This document shows, one piece after another, positions 1-64,000 of a stretch of 64,000 nt of DNA (positions are counted from its first letter, which is position 1; each line of letters starts with the position of its first letter). The stretch covers positions 124,001 to 188,000 of the forward strand of contig NZ_JAJNDB010000007.1 of NCBI RefSeq assembly GCF_021026375.1. Reading direction: 5' to 3'. The DNA comes from Actinomycetospora endophytica. GTDB taxonomy: Bacteria; Actinomycetota; Actinomycetes; Mycobacteriales; Pseudonocardiaceae. The notes beneath the pieces are model-generated. The model was not told where the DNA came from, did not search any database, and saw nothing but the letters and a program-made list of their open reading frames with translations. The position numbers were made by a program, and so were the translations under genes.

Positions 1-639
1 CTGCGCGTCGATGATCGATCCGCCGTGCCGGGCGTCGCGCTCGGCGAGCCGGGCTCCGTGATGCAGGCCGCGTATCGCGATGACGTCCAGGCCGGCGCCG
101 GTGACGAGGCCGGAGAGATCGGTCGCCGCGAGCTCGTAGGTGTGGAACGGGTTGAGCGGGCGGTCGTCCAGGACGTTGCCGGGGGAGAACGTGAGCCGGT
201 TGGGCGTGGCGCAGTGCAGCCGCCCGCCGGGACGGAGCACGCGGGCGCACTCGCTCAGGAAGCCGGCCTGGTCCCAGAGGTGCTCGATCACCTGCAGGGT
301 CACGACGACGTCGACCGTGGCGTCCCGCAGCGGGAGGGCCTGCAGGTCGGCGCGGGTCACGGCGACCGTGTCCCCGTAGCGGCGTGCGACGTGGGTGGCG
401 GTCGGACCGTCCAGCTCGAGCCCGATCACCCGGTGCGCGCGCTCGGCCAGCAGCGCGGCCCCGTAGCCCTCGCCGATCCCGGCCTCGAGCACTGTCGCGT
501 CGCGGCAGTCGTCGGCCAGGGCCTCGTACACCGCCTCGTGGCGCCGGAACCAGTAGTTCTCGTGGCTGATGCCGGGCACGGTGCGCTCCCCGGTGAGGGG
601 CAGCGCGTCGAGGTCGGAGCTGCTCACGGTGGCGATCAT
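1..639 (-). CDS. Class I SAM-dependent methyltransferase (3' end beyond window)
   Basis: Reads leftward off the window edge, so only about 213 N-terminal residues are visible. The segment LEAGIGEGYGAAL near residue 50 is a motif I glycine-rich SAM-binding loop, followed by GLELDG (motif II acid), a VDVVVTLQVIEHLW post-motif and VLRPGGRLHCATPN, the usual order of a UbiE/UbiG-like small-molecule methyltransferase. Its position beside etfB-etfA matches the place of Rv3030 in M. tuberculosis, a methyltransferase of the polymethylated-polysaccharide region, from memory. I therefore expect a sugar or polysaccharide O-methyltransferase, but the substrate is inference. Start: ATG at 639, or GTG at 627 four codons later, which has AGGG 12 nt upstream. 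The two cannot be separated here. Confidence 0.85.
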   Translation of the reverse strand, partial: MIATVSSSDLDALPLTGERTVPGISHENYWFRRHEAVYEALADDCRDATVLEAGIGEGYGAALLAERAHRVIGLELDGPTATHVARRYGDTVAVTRADLQALPLRDATVDVVVTLQVIEHLWDQAGFLSECARVLRPGGRLHCATPNRLTFSPGNVLDDRPLNPFHTYELAATDLSGLVTGAGLDVIAIRGLHHGARLAERDARHGGSIIDAQ

Positions 640-984
640 CCCTGGCGGCCGCTCCCGGGGTGGACAGGTGCTCCGACGCCGGGCCGGCGTCCGCTTGTCG
701 TGGCCTGTCGCAGCACCCCCCTCGCCTTGTCGTTGTGAATCACTGCGACAAGCCGGTGCGGTACCCGCGAGAGCCCGCGACAAGCCGAGCGACAAGCCGA
801 GCGGCCCGCCGAGGTGCCGGCCGAGGTGCCGCCGATCAGCCGTCACCGCGTGAGCACGGAGTGCATGGTCGACCGCTGTCCGGGTGGTCCGACGAGCGAA
901 TGGGCCGTCCGCGCGGTGAGAATCACCCGCTCGGGTGGCACACGTCGCGGTCCGGGTCGCGCCGCGTGGCCGCAGAATGGACGC
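640..984. promoter_or_regulatory. Intergenic region with clustered CGACAAG/CTTGTCG heptamers
   Basis: No coding potential was convincing in this 345-nt gap between two outward-facing genes. It contains the heptamer CTTGTCG at 694-700 and 726-732 and its complement CGACAAG at 746-752, 778-784 and 790-796. The pair 726-732/746-752 forms an inverted repeat with a 13-nt spacer. This arrangement suggests a transcription-factor site cluster for one or both divergent genes; the factor is unknown. Confidence 0.35.
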
Positions 985-1551
985 ATGTCGACCGACGCGC
1001 GCCGAACGGTTCCTTCAGCGCGTCCGACGGTCGATCAGTCGTCCGGTGCCGGATGGGGTGCCTGGCCACCGCCGACTCCGGGTGATCGTCCGCTGTCGAT
1101 GACGTCCCGCGCCGACGGCGCCGAGCACGCCGTCATGGCCACCGAGCTCGAGCAGGCCAACCGCACCGGCCAGGCGCCGATGGGCCTCTGCGGCACGGTC
1201 GTGGACCTCGCCCCGCTCGGTGCGACCGCGAAGCACGTCTGCCGCCCGTGCCGCGAGGCGGTGTCCCGGCGCGGGCGCGAGGAACGACGCGTGCCGAGCG
1301 CGCCGTGGGCGTTCCTCGTCCAGTGGTACGAGGCGCTCGTCCGTCTCCTCCGGGGAGGGCTGCGTCACCCGGCCCAGAAGGCGCTCGGTCCGGGGCTCCG
1401 CGCGCCCCTGGCGCTACCGGCCTCGCCGTCGCCTCCCGCTCCGCCGGTCCCCCTCGACCGGACGGTGCCCGCGCCGCGGCCGCGGACGTCGCCGCCGCTG
1501 CGCGCCCCGCACCCGGTCCGGGACTCGGGCGGACGTCACCGCCGCGACTGA
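985..1551 (+). CDS. Hypothetical protein with a CxxC-containing core
   Basis: About 188 residues from ATG 985. The first 50 residues and the last 60 are low-complexity, Pro/Arg/Ala-rich. The conserved-looking core is roughly residues 54-115: ATELEQANRTGQAP, then GLCGTVVDLAPLGATAKHVCRPC and REAVSRRGREER. The single Cys after GL and the later CxxC could form a small metal or redox site. I recognise the core as a recurring actinobacterial hypothetical pattern but know no function. The frame is supported by the core only; the long proline-rich tail could in part be an out-of-frame extension. It lies convergent with the 52-aa protein just downstream. Confidence 0.5.
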   Translation: MSTDARRTVPSARPTVDQSSGAGWGAWPPPTPGDRPLSMTSRADGAEHAVMATELEQANRTGQAPMGLCGTVVDLAPLGATAKHVCRPCREAVSRRGREERRVPSAPWAFLVQWYEALVRLLRGGLRHPAQKALGPGLRAPLALPASPSPPAPPVPLDRTVPAPRPRTSPPLRAPHPVRDSGGRHRRD

Positions 1552-1565
1552 GACCGGTGGCCGCC

Positions 1566-1724
1566 TCAGCGGTGGCCGCCACCCTTCCCGCGGAACTTCC
1601 CCAGCATCTCCTGGGCCTTCGCACGGTTCTTCGGGTCCTGCGCGTAGCGCTTCGCCTGGTCGGCGTACTTGCGGCCCTGCGGGCTCCTGAGGAAATCCTG
1701 GACCTTCTGGAACAGACCGGGCAC
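1566..1724 (-). CDS. Small basic conserved protein (52 aa)
   Basis: GTG start at 1724 with AGGAG about 7 nt upstream, 52 residues, TGA stop. It begins VPGLFQKVQDFLRSPQG and contains YADQAKRYAQDPKNR, ending with a Gly/His-rich basic tail. Short actinobacterial proteins of this style (helical, Gln/Lys/Arg-rich, with a SPQGRK-like motif) are common and uncharacterised. The clear ribosome binding site, the absence of low complexity and the strong codon bias support a real gene despite its size. It is divergent from etfB and may share regulation with it through the repeated sites in the gap between them. No function can be assigned. Confidence 0.6.
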   Translation of the reverse strand: MPGLFQKVQDFLRSPQGRKYADQAKRYAQDPKNRAKAQEMLGKFRGKGGGHR

Positions 1725-1792
1725 GGGGCACTCCTGGGGCGCGAATCCGATGTGTCCGTTTCACAGTACGCGGCTCCGGGGGCCACTTTTGT

Positions 1793-1909
1793 TACCGATC
1801 AGTAGCCACCTACTACCTACTCGCGAGTAACTTGAGAGGGGTACGCCACGTCGCCCTCGGCCTCCAGTCGTGGGACAGTCGGCACGGAGCGGATCGCTAC
1901 CGACGGGTA
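1793..1909. promoter_or_regulatory. Three TAC-N6-GTA palindromic sites upstream of etfBA
   Basis: Three copies of TAC-N6-GTA occur: TACCGATCAGTA at 1793-1804, the perfect palindrome TACTCGCGAGTA at 1818-1829, and TACCGACGGGTA at 1898-1909. The first two are 25 bp apart start to start. TTAC-N6-GTAA-type sites are typical for TetR-family regulators of acyl-CoA metabolism in actinomycetes, which fits an electron-transfer flavoprotein operon downstream. The regulator identity is inference. Confidence 0.55.
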
Positions 1910-1962
1910 ACCAAGCGTCGGTGGTCAGGGAATTCGCAGGCACAGGAGGTCACAGAGGACCC

Positions 1963-2745
1963 ATGAACATCGTCGTGCTCATCAAGCAGGTGCCGGACAC
2001 CTGGTCGGAGCGCACGCTCTCCGACGGCGACAAGACCCTCGACCGCGCCTCCTCGGACGCGGTGCTGGACGAGATCAACGAGCGCGCCGTGGAGGAGGCG
2101 CTCAAGATCAAGGAGGCCGGGGACGCCGAGGTCACCATCGTGACCGCCGGCTCCGACCGCGCTACCGACGCCGTGCGCAAGGCGCTCTCGATGGGCGCCG
2201 ACAAGGCCGTCCACGTCAACGACGAGGCCATCCACGGCTCGGACGCCATCGCCACCGCCAAGGTGCTCGCCAAGGCGATCGGCACCGTCGGGGACGTCGA
2301 CCTGGTCCTGGCCGGCAACGAGGCCACCGACGGTCGCAGCGGCGCCATGGCCGGGATGATCGGCGAGATCCTCGGCTGGCCCTCGCTCACCCACGCGAAC
2401 GAGCTGTCCGTGGCCGACGGCACCGCCTCCGTCAAGCGCGCGACCGACGAGGGCACCTGCGACGTCACCGCCGCGCTGCCCGCCGTCGTCAGCGTCGGCG
2501 AGAAGATCAACGAGCCGCGCTACCCCTCGTTCAAGGGGATCATGGCGGCGAAGAAGAAGCCGGTGAGCGCCCTCGGCATCTCCGACCTCGGCCTCGACGC
2601 CTCGGAGGTCGGACTCGCGGGCTCGCTCGTGCAGGTCGACTCGTTCGCCCCGCGCCCGCCGAAGTCCGGCGGTCAGAAGGTCGAGGACGAGGGCGACGGC
2701 GGCGCGAAGATCGCCGAGTTCCTCGTCGGCCAGAAGCTCATCTGA
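1963..2745 (+). CDS. etfB: Electron transfer flavoprotein beta subunit
   Basis: 260 residues from ATG 1963, preceded by AGAGGA with 5-nt spacing. It opens MNIVVLIKQVPDTW, the standard EtfB (FixA) N-terminus, and contains the AMP-binding/ETF signature region ATDGRSGAMAGMIGEILGWP about halfway. With EtfA it forms the heterodimer that accepts electrons from acyl-CoA dehydrogenases and passes them to an ETF:quinone oxidoreductase. An upstream in-frame extension exists but lacks a ribosome binding site and would overlap the promoter, so 1963 was chosen. etfA follows 33 nt later, as one operon. Three palindromic TAC-N6-GTA sites precede it. Orthologous to M. tuberculosis fixA by position and sequence. 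Confidence 0.97.
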   Translation: MNIVVLIKQVPDTWSERTLSDGDKTLDRASSDAVLDEINERAVEEALKIKEAGDAEVTIVTAGSDRATDAVRKALSMGADKAVHVNDEAIHGSDAIATAKVLAKAIGTVGDVDLVLAGNEATDGRSGAMAGMIGEILGWPSLTHANELSVADGTASVKRATDEGTCDVTAALPAVVSVGEKINEPRYPSFKGIMAAKKKPVSALGISDLGLDASEVGLAGSLVQVDSFAPRPPKSGGQKVEDEGDGGAKIAEFLVGQKLI

Positions 2746-2778
2746 GCCACCGTCAACGAGCGATAGAGGAGAACCCAG

Positions 2779-3735
2779 ATGGCTGAAGTACTGGTCCTCG
2801 TCGACCACGTCGACGGTGAGATCAAGAAGAACACCTACGAGATGCTGACCGCGGCCCGCCGCCTCGGCGAGCCGTCCGCGGTCGTCGTCGGGACCCCGGG
2901 CACGGCCACCAAGCTGTCCGAGGGCCTCGCCGCGCACGGTGCGGAGAAGGTCTACGTCGCCGAGTCCGACGACGCGGTCAACTACCTCTCGACCCCGCAG
3001 GTCGACGTCCTGGCCGCCCTGGTCGAGCGCGTCTCGCCGCCCGCGGTGCTCGTCGCCGGCGGCGCCGACGGCCGTGAGGTCGCGGGCCGCCTGGCCGTGC
3101 GCACCAACTCCGGCTGGCTCAACGACCTCGTCGAGCTCGACGGCCAGCGCGAGGGCACCCACTCGATCTTCGGTGGCGCCTTCACGGTGCAGTCGCGGGC
3201 CACGACCGACACCGCGATCATCTCGTGGCGTGGTGGCTCGATCGAGGCCGAGGAGACCGCCGCGGCCGGCACGCAGGAGACCGTCGAGGTCCCGGCGATC
3301 GACGCGTCGCGCTCGGCCAAGGTGTCCAACCGTGCCCCGATCGTCGGTGGCGACCGCCCCGAGCTCACCGAGGCGTCCGTCGTCGTCGCCGGTGGCCGCG
3401 GTGTCGGCTCGGCCGACAACTTCAACGTCGTCGAGACCCTCGCGGACTCGCTGCACGCCGCCGTCGGTGCCTCGCGCGCCGCGGTCGACTCCGGGTACTA
3501 CCCGAACCAGTTCCAGGTCGGGCAGACAGGCAAGACGGTGTCGCCGCAGCTCTACATCGCTCTCGGCATCTCCGGCGCGATCCAGCACCGCGCCGGCATG
3601 CAGACCTCGAAGACGATCGTCGCGGTCAACAAGGACCCCGAGGCCCCGATCTTCGAGATCGCCGACTTCGGCATCGTGGGCGACCTGTTCTCGGTCGCGC
3701 CGCAGCTGACCGAGGAGGTCGGCAAGCGGGCCTGA
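2779..3735 (+). CDS. etfA: Electron transfer flavoprotein alpha subunit
   Basis: 318 residues, the family's usual length. The start ATG 2779 has a GAGGAGAA ribosome binding site. The N-terminal domain (about 1-185) is the ETF fold shared with EtfB. The C-terminal FAD domain begins at about residue 204 with [12 protein letters not shown] and contains the conserved [32 protein letters not shown] stretch (cited as pieces: GQTGKTVSP and [10 protein letters not shown]) and [15 protein letters not shown], which bind FAD. It partners with EtfB encoded immediately upstream. A strong intrinsic terminator closes the operon 24 nt after the stop. Nothing unusual in the sequence. Confidence 0.97.
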
Positions 3736-3758
3736 CACCCGCCGGGCCGTGCGCAGCG

Positions 3759-3800
3759 AGGGCCCCTCCGGTCGATCTACCCGACCGGAGGGGCCCTTCG
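3759..3800 (+). terminator. Rho-independent terminator of etfBA
   Basis: Perfect 16-bp stem, arms 3759-3774 and 3782-3797 (right arm CGACCGGAGGGGCCCT) with a 7-nt loop, then TTCG. The same CGACCGGAGGG-core recurs in the terminator after gatB. Confidence 0.9.
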
Positions 3801-3873
3801 CTCGCTCCGGGTCCGGTTTCGTTGAAAGGTCATGGGAGCGCTCGACCATCCAGAGGATTACGCTCGATCGGCG

Positions 3874-5067
3874 ATGACCTACCTCGACCACGCGGCCACC
3901 ACGCCGATGCTGCCCGTGGCCGTCGCCCGCTACAGCGAGGCGCTCGGCCGCGTCGGCAACCCCTCGTCGCTGCACACCGCGGGTCGGCGCGCGCGCAAGG
4001 ACGTCGAGGAGGCCCGCGAGAGCATCGCCGGCGCCGTCGGCGCGCTGCCGACCGAGGTCGTCCTGGCCACCGGCGGGACCGAGGCCGACAACCTCGCGGT
4101 CAAGGGCATCTACTGGGCCCGGCGCGAGGCCGATCCGCGGCACACCGGGGTCGTGGTGTCCGCCGTCGAGCACCACGCCGTGCTCGACGCCGCGGAGTGG
4201 CTCGCCGAGCACGAGGGCGCGACGCTGCACGTGCTCGGCGTCGACGAGACCGGCCGGGTGCACCCGTCGGCGCTGCGGGAGCTCCTGGCCGCCCATGCCG
4301 ACGAGATCGCCGTCGTCAGCGTGATGTGGGCGAACAACGAGGTCGGCTCCGTCAACGACGTCCGCGCCCTGGCCGACGTCGCGCACGAGTTCGACGTCCC
4401 GCTGCACACCGACGCGGTCCAGGCCGTCGGCTCACTGCCGGTCGACTTCGCGACGTCCGGGGCCGATGCCCTGTCGCTGACCGGGCACAAGCTCGGTGGG
4501 CCGGTCGGGGTCGGAGCGCTGCTGCTGCGCCGCGACGCCTCCTGCATGCCGCTGCTGCACGGCGGTGGGCAGGAGCGCGACGTCCGGTCGGGCACGCTCG
4601 ACGTCGCCGGGACCCTCTCGCTGGCCGCGGCGGTGCACGCCGCCGTCGACGACGTCCCGCGGCGGACCGTGGAGCTCGCGGGCCTGCGCGACGACCTCGT
4701 GGCCCGGCTCGTCGCGGAGGTCCCGGACGCGACGCTCAACGGGGTGCCGCTCGACGCGGCGCCGGTCGCGGGCGGCCCGGCGCGGCTGCCCGGCAACGCC
4801 CACCTGTCGTTCCCCGGCTGTGAGGGCGACAGCCTGCTCATGCTGCTCGACGCCCACGAGATCGAGTGCTCGACCGGCTCGGCCTGCACCGCCGGGGTGG
4901 CGCGTCCCTCGCACGTGCTGCTGGCGATGGGGGTCGAGGAGGCCGCCGCGCGCGGCTCGCTGCGGTTCTCGCTGGGCCACAGCTCGACGGCCGCCGACGT
5001 CGACGCGGCCGTGGCGGCGATCGGCCCCGTCGTGGAGCGCGCCCGGGGGGCGCTGGCGCGGTCATGA
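3874..5067 (+). CDS. iscS: Cysteine desulfurase (NifS/IscS-like)
   Basis: 397 residues from ATG 3874, giving the family-typical start [13 protein letters not shown] farther ATG at 3832 has a better ribosome binding site (AAAGG) but adds 14 unmatched residues. PLP-dependent: the Schiff-base lysine is K206 in [12 protein letters not shown], and the catalytic cysteine is C338 in STGSACTAG on the mobile loop. It removes sulfur from cysteine as a persulfide for tRNA thiolation and Fe-S assembly. It overlaps mnmA by ATGA, so the likely local job is to feed sulfur to MnmA for 2-thiouridine formation, as with Rv3025c-Rv3024c in M. tuberculosis. Closer to group II-like NifS proteins with the short active-site loop. 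Confidence 0.94.
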
Positions 5068-6122
5068 GGGTCCTCGCCGCCATGAGCGGCGGCGTCGACT
5101 CGGCCGTCGCCGCCGCCCGCGCCCGGGACGCCGGGCACGACGTCGTCGGGGTGCACCTCGCCCTCTCGGCGAAGCCCGCGACGATGCGCGAGGGCGCCCG
5201 CGGGTGCTGCTCGGTCGAGGACTCCCACGACGCCCGGCGGTGCGCCGACGTCCTCGACATCCCGTTCTACGTCTGGGACATGGCGGCACGGTTCACCGAG
5301 GACGTGGTCGAGCCGTTCGTCGCCGAGTACGCGGCGGGCCGCACCCCGAACCCCTGCCTGCGCTGCAACGAGAAGATCAAGTTCTCCGCCGTGCTGGACC
5401 GGGCGCTCGCGCTGGGCTTCGACGCCGTCGTCACCGGGCACTACGCGCGGCTGACCGACGGCGTGCTGCGCCGGGCCGTCGACCCCGACAAGGACCAGTC
5501 CTACGTGCTCGGCGTGCTGACCGCCGACCAGCTGGCGCACGCGATGTTCCCGCTCGGGGAGTCGCCGAAGTCCGAGGTCCGGGCCGAGGCCGCGCGGCGC
5601 GGGCTCGTCGTCGCCGAGAAGCCCGACAGCCACGACATCTGCTTCATCCCCTCCGGCGACACCCGCGGGTTCCTGGCCGACCGCCTCTCCGAGGCGCCCG
5701 GGGAGCTGGTCGACGCCGTGTCCGGGGCGGTGCTGGGTCGCCACTCCGGGGTCGCGGGCTTCACCGTCGGGCAGCGTCACGGCCTCGGTCTCCAGGCTCC
5801 GGCCGCGGACGGGCGCCCGCGCTACGTGCTGGGCATCGAGCCGGTGTCGCGCCAGGTCACCGTCGGGCCGGTCGAGGAGCTGGACGTGCACGCGCTGTCC
5901 GCGTCGGCTCCGGTCTGGCACGGCGGGCACGGGGTGACCGAGGACGTCGTCGTGCAGGTCCGGGCGCACGGCGGACTGGCGCCCGCCCGGGTCACGGTGT
6001 CCGACGACGGCCTCGAGGCCGCGCTCGCCGAGCCGCTGCGGGGTGTCGCGCCCGGGCAGGCCGTCGTCGTCTACTCCGGGGACCGCGTGCTGGGCTCGGC
6101 GACGATCACCTCGACGCGCTGA
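5064..6122 (+). CDS. mnmA: tRNA-specific 2-thiouridylase MnmA (TrmU)
   Basis: 352 residues from ATG 5064, overlapping the desulfurase stop (ATGA), so the two are translationally coupled. The N-terminal PP-loop ATP pyrophosphatase motif SGGVDS is at residues 8-13. The two catalytic cysteines are C98 in PNPCLRCN and C193 in DICFIPSGD, the canonical MnmA pair. The C-terminal half (from about [10 protein letters not shown]) carries the central and beta-barrel domains. It thiolates U34 of tRNA-Lys, tRNA-Glu and tRNA-Gln using persulfide sulfur from the upstream desulfurase. Length matches actinobacterial TrmU. All key residues are present. Confidence 0.97.
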
Positions 6123-6159
6123 GTTTCCGCACGTCACAGCACGGGGTCGGCCCCGAGCC

Positions 6160-6173
6160 TATGATCGGCGGCA
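6160..6173 (+). promoter_or_regulatory. -10 hexamer for a leaderless PRC-barrel mRNA
   Basis: TATGAT at 6160-6165 is followed by 7 nt and then ATG 6173, so transcription is predicted to start at the A of the start codon. No Shine-Dalgarno sequence precedes this ATG. Confidence 0.6.
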
Positions 6174-6526
6174 TGGGGTTCGAGGCCGAGAACATCCGCG
6201 ACTGGCTGGGGAAGAAGATCGTCGACCCCGGCGGCTCGAAGATCGGCGACATGGAGGCGGTCTACTACGACACGGCGACCGACGAGCCGACGTTCGTCAC
6301 CGTCGAGCTCGGGATGATCGGCCGCAAGCGTCTCGTCTTCGTCCCGCTGCACGGCGCGACCGTGCACCCCGATCACGTCAAGGTGACCGTCGAGAAGGAC
6401 CTCGCCAAGCACGCCCCGTCGATCGACACCGACGGCGAGCTGCCGGTGGAGGACGAGCCGGCGATCTTCGAGCACTACGGGATCGACTACGGGCCGCGGA
6501 CGGGACGCCGCCTCGCGCGGCGGTAG
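6173..6526 (+). CDS. PRC-barrel domain protein
   Basis: 117 residues from ATG 6173; an ATG at 6161 sits inside the presumed -10 box and is less likely. The sequence MGFEAENIRDWLGKKIVDPGG, then IGDMEAVYYDTATDEPTFVTVELG and RKRLVFVPLHGATV, is a PRC-barrel fold (about residues 8-85), the small beta-barrel found in photosynthetic reaction centre H subunits and RimM. Stand-alone actinobacterial versions are abundant and their role is unknown, though RNA-binding and stress links have been proposed for relatives. The C-terminus is short and Arg-rich. It stands just after mnmA but has its own promoter and is probably a separate, leaderless transcript. Confidence 0.85.
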   Translation: MGFEAENIRDWLGKKIVDPGGSKIGDMEAVYYDTATDEPTFVTVELGMIGRKRLVFVPLHGATVHPDHVKVTVEKDLAKHAPSIDTDGELPVEDEPAIFEHYGIDYGPRTGRRLARR

Positions 6527-6530
6527 CCCC

Positions 6531-6809
6531 GTGACCGAGGACCTCGTCGCCGGCGAACCGCGTGGCGTGCTGCGCGAGGCCCTCGCGAGCATCCACACCC
6601 AGCGGCGCTCCGACGGCGACCTCGAGATCAGCGGCGAGGTCCCGCCGGACCTCGCCGAGCCGCTGGTGCGCGCCCTGGAGCGGGTCGTGCAGGAGCTGCG
6701 CGACGACGACGAGCGCCGCGGCGCCGAGGCCCGGGACGGCGGGCAGCTGCAGGCCGACGCGTTCGTCGCCCTGCTCCTGCGCGTCACCGACCCGGACCAC
6801 CGGGACTGA
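6531..6809 (+). CDS. Hypothetical protein, acidic (92 aa)
   Basis: GTG start 6531, four nucleotides after the PRC-barrel stop, suggesting cotranscription. 92 residues, acidic, starting MTEDLVAGEPRGVLREALAS and containing EVPPDLAEPLVRALERVVQEL, which looks helical. No motif I recognise. It is convergent with the ribosomal L36 gene, whose stop codon lies only 3 nt beyond this one. Codon bias is normal for the window. It could be a small accessory protein of the PRC-barrel gene; this is inference from spacing only. Confidence 0.55.
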   Translation: MTEDLVAGEPRGVLREALASIHTQRRSDGDLEISGEVPPDLAEPLVRALERVVQELRDDDERRGAEARDGGQLQADAFVALLLRVTDPDHRD

Positions 6810-6812
6810 TCC

Positions 6813-6935
6813 TCAGCCCTGGCGCGCCTTCCACTTCGGGTTCTGCTTGTTGATCACCAGGACGCGGCCGTGGCGGCGCACCACGCTCGACCCCGGCTTC
6901 TGCTTCAGCGCCTTGAGCGACGCACGCACCTTCAT
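6813..6935 (-). CDS. rpmJ: Ribosomal protein L36, zinc-independent paralogue
   Basis: 40 residues, [19 protein letters not shown] then [19 protein letters not shown]. This is the long-loop L36 form that lacks all four zinc-ligating residues (no Cys at all), equivalent to the alternative L36 of other bacteria (YkgO type). It is the last gene of the four-gene minus-strand cluster L33-L28-S14-L36. In zinc-poor cells such paralogues replace the zinc-binding versions and release zinc; that role is established for C-minus ribosomal proteins in Streptomyces and mycobacteria. It is too short to appear in ordinary ORF lists. The start is clear, with GGAGAG before ATG 6935. Confidence 0.93.
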
Positions 6936-6946
6936 GGTCTCTCCTC

Positions 6947-7252
6947 TCACCAGCTCGACTTCGTGACGCCGGGCAGGTAGCCGGCGTGGGCGTACTCCCG
7001 CAGCCGCACCCGCGAGAGCCCGAAGGCCCGCAGGTGCCCGCGCGGCCGGCCGTCGACGGCGTCGCGGTTGCGGACCCGGGTCGGGCTCGCGTCGCGCGGC
7101 TGGCGCGCCAGCTCGGCGACGGCGGCGGCGCGTGCGGTGTCCGACGACGACGGATGCCGCACGATCTCCTTCAGCCCGGCCCGCCGGGCGGCGAACCGGG
7201 CGACCGTCTCGCGACGGCGGTCGTTGGCGACGATCTTGCTGCGCTTGGCCAC
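6947..7252 (-). CDS. rpsN: Ribosomal protein S14, zinc-independent paralogue
   Basis: 101 residues from GTG 7252. The sequence [20 protein letters not shown] and the C-terminal [19 protein letters not shown] followed by [11 protein letters not shown] are the long S14 class. No cysteine is present, so this is the C-minus form that does not bind zinc, as opposed to the 61-aa CxxC form. It starts directly after the L28 stop (one base between) in the presumed Zur-controlled cluster. It assembles into the 30S head near S3/S19 and would substitute for the zinc form under zinc limitation. Confidence 0.95.
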
Positions 7253-7253
7253 G

Positions 7254-7493
7254 TCAGACCTTCTCCCCGGCCGCGCGCAGCCGCGCGACCACCGACTCGA
7301 TCCCGTCCCGGTCCACCGTCCGGATGCCCTTGGTCGACAGGCGCAGCCGCACCCAGCGCCGTTCCGAGGGCAGCCAGTAGCGCCGGTCCTGGACGTTGAC
7401 CGCGAAACGGCGCGGGGTGCGGACGTGCGAGTGCGAGACGTTCCGGCCCGAGCCGGGCTCGCGGCCGGTCAGCCGGCAGCTCCGCCCTGCCAT
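7254..7493 (-). CDS. rpmB: Ribosomal protein L28, zinc-independent paralogue
   Basis: 79 residues from ATG 7493, whose first base overlaps the L33 stop codon (TGATG), so translation is coupled. [21 protein letters not shown] and [13 protein letters not shown] are L28 signatures. Only one cysteine (C6) remains in place of the two CxxC pairs of zinc-binding L28, so it is the C-minus form. Second gene of the L33-L28-S14-L36 cluster. 50S subunit component, expected to be induced by zinc starvation. Confidence 0.94.
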
Positions 7494-7657
7494 CAGCGCT
7501 CCTCGCGGAAGTCGACGTGCCGGCGCACGCGCGGGTCGAACTTGCGCAGCACCAGCCGGTCGGGGTGGTTGCGACGGTTCTTGCGCGTCACGTAGGTCGT
7601 GCCGGTCCCCGCCGTCGAGCGCAGCTTCACGATCGGTCGCAGTTCGTTGCGAGCCAT
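7493..7657 (-). CDS. rpmG: Ribosomal protein L33, zinc-independent paralogue
   Basis: 54 residues from ATG 7657, with GGGAGGGA just upstream. [19 protein letters not shown] followed by [21 protein letters not shown] is a typical L33. It has no cysteine, so it is the C-minus paralogue. It is the first gene of the minus-strand cluster and lies 24 nt from the Zur-like palindrome at 7681-7696, which would sit over its promoter. Longer starts upstream run through the operator and are rejected. Confidence 0.95.
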
Positions 7658-7677
7658 GGTCCCTCCCTTGTCGGTAC

Positions 7678-7699
7678 TGATTATCATTAACGATAACCG
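7678..7699. promoter_or_regulatory. Zur-like operator between divergent zinc-response genes
   Basis: Inverted repeat TTATCATTAACGATAA at 7681-7696 (arms TTATC/GATAA), unusually AT-rich for this genome. It lies between L33 (start 7657, minus) and the COG0523 gene (start 7717, plus). Zur of actinobacteria binds AT-rich palindromes of this size, and both flanking products are classical Zur targets, so one operator probably represses both directions. Confidence 0.75.
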
Positions 7700-7716
7700 A
7701 CCGAGGAGGATTCCCG

Positions 7717-8964
7717 ATGCCCGACCCACTCGTGCTGGTCTGCGGGGTCGACCGCGCCGCCGTGCACGCCACCGGCGAGGCGATGACCGCCACGGACCCG
7801 GCGACCGCGCTCGTGGTGCACGACCTGCGACGGCTCGGCGAGGGCGTGGTCACGCGCTCGGTGCGGCTGCCGGGGGACCGCTGGCGCACCACGGCGCTCG
7901 AGCTCGCCCACGGCTGCGTCTCCTGCACGCTGCGCGAGGACCTGCTGCCGCTGCTGCTGCGGCTCGCGGCGGACGAGACGGTCGGCCGCGTCGGGCTGCT
8001 GCTCGACCCGGGCATGGAGCCGGAGCCGGTGTGCGAGGCCCTCGCGCACCTCGTCCCGGACGGCGCCCAGGGTCCCGTCACCGACGTGCTGGACATCGCG
8101 GGCGTCGTCGCCGTCCTCGACGGGGCGACCTGGCTCGACGACGCCGGGTCGGACGATGCCCTGGCTGATCGCGAGCTCGCCCTCACCGAGGACGACGACC
8201 GCACCGTCGCCCAGATCGTCGTCGGGCACGCGGAGTTCGCCGACGTGCTCGTCGTCGTGGGCACCCCCGACCCCTGGGACCGGGTCCGGCGCGACGCGGT
8301 CCTCGCCCGCCTCGCCCCGCAGGCGCGGCGGCTCGACGCGTCGTCGGCCGCCGCGGTGCCGGACGCCACCCCGCTGCTCGCCGAGCTCCACCCCGACGCC
8401 CGCCGCGGCGTCCCCGACGATCCGCACGGCCCGCTGCTGCGCGGTCAGCCGCCGCTGGCCCGCGACGTCGGGGTGTCGTTGCTGCACGTCGGGCTGCGCA
8501 CGCCGTTCCACCCGCAGCGGCTGCACGAGGCGTTCGACGTCCTGCTCACCGGCACCGTCCGGGCCCGCGGCCGGGTCTGGGTCGCGAGCCGACCCGACCA
8601 GGCGCTGTGGATCGAGTCCGCGGGCGGTGGGCTGCAGGTCGGCATGGCCGGCCGCTGGCTGGTCTCGGCCGGCGACGAGGCGTGGGAGGCCGTCGACGCC
8701 GAGCGCCGCGCCGCCGCCTCGCTGCGCTGGGACGAGCGCTGGGGCGACCGGGAGCAGCAGCTCGTGATCCTCGTCCACGACGCCGAGCCCGCGGAGGTGA
8801 TCGCCGCGCTCGACCTCGCGCTGCTCACCGAGGAGGAGCTGGCCCTCGGCGAGGAGGCCTGGCGCCACTTCGACGACCCGTTCGGCACCGCCCACACCGA
8901 CCCGTGCGACGAGCTCGACGGCCCGGGCACCCGCATCGACCAGACCCGAGGAGAACAGTCGTGA
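7717..8964 (+). CDS. COG0523/CobW-like protein with degenerate GTPase site
   Basis: 415 residues from ATG 7717 with a GAGGAGGA ribosome binding site. COG0523 proteins are GTP-dependent zinc metallochaperones. The metal motif survives as [15 protein letters not shown] near residue 67, and the CobW C-terminal domain is clear ([12 protein letters not shown], then [21 protein letters not shown]). The Walker A lysine loop expected near residue 10 is replaced by [13 protein letters not shown], with no GK[ST], and no NKxD is seen; VVGTPDPWD stands there. It is thus likely a non-GTP-binding relative. Divergent from C-minus ribosomal genes and next to a Zur-like site, so zinc-starvation expression is expected. 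It overlaps the next gene by GTGA. Confidence 0.85.
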
Positions 8965-9329
8965 ACGGGATCACCGTGGTGGCGTGCGGGGAGGACGCCT
9001 GCCCGCACGCCGCGGTCGCCCCCGACGGGTGCGACGACGAGCTCCGGGCGGCGATCCGCGAGACGCCGCACGGGATGCTGGTGCGCACCGGCTGCCCCCG
9101 CGGCGGGACGTGCACCGCGGGCGAGGCCTCGGCCGGCCCGCAGCTGATCGCCCAGCCCTGCGACACCGCGCGGCAGCCGACCGGGCCCGCGCTGATCGTC
9201 GGCCCGCTGCACGAGCGCGCCGACGTCGCGGAGCTGTGCGCCTGGCTGCGCTCCGGTGCGCCGCTGCCCGCGCCGACGCACCTGGTGGCCGGGATGCTGC
9301 GTGCCGTGGGGGCGCCCCGCGCCCGGTGA
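8961..9329 (+). CDS. Cys-rich protein, possible thioredoxin-like ferredoxin/zinc fold
   Basis: 122 residues from GTG 8961, coupled to the COG0523 gene by a GTGA overlap. It begins with [18 protein letters not shown], with cysteines near positions 9, 14 and 24, and then has MLVRTGCPRGGTCTAGEASAG and IVGPLHERADVAELCAWL. The spacing (beta strand, C-x4-C, then TGC-x5-C, then a GP-containing strand and helix) resembles the thioredoxin-like [2Fe-2S] ferredoxin fold. Because it sits in the zinc-starvation unit, metal binding (zinc or Fe-S) is more likely than redox work, but this is inference. Operon partner of the degenerate chaperone. Confidence 0.7.
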   Translation: MNGITVVACGEDACPHAAVAPDGCDDELRAAIRETPHGMLVRTGCPRGGTCTAGEASAGPQLIAQPCDTARQPTGPALIVGPLHERADVAELCAWLRSGAPLPAPTHLVAGMLRAVGAPRAR

Positions 9330-9354
9330 TCACCCGGTGGGACGCTGACCGGCC

Positions 9355-10326
9355 GTGCGGGTCGGCGTGTTCCTGATCAGTCCGCGGTGGCCGGGACGCT
9401 CGGACGCGCAGGCGCTCGCCGGGACGATGCGGCTCGCCCGGCTCGCCGACGACCTCGGGTACGCCGACGTGTGGCTGGCCGAGCACCACTTCTCGCCCTA
9501 CGGGGTGTGCCCGTCGGCGGTGGTGCTCGCCGGGCACGTGCTCGGGGTGACCTCACGGGTCGGCGTCGGGACCGCGGTGTCCGTGCTGCCCACGACGCGG
9601 CCGGTCGCGCTCGCCGAGCAGGCGGCGCTGCTCGACGCGGTCGCGCCCGGGCGGTTGCGGCTCGGCGTCGGGCGCGGCGGGCCGTGGCGCGAGCTGGACG
9701 TGCTAGGCGACGGGATCGCGCGGTGGTCGGAGGGCTTCGGCGCCGACCTCGACGTGCTGCTCGACGCGCTGCGTGGGGTACCGGTGGCGCTGCCCCACGG
9801 GGACGCGCCGCTCGTGCCCGCGCCGCCGTCGGCGATCCCGGTGCGGGTGGCGGCGACGAGCGCCGACACCGTCACGACGGCGGCCGACCGCGGCCTGCCG
9901 CTGCTGCTCGGGATGCACGCCGACGACGCCGAGAAGCGGGCCCAGGTGGACGCCTGGACCGGGCGGGCCGGGTGGGCCGGGGAGCACGTCGCGGTCGGGA
10001 TCGCCCATGTCGCGTCGTCGGTCGGCGCGGCGCGGACCGCCGTCCGGGACGCGCTCCCGCGCTGGCTGCGTCCCGGCCTGGCGGGGTACGTGCGCGCCGA
10101 CGGCCACCCGACCAGCCCGCGCGACCCCGACGACTACGCCGACCTGCTCACCCGCCTCCACCCGCTCGGCACCGCGTCGGACTGCGCGGCCCGGCTGGCG
10201 GAGACGGCGCAGCGCAGCGGCGTCGGGCAGGTGGCGCTCATGATGCAGACGACGGGCGAGCCGGCGGCGGCCGAGCACACCCTGCGGGCGATCGCGGGGC
10301 ACCTGCCGGCCCTCGCCGCGGTCTAG
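9355..10326 (+). CDS. Luciferase-like flavin-dependent monooxygenase (LLM family)
   Basis: 323 residues from GTG 9355. MRVGVFLISPRWPG, LADDLGYADVWLAEHHFSPYG and the barrel segment LDAVAPGRLRLGVGRGGPW are LLM-class signatures. The AEHHF motif and GVGRGG phosphate-binding loop mark an FMN- or F420-dependent alkanal-monooxygenase-like TIM barrel. Substrate unknown. The stop codon TAG lies in a CTAG shared with the stop of the convergent gene. It probably has its own promoter, being 25 nt past the zinc unit with no ribosome binding site visible. Confidence 0.88.
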   Translation: MRVGVFLISPRWPGRSDAQALAGTMRLARLADDLGYADVWLAEHHFSPYGVCPSAVVLAGHVLGVTSRVGVGTAVSVLPTTRPVALAEQAALLDAVAPGRLRLGVGRGGPWRELDVLGDGIARWSEGFGADLDVLLDALRGVPVALPHGDAPLVPAPPSAIPVRVAATSADTVTTAADRGLPLLLGMHADDAEKRAQVDAWTGRAGWAGEHVAVGIAHVASSVGAARTAVRDALPRWLRPGLAGYVRADGHPTSPRDPDDYADLLTRLHPLGTASDCAARLAETAQRSGVGQVALMMQTTGEPAAAEHTLRAIAGHLPALAAV

Positions 10327-11147
10327 AGGGGGCGCAGGACGTCGAGGAGTCGTTCGCGCAGATCGGCGCCCCTGGCGGCGAACCCCCGCTGAGCCTCGGC
10401 GTACTCGGCCTTCCCGGCGGCGGTCTCGACGCGGACCGGGGTGTACCCGTGCGCGGTGAGGTCGTAGGGCGAGGCGCGCATGTCGAGCGTCCGGACGTCG
10501 CGGGCGAGCTCGAAGGTGTCCAGCAGCAGCTCGCCCGGCACGACCGGGCCGAGCTTCGTCGCCCACTTGTAGAGATCCATCGTCGCGTGCAGGCAGCCCG
10601 GCTGCTCCAGCTCGACCTGGCGCTCCCGCGTCGGCTGCTCGGTGTTCCGGGGCGCGGCGTCGTCGGTGAAGAACCGGTAGGCGTCGTAGTGGGTGCAGCG
10701 GATGCGGTGGTTCTCGACGACGGCGTCGGTGCCGCCCGCCCCGAGCCGCAGCGGGACCGGGTGACGCATCTCGTCGGCGCGGTAGACCATGGCCCACTCG
10801 TGCAGCCCGAAGCAGCCCAGCTGGGCCGGGCGTGCGGCGGTCGCGTCGAGGAGGCCGCGCACGAACGCGACCGTCGCCGGGCGGATCGTCGCCGGGTCGA
10901 CCCGGGAGCCGTCGGGGACGTAGTGGCGCCATCCGGCACGGTCGGACCCGGCGAGGGACACCCCGGCGCCCGGGTGCCAGACGCGCAACCGGTTCGGCCG
11001 CGTCGGGTAGTAGGTGAAGAGGAAGTCCTCGACGGGGTGGGACTCGTGCCGTTCCCGACGGGCGCGGTGGGCGGCGGTGAGCGCGTCGGCCCGCTCGGCG
11101 TGGGCCTGCGCGCGGGCGCGCCAGGTGGACTCGTCGAGGTGGGACAT
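10323..11147 (-). CDS. Putative 3-methyladenine DNA glycosylase-like protein
   Basis: 274 residues from ATG 11147. It starts MSHLDESTWRARAQAHAERAD and contains HPVEDFLFTYYPTRPNRLRVWHPG, the signature of an actinobacterial family usually annotated as 3-methyladenine DNA glycosylase, although I see no helix-hairpin-helix and regard that label as weakly grounded. Conserved blocks include FGLHEWAMVYR and LRCTHYDAYRFFT-like IRCTHYDAYRFFTDDA, rich in His, Tyr and Trp, which look like an active-site pocket. Its TAG stop shares the CTAG tetranucleotide with the convergent monooxygenase stop, so the genes overlap by four bases. Confidence 0.7.
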   Translation of the reverse strand: MSHLDESTWRARAQAHAERADALTAAHRARRERHESHPVEDFLFTYYPTRPNRLRVWHPGAGVSLAGSDRAGWRHYVPDGSRVDPATIRPATVAFVRGLLDATAARPAQLGCFGLHEWAMVYRADEMRHPVPLRLGAGGTDAVVENHRIRCTHYDAYRFFTDDAAPRNTEQPTRERQVELEQPGCLHATMDLYKWATKLGPVVPGELLLDTFELARDVRTLDMRASPYDLTAHGYTPVRVETAAGKAEYAEAQRGFAARGADLRERLLDVLRPL

Positions 11148-11172
11148 CGCGGATCCCAGGATGCCAGCGGGC

Positions 11173-11982
11173 TCAGCGGCGCAGGTGGACGATCTCCCGG
11201 ACGGCCATGGTCAGGGCGAACGTGCCGAACACGACGCCGAGCACGACGTCGCCCAGCGCGAGCCCCAGGAGCGCCCCGGCGACGGTGCCCGGGGTGGCGG
11301 CAGCCCCCATCAGGGAGCCGATCCGCAGCGACGCGGTGCCCTGGCGCAGGTGCACGATCCCGCCGGCGAGGGCGTTCGGCACGAACACCAGCAGCGCCGT
11401 CCCGGCCGCGGTGTGCAGGTCGACCCCGAAGAGCAGCACGAGTGTGGGGACCGCCAGCAGCCCGCCGCCGAGCCCCATCGCCCCGGCCCACGCCCCGATC
11501 ACGAGCCCAGCGGCGACGGTGGCCGGGATGACGAACCACGGGTCGTCGAGGAGGTGGGCGGGCACGACCGGGGCGCCGCGGGTGGGGTCGAGGCCCGCGG
11601 CGTCGAGGTAGAGCTTGGCCGCGGTGAGCAGCAGGACCGCGACGAGCAGGCCCCGCAGCACCCGCTCCGAGGCGCGGGCGAGGAGGCGGGCGCCGAAGAC
11701 ACCGCCGAGGATTCCGCCGACCATCATGCCGCCGCCCGCGCGCAGGTCGAGCGAGCCGCCGACCAGTCCGTAGACCGCGGCGCCGGCCGCGCAGACCGTG
11801 ACGTTGGCGATCGTCGAGGTGCCGTGGACCTGGGCCCGGGTGAGGTTGGTGAAGCGGTCGAGCGCGGGGACGAAGAGCACCCCGCTGCCGCCGCCGATCA
11901 GCCCGCCGACGACTCCGCCGACGACGCCGATCGACAGCATCCGCCCGCGGTCGACGCGCAGGGTCTCCGGCCGGCTCGCCAC
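11173..11982 (-). CDS. TSUP-family permease (TauE/SafE-like)
   Basis: Integral membrane protein of about 269 residues from GTG 11982 (GGGAGG just upstream); a longer reading from GTG 12066 adds 28 hydrophilic residues. Duplicated TSUP architecture: GVVGGVVGGLIGGGSGVLFVPAL in the first half (two pieces, GGLIGGGSG and VLFVPAL) and GAWAGAMGLGGGLLAVPTLVL in the second, each followed by a TAAGTA- or HGTSTI-type helix start. About eight transmembrane segments are visible. The family exports or imports sulfite, sulfoacetate, taurine products or other anions; no neighbour fixes the substrate. Divergent from the MetE-like gene. Confidence 0.88.
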   Translation of the reverse strand: MASRPETLRVDRGRMLSIGVVGGVVGGLIGGGSGVLFVPALDRFTNLTRAQVHGTSTIANVTVCAAGAAVYGLVGGSLDLRAGGGMMVGGILGGVFGARLLARASERVLRGLLVAVLLLTAAKLYLDAAGLDPTRGAPVVPAHLLDDPWFVIPATVAAGLVIGAWAGAMGLGGGLLAVPTLVLLFGVDLHTAAGTALLVFVPNALAGGIVHLRQGTASLRIGSLMGAAATPGTVAGALLGLALGDVVLGVVFGTFALTMAVREIVHLRR

Positions 11983-12074
11983 GGGCCTCCCGACGACGTC
12001 GTACGGAACGGACGAGTCATCGTCGCCGACCGGGGCCCGGAGCGCTCGCCCGCGTGACTGGTACACCTGGGGCC

Positions 12075-13193
12075 GTGAGCGACCCGCTGTCCGCCCTGGT
12101 GATGCCCGGTCCCGACGGTCCCGACGGTGTCGGTGGTCCCGTGCCGTCCGGGGTGCCGGACGAGCCGCGGCGGCCCGAGGAACGCGCCACCGGGCTGGGG
12201 TCGCTGCCCGGCACCGACCACCGCGAGGCCGCGCGCACCGTCGTCGGGGAGCTGCCCGACTTCCCGCACGTCGCCGAACTGCCCGAGCGCGGGGTCGGCG
12301 CCGACATGATCGGCCGGGCCACGGCGCTGCTGGTCGATCTCGCCGTCGAGGTGTGGCCGTCGGGCTACCGCGTCACCGCCCGGCCCGGCACCCACCACCG
12401 CCGCGGCGTCGAGCTGCTCGCCCGCGACGTCGACGCGCTGGACGAGATGCTCGGCGAGACCGGGGCGGCGCCGCGGCGGGTGAAGGCCCAGGTCGCGGGT
12501 CCGTGGACGCTGGCCGCGGGGGTGGAGCTGCGCAGCGGGCACCGGGTGCTGACCGACCGGGGCGCGGTCGCGGAGTTCACCGAGAGCCTCGCCGAGGGGC
12601 TGCGCGGCCACGTCACCGAGCTCGCGCGCCGGACCGGGGCCGACGTCGTCGTGCAGCTCGACGAGCCCACGCTGCCCGCCGTGCTCGCCGGCTCGCTGCC
12701 GACCCCCAGCGGCTACGGCACCGTCCGGGCGGTCCCCGGCGCCGAGGCCCGGGCCGCGCTCGAGACGGTGGTGCGGGCCGCCCGGGAGGCGGGCGCCGCG
12801 GGCGTCGTCGTGCACTGCTGCCACCCGACGCCGCCGCTGGCGCTGCTGGGCGCGACGGGCGCCGACGCGGTGGCCGTGGATCTCACCGCCCTGGACCGCT
12901 CGAGCGCGGTGCTCGACGCGGTCGGCGAGCTCTGGGACGCGCCGACGGAGCTGTGGCTCGGCGTGGTGCCCAGCACCGACCCGGCCGGCGCGCCGCCCGC
13001 GATCGAGGCGCTCGCCCGCCGCCCGCTCGACCTCGCCGACCGGCTGGGCTTCGACCGCGAGCGGCTGGCCGACCGCGCCGTCGTCACGCCGGCGTGCGGT
13101 CTGGCGGGGGCGAGCCCGGGGTGGGCGCGCACCGCGATGGCGCGCAGCGTGGAGCTCGCCCGGGCGTTCGCGGACCCGCCGTCGTCCTGGTGA
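12075..13193 (+). CDS. MetE-like (cobalamin-independent methionine synthase domain) protein
   Basis: 372 residues from GTG 12075. ATGLGSLPGTDHREAARTV and ELPDFPHVAELPERGVGADM open a UROD/MetE-like barrel. VQLDEPTLPAVL and HCCHPTPPLALL supply the usual zinc-site-type His/Cys residues of methionine synthase II C-terminal domains. Length is half of full MetE, so the N-terminal half is absent, as in the Rv3015c family located, as here, directly before ligA. Role uncertain: a methyl transfer from an unknown donor is inferred. A TACACC -10-like box 7 nt before the start fits a leaderless transcript. Confidence 0.85.
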   Translation: MSDPLSALVMPGPDGPDGVGGPVPSGVPDEPRRPEERATGLGSLPGTDHREAARTVVGELPDFPHVAELPERGVGADMIGRATALLVDLAVEVWPSGYRVTARPGTHHRRGVELLARDVDALDEMLGETGAAPRRVKAQVAGPWTLAAGVELRSGHRVLTDRGAVAEFTESLAEGLRGHVTELARRTGADVVVQLDEPTLPAVLAGSLPTPSGYGTVRAVPGAEARAALETVVRAAREAGAAGVVVHCCHPTPPLALLGATGADAVAVDLTALDRSSAVLDAVGELWDAPTELWLGVVPSTDPAGAPPAIEALARRPLDLADRLGFDRERLADRAVVTPACGLAGASPGWARTAMARSVELARAFADPPSSW

Positions 13194-13228
13194 TCCCGGC
13201 CGGACGTGGTGATCTCGGTCGGCAGTGA

Positions 13229-15391
<2,163 letters not shown>

Positions 15392-15596
15392 TCCCGCAGC
15401 GCCCGGCGGCGTTCTGATCACGGCCCGCGTCGGCGCACACTGGCGATTGGTCACTCAGCGATGTCCCCTGGGGCGGACGGGTGGCATACGCCGAAAAGGT
15501 GTGCAGACGCACGTGCAGACGTTGCCGTCGGCCCGCATAAGGTTGAAGCTGGTCCCACTCGGGGTCCGGACCGGAAGCAGGAGGTGGCGCGGAGAG

Positions 15597-16403
15597 ATGC
15601 TCCAGTGCTGCCCCAACGGCGCCCGGCCCGCCGACGTCTACCCCGCGGTCCCGATGACGCCACGTCACCTGGCGCGCGACGCCCGCGCGGTCGCGGCCCT
15701 CGGGGTGACCAGCTTCCACGTGCACCCGCGCGACGTCGACGGCCAGGAGAGCCTGGACCCCGGACCGATCGGCGCCGTGGTGTCGGCCATCCGGCAGGCC
15801 GCCCCGTCGCTGGAGATCGGGGTGACCACGGCGCGCTGGGTCGAGCCGGACCCCTTCAAGCGCACCGACCTGGTGCAGCAGTGGGCCCGCCTGCCGCACC
15901 ACGCCCGTCCCGACGTGGCCTCGGTGAACGTGCACGAGCGCGGCTGGGAGATCGTCTGCGAGGCGCTCGACTCGGTCGGGATCGGCATCGAGCTCGGGGT
16001 GTGGACCACGGGCGACGCGGTGCAGCTCAAGCAGGCGGGCGTCCCCCGCGGCACCGTCCGCGTGCTCGCCGAGGTCACCGTCACCGACCCGGACACCGCG
16101 GTGGCCGAGGCGGTCCGCATCCTCAAGGCGCTCGGGCCGATGCAGGTGCCGATCCTGCTGCACGGCGAGGAGGGCGGCGCCTGGCCGGTCCTCGACTACG
16201 CGCGGCGCAACAATCTCGACACCCGGATGGGCTTCGAGGACACCCTCAAGGGCCCGGACGGCACGTGGCTGGCCACCGGGAACGAGGAGCTCGTCCGCTA
16301 CGCCCTCGGGCAGGCCGTCTCCCCGCGCCTCGCGGAACGCCGCCGGCCGGGGTGGGGCCCGAACTTCAGCGGCTTCCGCGCCCGCTCCGAGCACCGCCGC
16401 TGA
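15597..16403 (+). CDS. BKACE-family (3-keto-5-aminohexanoate cleavage-like) enzyme
   Basis: 268 residues from ATG 15597, with GGAGAG directly before it and AGGAGG further up. [20 protein letters not shown], then the metal-binding [16 protein letters not shown] and the barrel pieces EIGVTTARW and [11 protein letters not shown], identify a DUF849/BKACE TIM barrel. BKACE enzymes condense beta-keto acids with acetyl-CoA using a zinc ion held by HxH; here VHPRD supplies the ligands. Substrate unknown: no lysine-fermentation genes are near. Preceded by about 200 nt without a gene, in which TAAGGT near 15540 may be a -10 element. Convergent with the ACT protein gene. Confidence 0.85.
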
Positions 16404-16419
16404 GACGGTTCCGGGATCG

Positions 16420-17097
16420 TCAGCCGGTCATGGTCGCGACGATGCCGGCGAGGTGGGAGAGCCGCGCGAGCTCCGACGGCCGGAACGCCGGCCCGCCCGG
16501 GCGTCCCAGCACCAGCGCCCGGTCCGCACGGCCCAGCGGGGCCGCCGCCAGCTCGGTGTCGAGGTCGGTCCAGGCCGACGGGACGGTGTGCCCGGCCGCC
16601 GGGTCGAGGACCGTCGCCTTCGTCAGCGGCAGCCAGGGCAGGCTCTCGGCCTCGGTCTCCGGCGCCGCGGAACTGGCCGCGACCCGGTGCACGTGGGTGC
16701 CGCCGTCGGCCCAGACGTCGCCGGTCGAGGCCTCCACCACCAGCGCCCAGGCGGAGCGGAAGATGCGCGGCACCGCGTCGGTGAGCAGCCCGATCCCGGC
16801 GTCCGGGTCCGCCGCGATCGCCTCGACGAGCTCGAGCTCGCGGGCGGTGTCGAGGGGGCCGAAGAACGGCCGCACCGACTCGACGGTCACGTCGCGCACC
16901 GACTCGGCGGCGGTGATGAGCACGTCCGGGGGCCGCGCGGAGGGCAGGTCCACGACGAGGTCGTCGACGGCCACGCCCTGGTGCCGCTCCACCACGTCCA
17001 CCGACAGGATGTCCGCGCCCTCGGTGCCGAGGGCCGACGCGACCGCACCGAGGGTGCCCGGCCGATCGGGGAGCACCACCCGCAGCAGATAGGTCAC
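16420..17097 (-). CDS. ACT-domain protein
   Basis: 225 residues from GTG 17097. The N-terminus [24 protein letters not shown] then [25 protein letters not shown] is a clear ACT domain (about 1-70), the amino-acid-sensing fold. The rest (about 75-225) is a GAF-like or unassigned region with no catalytic motif. Homologues sit between ligA and gatC in mycobacteria (Rv3013), so the position is conserved, but no function is established. It probably senses an amino acid. It is divergent from gatCAB. Confidence 0.85.
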
Positions 17098-17359
17098 GCC
17101 GCCTCCGTCCTCCCGTTCGCCATCACGTCACGGCCCGGTGCGCCCCCCGGGCACACCGACGGGCCCGACGGCACCACGCACTCCCTCGGGCGCGGCGAGT
17201 GTGCCAGTCACGCGAGAGCGGGGCGAGGCCCAGGGCGGCCCGCGGGGAAGTGGGCAACCGGGGCCCGGCGTAAACCTCCCGGCCGGGGGACGTCGTGTCC
17301 CGGCCGGGCGACGGTGGTCGGCGGCGAAACCGCGTCGAGGTCACCGGGGGTGCGGAGCC

Positions 17360-17365
17360 TAGGAT
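17360..17365 (+). promoter_or_regulatory. Putative -10 element of gatCAB
   Basis: TAGGAT at 17360-17365, about 55 nt before the gatC start, in the only AT-enriched stretch of the gap. It leaves a short leader that carries a GGAGGA ribosome binding site. Confidence 0.45.
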
Positions 17366-17419
17366 GGATCGGTCCAGGCCCGTCACGGAGGATCCCGCTG
17401 GATCCCCACCCGGAGGATC

Positions 17420-17716
17420 ATGTCCGACATCACGCGCGAGGACGTCGCCCATCTCGCCCGACTGGCCCGGCTGGCCGTCACCGACGACGAGCTCGACGTG
17501 TTCTCCGGCCAGCTCGACGCGATCCTCGACACCGTCGGCCGGGTGTCGGAGATCGACGACGACGTCCCGCCCACCAGCCACGTCGCCCCGATCACCAACG
17601 TCCTGCGCGCCGACGAGCACATCCCGAGCCTCGACCGGGAGGCGGCCCTCGCGGGCGCCCCCGCCGCCGAGGAGGGCCGCTTCCGCGTGCCGCGCATCCT
17701 GGGGGAGGAACTGTGA
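17420..17716 (+). CDS. gatC: Asp/Glu-tRNA amidotransferase subunit C
   Basis: 98 residues from ATG 17420 with GGAGGA 2 nt upstream. [22 protein letters not shown] is the GatC signature; [24 protein letters not shown] follows (pieces LDAILDTV and DVPPTSH), with the C-terminal VPRILGEEL. It wraps around GatA-GatB and stabilises the complex that makes Gln-tRNA(Gln) and/or Asn-tRNA(Asn) by transamidation. First of the gatC-gatA-gatB operon, coupled to gatA by a GTGA overlap. Confidence 0.96.
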
Positions 17717-19296
17717 GCAGCCCCGACGCCGAGCTCACCCGCCTCGACGCCGCCGAGATCGCCCGCCGCGTCCAGGCCCGGGAGGTCTCCTCGGTCGACG
17801 TGACCCGGGCGCACCTGGCGCGCATCGACGCCGTCGACGGTGCCGAGGGGGGCGGACTCGGCGCGTTCCTGCACGTCGCGGCCGAGCAGGCCCTCGCGAC
17901 CGCGGCCGAGATCGACGCCGAGATCGCGGCGGGCACCGTGCGCGGTCCGCTGGCCGGGGTGCCGGTCGCGATCAAGGACAACATGGCGACCCGCGACATG
18001 CCGACGACGTGCGCGTCGCGGATCCTCGAGGGCTGGCGCCCGCCGTACGACGCCACCGCGGTGCGCCGGCTGCGCGAGGCGGGCCTGGTGCCGCTGGGCA
18101 AGACCAACCTCGACGAGTTCGCCATGGGCGGGTCCAACGAGAACTCCGCGTACGGCATCGTCCGCAACCCGTGGGACCCGTCGCGGGTGCCCGGGGGATC
18201 CAGTGGCGGGTCGGCGGCCGCGACGGCGGCGGGGGAGACCCCGCTGGCGATCGGCAGCGACACCGGCGGGTCGATCCGGCAGCCGGGCGCGTTCACCGGC
18301 ACCGTCGGGTGCAAGCCCACCTACGGCACGGTCTCGCGCTACGGCCTCGTCGCGTTCTCGTCCTCGCTCGACCAGATCGGGCCGTTCGGGCGGACCGTCC
18401 TGGACGCCGCGATGCTGCACGAGGTCATCGGCGGGCACGACCCGTGCGACCAGACCTCCATCGACGCGCCGCTGCCGCCCGTCGTCGAGGCCGCCCTGGC
18501 CGGCGCGCGCGGGGACCTGACGGGGGTCCGGGTCGGCGTCGTCACCGAACTGTCCGGCGAGGGGTACCAGACCGGGGTGCTCTCGGCGTTCACCGACGCC
18601 GTGCGGGTGCTGACCGACCTCGGTGCCGAGGTCGTCGAGGTCTCCTGCCCCTCGTTCACCTCGGCCATGCCGGCCTACTACATCATCGCGCCGAGCGAGG
18701 CGTCGTCGAACCTCGCCCGCTTCGACGCGATGCGCTACGGCCTGCGCGTCGGCGACGACGGGTCGCACTCCACCGACGAGGTCATGTCGCTGACCCGCGA
18801 GGCCGGCTTCGGCCCCGAGGTGAAGCGCCGCATCATGATCGGGACCCACGCGCTGTCGGCGGGGTCCTACGACGCGCTCTACGGCAAGGCCCTCAAGGCC
18901 CGCACCCTCGTCGTCCGGGACTTCGCGGCGGCGTTCGAGCAGTGCGACGTGCTGGTCTCCCCGACGGTGCCGACGACGGCGTTCCCGATCGGCGACCGCG
19001 TCGACGACCCGGTCGCGATGTACCTCGCCGACCTCTGCACGATCCCGGCCAACCTCGCGGGCACCGCGGGGCTGTCGGTGCCGTGCGGCCGGGCGCCCGA
19101 GGACGGCATGCCGGTCGGGCTGCAGGTGATGACGCCCGCGCTGGCCGACGACCGCGCGTACCGCGTCGCCGCCGCGTACGAGACCGCGCGGGACTCCGCC
19201 GCCGGGGCGCCGTTCGCGTCGACCATCCCCGATCCCGCGGACCTCGATGGTCGAGCTCCGCTCCGCTCCGTCTCCACGCTGCAGGGGGCGTCATGA
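17713..19296 (+). CDS. gatA: Asp/Glu-tRNA amidotransferase subunit A
   Basis: 527 residues from GTG 17713, with GGGGGAGGAA ribosome binding site and GTGA overlap with gatC. Amidase-signature enzyme: the Ser-cisSer-Lys triad is K88 (VAIKDNM), S163 (GGSSGGS) and S187 ([12 protein letters not shown]), with the same spacing as in characterised GatA. It hydrolyses glutamine and channels ammonia to GatB. The C-terminus has roughly 20 extra residues after the usual end. It overlaps gatB by ATGA. Confidence 0.97.
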
Positions 19297-20810
19297 CCAG
19301 CATCGTCGAGGCCGCGCCCTACACCGTCGAGGAGGTCGTCGAGCGCTTCGACCCGGTGATGGGGCTCGAGGTGCACGTCGAGCTCAACACCGCGACCAAG
19401 ATGTTCTGCGGCTGCCGCAACGAGTTCGGCGCGGAGCCGAACACCAACGTCTGCCCGGTCTGCCTCGGCCTGCCCGGCTCGCTGCCGCGGGTCAACGCCC
19501 GCGCGGTGGAGAGCGCCGTCCTGATCGGCCTGGCGCTGAACTGCTCGGTCCGCGAGCGCAGCGGCTTCGCCCGGAAGAACTACTTCTACCCGGACATGCC
19601 GAAGAACTTCCAGATCTCCCAGTACGAGGACCCGATCGTCTTCGACGGCTACCTCGACGTCCCGCTCGACGACGGGACGACGTGGCGCGTCGACATCGAG
19701 CGCGCGCACATGGAGGAGGACACCGGGAAGTCGCTGCACATGGGTGGGGCCACCGGTCGCATCCACGGCGCCGACTATTCGCTGCTCGACTACAACCGGG
19801 CCGGCGTCCCGCTGATCGAGATCGTCACGCGCCCGATCGAGGGCGCCGGGGTCCGCGCGCCGGAGGTGGCGCGCGCGTACGTGTCGGCGCTGCGCGACGT
19901 CATCAAGGGGCTCGGCGTCTCCGACGTGCGCATGGACCAGGGCTCGATGCGCTGCGACGCGAACGTCTCGCTCAAGCCGAAGGGCACGGCGGAGTTCGGC
20001 ACCCGCACCGAGACGAAGAACGTGAACTCGCTGCGCTCGGTCGAGCGGGCGGTGCGCTACGAGATGGGCCGGCACGCGGGGGTGCTGCTCTCCGGCGGGA
20101 CGATCACCCAGGAGACCCGGCACTTCGACGAGCAGTCCGGGACCACCTCGGCCGGTCGTCCCAAGGAGACCTTCGCCGACTACCGCTTCTTCCCCGAGCC
20201 CGACCTCGTGCCGATCGAGCCCTCGGACGACTGGGTGGAGCAGCTGCGCGCGGGTCTGCCCGAGCGGCCGTGGGAGCGTCGCGCGCGCATCCAGACCGAT
20301 TGGGGTCTCTCCGACGAGGAGCTGCGGGACCTGGTCAACGCGGACGCGCTCGACCTCGTCGCCGACACCGTGGACGCCGGGGCGCCCCCGGAGTCGGCCC
20401 GGTCCTGGTGGGTCGCCTACCTCGCGCAGGAGGCGAACACCTCCGGGGTCGCCCTGACCGAGCTGGCGATCACGCCGGAGCAGGTGGCGCGGGTGATCAC
20501 GCTGGTCTCCGAGGGCACGCTGACCAACAAGCTGGCCCGCCAGGTCGTCGACGGGGTGCTCGCGGGGGAGGGCTCGCCGGACGACGTCGTCGCCGGGCGC
20601 GGGCTCGCCGTCGTCTCCGACGACTCGGCGCTCACCGCCGCCGTCGACGAGGCGCTGGCCGCGCAGCCCGACGTCGTGCAGAAGATCCGTGACGGCAAGA
20701 CGAAGGCCGCCGGGGCTATCGTCGGCGCTGTGATGAAGGCCACTCGCGGGCAGGCGGACGCCGCGCGGGTGCAGTCGCTGGTGCTCGAGCGGGTGGCCGC
20801 CGGGTCCTGA
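19293..20810 (+). CDS. gatB: Asp/Glu-tRNA amidotransferase subunit B
   Basis: 505 residues from ATG 19293 (ATGA overlap with gatA). It contains the [10 protein letters not shown] opening and a Cys pair region [10 protein letters not shown]...CPVCLGLPG that forms the zinc site, the kinase-like catalytic domain with [17 protein letters not shown], and the C-terminal helical YqeY-like tail ([13 protein letters not shown]). It phosphorylates and amidates mischarged Glu-tRNA(Gln) or Asp-tRNA(Asn). Full length. Operon ends at the hairpin 18 nt downstream. Confidence 0.97.
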
Positions 20811-20827
20811 CACTCCAGTCCCGATCT

Positions 20828-20885
20828 CGACCGGAGGGCCTCTTCGTCCACCTCAGTGGGCGGAGGGGCCCTCCGGTCGTTCACG
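20828..20885 (+). terminator. Terminator after gatCAB
   Basis: Arms CGACCGGAGGGCC (20828-20840) and GGCCCTCCGGTCG (20867-20879) form a perfect 13-bp stem whose 26-nt loop holds a small inner hairpin (CCAC/GTGG). It has the same core as the etfBA terminator. Confidence 0.85.
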
Positions 20886-21095
20886 GCGCCCCGAGGTTGA
20901 TCACTGACCGCGGTGAGCCGTCACGCCTCGTGGTCACTGTGTGCTCCAGCCAACGTGCCGTGACCATTCCGTAACCCGATCCGGACTCACCCGTTGGAGT
21001 CGGTGGAGAACAGCTCGTAGCTGAGTTCCCGGCGGAGGCACGCTTGATCCGCCGTCCGGTCGTACACGTACACACCGATAGGAGGAGGCCTTCGC
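20886..21095 (+). promoter_or_regulatory. Promoter and long 5' region of the secreted-protein gene
   Basis: About 210 nt with no gene, comparatively AT-rich (GTTGATCACTGACC, CATTCCGTAACCC). A local hairpin, AGCT-CGT-AGCT flanked by GGA/TCC pairs, lies near 21008-21033. It could be a structured leader, but I could not match it to a known riboswitch class. Confidence 0.3.
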
Positions 21096-21719
21096 ATGGG
21101 CGCTCATCACGCTCCCCACTCGTCGTCGTCCCACGCCGCACGCCTCGCCGGGCGGGGCGCCCTCACGGCTGCCGCGGCCCTGGCTCTCACCGGCGGCACC
21201 GCGTCGCTGGCGTTCGCTTCGGAGGCGCCCAGCGTCCCCACGACGCAGGCCATCACGGGTCACGCCACCGACGGGGCGCACGAGCTGCAGAGCGCAGCCA
21301 AGGCATCCCCGCTCTCGGACGCCTCGCACGTCTCCGCGCACTCGCTGACCAGCTCGGTCTCGAGCCACGGGACGGACCTGCAGGACAAGGCGAGCGCCGC
21401 CACCTCGGCCCTCCAGGGCAAGGCGCCGTCGTCGCTCCCGACGAAGCCGCCGACCTCGCTGCCGGTCTCGGACATGAAGGCCGACACCGCTGCCGGGGCG
21501 ACCAACACGGTGAACGACATCCAGCACGCGGCCACCAACTGGTCCGCCGCGGCGAAGGGCGGGCTCACCCCGGCCGAGGGCGCGACGCAGGCCAAGCTGG
21601 TCGCGCAGGACGTCAACCACGCCGTCGCCAACGGGCAGAAGGACGTGGCGAGCTGGAGCTCGTCGCTGACCGGGCACGCGCCGGAGCTGCCGGGGAAGAG
21701 CGTCCTCTCCTTCGGCTGA
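21096..21719 (+). CDS. Secreted Ala/Ser/Thr-rich protein of unknown function
   Basis: 207 residues from ATG 21096, with an AGGAGGAGG ribosome binding site. Residues 1-43 are a Sec-type signal peptide: charged/His-rich start, hydrophobic stretch ALTAAAALALTGGTASLAFA and a cleavage-like ASEA. The mature part is low in aromatic residues and rich in Ala, Ser, Thr, Lys and His, with repeated short helices (ELQSAAKASPLSDASHVSAH; DMKADTAAGATNTVNDIQHA) and no cysteine. It resembles a cell-wall or matrix-type secreted protein. No domain recognised. A bidirectional hairpin separates it from the lipoprotein gene. Confidence 0.75.
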   Translation: MGAHHAPHSSSSHAARLAGRGALTAAAALALTGGTASLAFASEAPSVPTTQAITGHATDGAHELQSAAKASPLSDASHVSAHSLTSSVSSHGTDLQDKASAATSALQGKAPSSLPTKPPTSLPVSDMKADTAAGATNTVNDIQHAATNWSAAAKGGLTPAEGATQAKLVAQDVNHAVANGQKDVASWSSSLTGHAPELPGKSVLSFG

Positions 21720-21834
21720 CCCTCCGATCGTCCGGGCCTTCCCCGTCCCGGACCTGCGGCGGCTCCCGCCCGAGCGTCCGACCGACTCCGACACGGTCGG
21801 GCGTTCGGGTTCCGGCCCGTCCGCTCCCCAGAAC

Positions 21835-21883
21835 CACGGCCCCGTCACCGCACCGCTGCCCCGGTGCCGGTGGCGGGGCCGTG
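21835..21883. terminator. Bidirectional terminator between convergent genes
   Basis: Arms 21835-21850 and 21868-21883 (CACGGCCCCGTCACCG against CGGTGGCGGGGCCGTG) pair over 16 bp with one wobble. It sits between the stop of the secreted protein (21719) and that of the lipoprotein (21894, minus). Confidence 0.75.
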
Positions 21884-21893
21884 GCATGCGCAC

Positions 21894-23108
21894 CTAGTCC
21901 GGGCCGGAACCCCCACCCGAGGGCGGCTTGATCCGGATGACGCGGTCGTCCGTGGCGCCCGGCGTCCCGCCCGGGTCCTTGTTCACGGTGGCGAGCCAGA
22001 GCATGCCGTCGGAGCCGAGGTCGGCCCCGGAGATGCGGCCGTAGGTGTTCTGCAGGACGGCCTCGGGCGCGCCGACGAAGCGGCCCTCCGCGGTCGGCTT
22101 GAGCACGTACATCGCCTTCGCGTCGCTCAGCCCGACGAACAGCGAACCGCCCCCCGCCGCGCAGCCGTCGACGCCGGGCCGGTCCGGCCAGGTCCAGGCC
22201 GGAGCCGCCGCGGCGGCCGCGCCCGGCACGGATCCCGGCCGCACGGCGAGCAGGACGTCGCGGGTCCCGGCGCGGTCGCTCACCCAGGTCGTGTTCGACG
22301 ACGTGTCGGGGCAGACGTCACCGGGCGCGTGCAGCCCCGAGCCGACCACCGGCGACGTCGGATCCGGGTTGCCGGGGGCGGGACGGCCGAACGGGTCGAT
22401 GCGCAGCAGCTTGCCGGCGAGCGAGCCGGCGGCGGTCGCCGACGCCGCGTTCCCGGCGTCGCCGGTGGCCACGAGCAGCGTCCCCGTGGGCTCGACCCCG
22501 ATGGCCCCGCGATTGTCGGTCGACCCGCGCGGGATGCCGGAGATCACCGGCTTCGGCACGTCGCCCTGGGCGACGCGCAGCACCGCGTTCCCGCCCGGCG
22601 TCGTCGCGTAGGCGTACACGAGCTGGTCCTCGTCGTAGCTCGGGGACAGCGCGAGCCCGGTGAGCCCGCCGTCGCCCGTGGCGTCCACCGGCACCGTCGC
22701 CACCACCTGGGGCGGCGTGTCCGGCGCGACGCGCAGGATGCGCCCCGTGGTGCGCTCCGCGACCAGCGCGGCCGTCCCGCCGGGCAGTGTCACCACCGCC
22801 GAGACCGGGGCGAGGCACGTGGCCACCACCTGCGGGTCCGGGTCGACGCACGGCCCCGGCGCGGCGGCGGCACCGCCGTTGGGCGGCGGCGCGGGCTGGG
22901 ACGGCTCCGAGGGGGCGGGCGACTGGGGCGCCGGGGCCTTCTCCGGGCCGAGCTCGGGGTTGTCGCGCCACGGCTGCGACGAGGCGTCCGGGAAGGTCGC
23001 GCACCCTCCCGCGAGCAGCGCCAGCACGACGAGGAGGGCGGCCGCGGCCACGCGCACCACGCCGCCCGCGCGTCGTCGCGACAACGCACGGGGCAACGGA
23101 CCGGACAC
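21894..23108 (-). CDS. LppZ-like lipoprotein, glucose/sorbosone dehydrogenase-type beta-propeller
   Basis: 404 residues from GTG 23108. Signal peptide with Arg-rich start, hydrophobic AAAALLVVLALLAGGC, and a lipobox LAGGC, so Cys at about 36 is lipidated and the protein is anchored outside the membrane. A Pro/Ala linker (residues 55-85) leads to a propeller: TTGRILRVAPDTPPQVV, GDGGLTGLALSPSYDED, GKLLRIDPFGRPAPGNPDP and DGMLWLATVNKDPGG, as in PQQ/soluble glucose dehydrogenase-like proteins. LppZ (Rv3006) holds the equivalent place between gatB and ilvB in mycobacteria. Enzymatic activity of this group is unproven. Confidence 0.88.
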   Translation of the reverse strand: MSGPLPRALSRRRAGGVVRVAAAALLVVLALLAGGCATFPDASSQPWRDNPELGPEKAPAPQSPAPSEPSQPAPPPNGGAAAAPGPCVDPDPQVVATCLAPVSAVVTLPGGTAALVAERTTGRILRVAPDTPPQVVATVPVDATGDGGLTGLALSPSYDEDQLVYAYATTPGGNAVLRVAQGDVPKPVISGIPRGSTDNRGAIGVEPTGTLLVATGDAGNAASATAAGSLAGKLLRIDPFGRPAPGNPDPTSPVVGSGLHAPGDVCPDTSSNTTWVSDRAGTRDVLLAVRPGSVPGAAAAAAPAWTWPDRPGVDGCAAGGGSLFVGLSDAKAMYVLKPTAEGRFVGAPEAVLQNTYGRISGADLGSDGMLWLATVNKDPGGTPGATDDRVIRIKPPSGGGSGPD

Positions 23109-23192
23109 GGGCGGACAGCCTAGGCGTCCCGGACTGAGCGCACCGTGAGCCGGTCCGCCGACCCGGCCCGGACGGCATTAGCCTGGCCGCGA
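23079..23192 (+). promoter_or_regulatory. Divergent promoter region; -10 of a leaderless hydroxyacid dehydrogenase
   Basis: TAGCCT at 23179-23184, then 7 nt, then ATG 23192. No ribosome binding site is present. The upstream lipoprotein gene is divergent, with its start at 23108. Confidence 0.55.
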
Positions 23193-24130
23193 TGGCCGAG
23201 AACAGCGAGCTGATCGTCCTGGTGCCCGACGAGGTCGGCGAGCGTGCCCTGGCGGCGCTCGACGGGGTCCGGGCGGTCCGGTACGACGAGTCGGCCGGCC
23301 CGGAGGGCCTTCCGCCCGAGGCCGCCGACGCCGAGATCCTCATCCCCGGCTTCCTCGCGCAGGACGCCGCCGCGGCGATGATCCAGGCCTGCCCGAAGGT
23401 GCGGCTCGTCCAGCTGCTCTCGGCCGGCGCGGAGAAGTTCGTCGGCCACCTCCCCGACGGCGTCGCCCTGTCGGACTGCAAGGGGGCGCACGGCGGGGTC
23501 ACCGCGGAGTGGGTGCTCGCGACGATCCTCGCGGTCGTCCGCGAGCTCCCGGCGTTCGTGCGCAACCAGCTGACCGGCCGCTGGGACCAGCACGTCACCG
23601 ACACCCTGCTCGGCAAGCGGATCCTGCTCGTCGGCGCGGGCGACCTCGCCGAGCAGACCTCGCGGCGGCTCGCGCCGTTCGACGTCGGGCCGGTGACCCT
23701 CGTCGGGTCCCGGGCCCGCGACGGCGTCCACGGCACCGACGAACTGCCGGACCTGCTGCCGGAGGCCGACGTCGTCGTGCTCCTCGTCCCCCTCACCGAC
23801 GCCACCCGCGGCCTCGTCGACGCCGCGTTCCTCGCCGCCATGGCCGACGGGGCGCTCCTGGTCAACGCGGCCCGCGGACCCGTCGTCCGGACCGACGCGC
23901 TGCTCGCCGAGCTGCAGTCCGGGCGGCTGCGGGCCGCCGTCGACGTCACCGACCCCGAGCCGCTGCCCGCCGACCACCCGCTCTGGTCGGCGCCGAACCT
24001 GCTGCTCACCCCGCACGTCGGAGGCAGCGTCCCGGGGCATCTCGACCGCGCCTACCGCGTCGTGGTGACCCAGCTCGAGGCCGTCCGCGCGGGGCAGGAG
24101 CCGCCGAACCTCGTCGTCGGGCAGTACTAG
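23192..24130 (+). CDS. D-2-hydroxyacid dehydrogenase family oxidoreductase
   Basis: 312 residues from ATG 23192. The C-terminal NAD-binding Rossmann domain shows GKRILLVGAGDLAEQTSRRL (GxGxxA-type, variant of GxGxxG). The catalytic triad is visible: Arg in LVNAARGPVV, Glu in VDVTDPEPLP and His in LLLTPHVGGS. The N-terminal substrate domain includes QLLSAGAEKF. NAD(P)H-dependent reduction of a 2-keto acid is expected, such as glyoxylate or hydroxypyruvate type; substrate undefined. The glycine loop is VGAGDL, so the second glycine has shifted. It stands alone with its own leaderless promoter. Confidence 0.88.
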   Translation: MAENSELIVLVPDEVGERALAALDGVRAVRYDESAGPEGLPPEAADAEILIPGFLAQDAAAAMIQACPKVRLVQLLSAGAEKFVGHLPDGVALSDCKGAHGGVTAEWVLATILAVVRELPAFVRNQLTGRWDQHVTDTLLGKRILLVGAGDLAEQTSRRLAPFDVGPVTLVGSRARDGVHGTDELPDLLPEADVVVLLVPLTDATRGLVDAAFLAAMADGALLVNAARGPVVRTDALLAELQSGRLRAAVDVTDPEPLPADHPLWSAPNLLLTPHVGGSVPGHLDRAYRVVVTQLEAVRAGQEPPNLVVGQY

Positions 24131-24191
24131 ATCCTCCGGTTCCGCGTGCCGGGCGTGATCACCTGATCGTGGCCGCCTAGGGTGCGCAGCC

Positions 24192-24875
24192 GTGGGCCGG
24201 TGGAGACGAGGCGGGTCGCCGGAGACGACCGGCCCCGTGATCGAGGACCCGCCGGACTTCTCGGTGCTCGGCTTCGAGGGCGCACCCCACGACACGGCGG
24301 TCTTCCCCTGGCGGGCCGGCGACGACGCCCTCGGCTCGATGGCCGACGAACCGGTCGCGACGCGGACCGTGGTCGTCCGCCCGGTGGGTGCCGACGTCGG
24401 GCTGCTGCTCGCGCGCGTCGTGCTCGCCCTGACCGCCCTGCTCGACGGTGCCCGCGCCCTGTTCGACCTGCCGCGCGGACACGGCGCCGCGGACGCGGTC
24501 GCGACCCTGGTGGCGGGCTACGGCTTCGCGCCGGCGAGCGCCCTGGTCACCGCGTACGGATGGGCGCAGCTCGTGGCCGGGGTCCTCGTCGGCCTCGGGG
24601 TGTTCGCGTCGTTCGCCGCGTCCGCGCTGGTGGCGGTCGGCGTGGTGGCCCTCGGAGTGAGTCTCCCGGCGACGGTGCCGACGCTCGCCGTCGGGCCGGT
24701 CGAGGGCCCGCTGTTCGGGCTGGTGCTCGCCGCCGTGGTCGTGCTGGTCGGGCCGGGCCGGATCAGCGGCGACGCCGACCGGGCCTGGTTCCGCGCCCAG
24801 ACCCCGGTCGGCGTCGCCTGCATGATCATCGGTATCGGCACCGGGTTGACGGTGCTGCTCGCTCTCCGCGGCTAG
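24192..24875 (+). CDS. DoxX-like membrane protein
   Basis: 227 residues from GTG 24192. A hydrophilic N-terminus of about 65 residues is followed by four transmembrane helices ([36 protein letters not shown]; a segment around [29 protein letters not shown]) and then a fifth segment at the end. A DoxX/SURF4-type architecture. Rv3005c, a DoxX protein implicated in membrane oxidoreductase complexes, lies at the same place in mycobacteria. TAGGGT at 24178-24183 is 8 nt before the start. The TAG stop shares CTAG (24872-24875) with the convergent ilvD stop. Confidence 0.8.
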
Positions 24876-26713
24876 AGATTCCGGACGGCGCCCGTCGCCC
24901 CCGAGGTCACGAGCTTCGCGTAGGCGCGCAGCGCGCTCGTGAGCGTGCGGTGACGCTCCTCGGCGGGCTGCCACGGGCGCTCCGAGGCGTCCATCTTGGC
25001 GCGCCGCTCGGCGAGCACGTCGTCGTCGACGAGCAGCTGGATGCACCGGAAGTCGACGTCGATGAGGATCTGGTCGCCGTTCTGGACCAGCCCGATCGCG
25101 CCTCCGGCGGCGGCCTCCGGCGAGATGTGCCCGACGCTGATGCCCGACGTCCCGCCGGAGAAGCGCCCGTCGGTGATCAGCGCGCACCTGGCGCCGAGGC
25201 CCGCGCCCTTGAGGAACGCGGTCGGGTGCAGCATCTCCTGCATGCCCGGCCCGCCCGAGGGCCCCTCGTAGCGCACGACCATCACATCGCCCGGCTGCAC
25301 CTCGCGGTTGAGGATGACCGAGACGGCCTCCTCCTGGGAGTCGACGACGCGGGCCGGGCCCTGGAAGTGCCGGCCGTCGTCGGGCAGTCCCGCGCTCTTG
25401 ATGACGGCGCCGTCGGTCGAGAGGTTGCCGGTGAGCACCGCGAGTCCGCCGTCGGCCGAGTAGGCGTGGGCGACGTCGCGGACGCAGCCGCCCGCGGCGT
25501 CGGTGTCGAGCGAGGACCAGCGGTTGGTCGTGGAGAACGGCTCCGTGGTCCGGACCCCGCCGGGCGCGGCGTGGAACAGCTCGACCGCCTCGGCGGACGG
25601 GCGCTCGGCGCGGATGTCCCAGCGCCCCAGCCACTCCTCGAGGCTCGGCGCGTGCACCGCGTGGACGTCGCGGTGCAGCATCCCGCCGCGGTCCAGCTCC
25701 CCGAGGATCGCGGCGATGCCGCCGGCCCGGTGGACGTCCTCCATGTGGAAGTTCGAGTTCGGCGCGACCTTGGAGACGCACGGCACGCGGCGGCTGACCG
25801 CGTCGATGTCGGCGAGGGTGAAGTCGAGCCCGGCCTCGTGCGCGGCGGCGAGGATGTGCAGCACGGTGTTCGTGGAGCCACCCATCGCGACGTCGAGGGC
25901 CATCGCGTTCTCGAAGGCGTGCTTGTTCGCGACGTTGCGCGGCAGCACCGAGTCGTCGTCGCCCTCGTACCAGCGGCGCGCGAGGTCGACCACGGTGCGG
26001 CCGGCGTTCTCGAACAGCGCCTTGCGGGCGGCGTGGGTGGCGAGGGTGGAGCCGTTGCCGGGGAGGGAGAGCCCCAGCGCCTCGGTCAGGCAGTTCATCG
26101 AGTTGGCGGTGAACATGCCCGAGCAGGAGCCGCAGGTCGGGCAGGCGGAGCGCTCGACCTCGGTGAGGCCCTCGTCGTCGACGTCGGGAGAGGCGCTCGC
26201 CGAGATGGCGGTGATCAGGTCGGTCGGGGCCTGCGCGACGCCCTCGACGACGACGGCCTTCCCGGCCTCCATCGGTCCGCCGGAGACGAACACCGTCGGG
26301 ATGTTGAGCCGCATCGCGGCGTTGAGCATCCCCGGGGTGATCTTGTCGCAGTTCGAGATGCAGACCAGCGCGTCGGCGGCGTGGCCCTGGACCATGTGCT
26401 CGACGGAGTCGGAGATGACCTCGCGGCTCGGCAGCGAGTGGAGCATCCCGCCGTGGCCCATGGCGATGCCGTCGTCGACGGCGATGGTGTGGAACTCGCG
26501 CGCCACGCCGCCCGCCTCGCGCACCGCGCCCGCCACCAGCTCGCCCATCTCCTTGAGGTGGACGTGGCCGGGCACGAACTGGGTGTAGGAGTTCGCGATC
26601 GCGACGAGGGGCTTGCCGAAGTCGTCGTCGGTCATGCCGGTGGCCCGCCACAGGGCGCGGGCGCCTGCGGCGTTGCGGCCCTGGGTGGTGACGCGGGAAC
26701 GGAGCGGCGGCAC
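24872..26713 (-). CDS. ilvD: Dihydroxyacid dehydratase
   Basis: 613 residues from GTG 26713 (GAGGAG 8 nt upstream); upstream extensions lack conservation. It dehydrates 2,3-dihydroxyisovalerate and -methylvalerate, the third step of Val/Ile synthesis. The cluster cysteines are visible in [13 protein letters not shown] and in [18 protein letters not shown], and [17 protein letters not shown] near the C-terminus is the IlvD/Edd signature. Full length. Transcribed opposite to ilvBNC but in the same region; its stop overlaps the DoxX-like gene's stop by CTAG. Confidence 0.97.
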
Positions 26714-26921
26714 GGAAGATCCTCCTCGGGCGAGTGCGACTCTCCGTCGGACATTACGCCCGGGGTGATCAGCGGTCGGGCCGCGCGGTCCTGGGCGCAT
26801 CAATGATCAAGAGCAGGTGAGTTCAGGGGAGCCCGCGCGCGAGCCTGCGTGCTGTGCCCGTCGTCGGGGGAGCGATGTTCCCGACGCCGGGTCGGTGCCG
26901 GTGGGCGCACACCGCGCGCGA

Positions 26922-27566
26922 TCAGGAGCGCTCGGTACCGCGGACGTCGGTGCCCTCGTCCTCCGGGCTCGGGGCGTCGGCGTCGGCGTGCTCCTCAGCC
27001 GGTTCGTCCTCGGCCACCCCGTCCGCCCGGAGCTTCGCGATCCGCATCTTCGCGGCCTCCAGCTCCCGCGCGTGCTCGGCGGCCGCCTCGGCCTCGGCCG
27101 GCGTCGGCGCGCTGATCCGCCCGCCGCTGGCCTCGCCGACCCGGCCGAGGTCCCGGATGCGCACGCCGCGCAGCTCGAGCTCGGCCCCGTCCGTCTGGAC
27201 GGCCCGCACCCAGCCCTTCTCGGGCAGGCGCAGCCCGGAGACCTCCGACCACGGCATCGACCGCGTACCGACCACGCCGCGCACGTGGAGCCCGGCCTCG
27301 TCGACCCGGGTCCGCGAGCGCACCACCCACACCGCCACCGCGAGCGGGATCAGGAACAGCAGGAACCAGGGTCCGCCCTGGAACGCGATCGGGGAGAGGC
27401 ACAGCGCGAGGAACCCGACGGCGACCAGCGCGACGGTGTGGACGGCGCGGAACGTGGCCGGGCGCGCGGCGGGTCGGGGCTCGGTGCTGCCCGTCCGCTC
27501 ACGCTCCGTCGACGCGTCGTCCGGCTCGTCCGTGGTCACCGCGGTGGTCCCCCGCTCCTCGCTCAC
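26922..27566 (-). CDS. Cfp6-like PH-domain membrane protein
   Basis: 214 residues from GTG 27566; longer readings add a low-complexity N-terminus. A disordered, charged N-terminal tail (about 40 residues) leads to two transmembrane helices (VHTVALVAVGFLALCLSPIAF; FLLFLIPLAVAVWVV), a PH-like domain (RSRTRVDEAGLHVRGVVGTRSMPWSEVSGLRLPEKG, cited in pieces) and a long acidic helical tail. This matches the actinobacterial bacterial-PH (bPH) family of M. tuberculosis Cfp6 (Rv3004), also beside ilvB. Function unknown. Confidence 0.82.
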   Translation of the reverse strand: MSEERGTTAVTTDEPDDASTERERTGSTEPRPAARPATFRAVHTVALVAVGFLALCLSPIAFQGGPWFLLFLIPLAVAVWVVRSRTRVDEAGLHVRGVVGTRSMPWSEVSGLRLPEKGWVRAVQTDGAELELRGVRIRDLGRVGEASGGRISAPTPAEAEAAAEHARELEAAKMRIAKLRADGVAEDEPAEEHADADAPSPEDEGTDVRGTERS

Positions 27567-27743
27567 GTCCGCGATGGTGCCAGCCGGGCGGCGGGCCGGC
27601 GTCGACGGCGCCGTCGTCGCGAAGTACGTCACCGCCCTGCCTTCCCCGGGGGCTGCGGTACCGCCCGCCACGGAAGACCCCGGCCGGTTCTCTCCGGTCA
27701 GGGTCTGGCCGCGGCCCACGGTGCTCGTGCTACCGTGATCCGC

Positions 27744-27785
27744 ATGCAGCGAATTCTCGTACTCGCCGGGCGCGTCAGCGTCTGA
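27744..27785 (+). CDS. ilvB leader peptide
   Basis: 13 codons, MQRILVLAGRVSV, stop TGA at 27783-27785. Six of the thirteen residues are Ile, Leu or Val (I4, L5, V6, L7, V11, V13), the amino acids made by the downstream operon, so ribosome pausing would report their supply. It has no ribosome binding site; the -10 box places transcription start on the ATG, so it is a leaderless leader peptide. It lies about 170 nt before ilvB and is followed by a terminator. Confidence 0.88.
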   Translation: MQRILVLAGRVSV

Positions 27786-27824
27786 CGAGCTTCGTGCTCG
27801 CTGCCCGAGACCCTGACGCGCCTG

Positions 27825-27855
27825 CCCTCTCCGCCACCGGCGGCGAGGGTTTTTT
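27825..27855 (+). terminator. Attenuator terminator of ilvBNC
   Basis: CCCTC-T-CCGCC / GGCGG-C-GAGGG stem with an ACC loop (27825-27849) followed by TTTTTT (27850-27855). The T-run is exceptional in this genome and argues for real intrinsic termination. Confidence 0.9.
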
Positions 27856-27955
27856 CGTGTTCGGGGCCCGACGGCGGGCCCAGCCCGACGACCCGTCGTC
27901 CACCGCCCGGCCCATCCACCTCATCCACCCGGTACCCACCAGAGGCTGATCACCG

Positions 27956-29854
27956 ATGACCACAGCCAGACCGCGTCCAGCGCCGCGATCCGGCGCGCCG
28001 ACCGAGCAGCAGGACGCGGAGGCGCAACCCGCGCCGCGTCCGGCCGCAACCCGTCCGGCCCGTGTCGACCCCACCCCGGCGACCGGCGCCCAGGCCCTCG
28101 TCCGCTCACTCGAGTCCGTGGGCTGCGACGTCGTCTTCGGTATCCCGGGGGGCGCGATCCTCCCGGCATACGACCCGCTCTACGACTCCACGCTCGTGCG
28201 CCACATCCTGGTCCGCCACGAGCAGGGCGCCGGGCACGCCGCCACCGGCTACGCGCAGGCCACCGGGCGGGTCGGCGTGTGCATCGCGACGTCCGGTCCG
28301 GGCGCGACGAACCTCGTCACGCCGCTGGCCGACGCGATGCTGGACTCGGTCCCGATCGTCGCGATCACCGGACAGGTCGGGCGCAAGATGATCGGCACGG
28401 ACGCGTTCCAGGAAGCCGACATCTGCGGCATCACGCTGCCGATCACCAAGCACAACATGCTGGTCACCGACCCGGCGGACATCCCCCGGGCGATCACCGA
28501 GGCCTTCCACATCGCCTCGACCGGGCGCCCGGGGCCGGTGCTCGTCGACCTGCCGAAGGACGTGCTGCAGGCGCAGACCACGTTCTCCTGGCCCGCCGAG
28601 ATGGAACTGCCGGGCTACCGCCCGACGACGAAGCCCCACGGCAAGCAGATCCGCGAGGCGGCCCGGCTGGTCGCGCAGGCGTCGCGGCCGGTCCTCTACG
28701 TCGGCGGCGGCGTGGTCAAGGCCGAGGCGTCCGCCGAGCTGATGGAGCTCGCCCGCCAGACCGGCGCCCCCGTCGTCACCACCCTCATGGCGCGTGGCGT
28801 CTTCCCCGACTCGCACCCGCAGAACCTGGGCATGCCGGGGATGCACGGCACCGTCGCGGCGGTCGCGGCGATGCAGAAGGCCGACCTGCTGGTCGCGCTC
28901 GGAGCCCGGTTCGACGACCGCGTCACCGGCGACCTGTCGACCTTCGCGACCGGGGCGAAGATCGTGCACGCCGACATCGACCCGGCGGAGATCGGCAAGA
29001 ACCGGGTCGCGGACGTGCCGATCGTCGGCGACGCCCGCGAGGTCATCGGCGAGCTCACCGCGGCGCTGCGGGCCTCCGACGCCGCGACGCCCGACCTCAC
29101 CCCCTGGTGGAACCAGCTCGAGTCGTGGCGCGAGACCTTCCCGCTCGGCTACGACGAGCCGGCCGACGGCACGCTCTCGCCGGAGTACGTCATCGAGCGC
29201 ATCGGGAAGCTCGCCGGGCCGGAGGCGATCTACGCCGCCGGCGTCGGCCAGCACCAGATGTGGGCGGCGCAGTTCATCGGCTACGAGCACCCGCGCACCT
29301 GGCTCAACTCCGGCGGCGCCGGGACGATGGGCTACGGCGTGCCCGCGGCGATGGGCGCGAAGGTCGGCAAGCCCGACACCACGGTGTGGTGCATCGACGG
29401 CGACGGCTGCTTCCAGATGACCAACCAGGAGCTCGCCACCTGCGCGATCGAGGGCATCCCGATCAAGGTCGCCGTCATCAACAACGGCAACCTCGGCATG
29501 GTCCGCCAGTGGCAGACGCTGTTCTACGGCGAGCGGTACTCCAACACCGAGCTCGGCACCCACAAGCACCGCGTGCCCGACTTCGTCCTGCTCGCCGAGG
29601 CGCTGGGCTGTGAGGGCCTGCGCTGCGAGTCGAAGGACGACGTCGACCGCGTGATCAACGAGGCCATGGCGATCGACGACCGCCCCGTCGTCATCGACTT
29701 CACCGTCGGCGCCGACGCCCAGGTGTGGCCGATGGTGGCCGCCGGGACCGGCAACGACCAGATCATGGCGGCCCGGGACATCCGGCCGCTGTTCGACGAC
29801 CCGGAGGCCGGCGGGGCCGACGAGGTCGTCACGACCGTCGAGGAGGACCGGTGA
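27956..29854 (+). CDS. ilvB: Acetolactate synthase, large (catalytic) subunit
   Basis: 632 residues from ATG 27956, AGAGG upstream. A roughly 40-residue Pro/Ala/Arg-rich N-terminal extension precedes the ThDP enzyme core. Catalytic E89 is in [14 protein letters not shown]; the ThDP/Mg motif is [12 protein letters not shown]...[10 protein letters not shown] near residues 481-512; FDDRVTG and [12 protein letters not shown] are conserved. It catalyses pyruvate + pyruvate (or 2-ketobutyrate) condensation, the first common step of Val/Leu/Ile synthesis. Coupled to ilvN by GTGA. Controlled by the leader-peptide attenuator. Confidence 0.98.
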
Positions 29855-30351
29855 GCACCCACACCCTGTCGGTCCTCGTCGAGGACAAGCCCGGCGTGCT
29901 GGCCCGGATCTCGGGCCTGTTCTCCCGGCGCGGCTACAACATCCAGTCGCTCGCGGTCGGACCGACCGAGGAGGTCGGCATCTCGCGGATGACCATCTGC
30001 GTGAGCGTCGACGAGTTCCCCCTGGAGCAGGTGACCAAGCAGCTCAACAAGCTGGTGAACGTCATCAAGATCGTCGAGCTGGAGCCGACGACCTCGGTCC
30101 AGCGCGAGCTCGTGATGCTCAAGGTGCGCGCCGACGCGACGGTGCGCTCCCAGGTGCTCGAGGTGACGCAGATGTTCCGCGCCAAGGTGGTCGACGTCGC
30201 GCCCGACGCCGTCACCGTCGAGGCCACCGGCACCGCCGACAAGCTGTCGGCGCTGCGGCGGATGCTCGAGCCGTACGGCATCCGGGAGATCGTGCAGTCC
30301 GGCATGGTCGCGCTGTCCCGCGGGCCGCGCGCCATCGCCGCGAATCGTTGA
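29851..30351 (+). CDS. ilvN: Acetolactate synthase, small (regulatory) subunit
   Basis: 166 residues from GTG 29851, GAGGAGGA ribosome binding site, GTGA overlap with ilvB. An N-terminal ACT domain ([20 protein letters not shown], then [14 protein letters not shown]) binds valine for feedback inhibition, and the second domain ([16 protein letters not shown] to [12 protein letters not shown]) completes the regulatory subunit. Length is usual for actinobacterial IlvN. ilvC follows after 36 nt. Confidence 0.97.
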
Positions 30352-31392
<1,041 letters not shown>

Positions 31393-31407
31393 CGAGCGGA
31401 CCGAACC

Positions 31408-31466
31408 ACTCACGCGCGGCGTGAGTTCCCGACGGCGGGCGTACCCCTGAGGTGCGCCCGTCGTCG
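31408..31466 (+). terminator. Tandem hairpins after ilvC
   Basis: Hairpin 1: ACTCACGC (31408-31415) against GCGTGAGT (31419-31426), perfect 8 bp. Hairpin 2: about 31432-31446 against 31450-31463 with two mismatches. They separate ilvBNC from serA. Confidence 0.65.
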
Positions 31467-31626
31467 TCGTTCCGGGGGGTGGGGCCGCACGTGAGCCGGT
31501 TCACAGCGCGGCGATATCGTGTCGAGCCAGTGGGCACGATGACCCACGGCACACCGGCGTGCGAGGGGTGACCTGACACCGGACGCCGGCGTGGACCAGG
31601 CCGCCGACCCGGGGAGCGCCAGTACC

Positions 31627-33222
31627 GTGACCACCGCCAACGCCAGGCCCGTCGTCCTGATGGCCGAGAAGCTCGCGCCGTCGACGCTGGAGGTGTTCGG
31701 CGACGAGGTCGAGATCCGGCAGGTCGACGGCACCGACCGTGCCGCGCTCCTGGAGGCGGTGACGGACGCCGACGCGCTGCTCGTCCGCAGCGCCACCCAG
31801 GTCGACGCCGAGGTGTTCGCGGCGCAGCGGAACCTCACCGTCGTCGGCCGCGCGGGCGTCGGGCTCGACAACGTCGACGTCCCCGCCGCGACGGCGGCCG
31901 GCGTCATGGTCGTGAACGCCCCCACGTCGAACATCGTCTCCGCCGCCGAGCACGCCCTCGCGCTGCTCCTGGCCACCGCCCGCCACATTCCCGCCGCCGA
32001 CGCGAGCCTGCGCCGCGGCGAGTGGGCCCGCAGCAGGTACTCGGGCGTCGAGATCCAGGGCAAGACGGTCGGCGTGGTCGGCCTCGGCAAGATCGGCCAG
32101 CTGTTCGCGAACCGCATCAGGTCGTTCGACACCCACGTCATCGCCTACGACCCGTACCTGCCGCAGAGCCGCGCCGCCCAGCTCGGCATCGAGCTCGTCC
32201 CGCTCGAGGAGCTGCTGACCCGCGCCGACATGATGACCATCCACCTGCCGAAGACCCCGGAGACCCAGGGCCTCATCGGCAAGGAGGCGCTGGCCAAGAC
32301 CAAGCCGGGCGTGATCATCATCAACGCCGCCCGCGGCGGGCTCGTCGACGAGGAGGCCCTCGCCGAGGCGATCCGCTCCGGCCAGGTCGGCGGCGCCGGC
32401 GTCGACGTCTACGTCACCGAGCCGACCACCTCGAGCCCCCTGTTCGAGCTCGAGGAGGTCACGGCCACCCCGCACCTCGGGGCGTCGACCGCCGAGGCGC
32501 AGGACCGCGCGGGCACCGACGTCGCGCACTCCGTGCTCAAGGCCCTGCAGGGCGACTTCGTCCCGGACGCCGTCAACGTCCAGGGCGGCGCCGTCGGCGA
32601 GGAGGTCCGCCCCTGGCTGGGCATCACCCAGAAGCTCGGGACGCTGCTCTCGACGCTGGTCGGCCAGCCGTCGAGCGTCATCGTCGAGGTCCGGGGCGAG
32701 CTCGCGCACGAGGACGTCGGGGTGCTGGAGCTGGCGGCGCTGCGCGGGGTGTTCGGCGAGGTCGTCGACGAGGCGGTCACCTTCGTGAACGCGCCCGCGC
32801 TGGCCGAGGAGCGCGGGGTCACCGTCGAGGTGGAGACCGCGAGCGAGAGCCCGAACCACCGCAGCGTCGTGACCCTCCGGGCGATCCCGGACAGCGGCGA
32901 GGCGGTCACGGTGTCCGGCACGCTGACCGGCCAGGACCAGGTCGAGAAGCTCGTGGAGATCAACGGTCGGTCCTTCGACATCCGCGCCGAGGGCCACGTG
33001 CTGCTCTTCGAGTACACCGACCGGCCGGGCGCCATGGGCACCGTCGGCACCCTGTTGGGGGAAGGCGGGGTCAACATCGAGGCCGCCCAGATGTCGCAGA
33101 ACCGCGACCGGGGCACGTCGATCATCCTGTTGCGGGTTGACCAGGCCGTATCGGACGAGGTCCTGGCCCCGATCGGGCAGGCGTTGAGTGCCCGGACCAC
33201 CCGGTCGATCCCCTTCGGCTGA
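31627..33222 (+). CDS. serA: D-3-phosphoglycerate dehydrogenase
   Basis: 531 residues from GTG 31627 (an alternative GTG 31591 adds 12 residues). Type 1 PGDH: substrate domain, NAD domain with VGVVGLGKIGQLFANRI, catalytic Arg in NAARGGLVDEEAL, Glu in DVYVTEPTTSSPLF and His in TPHLGASTAEAQ, then the allosteric ASB domain (about 315-450) and a C-terminal ACT domain (LLFEYTDRPGAMGTVGTLLG). First step of serine synthesis; serine feedback on the ACT domain is known for this type. Position after ilvC matches serA1 of M. tuberculosis. Confidence 0.97.
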   Translation: MTTANARPVVLMAEKLAPSTLEVFGDEVEIRQVDGTDRAALLEAVTDADALLVRSATQVDAEVFAAQRNLTVVGRAGVGLDNVDVPAATAAGVMVVNAPTSNIVSAAEHALALLLATARHIPAADASLRRGEWARSRYSGVEIQGKTVGVVGLGKIGQLFANRIRSFDTHVIAYDPYLPQSRAAQLGIELVPLEELLTRADMMTIHLPKTPETQGLIGKEALAKTKPGVIIINAARGGLVDEEALAEAIRSGQVGGAGVDVYVTEPTTSSPLFELEEVTATPHLGASTAEAQDRAGTDVAHSVLKALQGDFVPDAVNVQGGAVGEEVRPWLGITQKLGTLLSTLVGQPSSVIVEVRGELAHEDVGVLELAALRGVFGEVVDEAVTFVNAPALAEERGVTVEVETASESPNHRSVVTLRAIPDSGEAVTVSGTLTGQDQVEKLVEINGRSFDIRAEGHVLLFEYTDRPGAMGTVGTLLGEGGVNIEAAQMSQNRDRGTSIILLRVDQAVSDEVLAPIGQALSARTTRSIPFG

Positions 33223-33254
33223 TATCGAAAGAGTGACGGAGGGTCCGCGGATGA

Positions 33255-33313
33255 GTCGGCCGGGTGATCCGGTGCGGAGTCCGGCCGACACGCGCGGTAG
33301 CCTCCACCGGAGG
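33255..33313 (+). promoter_or_regulatory. serA-leuB intergenic hairpin and leuB promoter
   Basis: GTCGGCCGG (33255-33263) pairs perfectly with CCGGCCGAC (33281-33289). TAGCCT at 33298-33303 is a likely -10, giving a leader of about 55 nt before leuB. A small CCTCC-ACC-GGAGG hairpin lies at 33301-33313. Confidence 0.45.
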
Positions 33314-33364
33314 TGAGCCCGGTCGCACCATCGAGGTCGGCCCGTCGGGGGAGGAAGTCTGGAC

Positions 33365-34411
33365 ATGCGACTCGCGGTGGTTCCCGGTGACGGCATCGGA
33401 CCCGAGGTCGTCGGTGAGGCACTGAAGGTTCTCGGTGAGGTCGCGCCGCAGATCGAGTCGACGCACTACGATCTCGGAGCGGCGCGCTGGCACTCGACCG
33501 GCGAGCTGCTCCCGGAGTCGGTGCTCACCGAACTGCGCGAGCACGACGCGATCCTGCTCGGCGCGGTCGGCGACCCGTCGGTGCCCAGCGGGATCCTGGA
33601 GCGCGGCCTGCTGCTGCGCCTGCGCTTCGAGCTCGACCACCACGTCAACCTGCGCCCGGCGCGCCTCTACCCCGGGGTCCGCGGCCCGTTGTCCGCCCAG
33701 CCGGAGATCGACCTCGTCGTCGTCCGCGAGGGCACCGAGGGCCCGTACGCCGGCACCGGCGGCCTGCTGCGCAAGGACACCCCGCAGGAGATCGCGACCG
33801 AGGTCAGCGTCAATACCGCGTTCGGCGTCGAGCGGGTGGTGCGCGACGCGTTCGACCGCGCCTCGAAGCGGGAGCGCCGCAAGCTCACCCTGGTGCACAA
33901 GACGAACGTCCTCACCCACGCCGGCTCGCTGTGGTCGCGCGTCGTGGAGGAGGTCTCGCTGGAGCACCCCGAGGTCTCCGTCGACTACCAGCACGTGGAC
34001 TCGACGACGATCCACCTGGTCACCGACCCGTCGCGCTACGACGTGATCGTCACCGACAACCTCTTCGGCGACATCCTCACCGACCTCGCGGCCGCCGTGA
34101 CCGGCGGGATCGGGCTCGCGGCGTCCGGCAACCTCGACGTCAGCCGCGCCAACCCGTCGATGTTCGAGCCGGTCCACGGCTCGGCCCCGGACATCGCCGG
34201 CAAGGGCATCGCCGACCCGACTGCCGCCGTGCTGAGCGTCGCGCTGCTGCTCGACCACCTCGGTGAGCCGGAGCTCGCGCGCCGCGTCGAGGCCGCCGTC
34301 GCGTTCGACCTCGCGACCCGCGACCACCAGAACCCGGGCGGCACCCACGCCGTCGGCGACCGGCTCGCGGCGCTCGTCTCGTCCGCGACCGGCACCCGCA
34401 GCCTGGCGTAG
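33365..34411 (+). CDS. leuB: 3-isopropylmalate dehydrogenase
   Basis: 348 residues from ATG 33365, GAGGAA upstream. [20 protein letters not shown], the [16 protein letters not shown] substrate loop, [13 protein letters not shown] and the metal-binding [15 protein letters not shown] block define the beta-decarboxylating dehydrogenase family; [17 protein letters not shown] is the coenzyme loop of LeuB (NAD-type). It oxidises 3-isopropylmalate to 2-ketoisocaproate in leucine synthesis. leuC lies 29 kb downstream here and is separately transcribed. Confidence 0.98.
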
Positions 34412-34440
34412 GTCTCCGCCCGGAACCCCGCGAGGCCGGC

Positions 34441-35400
34441 GTGCGCTGGAGGATCGACGCCGTCCTCGCGGTGCTCTGGGCGCTCGGCGGCGTCGTCGTC
34501 GCCGGGTACTTCTGCTACCTCGCCCTCGGCCCGCCCGCCCTCGGTTCACCGGTGCCGCTGGTCGTCCTCGCCGTCGTCGCGCTCGTCGGGTTCTCGACGG
34601 TGGCCTGGCGCCACCACCGGCGCGACCGCGAGACCCGGGCCGAGCGGTCCTCCGGCCCCGTCGGCGGCTGGGTCGGACGACGGGTTCCCGACGACGGCGG
34701 CCGGGTCGCCGGGGGCCGGGACCCCGCGGCACCCCCGCAGCTCTCGGACCGCGGCAAGGCCGAGCTGGCGCGCATCGTCGGGATCGCGGACCACGCCGGA
34801 CTGTTCGCACCGCGCGCCCCGGCGCCGGTCGACCTGGTGGAGGCGGTGGCGGACGGCGGCGAGCCGGTCACCCTCGACGTCGTGCTGGCGGCGGTCGAGG
34901 AGGCCGACTTCTGGCGCCCCGGGTTCCGGGCCGAGGACCACCTCGCGGCGCTGGCGTTCCACGCCTCCCACACCGAGCAGCTCGCCGAGACCCTCCGCGG
35001 CCAGGTCGAGGACCTCGCCCGGCTGGTCGGGGACGTGTTCACGGTGCGCCTCGTCGACGTCGACCTCACCGCGGGCGGCCGGACGCGGCTGGGGCTGGAG
35101 CTCGGACCGGTCGGCGGCCCGCGGCACCGGCGGACCCTCGACTACCGCGGCGCCGCGACGTACCTGAGCACCGAGCTGCACGTCGCGGTGGCCGGCGCGC
35201 TCCGGGCCGCGACCCCGCCGTCGTCGTCGGGATGGCCCCGGCTCGCGTGGACGTGGTCGGACCAGGGGGTGTGGCTCGCGGCGCTGCGCGGCACCTCGGT
35301 GGAGGCGCTCGACGCCGAGCTCGGACGGGCGATCGCGGACCCGTGGTGCTGGGTGGACGAGCAGGAGCCGGTGGCCGCCGGGGACCGACCGGGCCCGTAG
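34441..35400 (+). CDS. Membrane-anchored protein of unknown function
   Basis: 319 residues from GTG 34441, 29 nt after leuB and probably cotranscribed. Two N-terminal transmembrane segments (VLAVLWALGGVVVAGYFCYLA; VPLVVLAVVALVGFSTVAW) then a basic loop and a large soluble part with no domain I recognise. Notable segments: LARIVGIADHAGLFAPR, VTLDVVLAAVEEADFWRPG and WPRLAWTWSDQGVWLAALRG, Trp-rich. It ends just before the leaderless start of the FAH-family gene. Could be a lineage-specific envelope protein. Confidence 0.7.
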   Translation: MRWRIDAVLAVLWALGGVVVAGYFCYLALGPPALGSPVPLVVLAVVALVGFSTVAWRHHRRDRETRAERSSGPVGGWVGRRVPDDGGRVAGGRDPAAPPQLSDRGKAELARIVGIADHAGLFAPRAPAPVDLVEAVADGGEPVTLDVVLAAVEEADFWRPGFRAEDHLAALAFHASHTEQLAETLRGQVEDLARLVGDVFTVRLVDVDLTAGGRTRLGLELGPVGGPRHRRTLDYRGAATYLSTELHVAVAGALRAATPPSSSGWPRLAWTWSDQGVWLAALRGTSVEALDAELGRAIADPWCWVDEQEPVAAGDRPGP

Positions 35401-35411
35401 CCGCCGGGGAC

Positions 35412-35426
35412 TACGCTGGATCACCG
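35412..35426 (+). promoter_or_regulatory. -10 hexamer of a leaderless FAH-family mRNA
   Basis: TACGCT at 35412-35417 followed by 8 nt and GTG 35426, with no ribosome binding site between. Confidence 0.5.
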
Positions 35427-36223
35427 TGCGTCTCGCTCGGATCGCCCATCACGACGGTGTCTCCTTCGCCGCTCTGCAGTCCCCGACGACCGGGGGTGGT
35501 GAACCCACCGCAGGCGACGTCTGCGCGGAGATCGCCGAGCATCCGTTCGGCGACCCGACCTTCACCGGCCGGACCTGGCCGCTCGCCGACGTCCGGCTGC
35601 TCGCGCCGATCCTGCCGTCGAAGGTCGTCTGCATCGGTAAGAACTACGCCGAGCACGTCGCCGAGATGGGCGGCGGCGACGCCCCGGCGAACCCGCTGAT
35701 CTTCATGAAGCCCTCGACGAGCGTGATCGGGCCGGGCCTGCCGATCCTGCGGCCCGCCGACTCGCAGCGCGTCGACTACGAGGGCGAGCTCGCCGTCGTC
35801 ATCGGCCAGCCGTGCCGCGACGTGCCCGAGGCGCGCGCGAAGGACGTCGTCCTCGGCTACACCGTCGCCAACGACGTCACCGCCCGCGACCTCCAGTCGG
35901 CCGACGGCCAGTGGACCCGCGCGAAGGGCTACGACACCTTCTGTCCGCTCGGCCCGTGGATCGAGACCTCGCTCGACCCGTCCGACCTCGCGATCGAGAC
36001 CACGCTGGACGAGGCCACCGTGCAGAAGTCCCGGACGTCGATGCTGATCCACGGGATCGAGAAGCAGATCGCCTACATCAGCCGCGTGATGACGCTGCTG
36101 CCCGGCGACACGATCCTCACCGGCACCCCGGCCGGCGTCGGCCCGATGGTCGACGGCCAGACGGTGTCGGTGACGGTGGAGGGCATCGGGACGCTGACCA
36201 ACCCGGTGAAGGACCGCCCATGA
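35426..36223 (+). CDS. Fumarylacetoacetate hydrolase-family protein
   Basis: 265 residues from GTG 35426. The C-terminal FAH domain begins at about residue 65: KVVCIGKNYAEHVAEMG, FMKPSTSVIG, then the metal-binding VDYEGELAVVIGQPCRDV (E-x-E) and the ANDVTARDLQ block with the usual Asp. IGTLTNPV closes it. Members are hydrolases, isomerases or decarboxylases of 1,3-diketo acids (oxaloacetate decarboxylase and hydroxyheptadienedioate isomerase included). Same place as Rv2993c. It overlaps lysK by ATGA, so the two are translationally coupled. Confidence 0.93.
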   Translation: MRLARIAHHDGVSFAALQSPTTGGGEPTAGDVCAEIAEHPFGDPTFTGRTWPLADVRLLAPILPSKVVCIGKNYAEHVAEMGGGDAPANPLIFMKPSTSVIGPGLPILRPADSQRVDYEGELAVVIGQPCRDVPEARAKDVVLGYTVANDVTARDLQSADGQWTRAKGYDTFCPLGPWIETSLDPSDLAIETTLDEATVQKSRTSMLIHGIEKQIAYISRVMTLLPGDTILTGTPAGVGPMVDGQTVSVTVEGIGTLTNPVKDRP

Positions 36224-37980
36224 GCAGGCGCCGGGGCGGCGGTGGGGCCGAGCAGGAGTCGACCTCGCAGGACTGGGTGGCCACGCTCGCCGACGAGGTG
36301 ATCGCCGCTCACGAGAAGGAGGATCCCGACGGGGCCCGTGCCATCGTGTGCGCCTCGGGGCTCTCGCCGTCGGGCCCGATCCACCTCGGCAACCTGCGCG
36401 AGGTCCTCACCCCGCACCTCGTCGCCGACGAGATCCGCCGCCGCGGCATCGCCTGCGAGCACCTCATCTCCTGGGACGACTTCGACCGCTACCGCCGCGT
36501 GCCGAAGGGCGTCGAGGGCGTCGACGACTCGTGGGCCGAGCACGTCGGCAAGCCGCTCACGTCCGTGCCGCCGCCCCGGGGCAGCGAGTACGCGAACTGG
36601 GCCGAGCACTTCAAGGCCCCGATGATCGACGCGCTCGAGCGGCTCGGCGTGCCGTACCGCGGGATCAGCCAGACCGAGATGTACACCTCCGGCGCCTACG
36701 TCGAGCAGACGCTGCTGGCGATGCGCGAGCGCTCCCGCATCGACGGCGTGCTCGGCCGGTTCCGGACGAGGAAGAACGCCGAGACGGCCGACTCCGACGA
36801 CGACGGCGAGGGTGACGACGGCGTCGATCCCGACGAGGCCCCCTTCGACGAGGATCTGGCTGGCTCGGCGTCGGGGGAGTACTTCCCCTACAAGCCGTAC
36901 TGTGGCGCGTGCGGCACCGACGAGACCGCGATCGTCGCCTACGACGACGCCACCACCGAGATGACGTTCACCTGCGCGTGCGGGTCGTCGCAGACGGTGC
37001 TGCTGCGGGAGTTCACCCGCGGCAAGCTGGTCTGGAAGGTCGACTGGCCGATGCGGTGGGCCTACGAGGGCGTCGACTTCGAGCCCTCCGGGGTGGACCA
37101 CTCGTCGCCGGGCTCGTCGTACGAGGTCGGCGGGCTGCTGGTCTCCGAGATCTTCGGCGGGCGGCAGCCGATCGGCCCGATGTACGCCTTCGTCGGCATC
37201 TCGGGGCAGGCGAAGATGTCGTCGTCGAAGGGCGGCGTCCCGACGCCGTCGTCGGCGCTCGAGGTCTTCGAGGCGCCGCTGCTGCGCTGGCTCTACGCCC
37301 GTCGCCGTCCCAACCAGGCGATCAAGGTCGCGTTCGACGCCGAGCTGCACCGGCTCTACGACGAATGGGACGCGCTCTCGCGCAAGGTGGCTGCCGGGAC
37401 GACGGGTGCCATCGAGACCCTCGGGCACGCCCGGTCGGTCGCGACGGCCGAGCGGACCCTGCCGACGACGCCGCAGCCGGTGTCGTTCCGGACGCTGACC
37501 TCCGTCGTCGACGTGACCACCGGCGACCCCGAGCAGCTCGGTCGGCTGCTGTCGGGTCTGGTGCCGGGCGACCCGGAGGAGCCGGTCACGCTCGACGACC
37601 TGCAGCCGCGGCTGGGCTGCGCCGAGCACTGGGTCGAGCACTACATGCCGGAGGAGTCGCACACGCGCCTCCTGGCGGCGCCCGACACGGCCCTGGTTGA
37701 GTCGCTGGACGACACCGACCGCGAGTCGCTGCGGCTGCTGCTCGACGGGCTGGAGCAGGACTGGTCGCTCGACGGCCTGACCTCGCTCGTCTACGGGGTG
37801 CCCAAGATCCAGGCCGGGCTGCCGATGGACACCAAGCCCACGGACGAGCTCAAGGCTTCGCAGCGACGCTTCTTCGTGCTGCTCTACCGGCTGCTGGTCG
37901 GGTCGGACACCGGCCCCCGGCTCCCGACGCTGCTGCTGGCGGCCGGTCCGGACGCGGTGCGTCGCCAGCTCCGCATGTGA
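36220..37980 (+). CDS. lysK: Lysyl-tRNA synthetase, class I (archaeal type)
   Basis: 586 residues from ATG 36220 (ATGA overlap with the FAH gene). Class I signature HIGH appears as SPSGPIHLGNLRE (H55-L-G-N) and KMSKS as AKMSSSKGG near residue 332. CGACG and FTCACG form a Cys4 zinc ribbon (about 228-256). An acidic stretch (DSDDDGEGDDGVDPDEAPFD, about 190-210) is inserted in the connective region. It charges tRNA-Lys; most bacteria use the unrelated class II enzyme, while class I occurs in archaea and scattered bacteria, some actinomycetes included. In M. tuberculosis gltX occupies this place. The gene ends inside a 44-bp palindrome. Confidence 0.95.
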   Translation: MSRRRGGGGAEQESTSQDWVATLADEVIAAHEKEDPDGARAIVCASGLSPSGPIHLGNLREVLTPHLVADEIRRRGIACEHLISWDDFDRYRRVPKGVEGVDDSWAEHVGKPLTSVPPPRGSEYANWAEHFKAPMIDALERLGVPYRGISQTEMYTSGAYVEQTLLAMRERSRIDGVLGRFRTRKNAETADSDDDGEGDDGVDPDEAPFDEDLAGSASGEYFPYKPYCGACGTDETAIVAYDDATTEMTFTCACGSSQTVLLREFTRGKLVWKVDWPMRWAYEGVDFEPSGVDHSSPGSSYEVGGLLVSEIFGGRQPIGPMYAFVGISGQAKMSSSKGGVPTPSSALEVFEAPLLRWLYARRRPNQAIKVAFDAELHRLYDEWDALSRKVAAGTTGAIETLGHARSVATAERTLPTTPQPVSFRTLTSVVDVTTGDPEQLGRLLSGLVPGDPEEPVTLDDLQPRLGCAEHWVEHYMPEESHTRLLAAPDTALVESLDDTDRESLRLLLDGLEQDWSLDGLTSLVYGVPKIQAGLPMDTKPTDELKASQRRFFVLLYRLLVGSDTGPRLPTLLLAAGPDAVRRQLRM

Positions 37981-38018
37981 ACGAATTTGGTCGTCATGAC
38001 GACCAAATTCGTTCACAT
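37975..38018. repeat. Perfect 44-bp palindrome covering both stop codons of convergent genes
   Basis: Positions 37975-37996 are the exact reverse complement of 37997-38018, with no loop. The right half is TGACGACCAAATTCGTTCAC then AT. The lysK stop (37978-37980) lies in the left arm and the transketolase stop (37994-37996, minus) at the centre. AT-rich ACCAAATTCG within a 73% GC genome is out of character. It could serve as a bidirectional terminator and may be one copy of a dispersed palindromic element. Confidence 0.95.
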
Positions 38019-38926
38019 ACGCCGGAGGCGTCGAGGCCTTGGGCCGCGTCGTGGTCGGCCCGGGTCCCGTAGCGGTGCAGCTCCTCGCGGCGGGTGCCGA
38101 GCATGACCTGCCGGTGCGGACGATCCGCCAGCGCCTCGGCCACCACCCGCGCCGAGGTCCCGGCCAGGTAGGGCTCGACCATCGTCACGGTCGGCGCCGC
38201 CGCGTGCTCCGGGGCGAGCGCATCGACGGCGGCCCGGAGCCCGGCGGCGTCGAACGGACGCGGCGTCGTCGTGTAGAGCACGCTCAGGTCCCGTCCCGAC
38301 CGGGCCACCGCCGTCAGTACGGTATCGAGCATCGGCCCGACCGCGACGACCACGCCCTCGCTGCCCTGCCGGATCGTGACCAGTCCGGGCCCGTGGTGCG
38401 GGGCGGCGTTCGTCGCGTCGGAGAGTCGCACGTAGATCCGGCCCTGCGCGGCGATCGCGTCGCGCACCAGACGGTCGGCCTCCTCGGGATGCCCGGGCAC
38501 GTGGACCGTCCAGCCCGGCAGGGTGTCGATCAGCGCGACGTCCTCGGGGGCCTCGTGCGTCCGTCCGCCCCCGCCGACGTCGTAGGACGCGCCGATCGAG
38601 ACGAGCACCGCCCCGCTGTCCTGGTGCCCGAGGTCGAGCTTGAGCTGCTCGAAGGGGCGCTCGACCGCGAACGGGGCGTACGAGTGGATCACCGGACGCA
38701 GCCCGGCGAGCGCGAGCCCGCCGCCGACCCCGACCATCAGCTGTTCCCGGATACCCACGTTGATCACGCGGTCGGGGTGCCGCGCGGCGAGCGCGGGGAC
38801 CGGGTCGGCCGCGGCGGAGATGTCCGCGAGCACCAGGGCGACGCGTTCGTCCCCGTCGACGGCGTCCGCCGCGGCGTGCAGGAACGCCTCGCGCATGGTG
38901 GCCGGGACGGTGAGGGTGGCGGTCAT
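37994..38926 (-). CDS. Transketolase C-terminal section (split transketolase, subunit B)
   Basis: 310 residues from ATG 38926. It carries the pyrimidine-binding and C-terminal domains: LVLADISAAADPVP, INVGIREQLMVGVGGGLALAGLRPV (catalytic Glu in REQ) and YASYDVGGGGRTHEAPEDV-like ASYDVGGGGRTHE, then the transketolase C domain with VVVAVGPMLDTVL. TGATG overlap with the N-terminal section. Two-gene transketolases act in pentose or specialised sugar pathways. The last codons (VCERIWSS) are spelled by the 44-bp palindrome, so the original C-terminus may have been altered by its arrival. Confidence 0.93.
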   Translation of the reverse strand: MTATLTVPATMREAFLHAAADAVDGDERVALVLADISAAADPVPALAARHPDRVINVGIREQLMVGVGGGLALAGLRPVIHSYAPFAVERPFEQLKLDLGHQDSGAVLVSIGASYDVGGGGRTHEAPEDVALIDTLPGWTVHVPGHPEEADRLVRDAIAAQGRIYVRLSDATNAAPHHGPGLVTIRQGSEGVVVAVGPMLDTVLTAVARSGRDLSVLYTTTPRPFDAAGLRAAVDALAPEHAAAPTVTMVEPYLAGTSARVVAEALADRPHRQVMLGTRREELHRYGTRADHDAAQGLDASGVCERIWSS

Positions 38927-39651
38927 CAGGAGTCCTTCCGCTCGACGCGCGCGACAACGGCGAGGGGCCGGTCGTCGTGCGCGGCGTCCAGGGCGATCTC
39001 GATCGCGTCGTGGTCGCGGCCGTCGACGGTGATCGCCCGCCAGCCCTCGGCCAGGAAGCGCTCGGCGAGGCCGGTCTCGCTCCACGTGCCCGGCCAGCCG
39101 TGGGTCGCGGAGGAGTTGTCGACGACGACCGCGGTGAGGTTCGCGAGGCCGCGTCGCCCGGCGTAGGCGATCGCCTCGTGGTTGGAGCCCTCGTCGAGCT
39201 CGGCGTCGCCGACCAGGACGACGACCCGGGGCTCGCCGTCCGGCCTCGTGATCCGTCGCGCCCGCAGGCCGATCGCGGTCCCGACGGCGAGCGGCAGGCC
39301 GTGACCGAGCGACCCGCTGCCGATCTCGACGCCGGGGATCAGCGTCCGGTCGGGGTGGAGGCCGAGGCGCGAGCCGGGACCGGCCCAGTCCACGAGCTCG
39401 GTGGGGTCGAGGAACCCGTGCGCGGCGAGGACCGCGTAGTACGCCATCGGGCCGTGGCCCTTGGAGAGCAGGAAGCGGTCGCGCGCCGGGTCGGCGGGGT
39501 CCGCCGCATCGACCCGCAGCACGCGGCCGTAGAGGACGTGCAGGACGTCCAGCGTGGAGGTGGCGGCGGCCGAGTGCTTCTCGTCGCCGGTCATCAGCGC
39601 CATCAGCCGGCGCAGCTCGTCGGTGGTGACGGGGGGTCGCACGGTGGTCAT
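38926..39651 (-). CDS. Transketolase N-terminal section (split transketolase, subunit A)
   Basis: 241 residues from ATG 39651 (a TTG-initiated extension of five codons is rejected). It carries the pyrophosphate-binding half of the ThDP site: LSKGHGPMAYYAVLAAHGFL, SLGHGLPLAVGTAIG and the GDAELDEGSNHEAIAYA metal motif (GDxE type). It must pair with the section encoded directly downstream to make an enzyme. The small size and absence of a fused C-half are normal for split actinobacterial transketolases. No sugar-pathway neighbours indicate the substrate, although a galactose module lies 7 kb away. Confidence 0.93.
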   Translation of the reverse strand: MTTVRPPVTTDELRRLMALMTGDEKHSAAATSTLDVLHVLYGRVLRVDAADPADPARDRFLLSKGHGPMAYYAVLAAHGFLDPTELVDWAGPGSRLGLHPDRTLIPGVEIGSGSLGHGLPLAVGTAIGLRARRITRPDGEPRVVVLVGDAELDEGSNHEAIAYAGRRGLANLTAVVVDNSSATHGWPGTWSETGLAERFLAEGWRAITVDGRDHDAIEIALDAAHDDRPLAVVARVERKDS

Positions 39652-39694
39652 GGGACGACCGTGCAACCTGGAGCGCGGTTCAGGTCAAGCGTGA

Positions 39695-40453
39695 TTACCT
39701 CAGGAAGCTGCCGAGCACGCCACCCACGCCGTTGACGCCTCCGACGCCGCTCTGCTGACCACCGCCGGTACCGGAGATCGCGCTGAGCGGCACCTCCTCG
39801 GAGGCCTGCACGACGACGAACCCGCGCCCCGCGAACGCCATCGTGAACGACTCGCCCGTGGTCCGGCCGATGAACATCCCGATCCCGAACTGCTCCACCC
39901 GGTGCACACCGACCTGCAGCTCGGCCGACCACGCGATCGCGGCCTGCGGGTCGGCGTAGGTCGGGGCGTCGACGGTGAGCACCACCGGCGAGCCCTTCGC
40001 GGTGATCGCGAGCCGACCCCGGCCGCGGAAGACGCAGTTGAACAGGCCCGCCCCGCCGATCGAGCCCGCTCCGGAGACCATCTGGATGTCGTAGGACAGG
40101 CTCGGCTCGAACGCGAGGACGTTCTTCCCGTTGATCGTGAGGGCGTCGTCGGGACCCTCGAGGTCGATGATGTGCACGTCGGCGGCCGCGTCGGCGAGGA
40201 AGACGTCGCCGCGCCCCGACAGCCGCATGAGGGGCACGCCCTCGCCGGTGATCTTCTGTTTGACGAACCCGCCGATCCCGCCCGCGCCCTTCGCCTCGAA
40301 CTGGACGTCACCCTGGTAGGCGACCATCGAGCCCTGGCGCGCGAGGACCTCGCCGTCGAGCTCGATCTTGAGCATCTTCGAGTTCTGCAGGCGCAGTCCC
40401 GGCTGGGCGGACTCCTGCTCCTGGTTCTCCGGGGCGAACAGATGGCTGCGCAT
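39695..40453 (-). CDS. AIM24-family protein
   Basis: 252 residues from ATG 40453. MRSHLFAPENQEQES opens an AIM24 (DUF124/TerB-like beta-helix) protein: LDGEVLARQGSMVAYQGDV, FVKQKITGEGVPLMRLSGRGDVFLA, then SGAGSIGGAGLFNCVFRGRGRL and FAGRGFVVVQASEEVP. The C-terminus is Gly-rich (GVGGVNGVGGVLGS). In yeast Aim24 is mitochondrial inner-membrane associated; bacterial members have no fixed role and often occur with stress (Ter) genes, none of which are here. Tandem on the minus strand with the transketolase and GNAT genes. Confidence 0.9.
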   Translation of the reverse strand: MRSHLFAPENQEQESAQPGLRLQNSKMLKIELDGEVLARQGSMVAYQGDVQFEAKGAGGIGGFVKQKITGEGVPLMRLSGRGDVFLADAAADVHIIDLEGPDDALTINGKNVLAFEPSLSYDIQMVSGAGSIGGAGLFNCVFRGRGRLAITAKGSPVVLTVDAPTYADPQAAIAWSAELQVGVHRVEQFGIGMFIGRTTGESFTMAFAGRGFVVVQASEEVPLSAISGTGGGQQSGVGGVNGVGGVLGSFLR

Positions 40454-40519
40454 CGAGGCCTCCTAGTGACTCACGGTGCTCGGATCAGGGAAGTGTGCCC
40501 CAGATCATCCGTCTCGCGA

Positions 40520-41023
40520 TCACGAAGAGTCAACGACGCGGCGGGCCATGATCAGCGAGGAGCGCAGCGACCCGTCGTGACGCCGGTAGTGCCGGTCGCG
40601 CAGCCCCTCGACGGTGAACCCGGCGCCCGCGTAGAGCGCGATCGCGCGGCCGTTGTCGGGCCACACCTCGAGGTCGACCTTGTGCGCCCCGGTCGTCCGG
40701 GCGTGCTCGAGCACGGCGTCGAGCAGCCCGCGCCCGCCGCCCCGGCCGCGGGCGTCGGGCAGCAGCATCATCCCGATCGAGAGCACTCCGGAGATCCGCT
40801 CGAGGGCGGTGGTCACACCGACGACCCGCTCCCCGTCGCGCAGCACCCATACCCCGCCGCGGCCGTCGCCGTCGATCAGGGTGCGCAGCCCCGCGGCGCG
40901 GGCCGCGACGTCGACCGGTGGCTGCGCCCCGATCGTCCCCTCCTCGGCGACGACGGCGGCGATCGCCGCGGCGGCCTCGACGTCGTCCTCCGTGGCGGCC
41001 CGGATCTCCACGCCGTCCAGCAT
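40520..41023 (-). CDS. GNAT-family N-acetyltransferase
   Basis: 167 residues from ATG 41023. VEIRAATEDDVEAAAAIAAVV is a typical GNAT beginning; LLPDARGRGGGRGLLDAVLEHA contains the acetyl-CoA pyrophosphate loop (R/Q-x2-G-x-G/A as RGRGGGRG), and LEVWPDNGRAIALYAGAGFTVEGL with RDRHYRRHDGSLRSSLIM is the RimI/phosphinothricin-type C-terminal half. Substrate unknown. It lies 13 nt after the sortase gene's stop in the same direction and is probably cotranscribed. Confidence 0.9.
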   Translation of the reverse strand: MLDGVEIRAATEDDVEAAAAIAAVVAEEGTIGAQPPVDVAARAAGLRTLIDGDGRGGVWVLRDGERVVGVTTALERISGVLSIGMMLLPDARGRGGGRGLLDAVLEHARTTGAHKVDLEVWPDNGRAIALYAGAGFTVEGLRDRHYRRHDGSLRSSLIMARRVVDSS

Positions 41024-41036
41024 GCCCCGCCCGGGC

Positions 41037-43367
41037 TCAGCGCGCCGACGCGTAGACGACGACGTTGTCCTCGTAGGACCGCGCCGCCCGGTCGAACGCC
41101 CCGCCGCAGGTGATCAGCCGCAGCGACGGGCCGACCGTCGGCGCGTAGACCTTGTCGGCCGGGAACGCGTCCTTGTCGACGGTCTCGATCGCGTCGACCG
41201 CGAAGTGGGCGACGGTGCCGTCGCTGCGCGGCACGTCGATCGTGTCGCCCGGCTTCAGGTCGCGCAGGTGGTAGAAGACGCCCGGCCCCTGCCAGGAGTC
41301 GACGTGGCCGACCATGACGGCCGTACCGGGGTCGCCGGGGGTCGCGCCCTCGCCGTACCACCCGACGTCATGGGAGGTGGCCGGCGCCTGGAGCGCGCCC
41401 GTCCTGTCGAGGCCGAGCGACCCGACGTCGCGGGCGTCGATCCCCGCGGCGGGCACGACGAGGCCGGACGGGTGAGCGGCGATCGGCGCCGCCGGGGCGA
41501 GGGCGACCGGGCCGCGGACGGCGCGGGCGGGCGCGCGGACGCTCAGGGGGACCAGCGGGGAGGAGGCGGCCTGGGTGGTTGCGGCCGGGGCGGGTGCGGC
41601 CGGCGCGGTCGCCGGGCGGGCGGCGAGGGCGACGAGGGGCGACGTGGTCGATCGGGTCAGGCGCTCGGTCAGCGACACGAGCGCCGAGCTCGGGGCGGCG
41701 ATGGCCGCGGGCGAGGTGGCGGGCGCGGGGGAGGCCGCGTGCACGTTGACCGGGACCAGCCGGCTCTCCTGGGCGGCCATCCCGCCGAAGCCCGCCGGGA
41801 CCCCGCCCCGGGGCTGCTTGCCCGACCGCGGGGTGGGGCTGGGGCGCTGGGCGGGCGCGCTCGACGCGGGCGCGGGGCTCGCGGGCGCGGGGCTCGCGGG
41901 CGCGGGGCTCGCGGGGAAGGCCGAGGCGGCATCGGCGACCGCGGTGACGGCGAGCGCGCCCTTGGCGTCCCGCCCGACGACGACGGTGGCGACCGCCGTG
42001 CTCGCGACCGGCACCGTCGCGACGGCGCTCTCCCCGTTCGTCGTGCGGACGTCCATCGTCCAGGTCTTGGCGTCGACCTCCGCGTACGAGGAGCCCGAGC
42101 CGTAGAACAGGCCCTGGGCGAGGGTCCCGCCGCCGCGGGCGATGACGTCGAGGGGCCCGACTCCGTCGGCCGCCGAGACGACCCGGACGAAGCCCTTCCC
42201 CGGCGGGGCCGCGGTCGTGCCGTCGTTGAGCACCTCGGCCTGGGGCGTCGAGTTCGGGCCGACGTCGACGAAGGCCGCCGTCTGCGCCGTGCGCGGACCG
42301 ACGGCGACGGAGGCGGTGAGCGCGGCCGGGGTCGTCGGGGCGGCGCCGGCCGGCCGGGCCTCGAGCGTGTACACGCCGGGTGACCCGGTCAGGTAGGAGC
42401 TCACGGTCCGGTAGGTGACGTCGGAGGCGACGCGTGTCAGGGGGAGCCCCGGCCCGGAGACGTACATGTCGACCGCGCCCGTCGACGGCGAGAGGTGCGC
42501 GACCCGGAGCACACCCTGGTCACCGGTCGGCGGGCCGAAGAGCTGCAGCGACGCCGGGAGGGCAGGGGTGTCGATGAGGCCGGCGAGGACGTCGGCGGGC
42601 GCGATCAGGGGAGCGGTGGCCGCGAGCGGCGTCGAGGGGGTGACGACGGGCAGCGCCACGGCCGGGAACGACACCGGCGGGACCGACACCGACGGCACGG
42701 ACACCGAGGGCACGGACACCGGTGGGACCGATACCGAGGGCACGGACACCGACGGCACGGACACCGACGGCACCGAGGCCCCGGGGAGTTGCACCGCCGG
42801 GGTCTGCGCCGACGGCAGCTGCACCTGAGGCGTCTGCACCGAGGGCAGGTTCACCGCGGGCGTCTTCACCTCGGGGAGCTGCACCTGGGGCGTCTGCACC
42901 GCCGGGAGCTTCACGGCCGGCACCGACACGGCCGGGGCCTGGGCCGCGCCGGACCCGGAGTCGTGCGACGCCGACGACGAGGACCCGGAGGACACCTTCG
43001 AAGGCGACCCCGAGACCCCGTCGAGCACCTTCGGCAGGACGCCGGAGCCGGACTTCGAGCCGGCCGCCGTCGACGATCCGGAACCGGACGACTTCGACGC
43101 CCCCGACTTCGACGACCCCGACTCCGACGAGCCGGACGTCGAGCCCGAGAGCGCCCCACCCAGATCGAGCGCCGGGCTGCCCGACCCCGACTGCGACCCG
43201 GACGACCCCGAGCCATCCCCGGACCCGTCGTCGTGATCTGCCAGCAGGAGGTGCCCGCCCGCGGCGAGCACGGTCGGCGGTCCGCCCGGTGTCGACGTCC
43301 CCGCCACGACGAGTCCGAGAGCCGAGGTGATCACCACTGCCGTCGCCGCCCGCGCACTGCGTCTCAT
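41037..43367 (-). CDS. Class F sortase fused to a DUF4397 and repeat-rich extracellular region
   Basis: 776 residues from ATG 43367. Signal/anchor helix (residues 8-28), then a Ser/Gly-rich region (40-140), PAV/PQV tripeptide-type tracts, a VPSVSVP/VPPVSVP pentapeptide array (about 190-235), a DUF4397 beta domain (LRVAHLSPSTGAVDMYVSG to TVVVGRDAKG), a Pro/Ala linker with three ASPAP units, and a C-terminal sortase: H688 in MVGHVDSWQGPGVFYHL, C754 in LRLITCGG and the Arg in AARSYEDNVVVYA. Typical class F sortases are about 200-250 residues, so the enzyme here is tethered to a large wall-spanning arm. Cell-wall sorting or pilin-like crosslinking is expected; no LPXTG-type substrate is encoded nearby. 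Confidence 0.88.
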   Translation of the reverse strand: MRRSARAATAVVITSALGLVVAGTSTPGGPPTVLAAGGHLLLADHDDGSGDGSGSSGSQSGSGSPALDLGGALSGSTSGSSESGSSKSGASKSSGSGSSTAAGSKSGSGVLPKVLDGVSGSPSKVSSGSSSSASHDSGSGAAQAPAVSVPAVKLPAVQTPQVQLPEVKTPAVNLPSVQTPQVQLPSAQTPAVQLPGASVPSVSVPSVSVPSVSVPPVSVPSVSVPSVSVPPVSFPAVALPVVTPSTPLAATAPLIAPADVLAGLIDTPALPASLQLFGPPTGDQGVLRVAHLSPSTGAVDMYVSGPGLPLTRVASDVTYRTVSSYLTGSPGVYTLEARPAGAAPTTPAALTASVAVGPRTAQTAAFVDVGPNSTPQAEVLNDGTTAAPPGKGFVRVVSAADGVGPLDVIARGGGTLAQGLFYGSGSSYAEVDAKTWTMDVRTTNGESAVATVPVASTAVATVVVGRDAKGALAVTAVADAASAFPASPAPASPAPASPAPASSAPAQRPSPTPRSGKQPRGGVPAGFGGMAAQESRLVPVNVHAASPAPATSPAAIAAPSSALVSLTERLTRSTTSPLVALAARPATAPAAPAPAATTQAASSPLVPLSVRAPARAVRGPVALAPAAPIAAHPSGLVVPAAGIDARDVGSLGLDRTGALQAPATSHDVGWYGEGATPGDPGTAVMVGHVDSWQGPGVFYHLRDLKPGDTIDVPRSDGTVAHFAVDAIETVDKDAFPADKVYAPTVGPSLRLITCGGAFDRAARSYEDNVVVYASAR
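42667..42777 (-). repeat. 15-bp tandem repeats encoding VPSVS pentapeptides
   Basis: About seven units of GGCACGGACACCGAC-like 15-mers (minus strand: GTC GGT GTC CGT GCC), coding for V-P-[SP]-V-S. Variation between units is by single bases (GAGGG/GACGG/GGTGG), showing in-frame expansion inside the sortase gene. Confidence 0.85.
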
Positions 43368-43523
43368 CCGGGTGCCGCTCCCGTTCGCATGGGGTCGATC
43401 CCTCCGGCGGGGACCCACCACTCACCGGTGGAACGACGTTCACTCGTCCGCGTGACGCCGTTCGGCCGAGTATCGCAGCGTGACGGAGAGCGCACGCTCC
43501 GGGTGGCAGGCACGATCAGGGGC

Positions 43524-44660
43524 ATGACCGACCCCACGCCCGGGCGGGCGCTGCCGTTGGAGGGTGTCCTCGTCGTGGCCTGCGAGCAGGCGGTCGCCGC
43601 GCCGCTCGCCACCCGTCACCTCGCCGACCTGGGCGCTCGGGTGATCAAGGTCGAGCGAACGGGCCGCGGCGACTTCGCGCGCGACTACGACACCGTCGTG
43701 CACGGCCTCTCCAGCCACTTCGTCTGGCTGAACCGGTCTAAGGAATCGGTCAGCGCCGACCTCAAGGACCCGGACCAGCTCGCCCGCGTCCGCGACCTGA
43801 TCGCGGGGGCCGACGTCTTCGTCCAGAACTTCGCGCCGGGCGCGGCCGAGCGGCTCGGGCTCGGCGCGGACGACCTCCGTCGGGACCATCCGGGCCTGAT
43901 CCACTGCAGCATCTCCGGCTACGGCTCGACCGGCCCGTACCGCGACGCCAAGGCCTACGACCTGCTGATCCAGGCCGAGGCCGGACTGGTCTCGGTGACC
44001 GGCACCGAGGACCACCCGGCCAAGGCGGGGATCCCCGCCGCGGACATCGGGGCCGGGATGTACGCGTTCTCCGGCATCCTCGCCGCGCTCTACGACCGGG
44101 AGCGCACCGGCGAGGGGACCACCTTCGAGGTCAGCCTGTTCGACGCGCTCTCCGAGTGGATGGGCTTCCCGCTGCAGTACGCGGCCGGCAGCGGCCACGC
44201 CCCCGTCCGGGCCGGGACGAGCCATCCGGCCATCGCGCCGTACGGGGCGTTCGCGGCCGGCGACGGCGTGGAGGTCGTCTTCGGCATCCAGAACGAGCGG
44301 GAGTGGGAGCGCTTCTGCGAGGTCGTGCTCGACGACCCCGGGGTCGCCACCGACGAGCGCTTCGCCAGCGGCTCGGCGCGCGTCGAGAACCGTCCCGCGC
44401 TGCACGGGGCGATCGACGCGGTGCTCGCCGGGCTGACCGGCGACGAGCTCGTCGAGCGGCTCGAGCGGGCGGGCGTCGCCAACGCCCGCCGTCGAACGCT
44501 CGACGAGGTCCTCACCCACCCCCAGCACGAACAGCGCGGACGCTTCGTCGAGGTGGACAGCTCCGCCGGGCCCGTCCGGACGTTGCTGCCGCCGATCACG
44601 TTCGACGACGGCCGCACCCCGCGGATGGGCCCGATCCCGGACGTCGGGCCCGGGGTCTGA
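43524..44660 (+). CDS. CaiB/BaiF-family CoA transferase (class III)
   Basis: 378 residues from ATG 43524. LEGVLVVACEQAVAAPLATRHLADLGARVIKVERTGRGDFARDYD (in pieces LATRHLADLGARVIKVE and GRGDFAR) is the class III start; the catalytic Asp is in AKAYDLLIQAEAGL; GIPAADIGAGMYAFSGILAALY is conserved. It exchanges CoA between carboxylic acids via an aspartyl-CoA thioester. Substrate unknown. A CACGAT box 7 nt before the start could be a weak -10. Convergent with the small symporter partner. Confidence 0.93.
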   Translation: MTDPTPGRALPLEGVLVVACEQAVAAPLATRHLADLGARVIKVERTGRGDFARDYDTVVHGLSSHFVWLNRSKESVSADLKDPDQLARVRDLIAGADVFVQNFAPGAAERLGLGADDLRRDHPGLIHCSISGYGSTGPYRDAKAYDLLIQAEAGLVSVTGTEDHPAKAGIPAADIGAGMYAFSGILAALYDRERTGEGTTFEVSLFDALSEWMGFPLQYAAGSGHAPVRAGTSHPAIAPYGAFAAGDGVEVVFGIQNEREWERFCEVVLDDPGVATDERFASGSARVENRPALHGAIDAVLAGLTGDELVERLERAGVANARRRTLDEVLTHPQHEQRGRFVEVDSSAGPVRTLLPPITFDDGRTPRMGPIPDVGPGV

Positions 44661-44664
44661 CGAG

Positions 44665-44946
44665 CTACTCCTCCTCGGTGACGTCGATGCCGAGGGGGCG
44701 CAGCCGCGCCCAGATCAGGAAGATCGCGGCGACGACGAGCAGGGCGATGCCGGTCCAGAGGTTGATCTCCGTGCCGGCCGCCCGGGCGAGCTGCTCGGGC
44801 CCGTCCAGCGCGCCCCGGATCACGAGGATCACGCCGTAGACGCCCATCAGCACGCCGATGACGTAGCGCAGGTCGAACAGCCGCTGCATCCGGCTGCCGG
44901 TCGCGACGGTGGACTGCGGCTGACCGGGTTCCGTCGGTTCGCTCAT
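44665..44946 (-). CDS. Small two-helix membrane protein, partner of the SSS symporter
   Basis: 93 residues from ATG 44946, 14 nt after the symporter stop. Hydrophilic N-terminus MSEPTEPGQPQSTVATGSR, then two transmembrane helices (YVIGVLMGVYGVILVIRGAL; WTGIALLVVAAIFLIWARL) and an acidic end DVTEEE. Several SSS symporters are encoded with such a short 'helper' membrane protein. An operon partner is inferred from spacing; function unproven. Confidence 0.82.
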   Translation of the reverse strand: MSEPTEPGQPQSTVATGSRMQRLFDLRYVIGVLMGVYGVILVIRGALDGPEQLARAAGTEINLWTGIALLVVAAIFLIWARLRPLGIDVTEEE

Positions 44947-44960
44947 GGTGACTCCCGGGC

Positions 44961-46622
44961 TCAGGCGAAGATGATGTTGAGGACGACGGTGATCGCGAGC
45001 GCGAGGCCGCCGAGCAGGATCGGCTTGCGGTACCAGACCCGCTCCTTGGGCTGGCGCAGCGTCGGCACCACCCCGTCGGCACCGGGCACGCCGTAGACGA
45101 TCCCGGCGAGGCGCTCGGGCTCGGGCCGCGTGGTGGCGAGCGAGACCAGCACCGTGACGACCACGTCCACGATGAACGCGGCACCGGCCTGGTAGAAGCT
45201 CGTCGCGATCCCGGAGCCGAAGTCGACGACGCCGGCCTCGGCCAGCACGAAGACCAGCGTCCCGGCGAGCACGCCGGACCCCAGACCGGAGAAGCCGCCC
45301 CAGCCGGTGGTGCGCTTCCAGAACATGCCGAGGATGAAGGTCGCGAAGATCGGCGCGTTGAAGATCCCGAACAGCGACTGCAGGTAGGTCATGATGTTGT
45401 TGAAGGACGACGCCAGGAGCGCGGTCCCGATCGCGATCACGACGCCGACGAGGGTCACCCACCGGCCCGCCGTCAGGTAGTAGCGGTCGCCGCGGCCCTT
45501 GGCGAGGTAGGGCTGGAGCAGGTCGTAGGTGACCACGGTGTTGAGGCTGGAGACGTTGGCCGCGACGCCGGCCATGAACGAGGCGAACAGGCCGGTCAGC
45601 GCGATGCCGAGGACGCCCTCGGGCAGCAGCTGCCCGATCAGGGCGGGGATGGCGTCGTTGTACTCCAGGCCGCCGGAGGCCTCGTTGCCGAAGTTCGGGA
45701 TGGCGATGAGGGCGACGAGGCCGGGGATGATCGTGAGGGCCGGGATGAAGATCTTCGGGAACGCGGCGATCAGCGGGGTGCGCTGGGACGCCGACCGGTC
45801 CTTCGCCGACAGCGCCCGCTGGATCTCGGCGAAGTTCGTCGTCCAGTAGCCGAAGCTCAGCACGAAGCCGAGACCGAGAACGATCGAGATCCAGTTCGCG
45901 CCGATCGGATTGGTGACGCTGCCGATCCCGGTGCCCTGCCAGGCGTGCAGGCCCTCGGAGCCGAGCGCGGACTGCGTGACCTTGTCGGCCAGCGCGTGGA
46001 AGCCGCCGACGTGGCGGACCGCCACGATCGCCAACGGGATGAGCCCGGCGAGGATGACGAAGAACTGCAGTACCTCGCCGTAGATCGCGGAGCCCAGGCC
46101 GCCGAAGCCGATGTAGACGAGCACCACCGCGGCGGAGAGCACGATGCCCCAGATCTGGGGCAGGCCGAGCAGGGCGTTGAGCACGATGGCCAGCGCGTAC
46201 AGGTTGACGCCGGCGATGAGCACCGAGGCGACCGCGAAGACGACCGCGTTGAGCACGTGGGTGTAGTTGCCGAACCGGAGGCGCAGGAACTCCGGCACCG
46301 ACCGGACCTTGGACCGGTAGTAGAAGGGCATCATCACGATGCCGAGGAAGACCATCGCCGGGACGGCGCCGATCCAGTAGTAGTGCACCGTCGCGACGCC
46401 GTACTCGGCGCCGTTCGCGGCCATGCCGATGATCTCCGTCGCGCCCAGGTTGGCGGCGACGAACGCCAGACCGGTGACCCACGCGGGGAGCGACCGGCCG
46501 GCGAGGAGGAAGTCCGCGCTCGTCCCGACGGCGCGGCGCGCGACGACGCCGATGCCCAGGACGACGACGAAGTAGAGCGCCAGGAGCGTGTAGTCCAGCC
46601 ATCCCGGATTCAGGCGCAGCAT
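44961..46622 (-). CDS. Sodium:solute symporter (SSS family), probable galactose/sugar uptake
   Basis: 553 residues from ATG 46622, with AAGGGG about 6 nt before; longer readings run into the operator region. About 14 transmembrane helices. The SSS signatures are ANLGATEIIGMAANGAEYG, GFGGLGSAIYGEVLQFF and GIALTGLFASFMAGVAANVSSLNTVVTYDL (in pieces LTGLFASFMAG and VSSLNTVVTYD). It is divergent from a galT-galK-lacI unit, so galactose is the natural guess (vSGLT-like), but the sequence alone does not prove the substrate. A LacI-type operator lies over its promoter. Confidence 0.92.
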   Translation of the reverse strand: MLRLNPGWLDYTLLALYFVVVLGIGVVARRAVGTSADFLLAGRSLPAWVTGLAFVAANLGATEIIGMAANGAEYGVATVHYYWIGAVPAMVFLGIVMMPFYYRSKVRSVPEFLRLRFGNYTHVLNAVVFAVASVLIAGVNLYALAIVLNALLGLPQIWGIVLSAAVVLVYIGFGGLGSAIYGEVLQFFVILAGLIPLAIVAVRHVGGFHALADKVTQSALGSEGLHAWQGTGIGSVTNPIGANWISIVLGLGFVLSFGYWTTNFAEIQRALSAKDRSASQRTPLIAAFPKIFIPALTIIPGLVALIAIPNFGNEASGGLEYNDAIPALIGQLLPEGVLGIALTGLFASFMAGVAANVSSLNTVVTYDLLQPYLAKGRGDRYYLTAGRWVTLVGVVIAIGTALLASSFNNIMTYLQSLFGIFNAPIFATFILGMFWKRTTGWGGFSGLGSGVLAGTLVFVLAEAGVVDFGSGIATSFYQAGAAFIVDVVVTVLVSLATTRPEPERLAGIVYGVPGADGVVPTLRQPKERVWYRKPILLGGLALAITVVLNIIFA

Positions 46623-46662
46623 CGCGACCCCTTGCAGTGAGCGGAGTTCCGAGAAGGTTCCC

Positions 46663-46677
46663 GTGAACGTTATCGTA
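46663..46677. promoter_or_regulatory. LacI-family operator and symporter promoter
   Basis: GTGAACGTTATC at 46663-46674 has the central AACGTT of LacI-family operators, and TACGAT on the minus strand (46677-46672) is a -10 for the symporter. The operator thus overlaps the promoter, 80-90 nt before the galT unit, and the LacI-type gene terminates that unit. Confidence 0.6.
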
Positions 46678-46753
46678 AGGCGGGCCACAGGTTCACCCGT
46701 GCGAGCGGTGGACGTCAAGAGGGCATGAAGCTCCGAGGTGAGGAGGGCGATCG

Positions 46754-46920
46754 ATGACGACGCCGGACGATGACCCGACGCGGGGGAGCGGCTCTCCTGA
46801 CTCCGACGGTCCGCGGGATCACTCCGCCGGGACGACGACGAGGGCCACCACCGTGGGCCTCGTCGTCACCGAGGAGCGCCTCGCCGACGGCCGCCGCATC
46901 ACGTACTACGGGATCTCCCG

Positions 46921-46924
<4 letters not shown>
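46754..46924 (+). CDS. 56-aa protein matching the N-terminal extension of GalT
   Basis: 56 codons from ATG 46754, GGAGG ribosome binding site, stop TGA at 46922-46924 overlapping the galT GTG by GTGA. The first 30 residues are acidic and disordered (MTTPDDDPTRGSGSPDSDGP). The end, ERLADGRRITYYGISR, corresponds to the LADGRE-[I/L]-x-YFD strand that begins many actinobacterial GalT proteins before their SELRYDP block. The next gene starts at RYDPTHDEW. So GalT's N-terminal strand appears to be made as a separate peptide. Too short for most gene callers. Confidence 0.65.
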
Positions 46925-49052
<2,128 letters not shown>

Positions 49053-49055
<3 letters not shown>

Positions 49056-49066
49056 GGTCACCGTCG
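49053..49066 (+). promoter_or_regulatory. -10 hexamer of leaderless lacI-type mRNA, overlapping the galK stop
   Basis: TAGGGT at 49053-49058, whose first three bases are the galK stop codon, is followed by 7 nt and GTG 49066. Confidence 0.5.
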
Positions 49067-50079
49067 TGGGGGACGCTGAGGGCTGGGCGCCTCACCCGAG
49101 CGTGCGGGTGACCATCGACGACGTGGCCCGGGTCGCCGGGGTGTCGCGTCAGACGGTGTCGCGCGCCATGAACGGCAAGGGCGAGATCAGCGCCGCGACC
49201 CGTCACCGGGTGCTCGCGACGATCGAGGAGCTCGACTACCGCCCCTCGGCCTTCGCCCGCGGCATGCGCACCCAGCGTGCCGGGACGCTCGCCCTGATCC
49301 TCTCCGACATCGCCAACCCGTTCTTCCCCGCCGTCGCCCGCGGGGTGTTCGACGCGGCCGCCGGACGCGGGCTGGCCGTCGTCGTGCACAACACCGACGC
49401 CGACGCGGACGCGGAGCGGGAGGCGACCCGGTCCATCGTCGACTCCGGCGCGGCCGGCGCGATCGGGTTCTTCGAGGCGCTCGACGACGAGTCCCTGGTC
49501 GCCCTGGGCCGCCGGTTGCCGCTGGTGGTGGCCGACCGGCGGGCGCCCGGCGAGGGCGTCGCCTCGGTGATCTCCGACTTCGCGGCCGGGACACGGGCCG
49601 CGGTGGAGCACCTCTACGCCGCGGGCCACACCCGGCTGGGGATGCTCGACGGTGTCGTGGGCGTCGACCCGGTACGGCGGCAGGAGTTCCTCGCCGTCCT
49701 GACCGAGCACGGACACCCGCAGCCGGCCGACCACGTTGTCACCGGGCCGCCCACCGTCACCGCCGGAGCGGCCGCCGTCCGGGAGCTGCTCGCCCGGCAT
49801 CCCGAGGTCACGGCGGTGTTCGCATTCAACGACCTGCTGGCGATCGGGGCGGTCCGGGCGCTGCGGGAGGCGGGACGCCGGGTGCCGGAGGACGTCGCGG
49901 TGGTCGGCTACGACGACATCACCATGGCCGCCCTGCTCGACCCGCCCCTGACGACGGTGCACACCGACAAGTACGAGCTCGGCCGCACCCTGCTCGACGT
50001 GCTCGCCCGGCGCCTGGACGGACACGCCGCGGAGCACCGGCTGCTCTCGCCGCGTCTGGTGGTGCGTGGGAGCGGGTGA
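49066..50079 (+). CDS. LacI-family transcriptional regulator
   Basis: 337 residues from GTG 49066. N-terminal helix-turn-helix VTIDDVARVAGVSRQTVSRAMNGKGEIS (residues about 15-42) with the hinge YRPSAFARGMRTQRAG, then a periplasmic-binding-protein-like sugar domain: LILSDIANPFFPAVARG, DVAVVGYDDITMAALLDPPLTTVHTDKYELG. The last gene of the galactose unit, likely repressing the symporter and galTK through the AACGTT site at 46663 when sugar is absent. Ligand inferred from context. Confidence 0.94.
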   Translation: MGDAEGWAPHPSVRVTIDDVARVAGVSRQTVSRAMNGKGEISAATRHRVLATIEELDYRPSAFARGMRTQRAGTLALILSDIANPFFPAVARGVFDAAAGRGLAVVVHNTDADADAEREATRSIVDSGAAGAIGFFEALDDESLVALGRRLPLVVADRRAPGEGVASVISDFAAGTRAAVEHLYAAGHTRLGMLDGVVGVDPVRRQEFLAVLTEHGHPQPADHVVTGPPTVTAGAAAVRELLARHPEVTAVFAFNDLLAIGAVRALREAGRRVPEDVAVVGYDDITMAALLDPPLTTVHTDKYELGRTLLDVLARRLDGHAAEHRLLSPRLVVRGSG

Positions 50080-50085
50080 GTGTCG

Positions 50086-50853
50086 TCAGTCGGCGGCGGT
50101 GAAGACGCCGTCGTCGAGGACGGGGACGGCCGTGCTGCGATCGAGTTCGGCGGCGATGTCGACGTCGTCGGGGTGGCCGAGGTCGTCGAGCTCGTGGCCG
50201 CTGACGCACTGGTGGAGGACCTTCTCGAGGTCGGCGTGTACGGCTCTGTAGGTGTTCGCTGCAGCGTGAGCTTCGGGGGAGAGACCGGTCCATCCCGCCT
50301 CGAGCAGGGCACTCGCGACGGCGCCGGCACCCCAGAGATCCTCGACGGCCGGGCGCAGCGTGCCGTCGGTCCACCGCTCGCCGGAGGGGATGAGCGCGAC
50401 CCGAGGTCTGAGCTCGCCCACCGCTCGATGATGCAGCCAGGTCGCGACGGCGCGGCGGTTGCGGAGGCTCGCCCCGACGACCCGGACGCCGTGCTGCGCG
50501 AGCGCGGCGCTGATGGTTGAGCCGTTGGGGGAGGGCAGTACGAGTCGGTGCAGGTTCTCGGCGGCTCGGACCGTGCTCGGCGAGAGGCTGACCTGTCCGC
50601 GGCCGGCCTCGGATCGGCGGACGGCGAGCTGCGCGTGGTGGCGGCGGGCCAGGGCCTCGGCGTGGTGGTCGTCCGTGGGGCAGGGGATCACGGCGACGCC
50701 GCGGTCGGCCGCGACGGTCAGCGTCGTCGTGAAGCTCAGGACATCGACCACGACGGCGACGTCGCAGCCCTCGGCGATGACCGGCCCACCGACCGGGCCC
50801 CACTCCAGGCGCACCGAGTAGTCCTCCTGGGATCCGATTCTTGACCTGACCAC
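50086..50853 (-). CDS. 2-phosphosulfolactate phosphatase family protein (ComB-like)
   Basis: 255 residues from GTG 50853. VAVVVDVLSFTTTLTVAADRG, LVLPSPNGSTISAALAQHG and VALIPSGERW are the ComB signatures (acidic/Ser-rich Mg site and substrate phosphate loop). ComB makes sulfolactate in coenzyme M synthesis of methanogens, but bacterial homologues occur without that pathway. No coenzyme M genes are here, so the function is open. TAGGCT (50867-50862, minus) is 8 nt before the start, fitting a leaderless mRNA. Convergent with the LacI gene, 6 nt apart. Confidence 0.9.
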   Translation of the reverse strand: MVRSRIGSQEDYSVRLEWGPVGGPVIAEGCDVAVVVDVLSFTTTLTVAADRGVAVIPCPTDDHHAEALARRHHAQLAVRRSEAGRGQVSLSPSTVRAAENLHRLVLPSPNGSTISAALAQHGVRVVGASLRNRRAVATWLHHRAVGELRPRVALIPSGERWTDGTLRPAVEDLWGAGAVASALLEAGWTGLSPEAHAAANTYRAVHADLEKVLHQCVSGHELDDLGHPDDVDIAAELDRSTAVPVLDDGVFTAAD

Positions 50854-50912
50854 GAGGCGGGAGCCTACGAATCGTCTTGCGGCCGTGGCGTGGGGCGTCG
50901 AGCGTGCTCGGC

Positions 50913-51599
50913 ATGCGGACGGAGGAGATCCTCGACGCCTGGTTCCCCGAGGCGGTCGGCGGACTGGTGGCGGGCAGCGTCGCGCGCGGTGAGGACACGC
51001 CGACCTCCGACCTCGACCTCCTCGTCCTGCTGCCCGGCCGACCCGCGCCGATGCGCCGCACCGAGCGCATCGACGGACGAGTGGTCGAGTTCTTCGTCCA
51101 CACCGAGGCGTCGTTCCTCGGGTTCGTCGACCGCGAGGTCCCGCTGCGCCGCTCGCCCCTGCTGCACATGGGTGCTCACGGCCTGGTGATCCGTGACCGT
51201 GAGGGCTGCATGACCCGGCTCCGCGATCTCGCCCGTGCCCGGTGGTCGGCCGGACCTCCCAGCTTGAGCGACGCCGAGCTCGAAGACCGCCGCTACCGGC
51301 TCACCGCGCTCCTCGACGACCTCGCCGACGAGCGCGACCCCGTCTGCCTCGCGAGCCTGGCCGCCGCGGCGTTCCCCGACGTCGCTGATCTCGCGCTCGC
51401 GTCGCGACGCCGGTGGGGCGGCCGCGGGCGCTGGCTGGCACGTCGCCTCGCCGAGGCCGATGCCTCGCTGGCCGACAGTCTCGTCACCGGTCTCCGCGAG
51501 GCCCTGGATGGCGATGCCGTCGCGCTCGTGGGCTGCGGGCGCGCGGAGCTCGATCGCGTCGGCGGCCGGCTCGAGGAGGGCTACGCCCGGTTCGCGTAG
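50913..51599 (+). CDS. Nucleotidyltransferase-domain protein
   Basis: 228 residues from ATG 50913; a TTG start 12 codons upstream is less likely. MNT-type NTase fold: GGLVAGSVARGEDTPTSDLDLLVLL holds the G21-S22 and the D33-x-D35 metal pair (third acid probably in GRVVEFFVH). The C-terminal part is helical (ELEDRRYRLTALLDDLADE; RWGGRGRWLARRLAEADASL) like aminoglycoside or HEPN-associated NTases. No toxin-antitoxin partner seen on either side. Possibly a small-molecule nucleotidyltransferase; not assigned. Confidence 0.85.
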   Translation: MRTEEILDAWFPEAVGGLVAGSVARGEDTPTSDLDLLVLLPGRPAPMRRTERIDGRVVEFFVHTEASFLGFVDREVPLRRSPLLHMGAHGLVIRDREGCMTRLRDLARARWSAGPPSLSDAELEDRRYRLTALLDDLADERDPVCLASLAAAAFPDVADLALASRRRWGGRGRWLARRLAEADASLADSLVTGLREALDGDAVALVGCGRAELDRVGGRLEEGYARFA

Positions 51600-51614
51600 C
51601 GCTCGGCCTCGGCA

Positions 51615-52986
<1,372 letters not shown>

Positions 52987-53010
<24 letters not shown>

Positions 53011-54111
53011 CCCAGGGCCAGGGCCAGGGCCAGGGCCGGGGCCGGGGCCGGGGCCGGGGTCGGGGGCAGGACTGGGTCCGGCATCGGGCGAGCGGTCGGG
53101 GCCAGGACCGGGATCGGAATCGGGGCCGTCGGCGGGGCCGTGATCCGGATTAGGCCGAGGATCGGGGCCGCCGTCGGGGCCAGGGCCGTCGTCGGGGTCG
53201 TCGGACCCGGTGCCGGGGTCGGTGAAGCGGGCCAGCACGAGTTCGATGACGTCGTCGTCCCACAGCCCGGCGCCGTCCGGGCCGGTCAGCACCAACAGCA
53301 CCTCGGAGCGGATCACGCCGTGCCCGGCGTCCCGCCCCACCGCCCGCAGCCGGCCATGCACCACATCGCCGAGCGCCACGATCCGGTCGTAGGCGTCCTG
53401 CGCCGGCTCCGGCGGCAAATCCACCCCCGAGAGCTCCGCCGACCCCGACGGCGCCGCCCGCAACGACACCCGCCGCCGCGCGATCGCCGCCGCCTTACGC
53501 GCCTCCGCCCACCCCGGATCGACCGCCTTCGCGGTGGCCTCCGCCCGCTCCCGCAACCGGCCGTGAGGCAACTCCAGCGCCCGACCCAGCAACCGGTCGA
53601 TCACCTCCCGGGCCTGCGCATCGTCGAGCTCGGCGACCGTCGACACCAGAATCTCGGCCTTCGACTCCTCCAGCCGACCCGTCCGCATCTGCTCGCCCAG
53701 CGCGGGCAGCCGCACCAGGATCTGACGCGCGAACTCGATCTTCGCCGTGCCCCGCTGCTCCGACCACCCCAACGACCCCGCCGGGATCTTCCCCGGCCGC
53801 GCCCGCCCGGTCACCCGCTCGGTGGTGCCCGCCGCCGCCCGCGCCGCCTCCCAGATCCAGCGGTAGCGCCGCCACGTCGCCCGGTTGTCCGCCCGGAACG
53901 CCGCCACCATCGCGGCCTCGGCCCACTGCCCCGGCACCGCCGCCGGATCCACCGCCACCAGCCACGCCTCGGGCAACTCGTCGCAGAACACGGCGTCCTC
54001 GAGCGGGCAGCACTCCTCGGCCGACACCCCGGCCGGCGCGCCCCACCCGTCGTCGTCGAACCCGGCGTCCCCGACACCGGAATCGACCACCCTCACCGTC
54101 ATACCCGGCAA
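52987..54111 (-). CDS. DUF222-domain N-terminal half of a frameshifted HNH protein (13E12-type)
   Basis: 374 residues from ATG 54111. The DUF222 core runs about residues 40-270: EAWLVAVDPAAVPGQWAEAAMV, IEFARQILVRLPALGEQMRTGRLEESKAEILVS (in pieces QMRTGRLEESKAE), DLPPEPAQDAYDRI. After the core the frame degenerates into Asp/Gly/Pro linker and a (GP)n tail, then stops. The HNH half is encoded directly downstream in another frame. Intact DUF222-HNH proteins are continuous and recur in many copies in actinomycetes. Hence this is a single gene split by an indel in a hexamer array, or a sequencing error there. Confidence 0.8.
52990..53062. repeat. Hexamer array (GGCCAG/GGCCGG) at the frameshift junction
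   Basis: About a dozen GGCCAG then GGGGCC-type hexamers on the plus strand. One frame reads (GP)n, the other (AL/PA)n. A net change that is not a multiple of three separates the DUF222 and HNH frames here. Confidence 0.85.
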
Positions 54112-54143
54112 GCTAGACCGAGGGTCTGACAGTCACGCCCCGT

Positions 54144-54430
54144 TCAGGGGTCCCGGAGTCGGGCTCGGTAGATCGCCATCTCGGGGTCTGGGTTCCCCTG
54201 CCCGGTGAGCGTGGGATGGAGTTCCAGCGCGAGCTCGTGGGCCAGCGCGTGCAGGACCGTGTGCCTCTCGTGGCCCTGGTCCAGGAGTCGTCGAGCGGCC
54301 TGCCAGACCTCCGGCGGGTCGTCGTCCCAGAGCTGGTTCGCGAGGATCGGGTGCAGGGCGACGTGCAGACGCGCGGGTTCACTCCGTCGATCAGCTCGTC
54401 GGAGACCGGGTCCTCGAGGACGTAGCGCTA
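54144..54430 (-). pseudogene. DUF1841-like gene, frameshifted and truncated
   Basis: Frame 1 (about 54425-54365) reads YVLEDPVSDELIDGVNPR and frame 2 (to stop 54144) reads RLHVALHPILANQLWDDDPP, EVWQAARRLLDQGHERHTVLH, ALAHELALELHPTLTGQGNP. Together they form the DUF1841 pattern NPRLHxAxHxxxANQLWxDxPPExW. The switch lies in the CGCGCG at about 54370, consistent with an extra CG dinucleotide. No start codon is available upstream in frame 1 (a TAG interrupts), so the N-terminus is also missing. Function of the family is unknown. Classed as a decaying gene. Confidence 0.7.
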
Positions 54431-54595
54431 CTACGGGTGCTCCCCGACGATCGCCAGTTCCCGCCGATCCTCGTCCGCCGCCCGGGGACCAGGTCCGGTG
54501 CGTCCCATCTTCCGCGAACGCCGACCGCGACCCGTCGAACTCACCGGTGCACGGTCCCAACTGCGCCGCGGCGGACGACAGCGGAAACCCGAGGG
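54431..54595. other. Intergenic remnant, nothing seen
   Basis: About 165 nt between the DUF1841 remnant and the DUF899 gene stop, with no repeat, promoter or conserved peptide that I can support. Probably part of the lost N-terminus. Confidence 0.4.
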
Positions 54596-55315
54596 TCAGT
54601 CGAAGACCGGCACCCCGGCCCGGACGGCCTCGACCCGGCCCTTCGGCTCCTCCCAGTCCTCCTGCCGCCCGAGCGCGGTGAGGTCCAGATAGGCGTACGA
54701 GCCGCCGAACCATTCCGCCCCGCGCGCGTACATCGAGTACGTGTGGAAGACCCGCCCGTCGACGGCGAGGAAGCAACTCGTGCCGGGCAGCTCCTGCAGG
54801 CCCGAGGCGCCCTCCCAGGTCGGGTCCTCGCGGAAGTTGTAGGTCATCAGTGCGCCGGAGGTGTCGACGGTGACGCCGAAGTCGGCGTTGAAATCCGTCC
54901 CGTACGACGAGTACCAGGGGAACGTCCAGCCCATCCGGTCCCGGTAGTCGGCGATCCGCTCGTAGGGCGCCCGCGACACGTAGACGTGCTCGGTGTCGCG
55001 GGTGTGCAGGTGCTCCCGGATGCCGGGCGACCACTCCTGCGCGCCCGCGGAGCAGCTGGGGCAGCCGTCGGTCCAGTCCGGGTCGAACATGAAGTGGCTG
55101 ACCACGAGCTGCCGGTACGGCCCGAACAGCTCCCGCAGCGTCACCTCGCCGTCGGGACCCGTGAACCGGTAGCCCTCGGTCACCTCGACCATCGGGAGCT
55201 CCCGACGACGGCGGTTGAGCTCGTCTCGCGCCCGGGTCAGCTCCTTCTCCTGCTCGAGCAGCGCTCGGCGCTCCTGCAGCCAGGTCTCACGGTCGGTCGT
55301 CCTCGGCAGGCTCAT
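54596..55315 (-). CDS. DUF899 (AhpC-like thioredoxin-fold) family protein
   Basis: 239 residues from ATG 55315. SLPRTTDRETWLQERRALLEQEKELTRARDELNRRRRELPMVEVTEGYRF (in pieces WLQERRALLEQEKELTRARD and RRRELPMVEV) is the DUF899 hallmark; DPDWTDGCPSCSAGAQEWSPG contains the CPSC pair; WTFPWYSSYGTDFNADFGV and FHTYSMYARGAEWFGGSYAYLDLTALGRQEDWEEP (cited by YLDLTALGRQEDWE) complete it. A thioredoxin-like fold of unknown reaction; relatives are often controlled by ArsR-type regulators. A palindromic TGAA-N7-TTCA box lies in its promoter region. Confidence 0.93.
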   Translation of the reverse strand: MSLPRTTDRETWLQERRALLEQEKELTRARDELNRRRRELPMVEVTEGYRFTGPDGEVTLRELFGPYRQLVVSHFMFDPDWTDGCPSCSAGAQEWSPGIREHLHTRDTEHVYVSRAPYERIADYRDRMGWTFPWYSSYGTDFNADFGVTVDTSGALMTYNFREDPTWEGASGLQELPGTSCFLAVDGRVFHTYSMYARGAEWFGGSYAYLDLTALGRQEDWEEPKGRVEAVRAGVPVFD

Positions 55316-55356
55316 GCGAGCTACCGTCGCACGGTCTCGTCCCACGAAGCAACAGA

Positions 55357-55731
55357 TCAATCCTGAAACGATACTTCAAACCGCGACGACCGCGACGACC
55401 GCGGTGTCCCCGCTGTCCAGCGCGACCCAGACCTCGCCGTCGTGCACCACCAGGCCGTGGGGATGGTCGTCAGGGCGGGGCACGTCGCGCGGCCGTCGGG
55501 ACGAGCCGTGCTCCCGACCGGGCCGCGGCCCGGGTCGGGGAGCTCGTGCACGGAGACCGTCCCGGAGAGGTCCACCCGCGCGAGAGCGCCCGCGCTGTTG
55601 AGCGTGCACCAGAGGGCGCCGTCCGGACCCGTCGTGATCATGGCGGGCATCCCGGCCCGGGGGAGCGGGAAGAGCACCGCGTACGGCCCGTCGTCGCTAG
55701 TGCCGACGGGGATCCGCCGGGTCGTGCTCAT
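55357..55731 (-). pseudogene. Streptogramin-lyase-like (SMP-30 beta-propeller) gene, truncated and frameshifted
   Basis: ATG 55731 overlaps the ileS stop (ATGA). The first 70 residues (MSTTRRIPVGTSDDGPYAV; ITTGPDGALWCTLNSAGALA; SVHELPDPGRGPVG) match the repeat blades of Vgb/SMP-30-type propellers (TxGPDGALWxT). Then the frame loses sense, while the overlapping frame (about 55475-55380) reads DDHPHGLVVHDGEVWVALDSG, a terminal blade. The normal protein of 280-300 residues is reduced to one or two blades by deletion and frameshift. It is coupled to ileS by position only. Confidence 0.65.
55364..55378. promoter_or_regulatory. TGAA-N7-TTCA palindrome upstream of the DUF899 gene
   Basis: TGAAACGATACTTCA at 55364-55378, AT-rich, 49 nt before the DUF899 start. 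Resembles the 15-bp TGAA...TTCA operators of Fur/Zur or ArsR-type repressors. It lies at the end of a broken lyase gene. Confidence 0.35.
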
Positions 55732-58700
55732 CGGGTCACGCGGGCCCACACGGTGAGGCCGAGGTCCTCCGAACGCTGCGCCGGGAGCTCCGACGGTCCC
55801 TCGCCCTCGGTCACCGAGACGGCCAGCACCTCGGTCCCGAGCGTCGCGGCGCCGTTGCGGATCGCGGTGGCGGTGTCCTCGCGGGTGGCCGTCCACCACA
55901 GGTCGATCCGGTCGGACACCTCGAACCCGAGCTGCTTGCGGGCGTCCTGGACGAAGCGCAGCACGTCGCGCAGCAGCCCCGCCTCGCGCAGCTCGGCCGT
56001 CAGTTCGGTGTCCAGCCCGACCGAGAGGCCACCCTCGGAGCGCACCGCCCAGCCCTCGCGCGGGGTCTCCGACACGAGGATCTCGTCACCGGACAGCTCG
56101 ACGGGAGCGCCGTCGACGATCACCGTCAGGGTCCCGTCGACGGGCGCCGCGGTCGAGGCCTTCACGGCGTCGGCCACCGTCGGGGTCTGCTTGCCGAAGC
56201 GCTTGCCCAGCGCGCGGTAGTTCGGCTTCACCTCGATCTCGACGAGGTCCGACCCGGCGGTCTCCACCGCGGCGACGTTGAGCTCCTCGGCGATCTCGGC
56301 GAGCAGCTCGCGCTCCTGTCCGGGAGCGGACGACGCCGCGGCCGCCAGCTCCGCGAACCCGGGCGCCGACACGACGGCCCGCGACAGCGGCTGGCGGGTG
56401 CGCACGCCCGATGCGGCGCGCGTCGATCGGCCCAGCTCGACCACGCGGCGGACCAGGTCCATCTCGGACCGCAGCACGGCCTCGCCGGCCGGGGCCGTGG
56501 TCACCTCCGGCCACGGCGCGAGGTGCACCGAGTCCGGCGTGCCCTCCGGCAGACCGGCGCCGCCCTCGCCCTGCAGCAGCGTCCACAGGTAGTCGGTGGC
56601 GAACGGCGTGAACGGCGCCATCAGCCGGCTGACCGTCTCGACGCACTGGTGCAACGTCGCGAGCGCGGCGGGGTCGCCGTCCCAGAACCGGCGACGCGAG
56701 CGGCGCACGTACCAGTTCGAGAGGTCGTCGACGAACGCGACGATCGCGCGGCCGGCGCGCGAGGAGTCGAAGTCGTCGAGCGCCGCGGTGACCTCGGTGA
56801 CGCAGGCCCGCAGCTCGCCGAGGGCCCAGCGGTCCATGGCCGGCCGGTCGTCCGGCGCCGGAGCATCGTCGGACGGCGACCAGCCCGACGCGTTCGCGTA
56901 GGTGACCAGGAACGACGCGGTGTTCCAGTAGGTCAGCAGGACCTTCCGGACGATCTCGCGCAGCGTCTCGTGGCCCACGCGCCGGTCGACCCAGGGGTTG
57001 CCCTGCGCCAGCATCAGCCAGCGCACCGCGTCGGCACCGTGGGTCGAGAACAGCTCGAACGGGTCGAGGATGTTCCCGAGGTGCTTCGACATCTTGCGGC
57101 CCTGCTCGTCGAGGAGCAGACCCAGGCAGACGACGTTCTCGTAGGACGACCGGTCGAACACCAGCGTCCCGACCGCCATCAGCGAGTAGAACCACCCGCG
57201 CGTCTGGTCGATCGCCTCGCAGATGTACTGCGCCGGGTAGGCCTGCTCGAAGTCCGCCTCGTGGTGGTGCGGCGCGCCCCACTGCGCGAACGGCATGGCG
57301 CCGGAGTCGTACCAGACGTCGATGACGTCGGGCACGCGTCGCATCGTCCCGGTTCCCGACGGCGCCGGGAACGTCACGTCGTCGACGAAGGGCCGGTGCG
57401 GGTCGAGGTTCGAGAGATCCTCACCGGCCCACGAGCCCAGCTCCGCGAGGGAGCCGACGACGACGAGCTCGGCCGGGTCCGCGTCGTTGCGCCAGACCGG
57501 CAGCGGGGTGCCCCAGTAGCGCTTGCGGGAGAGCGCCCAGTCGACGTTGTTCTCCAGCCACGCCCCGTAGCGCCCGTGCTTGATGTGCGGCGGGTACCAG
57601 TTGGTGCGCTCGTTCTCCTCGACGAGGCGGTCGCGGACCGCCGTCGTGCGGATGAACCAGCTGGGCAGCGCGTAGTAGATCAGCGGCGTGTGGCAGCGCC
57701 AGCAGTGCGGGTACGAGTGCTCGTAGTCCTCCGACCGGAAGAGCACGCCGCGCTCGCGCAGGTCGGCGACCAGCGTCGGGTCGGCGCCCTTGAAGAACAT
57801 CCCGCCGACCAGCGGCACGTCGTCGTGGAAGTGTCCGTTCGGCCCGACCGGGTTGACCATCTCCAGGCCCTCGGCGCGCGCGACCTGGTGGTCCTCGGCG
57901 CCGAACGCCGGGGCCATGTGGACCAGGCCGGTGCCGGACTCCGTCGTGACGTGGTCGCCGTGCACGATCCGCCACGCCCGGTTCTCGCCGTCCGGGGAGG
58001 CGAACCGGTGGGCCTCGAGCAGCTCGAACGGCCGGCGGTAGTGGCTGCCGATCAGCTCGGCGCCGGTCTTCCGATCGGTGATCTCGGCGCCGTCGCCGAG
58101 GACGTGGCCGACGAGCGCGTCGGCGAGGACCAGGTCGGGGCCGTCGTCGCGGCTCACCCGCACGTACTCGACGTCGGATGCGACCGCGACGGCGGTGTTC
58201 GACGGCAGCGTCCACGGCGTCGTCGTCCACACCAGCAGGTCGGCCCCTGCCCACGGCCCGTCGGTCAGCGGGAACCGCACGTAGACCGAGGGGTCGACGG
58301 TGTCCTCGTAACCGAGGGCGACCTCGTGGTCGGACAGCGGCGTCTCGTCCCGCGGGCAGTACGGCGTGACGCGGTGGTCCTCGACGAGCAGGCCCTTGTC
58401 GAAGATCGTCTTGAGCGACCACCACACGCTCTCGACGTAGCGCGGGGCCATCGTCAGGTAGGCCTCGTCGAGGTCCACCCAGTAGCCCATGCGCTCGGTC
58501 ATCGCGGCGAACGCGCTCACGTTGCGGAGCGCGGACTCCTTGCAGGCCGCGTTGAACTCGGCGATGCCGTAGCGCTCGATGTCGCCCTTGCTCGTGAAGC
58601 CGAGATCCTTCTCGACGGCGAGCTCGACCGGCAGGCCGTGGCAGTCCCACCCGGCGCGACGCGGGACGTGGTAGCCGCGCATCGTCTTGAAGCGGGGGAA

Positions 58701-58910
58701 GAGGTCCTTGAAGGCGCGGGCCTCGACGTGGTGCGTGCCCGGTGTCCCGTTGGCCGTCGGCGGGCCCTCGTAGAAGATCCAGGGCTCACCCTGCGCGGTC
58801 TGCTCCAACGACCGGCGGAACACGTCGCGCTTGTCCCAGCGCTCGAGAATCTCCTGCTCGACGGCCGGCAGGTCGACGCTCGCGGGCAGGGGGGCGAAAC
58901 TGGGGCTCAC
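55728..58910 (-). CDS. ileS: Isoleucyl-tRNA synthetase
   Basis: 1060 residues from GTG 58910. Rossmann core with HIGH as PTANGTPGTHHVEAR (about residues 51-65) and KMSKS as GRKMSKHLGNILDP near residue 604. An editing domain (CP1) sits in between (LVWTTTPWTLPSNTAV), then the anticodon-binding domain. The GTPGTHH/KMSKH form is the eukaryote-like type 2 IleRS, usual in actinomycetes and generally less mupirocin-sensitive. Charges tRNA-Ile. TAGGCT (58960-58955) gives a leader of about 38 nt. No T-box seen. Confidence 0.97.
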   Translation of the reverse strand: MSPSFAPLPASVDLPAVEQEILERWDKRDVFRRSLEQTAQGEPWIFYEGPPTANGTPGTHHVEARAFKDLFPRFKTMRGYHVPRRAGWDCHGLPVELAVEKDLGFTSKGDIERYGIAEFNAACKESALRNVSAFAAMTERMGYWVDLDEAYLTMAPRYVESVWWSLKTIFDKGLLVEDHRVTPYCPRDETPLSDHEVALGYEDTVDPSVYVRFPLTDGPWAGADLLVWTTTPWTLPSNTAVAVASDVEYVRVSRDDGPDLVLADALVGHVLGDGAEITDRKTGAELIGSHYRRPFELLEAHRFASPDGENRAWRIVHGDHVTTESGTGLVHMAPAFGAEDHQVARAEGLEMVNPVGPNGHFHDDVPLVGGMFFKGADPTLVADLRERGVLFRSEDYEHSYPHCWRCHTPLIYYALPSWFIRTTAVRDRLVEENERTNWYPPHIKHGRYGAWLENNVDWALSRKRYWGTPLPVWRNDADPAELVVVGSLAELGSWAGEDLSNLDPHRPFVDDVTFPAPSGTGTMRRVPDVIDVWYDSGAMPFAQWGAPHHHEADFEQAYPAQYICEAIDQTRGWFYSLMAVGTLVFDRSSYENVVCLGLLLDEQGRKMSKHLGNILDPFELFSTHGADAVRWLMLAQGNPWVDRRVGHETLREIVRKVLLTYWNTASFLVTYANASGWSPSDDAPAPDDRPAMDRWALGELRACVTEVTAALDDFDSSRAGRAIVAFVDDLSNWYVRRSRRRFWDGDPAALATLHQCVETVSRLMAPFTPFATDYLWTLLQGEGGAGLPEGTPDSVHLAPWPEVTTAPAGEAVLRSEMDLVRRVVELGRSTRAASGVRTRQPLSRAVVSAPGFAELAAAASSAPGQERELLAEIAEELNVAAVETAGSDLVEIEVKPNYRALGKRFGKQTPTVADAVKASTAAPVDGTLTVIVDGAPVELSGDEILVSETPREGWAVRSEGGLSVGLDTELTAELREAGLLRDVLRFVQDARKQLGFEVSDRIDLWWTATREDTATAIRNGAATLGTEVLAVSVTEGEGPSELPAQRSEDLGLTVWARVTR

Positions 58911-58954
58911 GGGTGTTGCTTCCCTCGCATCGGACGGGTCGGGCCAACCGCTCC

Positions 58955-58960
58955 AGCCTA
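58955..58960 (-). promoter_or_regulatory. Putative -10 element of ileS
   Basis: TAGGCT on the minus strand (58960 to 58955), about 45 nt before GTG 58910, implies a leader too short to hold a T-box. Confidence 0.4.
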
Positions 58961-59117
58961 CCGAGCGCGACCCCGGGCCGGAGCGGGTGCGGTCACCTGC
59001 CGTGACCTGCGGTGGAACGGGATGCTGCGGGGCCCTGTCGGACCGGGGTGCGACGGTGTTCTACGATGGTTCGCGTCATCAGGCTTGAGCCAGTGTGCTT
59101 ACGGACGGTGACGGCCA

Positions 59118-59189
59118 TGGGGTATGGTGTAATTGGCAACACGGCTGATTCTGGTTCAGTTGTTCTAGGTTCGAGTCCTGGTACCCCAG
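59118..59189 (+). tRNA. tRNA-Gln (anticodon CTG)
   Basis: 72 nt. Acceptor TGGGGTA (59118-59124) pairs with TACCCCA (59182-59188) with discriminator G. The anticodon loop is TTCTGGT, giving CTG (CAG codon). TTCGAGTCC T-arm. 3' CCA not encoded. Adjacent to tRNA-Glu as in M. tuberculosis. Confidence 0.95.
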
Positions 59190-59242
59190 CTGCGAGCAGC
59201 GTTCCGGTGGTCCGGTAAGGTTCCCGCCGCTGTTCCTCCTAG

Positions 59243-59315
59243 GGCCCCGTCGTCTAGCGGCCTAGGACGCCGCCCTCTCAAGGCGGTAGCGGGGGTTCGA
59301 ATCCCCTCGGGGCTA
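59243..59315 (+). tRNA. tRNA-Glu (anticodon CTC)
   Basis: 73 nt. Acceptor arms GGCCCCG (59243-59249) and CGGGGCT (59308-59314) with a G-T first pair, discriminator A. Anticodon stem CCGCC/GGCGG around loop CTCTCAA, anticodon CTC (GAG codon). TTCGAATCC T-loop. CCA not encoded. Confidence 0.95.
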
Positions 59316-59330
59316 CATCACGAGACGTCG

Positions 59331-59367
59331 AGCGCCGTGGTCCACACCGGACCGCGGCGCTTTCGTC
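59331..59367 (+). terminator. Terminator after the tRNA pair
   Basis: Arms AGCGCCGTGGTCC (59331-59343) and GGACCGCGGCGCT (59349-59361), 13 bp with one wobble, followed by TTCGTCGTTT. Confidence 0.8.
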
Positions 59368-59497
59368 GTTTCCGGGCCGCGATCGACGACGGGGCCGTCC
59401 CGACCCGCACTGAGGTCACGTACCCCGCGCTCCGCGGAGACGCACCCTCGTCGGAAGCGCACGGACGGGGCCCGGGTTTCCGGGCGTCCGGGGACGG

Positions 59498-60103
59498 TCA
59501 GCCGTCGTCCGCCACGAACGCGGACGGCGTGCCGACCTCGCCGAACCACAGGTAGGCGAGCAGCACCGGACGGTCGCCGGTCCGCATCGCGTGCGGCTGC
59601 CAGGGCTCGTGATGAACGAGCTCGCCGGCGGGCTCGTCGACCCAGCCGTCCCCGTGGTCCCACCGGATGCCGCCGAGCGGGAGGTAGTACTCCTCGGCCG
59701 GGTGGTGGTGGGCGCGGTAGTGGACGTCCGGTCCGAGCAGGACGAGGCCGAGGGCGACGTCGTCGTCCGGGTCCGGCCGGTCGGGGTCCGGGCCGCGCAG
59801 CATCGCGTGCGCGTAGCCCGCGAAGAGGGCCTCGTCGGCGGCGTAGCCGGCGGTCCGGGTCCACGCCGCGCGTCCGGCCACCAGTGCGACGGCCTCCCGG
59901 AGCTGGCCGTCGATCTCGTCGCCGACCCGGGCGACGGCGTCGTCGAGGTGGCTCAGGACGGGCAGGTCCGGCGGGGTCGGGGTCAGCCGCGGTGGCCCGC
60001 CGAGACTCGCGAGCGCCATCACCTCCGCCATCGCCCCGCGACGACCGAGGGCCGCCACGAACCGGGCGGACAGGGCGTCGACGGCCGGGCCGGGCGCGGT
60101 CAC
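59498..60103 (-). CDS. DMSP-lyase-family cupin protein
   Basis: 201 residues from GTG 60103. An N-terminal helical part (1-90) precedes a cupin: YAHAMLRGPDPDRPDPDDDVALGLVLLGP, HYRAHHHPAEEYYLPLGG (H132, H134, E138, Y140) and ELVHHEPWQPHAMRTGDRPVLLAYLWFGEV (H171). This HxHPAxExY...HAMRT pattern with a GLVLLGP strand is that of the PF16867 DMSP-lyase group (DddQ/DddL/DddW-like), whose metal cleaves dimethylsulfoniopropionate to DMS and acrylate. Actinobacterial members are poorly tested. No acrylate-use genes lie adjacent. Activity is a family-level inference. Confidence 0.8.
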   Translation of the reverse strand: MTAPGPAVDALSARFVAALGRRGAMAEVMALASLGGPPRLTPTPPDLPVLSHLDDAVARVGDEIDGQLREAVALVAGRAAWTRTAGYAADEALFAGYAHAMLRGPDPDRPDPDDDVALGLVLLGPDVHYRAHHHPAEEYYLPLGGIRWDHGDGWVDEPAGELVHHEPWQPHAMRTGDRPVLLAYLWFGEVGTPSAFVADDG

Positions 60104-60225
60104 CGCGCAATCCTGGCATCTGTCGGTCGTCCCGACCCGCCGGGTGGACCCGCATTCGCTCGGACGGCAGATGGCGGCCGGGGATACAGCGGCGATGATT
60201 CCCCGACCGAACCGCGGGGGGAATC

Positions 60226-61296
60226 GTGAAGCGCATCGTCGCGTGCTGTGACGGCACCTGGAGCACCGCCGGGCAACCGTTCCCGACCAACGTCGAGCGG
60301 CTCACCAAGGAGATCGCACTGCGGGCCCCGGACGGGACCGAGCAGGTCGTCCACTATCACGACGGCGTCGGGACGCTGCCGGGCGAACGACTGCTCGGCG
60401 GGGCCTTCGGCTTCGGGCTCTCGGCGGTCGTCCGGGACGTGTACCGGGCCGTCGTGACGGCGTTCAACCCCGGCGACGAGATCTTCGCTTTCGGCTTCAG
60501 CCGCGGCGCCTACACCGCGCGGAGCCTCGTCGGGTTCATCCGCAACTGCGGGGTCCTCCGTCCCGAGCACGTCGACCGGCTCGACGAGGCCTACTCCCTC
60601 TACCGCCGCCGCGACGACGACTCGGCGCCCGACTCCGACGAGGCCGCCGAGTTCCGGGCGCGCTACTCGTTCGAGACCCGCATCCGCTTCATCGGGGTCT
60701 GGGACACCGTCGGTTCGCTGGGCATCCCGCTGTCCGGGATCGAGCTGGTCGACCAGCTCAACCGCCCGTGGCAGTTCCACGACACGCAGCTGAGCTCCAC
60801 CGTCGACGCCGCGTGCCACGCGATCGCCGTCGACGAGCAGCGGCGACCGTTCCGGCCGACGCTCTGGAACCCGCCGGCCGGGGAAGTCCCGCGCCACCAG
60901 ACCTGGTTCGCGGGCTGCCACGGGGACGTCGGCGGCGGGAACACCGAGCACGGGCTCTCGGACGTCACCCTGCGCTGGATGGCCCAGCACGCGGTGGGGG
61001 CGGGGCTCGCGCTCCTGCCGGACTCGCCGCTGTCAACCGACCGCGCCGGCGGTGCGTCGCCGCGCATCGCGGAGGTCGATCCCGACCCGCTCGGCCCGAT
61101 CAACGACACGATGACGTGGGCGTACCGGCTGCTCGGCCCGTACGTGCGCGAGATCGGTACGACGGACCCCGCGGCGGAGGCGGTCGCGGACACCGTCGTG
61201 ACCCGGGCCGCCAAGCCCGACCTGGCCTACCACCCGGAGAACGTGGCCACCTACCTCGAGCGGCCGGACCACCACGTCGAGAGCATCGACGGGTGA
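60226..61296 (+). CDS. DUF2235 hydrolase (Tle1-like phospholipase domain)
   Basis: 356 residues from GTG 60226. CCDGTWSTAG (residues 7-16), GAFGFGLSAVVRDVYRAVV and the nucleophile elbow FGFSRGAYTARSLVGF (S92) define DUF2235, an alpha/beta hydrolase. RFIGVWDTVGSLGIP holds the Asp and WFAGCHGDVGGGNTEHGLSD the His. The type VI effector Tle1 has this domain, but no T6SS, immunity or secretion gene is present, and no signal peptide. Stand-alone actinobacterial versions have no fixed role. Divergent from the cupin gene. Confidence 0.88.
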   Translation: MKRIVACCDGTWSTAGQPFPTNVERLTKEIALRAPDGTEQVVHYHDGVGTLPGERLLGGAFGFGLSAVVRDVYRAVVTAFNPGDEIFAFGFSRGAYTARSLVGFIRNCGVLRPEHVDRLDEAYSLYRRRDDDSAPDSDEAAEFRARYSFETRIRFIGVWDTVGSLGIPLSGIELVDQLNRPWQFHDTQLSSTVDAACHAIAVDEQRRPFRPTLWNPPAGEVPRHQTWFAGCHGDVGGGNTEHGLSDVTLRWMAQHAVGAGLALLPDSPLSTDRAGGASPRIAEVDPDPLGPINDTMTWAYRLLGPYVREIGTTDPAAEAVADTVVTRAAKPDLAYHPENVATYLERPDHHVESIDG

Positions 61297-61306
61297 GGAG
61301 CGGAGA

Positions 61307-61942
61307 TCACGGCGGGGTCGCCCGGTACAGGATCGAGCGGGTGTTCTCCTCCGAGTAGTAGGCCTCCATCTGGGCGAGGCTCATGTCGTCGGTGGTGCGC
61401 GTGGCCATCTGCGCGATCGAGGGCAGGTCGTCCTCCGGCCACTTCTCGGGCTCCCACAGCCCGGAGCGCAGGAACGCCTTCGCGCAGTGGGTGAAGACCT
61501 CCTCGACGGCGACCTCGAGGACGATCCGCGGGACGTGGCCCTTGTGTCGCAGGTCCTCGGCGTAGGGCGGGTCCAGCAGGATGCGGGCGGCGCCGTTGAT
61601 GCGCAGGGTGTCGGTGCGCCGGGGCACGAGGAAGATCAGCCCGACGTGCGGGTTCTCGAGGACGTTGAGGAAGCCGTCCACGCGGCGGTTCCCGGGGCGG
61701 TCGGGGAGCACGACGGTGTGGTCGTCCGGCACGTACACCGAGCCCGCGGGATCGCCCTTGGGCGAGACGTCCACGGAACCGTCGGCGCCCGACGTCGCGA
61801 TCATCTGGAAGGGGCTGCGGGCGATGAACGCCCGGTCGACGTCGTCGAGACGGTCGCGCTGCTTGACGACGGCGCGGCGCACCGGTTCGCCGACGACGTC
61901 GCGGAGCTGTTCGACGCTGGTGATCTGCGTGGCCTCGCCCAT
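61307..61942 (-). CDS. Pyridoxamine 5'-phosphate oxidase-family flavoprotein
   Basis: 211 residues from ATG 61942. [60 protein letters not shown] (in pieces FIARSPFQMIATSGADG, SPKGDPAGSVYV, LPDRPGNRRVDGF) is the split-barrel FMN/F420 domain, with the NPHVGLIFLVP strand and TLRINGAARI. Family members reduce or bind flavins and F420; substrate unknown. Located before the IclR-leuC pair. An Rv2991-like PNPOx protein lies at this site in mycobacteria. Confidence 0.88.
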   Translation of the reverse strand: MGEATQITSVEQLRDVVGEPVRRAVVKQRDRLDDVDRAFIARSPFQMIATSGADGSVDVSPKGDPAGSVYVPDDHTVVLPDRPGNRRVDGFLNVLENPHVGLIFLVPRRTDTLRINGAARILLDPPYAEDLRHKGHVPRIVLEVAVEEVFTHCAKAFLRSGLWEPEKWPEDDLPSIAQMATRTTDDMSLAQMEAYYSEENTRSILYRATPP

Positions 61943-61974
61943 GCCGTCGACGGTAGGGCGACAGGCAAGGGGGT

Positions 61975-62685
61975 TCAGACGAGCGCCTTCTCCAGGTCCC
62001 GCGCCGCGGCCAGCAGGTCGTTCGCCCAGCGGGAGCCCGGCTTGCGCCCGATGCGGTCGACCGGGCCCGACACCGAGACCGCCGCCACCACCCCGCCGTC
62101 GGGACCCCGCACCGGCGCGGACACGCTCGCCACCCCGGCCTCCCGCTCGGCGACGCTCTGCGCCCAGCCGCGGCGCCGGATCTCGGCCAGCAGCTCGGCC
62201 CCGAACACCTCGGCGGGCGAGCGACCGTCCACCAGCGGCACGTCGATCTCCGACCACGCCGCCAGCACCTTCGCCCCCGACCCCGCCGTCAGCGGCAGCC
62301 GCACCCCGACCGGCACGGTGTCCCGCAGCCCCGACGCCGGCTCGGAGGCCGCCACGCAGACCCTGGAGTCGCCCTCGCGGCGGTAGAGCTGGACGCTCTC
62401 GCCGGTGAGGTCGCGCAGCGTCGGGAGGACCTCCTCGGCGGCGGTGAGCAGCGGGTCGTGATGGCCGTGGGCGAGCTCCGCGAGCGCGGGGCCGGTGCGC
62501 CAGCGCCCGTCGGCGTCGCGCTCCAGCAGGCGGTGCGCCTCGAGCCCGACGGCGAGGCGGTGCGCCGTGGCGCGCGGGAGCCCGGTGCGCTCGCACAGCT
62601 CGCCCAGGCCGCAGGGGGCGACCGCCGCCGCGCGCAGCACCCCCACCGCCTTGTCGAGCACACCGATTCCGCTAGTCTGTCCCAC
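61975..62685 (-). CDS. IclR-family regulator of leuCD (NdgR-type)
   Basis: 236 residues from GTG 62685. The N-terminal winged HTH ([49 protein letters not shown], seen as [19 protein letters not shown]) is followed by an IclR ligand domain ([33 protein letters not shown] in part, [24 protein letters not shown]). Divergent from leuC, as are ndgR of Streptomyces and Rv2989. It likely binds the GTCCC-type palindromes in between, one of which overlaps its own start. TAGTGT (62699-62694) is 8 nt before the start: leaderless. Confidence 0.93.
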
Positions 62686-62715
62686 GGGACGACACACTAG
62701 TCCCACGATGTGGGA
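62679..62715. promoter_or_regulatory. IclR (NdgR-type) operators between the regulator and leuC
   Basis: GTCCCACGGGAC at 62679-62690 and TCCCACGATGTGGGA at 62701-62715, both palindromic, with CTAGTC preceding each. The first covers the regulator's start codon, the second the leuC promoter area, so one protein could control both. Confidence 0.7.
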
Positions 62716-62732
62716 TATCAAGAGGTGACACG

Positions 62733-64000
62733 GTGGGACGCACACTCGCGGAGAAGGTCTGGGACCAGCACGTGGTTCGCCACGGTGAGGGTCAGGAGCC
62801 GGATCTCCTCTACATCGACCTGCATCTCGTGCACGAGGTGACGAGCCCGCAGGCCTTCGACGGGCTGCGGATGGCCGGTCGCCCGGTCCGCCGTCCCGAC
62901 CTCACGGTCGCCACCGAGGACCACAACGTCCCGACGATCGACATCGACAAGCCGATCGCCGACGAGACGTCCGCGACGCAGGTGTCGACGCTGCGGCGCA
63001 ACGTCGAGGAGTTCGGCGTCCGGCTCTACCCGATGGGCGATCTCAACCAGGGGATCGTCCACATGATCGGCCCGGAGCTCGGGCTGACCCAGCCGGGCAC
63101 CACGGTGGTCTGCGGCGACTCGCACACCTCCACCCACGGCGCGTTCGGCGCGCTGGCGTTCGGGATCGGCACGTCCGAGGTCGAGCATGTGCTCGCGACC
63201 CAGACGCTGCCGCTGCGCCCGTTCAAGACCATGGCCATCGAGATCGACGGGGCGCTGCGCCCGGGCGTGACCAGCAAGGACGTCATCCTTGCGGTCATCG
63301 CCCAGATCGGCACCGGCGGCGGCGCGGGCTACGTGCTCGAGTACCGCGGCGAGGCGGTGCGGGCGATGTCGATGGAGGCCCGCATGACGATGTGCAACAT
63401 GTCCATCGAGGCGGGCGGCCGCGCCGGGATGATCGCCCCGGACGAGACGACGTTCGACTACCTCCACGACCGCCCGCACGCCCCGCAGGGCGCCGAGTGG
63501 GAGACCGCGCTCGACGCCTGGCGTCAGCTGCGCACCGACGACGACGCCGAGTTCGACACCGTCGTGCACATCGACGCCTCGACGTTGACTCCCTTCGTCA
63601 CCTGGGGCACCAACCCCGGCCAGGGGGTCCCGCTCGGCGACGAGGTGCCCGACCCCGAGCAGATCGCGGACGAGGACAAGGCGGCCTCGGCCCGCAAGGC
63701 GCTCGCCTACATGGACCTGACGCCCGGCACCAAGCTGCGCGACATCGCCGTCGACACCGTCTTCCTCGGCTCGTGCACCAACGCCCGCATCGAGGACCTG
63801 CGCGCCGCGGCCGACGTCATGCGCGGCAACCACGTCGCCGACTCGGTGCGGATGCTCGTCGTCCCGGGCTCGATGAAGGTCAAGGCGCAGGCCGAGCAGG
63901 AGGGCCTCGACGCGGTGTTCACCGAGGCCGGCGCGGAGTGGCGCTCCGCCGGGTGCTCGATGTGCCTCGGCATGAACCCCGACCAGCTCGAGCCGGGCCA
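62733..64000 (+). CDS. leuC: 3-isopropylmalate dehydratase large subunit (3' end beyond window)
   Basis: Starts at GTG 62733 with AGAGG upstream, and 422 codons are visible without a stop; the usual 465-480 aa protein is cut by the window edge. [67 protein letters not shown] (seen as [18 protein letters not shown]), then [16 protein letters not shown] and GCSMCLGMN hold the three [4Fe-4S] cysteines. It isomerises 2- to 3-isopropylmalate with LeuD. leuD should lie to the right. Confidence 0.97.

Follow-up and report, generated by a model that had tools for sequence, protein, structure and literature searches.

A 44-bp palindrome at the lysK/transketolase junction of Actinomycetospora endophytica as a probable copy of a dispersed 40-bp palindromic element

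REP/BIME sequences of enterobacteria and pseudomonads are short palindromes with many copies, situated at the ends of genes and in the space between convergent ones, and their spread is tied to RAYT Y1 transposases; to our knowledge, REPs are extragenic. The DNA uptake sequences (DUS/USS), dispersed repeats of about 10 bp, occur as thousands of single copies, often form inverted pairs at terminators, and have species dialects. For a further group of dispersed elements, the Rickettsia palindromic elements (RPE), we know of no transposase.

In the sections of PMC10969869 that concern them, RPE are about 150 bp long, belong to several families and lie in about half of the cases inside genes, where they are read in frame. 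Excerpts of PMC6649704 state that the identity of the RPE repeats fades with time, and RPE are also mentioned in part of PMC2635572. The same excerpts of PMC6649704 describe perfect inverted repeats in the genes of Nematomorpha mitochondria, which reach 142 bp per arm in coding sequence, are thought to be actively maintained, and are gained and lost between species. What defines HS-U-lack terminators in the pertinent passages of PMC8269248 is their structure together with the U count, and no common fixed-length sequence enters the definition. Parts of an inverted-repeat survey (PMC13155455) were also used for comparison.

Here, we analyze a palindrome in the genome of Actinomycetospora endophytica (G000; other G numbers denote compared genomes). 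We consider it to be one copy of a dispersed palindromic element resembling REP and RPE, homogenised within each genome, with a probability of roughly 0.6.

The palindrome at the lysK/transketolase junction

The window, i.e., the whole 64-kb stretch of DNA that was analyzed, contains the following features at the junction.

37975..38018, no strand: perfect 44-bp loopless palindrome, a family A copy, equal to its own reverse complement
37977..38016, no strand: 40-bp GTG...CAC unit, common to families A, B and C, with length fixed at 40
36220..37980, plus strand: class I lysine-tRNA synthetase gene lysK (PF01921)
37978..37980, plus strand: lysK stop codon TGA, in the left arm of the palindrome
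37994..38926, minus strand: transketolase C-terminal (pyrimidine-binding) gene (PF02779), ending at the palindrome centre
37994..38017, minus strand: last eight codons (seven sense codons and the stop) of the transketolase C-terminal gene, within the palindrome

An earlier note, made from the window sequence, had described this palindrome as perfect, with AT-rich arms, a lysK stop in the left arm and a transketolase stop at the centre, and all of this was confirmed. The segment is self-complementary at 44 of 44 bases. Its 22 pairs without a loop exceed every other perfect hairpin of the window, the next of which has 16 pairs and a 7-base loop. GC content is 41% in the arm and 73.6% over the window as a whole. 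The lysK gene ends with CGC ATG TGA, of which both the final codon ATG and the stop come from the palindrome, and the transketolase stop occupies 37994-37996. The last eight codons of the latter gene, which the note had viewed as rewritten by the palindrome, indeed lie inside it and read C E R I W S S stop. The copy supplies both stop codons at this junction. The probability of such a palindrome arising in 64 kb at the base composition of the window is about 3e-7, which together with the presence of about 74 copies rules out a chance or single-copy reading.

RNA of either strand is predicted to fold as a hairpin of about 20 pairs, which probably serves as a shared 3' end for both mRNAs; the folding energy is -38.7 kcal/mol (z -8.8). 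In a search of window positions 37000-39000, no Rfam family scored above its gathering score, the best match reaching 31 bits where 90 are needed. Plasmid records that matched the palindrome with its surrounding 201 bases (21 records) contained fragments, none of which spanned more than 37% of the query. The transketolase itself is split in two adjoining genes that overlap by 1 base (window 37994-39651), the N-terminal half being encoded at 38926-39651 next to the pyrimidine-binding half.

To place the junction among relatives, the lysK end was compared in the 17 of 18 genomes that had a match. Transketolase is the convergent neighbour of lysK with a family A palindrome between them in G000 and G014 and with a B-type 40-bp palindrome in G010. 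In G003, G007, G015 and G016 the two genes are also convergent and no hairpin is found between them; in three of these four, the gene caller lets lysK and transketolase overlap by 11 bp. The other ten genomes have a different lysK neighbour, with some other hairpin downstream in three (G001, G012 and G013). According to the note, a single copy and an unchanged C-terminus in transketolase homologues would have spoken against a dispersed element; neither was found, since the family has about 74 copies and both gene ends, that of lysK and that of transketolase, vary among relatives. Its suggestion of a recent origin is not borne out either, since the same junction carries A in G014 and B in G010, and other sites are shared with G010.

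Family A and the wider 40-bp class at gene ends

The 44-bp palindrome has four places in the genome when up to 3 mismatches over 44 bp are allowed, its own site included, and a 26-base part of it gave 27 matches in a pattern search. A covariance model built from 20 copies returned 147 hits, which fall at 74 places of the 7.0-Mb genome. One place is weak (E 0.08), giving 73-74 copies, and the count is a lower bound because scoring was confined to 150 of the 6177 first-look candidates. Of the options offered by the note, that of a dispersed element is borne out by these places. An independent IUPAC pattern with at most 3 mismatches found 54 places, against 0 for its reversed control. The family A consensus is CATGTGARYGRATKTGGTCGYC-NN-GRCGACC..., and its arms co-vary, with 133 double-sided compensated changes compared to 63 in shuffles (73 copies, the weak place C10:312563 being left out). 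Within 989 kb of G000, 142 arm matches fall within known copies, and the other 21 have 2-3 mismatches and no palindromic partner. No lone family A half-site was detected in these 989 kb of the about 7-Mb genome and, with no lone A arm there, no parent transposon with family A ends was seen.

At least two further families, B and C, share with A the 40-bp length, the GTG...CAC tips and a placement mostly at gene ends. In this genome, family B has the form GTGAGCASTAATTGACGYC... and family C the form GTGCGTGCGTTTCCGTG.... Scanning 925 kb of G000, mostly chosen around A copies, gave 86 GTG...CAC 40-mers with at least 16 of 20 pairs and none in the reversed control. Pairs of GTGAGCA and TGCTCAC lying no more than 150 bp apart are exactly 40 bp from tip to tip in 27 of 28 cases in G000 and in 15 of 18 in G010. 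The interior between B tips, which the search left unconstrained, pairs at 9.5 (G000) and 9.1 (G010) of 11 positions, and compensated double-sided changes in family B number 36, compared to 8.9 in shuffles (27 copies).

B-type tips at 40-bp spacing have 183 matches in G000 and are present in all 18 Actinomycetospora genomes, with 2-183 matches each. The other 102 genomes contain one match each in 12 cases and none in 90, and the reversed control matched once, in G072. We estimate that the class has 250 or so copies in this genome. It occurs in all 18 Actinomycetospora genomes searched and has kin in Pseudonocardia and Saccharopolyspora. Among the matches listed from the open-licence PubMed Central literature, no earlier description of 40-bp palindromes in these actinobacteria was found.

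Genomic context was assigned with a home-made gene caller based on codon usage. The 74 family A places comprise 43 between convergent genes, 26 between co-directional genes, 4 inside genes and 1 between divergent genes, whereas 12 control regions, with 203 pairs of neighbouring genes, comprise 34 convergent, 136 co-directional and 33 divergent pairs. The sole A copy called between divergent genes is L057 (G000:C12:108940). Copies of the whole 40-bp class are rarely divergent as well (3 of 96 intergenic copies in the G000 DNA examined). A total of 112 gene ends face A copies, and 109 of these have their stop codon inside the copy or no more than 15 nt from it: 58 use the TGA of CATGTGA, as lysK does, 12 stop elsewhere inside the palindrome, and 39 stop within 15 nt upstream. 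The remaining 3 stop further away. In the same G000 DNA, all 36 co-directional copies of the class lie within -30 to +20 nt of the upstream stop codon, compared to 12 of 27 other hairpins. This hugging of stop codons is tighter than neutral insertion followed by selection needs; selection for a 3'-end function also fits.

Genes flanked by two A copies were considered as carriers of a mobile function and rejected. They are an alcohol-dehydrogenase-like gene and a gene without a Pfam match, and a third pair lies in and at the end of hrpB. The latter (L072) consists of an A copy at the 3' end of hrpB and a second copy in frame, 950 bp apart (G000:C10:544991 and 545941).

A second dispersed hairpin type, which is looped, GC-rich and intergenic, was also observed. 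It has the form AGGGCCCCTYCGGTCGA...TCGACCGGAGGGGCCCT with close variants, does not have GTG...CAC tips, and occurs at window positions 3759-3797 and 20828-20879 and in L105, L108, L111 and L081. Related hairpins are built on TCAGCGATGCGGCGTCGCTGACA or close variants (L121:1232-2699, L122:11469-11529 and L086:2240-2294), and some of them overlap predicted genes.

Shared sites, dialects and in-frame copies in relatives

Among 120 genomes including that of A. endophytica, A-type copies are concentrated in five: G000 (58), Actinomycetospora sp. TBRC 11914 (G010, 52), A. succinea (G011, 14), MAG bin.147 (G014, 11) and A. callitridis (G017, 5). Three of the remaining 115 genomes have one copy and 112 have none. 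A looser A core matched 38 of 297 genomes of the family, ten of which have 10-60 matches each; the named records of A-type matches include, among those listed, Actinomycetospora, Pseudonocardia, Saccharopolyspora and Lentzea. The arm differs between species. It is mostly GTGAACGRATKTGGTCG or GTGAGTGGATKTGGTCG in A. endophytica, TBRC 11914 and MAG bin.147, mostly GTGAGTGATCYGGGTCG in A. succinea and A. callitridis, and mostly GTGAGYGGCGATGGTCG in Pseudonocardia.

In the G010 sequence compared (817 kb with some overlaps, in part selected around G010 copies), a counterpart was found for twelve G000 junctions. A hairpin scan revealed A palindromes at nine of them, a decayed A copy at the C13:147647 junction, a B palindrome at the lysK junction, and no hairpin at one. 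The decayed copy (L083, G000:C13:147647) has nearly the same mismatches in G000 and G010, and this vertical evolution sets it apart from the others. Among 20 distinct G010 copies that match the pattern and have abutting genes, 11 are at gene ends that carry A in G000; the C15:16505 and C2:127349 pairs fall outside this set since their G010 copies miss the pattern. With over half of the tested sites common to both genomes, no recent movement was observed. For the other species, 6 of 85 sites are shared with G000, two of these being among the 3 sites of MAG bin.147.

The shared sites do not have shared sequences. In 11 orthologous G000/G010 pairs, 30.9 of 36 arm positions match, compared to 30.2 in non-orthologous pairs (permutation p 0.10). 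When the decayed copy with its shared mismatches is left out, these values become 30.4 and 30.6 (p 0.70). Of the pair changes in orthologous copies, 15 are double-sided and Watson-Crick in both genomes, 18 are one-sided and 4 are of other types. As orthologous copies resemble each other no more closely than non-orthologous ones do, the sites persist and their sequences turn over, with pairing mostly kept.

Four A copies of A. endophytica are translated in frame, in kdpB, a biotin-carboxylase gene, cydDC and hrpB. All four use the same single open frame (H V N/S x x G R x D D ...), there is coding signal on both sides of each copy, and the host genes carry Pfam domains. In other species, 11 further A copies were called inside genes, all in the same frame, and 7 of these are convincing, including two G010 counterparts of A. 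endophytica copies. The calls L174, L180, L191 and L211 are doubtful because the coding score is poor after the element; the call L184 comes from the complete genome of P. dioxanivorans.

Orthologues were aligned for three of the four host genes. The biotin-carboxylase alignment covers the matches of 10 of 18 genomes: 16 palindrome-derived residues in G000, G010 and G014 take the place of a loop of 13-14 residues in the seven relatives without the palindrome. In hrpB (16 of 17 matching genomes aligned), the palindrome lies in a linker in the same three genomes, and the linker without palindrome is similar in length in most relatives and longer in G001, G003, G015 and G016. This site therefore does not show an insertion, as linker length is similar with and without the palindrome in most relatives.

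The kdpB comparison includes the 15 of 18 genomes with a match. An in-frame 40-bp palindrome is present at the same loop in five of the 15 congeneric genomes, with arms from at least three families: family A in G000, A of the other dialect in G011, a GTGAGCGATC...TATAGCCC type in G004 and, in a weaker form with 15 of 20 pairs, in G006, and a GTGAGCAGTTGGCGCCC... palindrome in G013. It is absent from the other ten, namely four with a short native loop (VVADGSRALG or close, in G005, G002, G009 and G012) and six others. Filled and empty states interleave on a three-protein tree, some supports of which are low. The place of the palindrome aligns with the turn VVEGSRVLG in the solved KdpB structure 6hra, chain B, which we take to be the E. 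coli protein. The boundaries of the palindrome differ between species and native sequence appears replaced. When copies were compared with empty sites, no target-site duplication was seen of the kind that a MITE of an IS element leaves.

Mode of spread and comparison with known systems

If the palindrome is a copy of a dispersed, homogenised element, copies would arrive by replacing a short native stretch, be it through template-switching, through conversion with a second copy as donor, or through the action of an unknown enzyme on the folded hairpin. The lack of a visible target duplication together with the apparent replacement of native sequence favours copying by template-switching or conversion, or an unknown hairpin-handling enzyme. 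Spread driven by RAYT/Y1 was rejected, as the Y1 transposase (PF01797) was found in 0 of 18 genomes by a search that was positive in 5 of 14 control genomes. Copies would survive where they do no harm: 3' ends of genes would tolerate them since either strand of the unit contributes a TGA, and protein loops since a single frame of family A is open. Correction of one arm from the other, together with exchange between copies, would keep the copies palindromic and alike within a genome.

The data may also be read as mobile or self-spreading DNA that is defined by its shape and not by its sequence, with exactly 2 x 20 bases, fixed GTG...CAC tips and an interior of almost any palindromic sequence, and this we regard as possible, although doubtful. 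Here, an unknown enzyme or replication template-switching would recognise the folded hairpin by its length and tips and write it into stop codons and protein loops. Constant rewriting of copies by one another within a genome would lead to species dialects at sites that are conserved.

We consider it unlikely that the copies are lineage-specific bidirectional terminators or hairpins protecting 3' ends, kept by selection and co-evolving with a factor that binds RNA or RNA polymerase, with in-gene copies being accidental. The strong predicted hairpin, the enrichment of convergent pairs with nearly empty divergent ones, the hugging of stop codons and the 11 of 20 G010 sites common to G000 agree with such a role, and 3' ends of the HS-U-lack type are known in Streptomyces clavuligerus, as mentioned in a portion of PMC8269248. 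On the other hand, no T-tract was found after A copies, the 8 nt downstream having on average 0.59 T (maximum 3) where 1.06 are expected. Furthermore, several species have in-frame copies within genes, and G003, G007, G015 and G016 retain the same convergent neighbours at lysK with no hairpin. Mismatches in 67 co-directional copies show no sense-strand asymmetry, with 38 G-U and 34 A-C, but ordinary hairpins with loops of at least 3 lack wobble asymmetry as well (17 and 13), so that this comparison does not discriminate between a role as RNA and one as DNA. Of the bidirectional terminator proposed in the earlier note, a possible role at gene ends stands; the missing T-tract and the copies that are read through inside genes speak against it as a full account. 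Within the dispersed, homogenised element, a 3'-end function at gene ends is a likely secondary use.

Conserved tips, a fixed 40-bp length and symmetry without strand preference would also suit binding sites of a DNA-binding protein. It might be a nucleoid protein or act as a roadblock where polymerases converge, and drift of its specificity from species to species would give the dialects, i.e., a likeness within genomes that differs between species. This reading, which the note had also offered as a protein-binding site, is improbable, since the interiors of A, B and C are wholly different in one genome with length kept, lone A half-sites are absent from 989 kb, and placement is nearly all at stop codons, bar a few copies in open reading frames. 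Finally, that each site is an independent quasi-palindrome perfected by replication template-switching with no spread between sites is hardly tenable and as a complete account refuted: correction of imperfect palindromes is an accepted process (according to excerpts of PMC6649704) and the mismatches resemble raw point mutations, with G-U equal to A-C, yet unlinked copies share sequence, length and tips within a genome, the consensus differs between species, and local correction alone cannot copy between sites. Template-switch correction may nevertheless be the reason for the near-perfect arms.

If the copies are indeed a dispersed, homogenised element, coding palindromes akin to RPE occur in free-living actinobacteria, remote from Rickettsia, and their signature is sharper than that of RPE, length and tips being fixed and the interior free. 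The kdpB loop, with five filled congeners and empty relatives between them, makes both the spread of palindromes and the near-perfection of their arms directly testable. A repeat would also be the source of C-termini and of some internal loops in the proteins predicted for these genomes. For annotation, the copies offer candidate shared 3' ends for convergent gene pairs where U-tract terminators are absent.

Comparison with known systems reveals partial resemblances. Intrinsic U-tract terminators likewise have a strong hairpin just after the stop codon, whereas the hairpins here have no T run directly behind them. The tail-less (I-shaped, HS-U-lack) terminators of high-GC actinobacteria share the strong gene-end hairpin without a U-tract; here, in contrast, there is a shared sequence of fixed length, and some copies are read through inside genes. 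Species dialects of dispersed repeats recall DUS/USS, from which the lack of lone family A arms in the 989 kb examined is a difference. As in Nematomorpha mitochondria, perfect inverted repeats occur inside genes and their presence varies between species, whereas the link to stop codons seen here does not appear in the PMC6649704 passages concerned. With REP/BIME the class has in common that it consists of short palindromes situated at the ends of genes and between convergent ones; in contrast to REP/BIME systems, no Y1 transposase was found in the 18 genomes and some copies are coding. By description, RPE are similar in being dispersed palindromic units with many copies in several families, some read in frame within genuine protein genes. 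Whereas RPE extend over about 150 bp with a conserved peptide of that size, the unit in Actinomycetospora measures 40 bp from tip to tip, and its copies stay near-perfect, lie mainly on stop codons and form species dialects.
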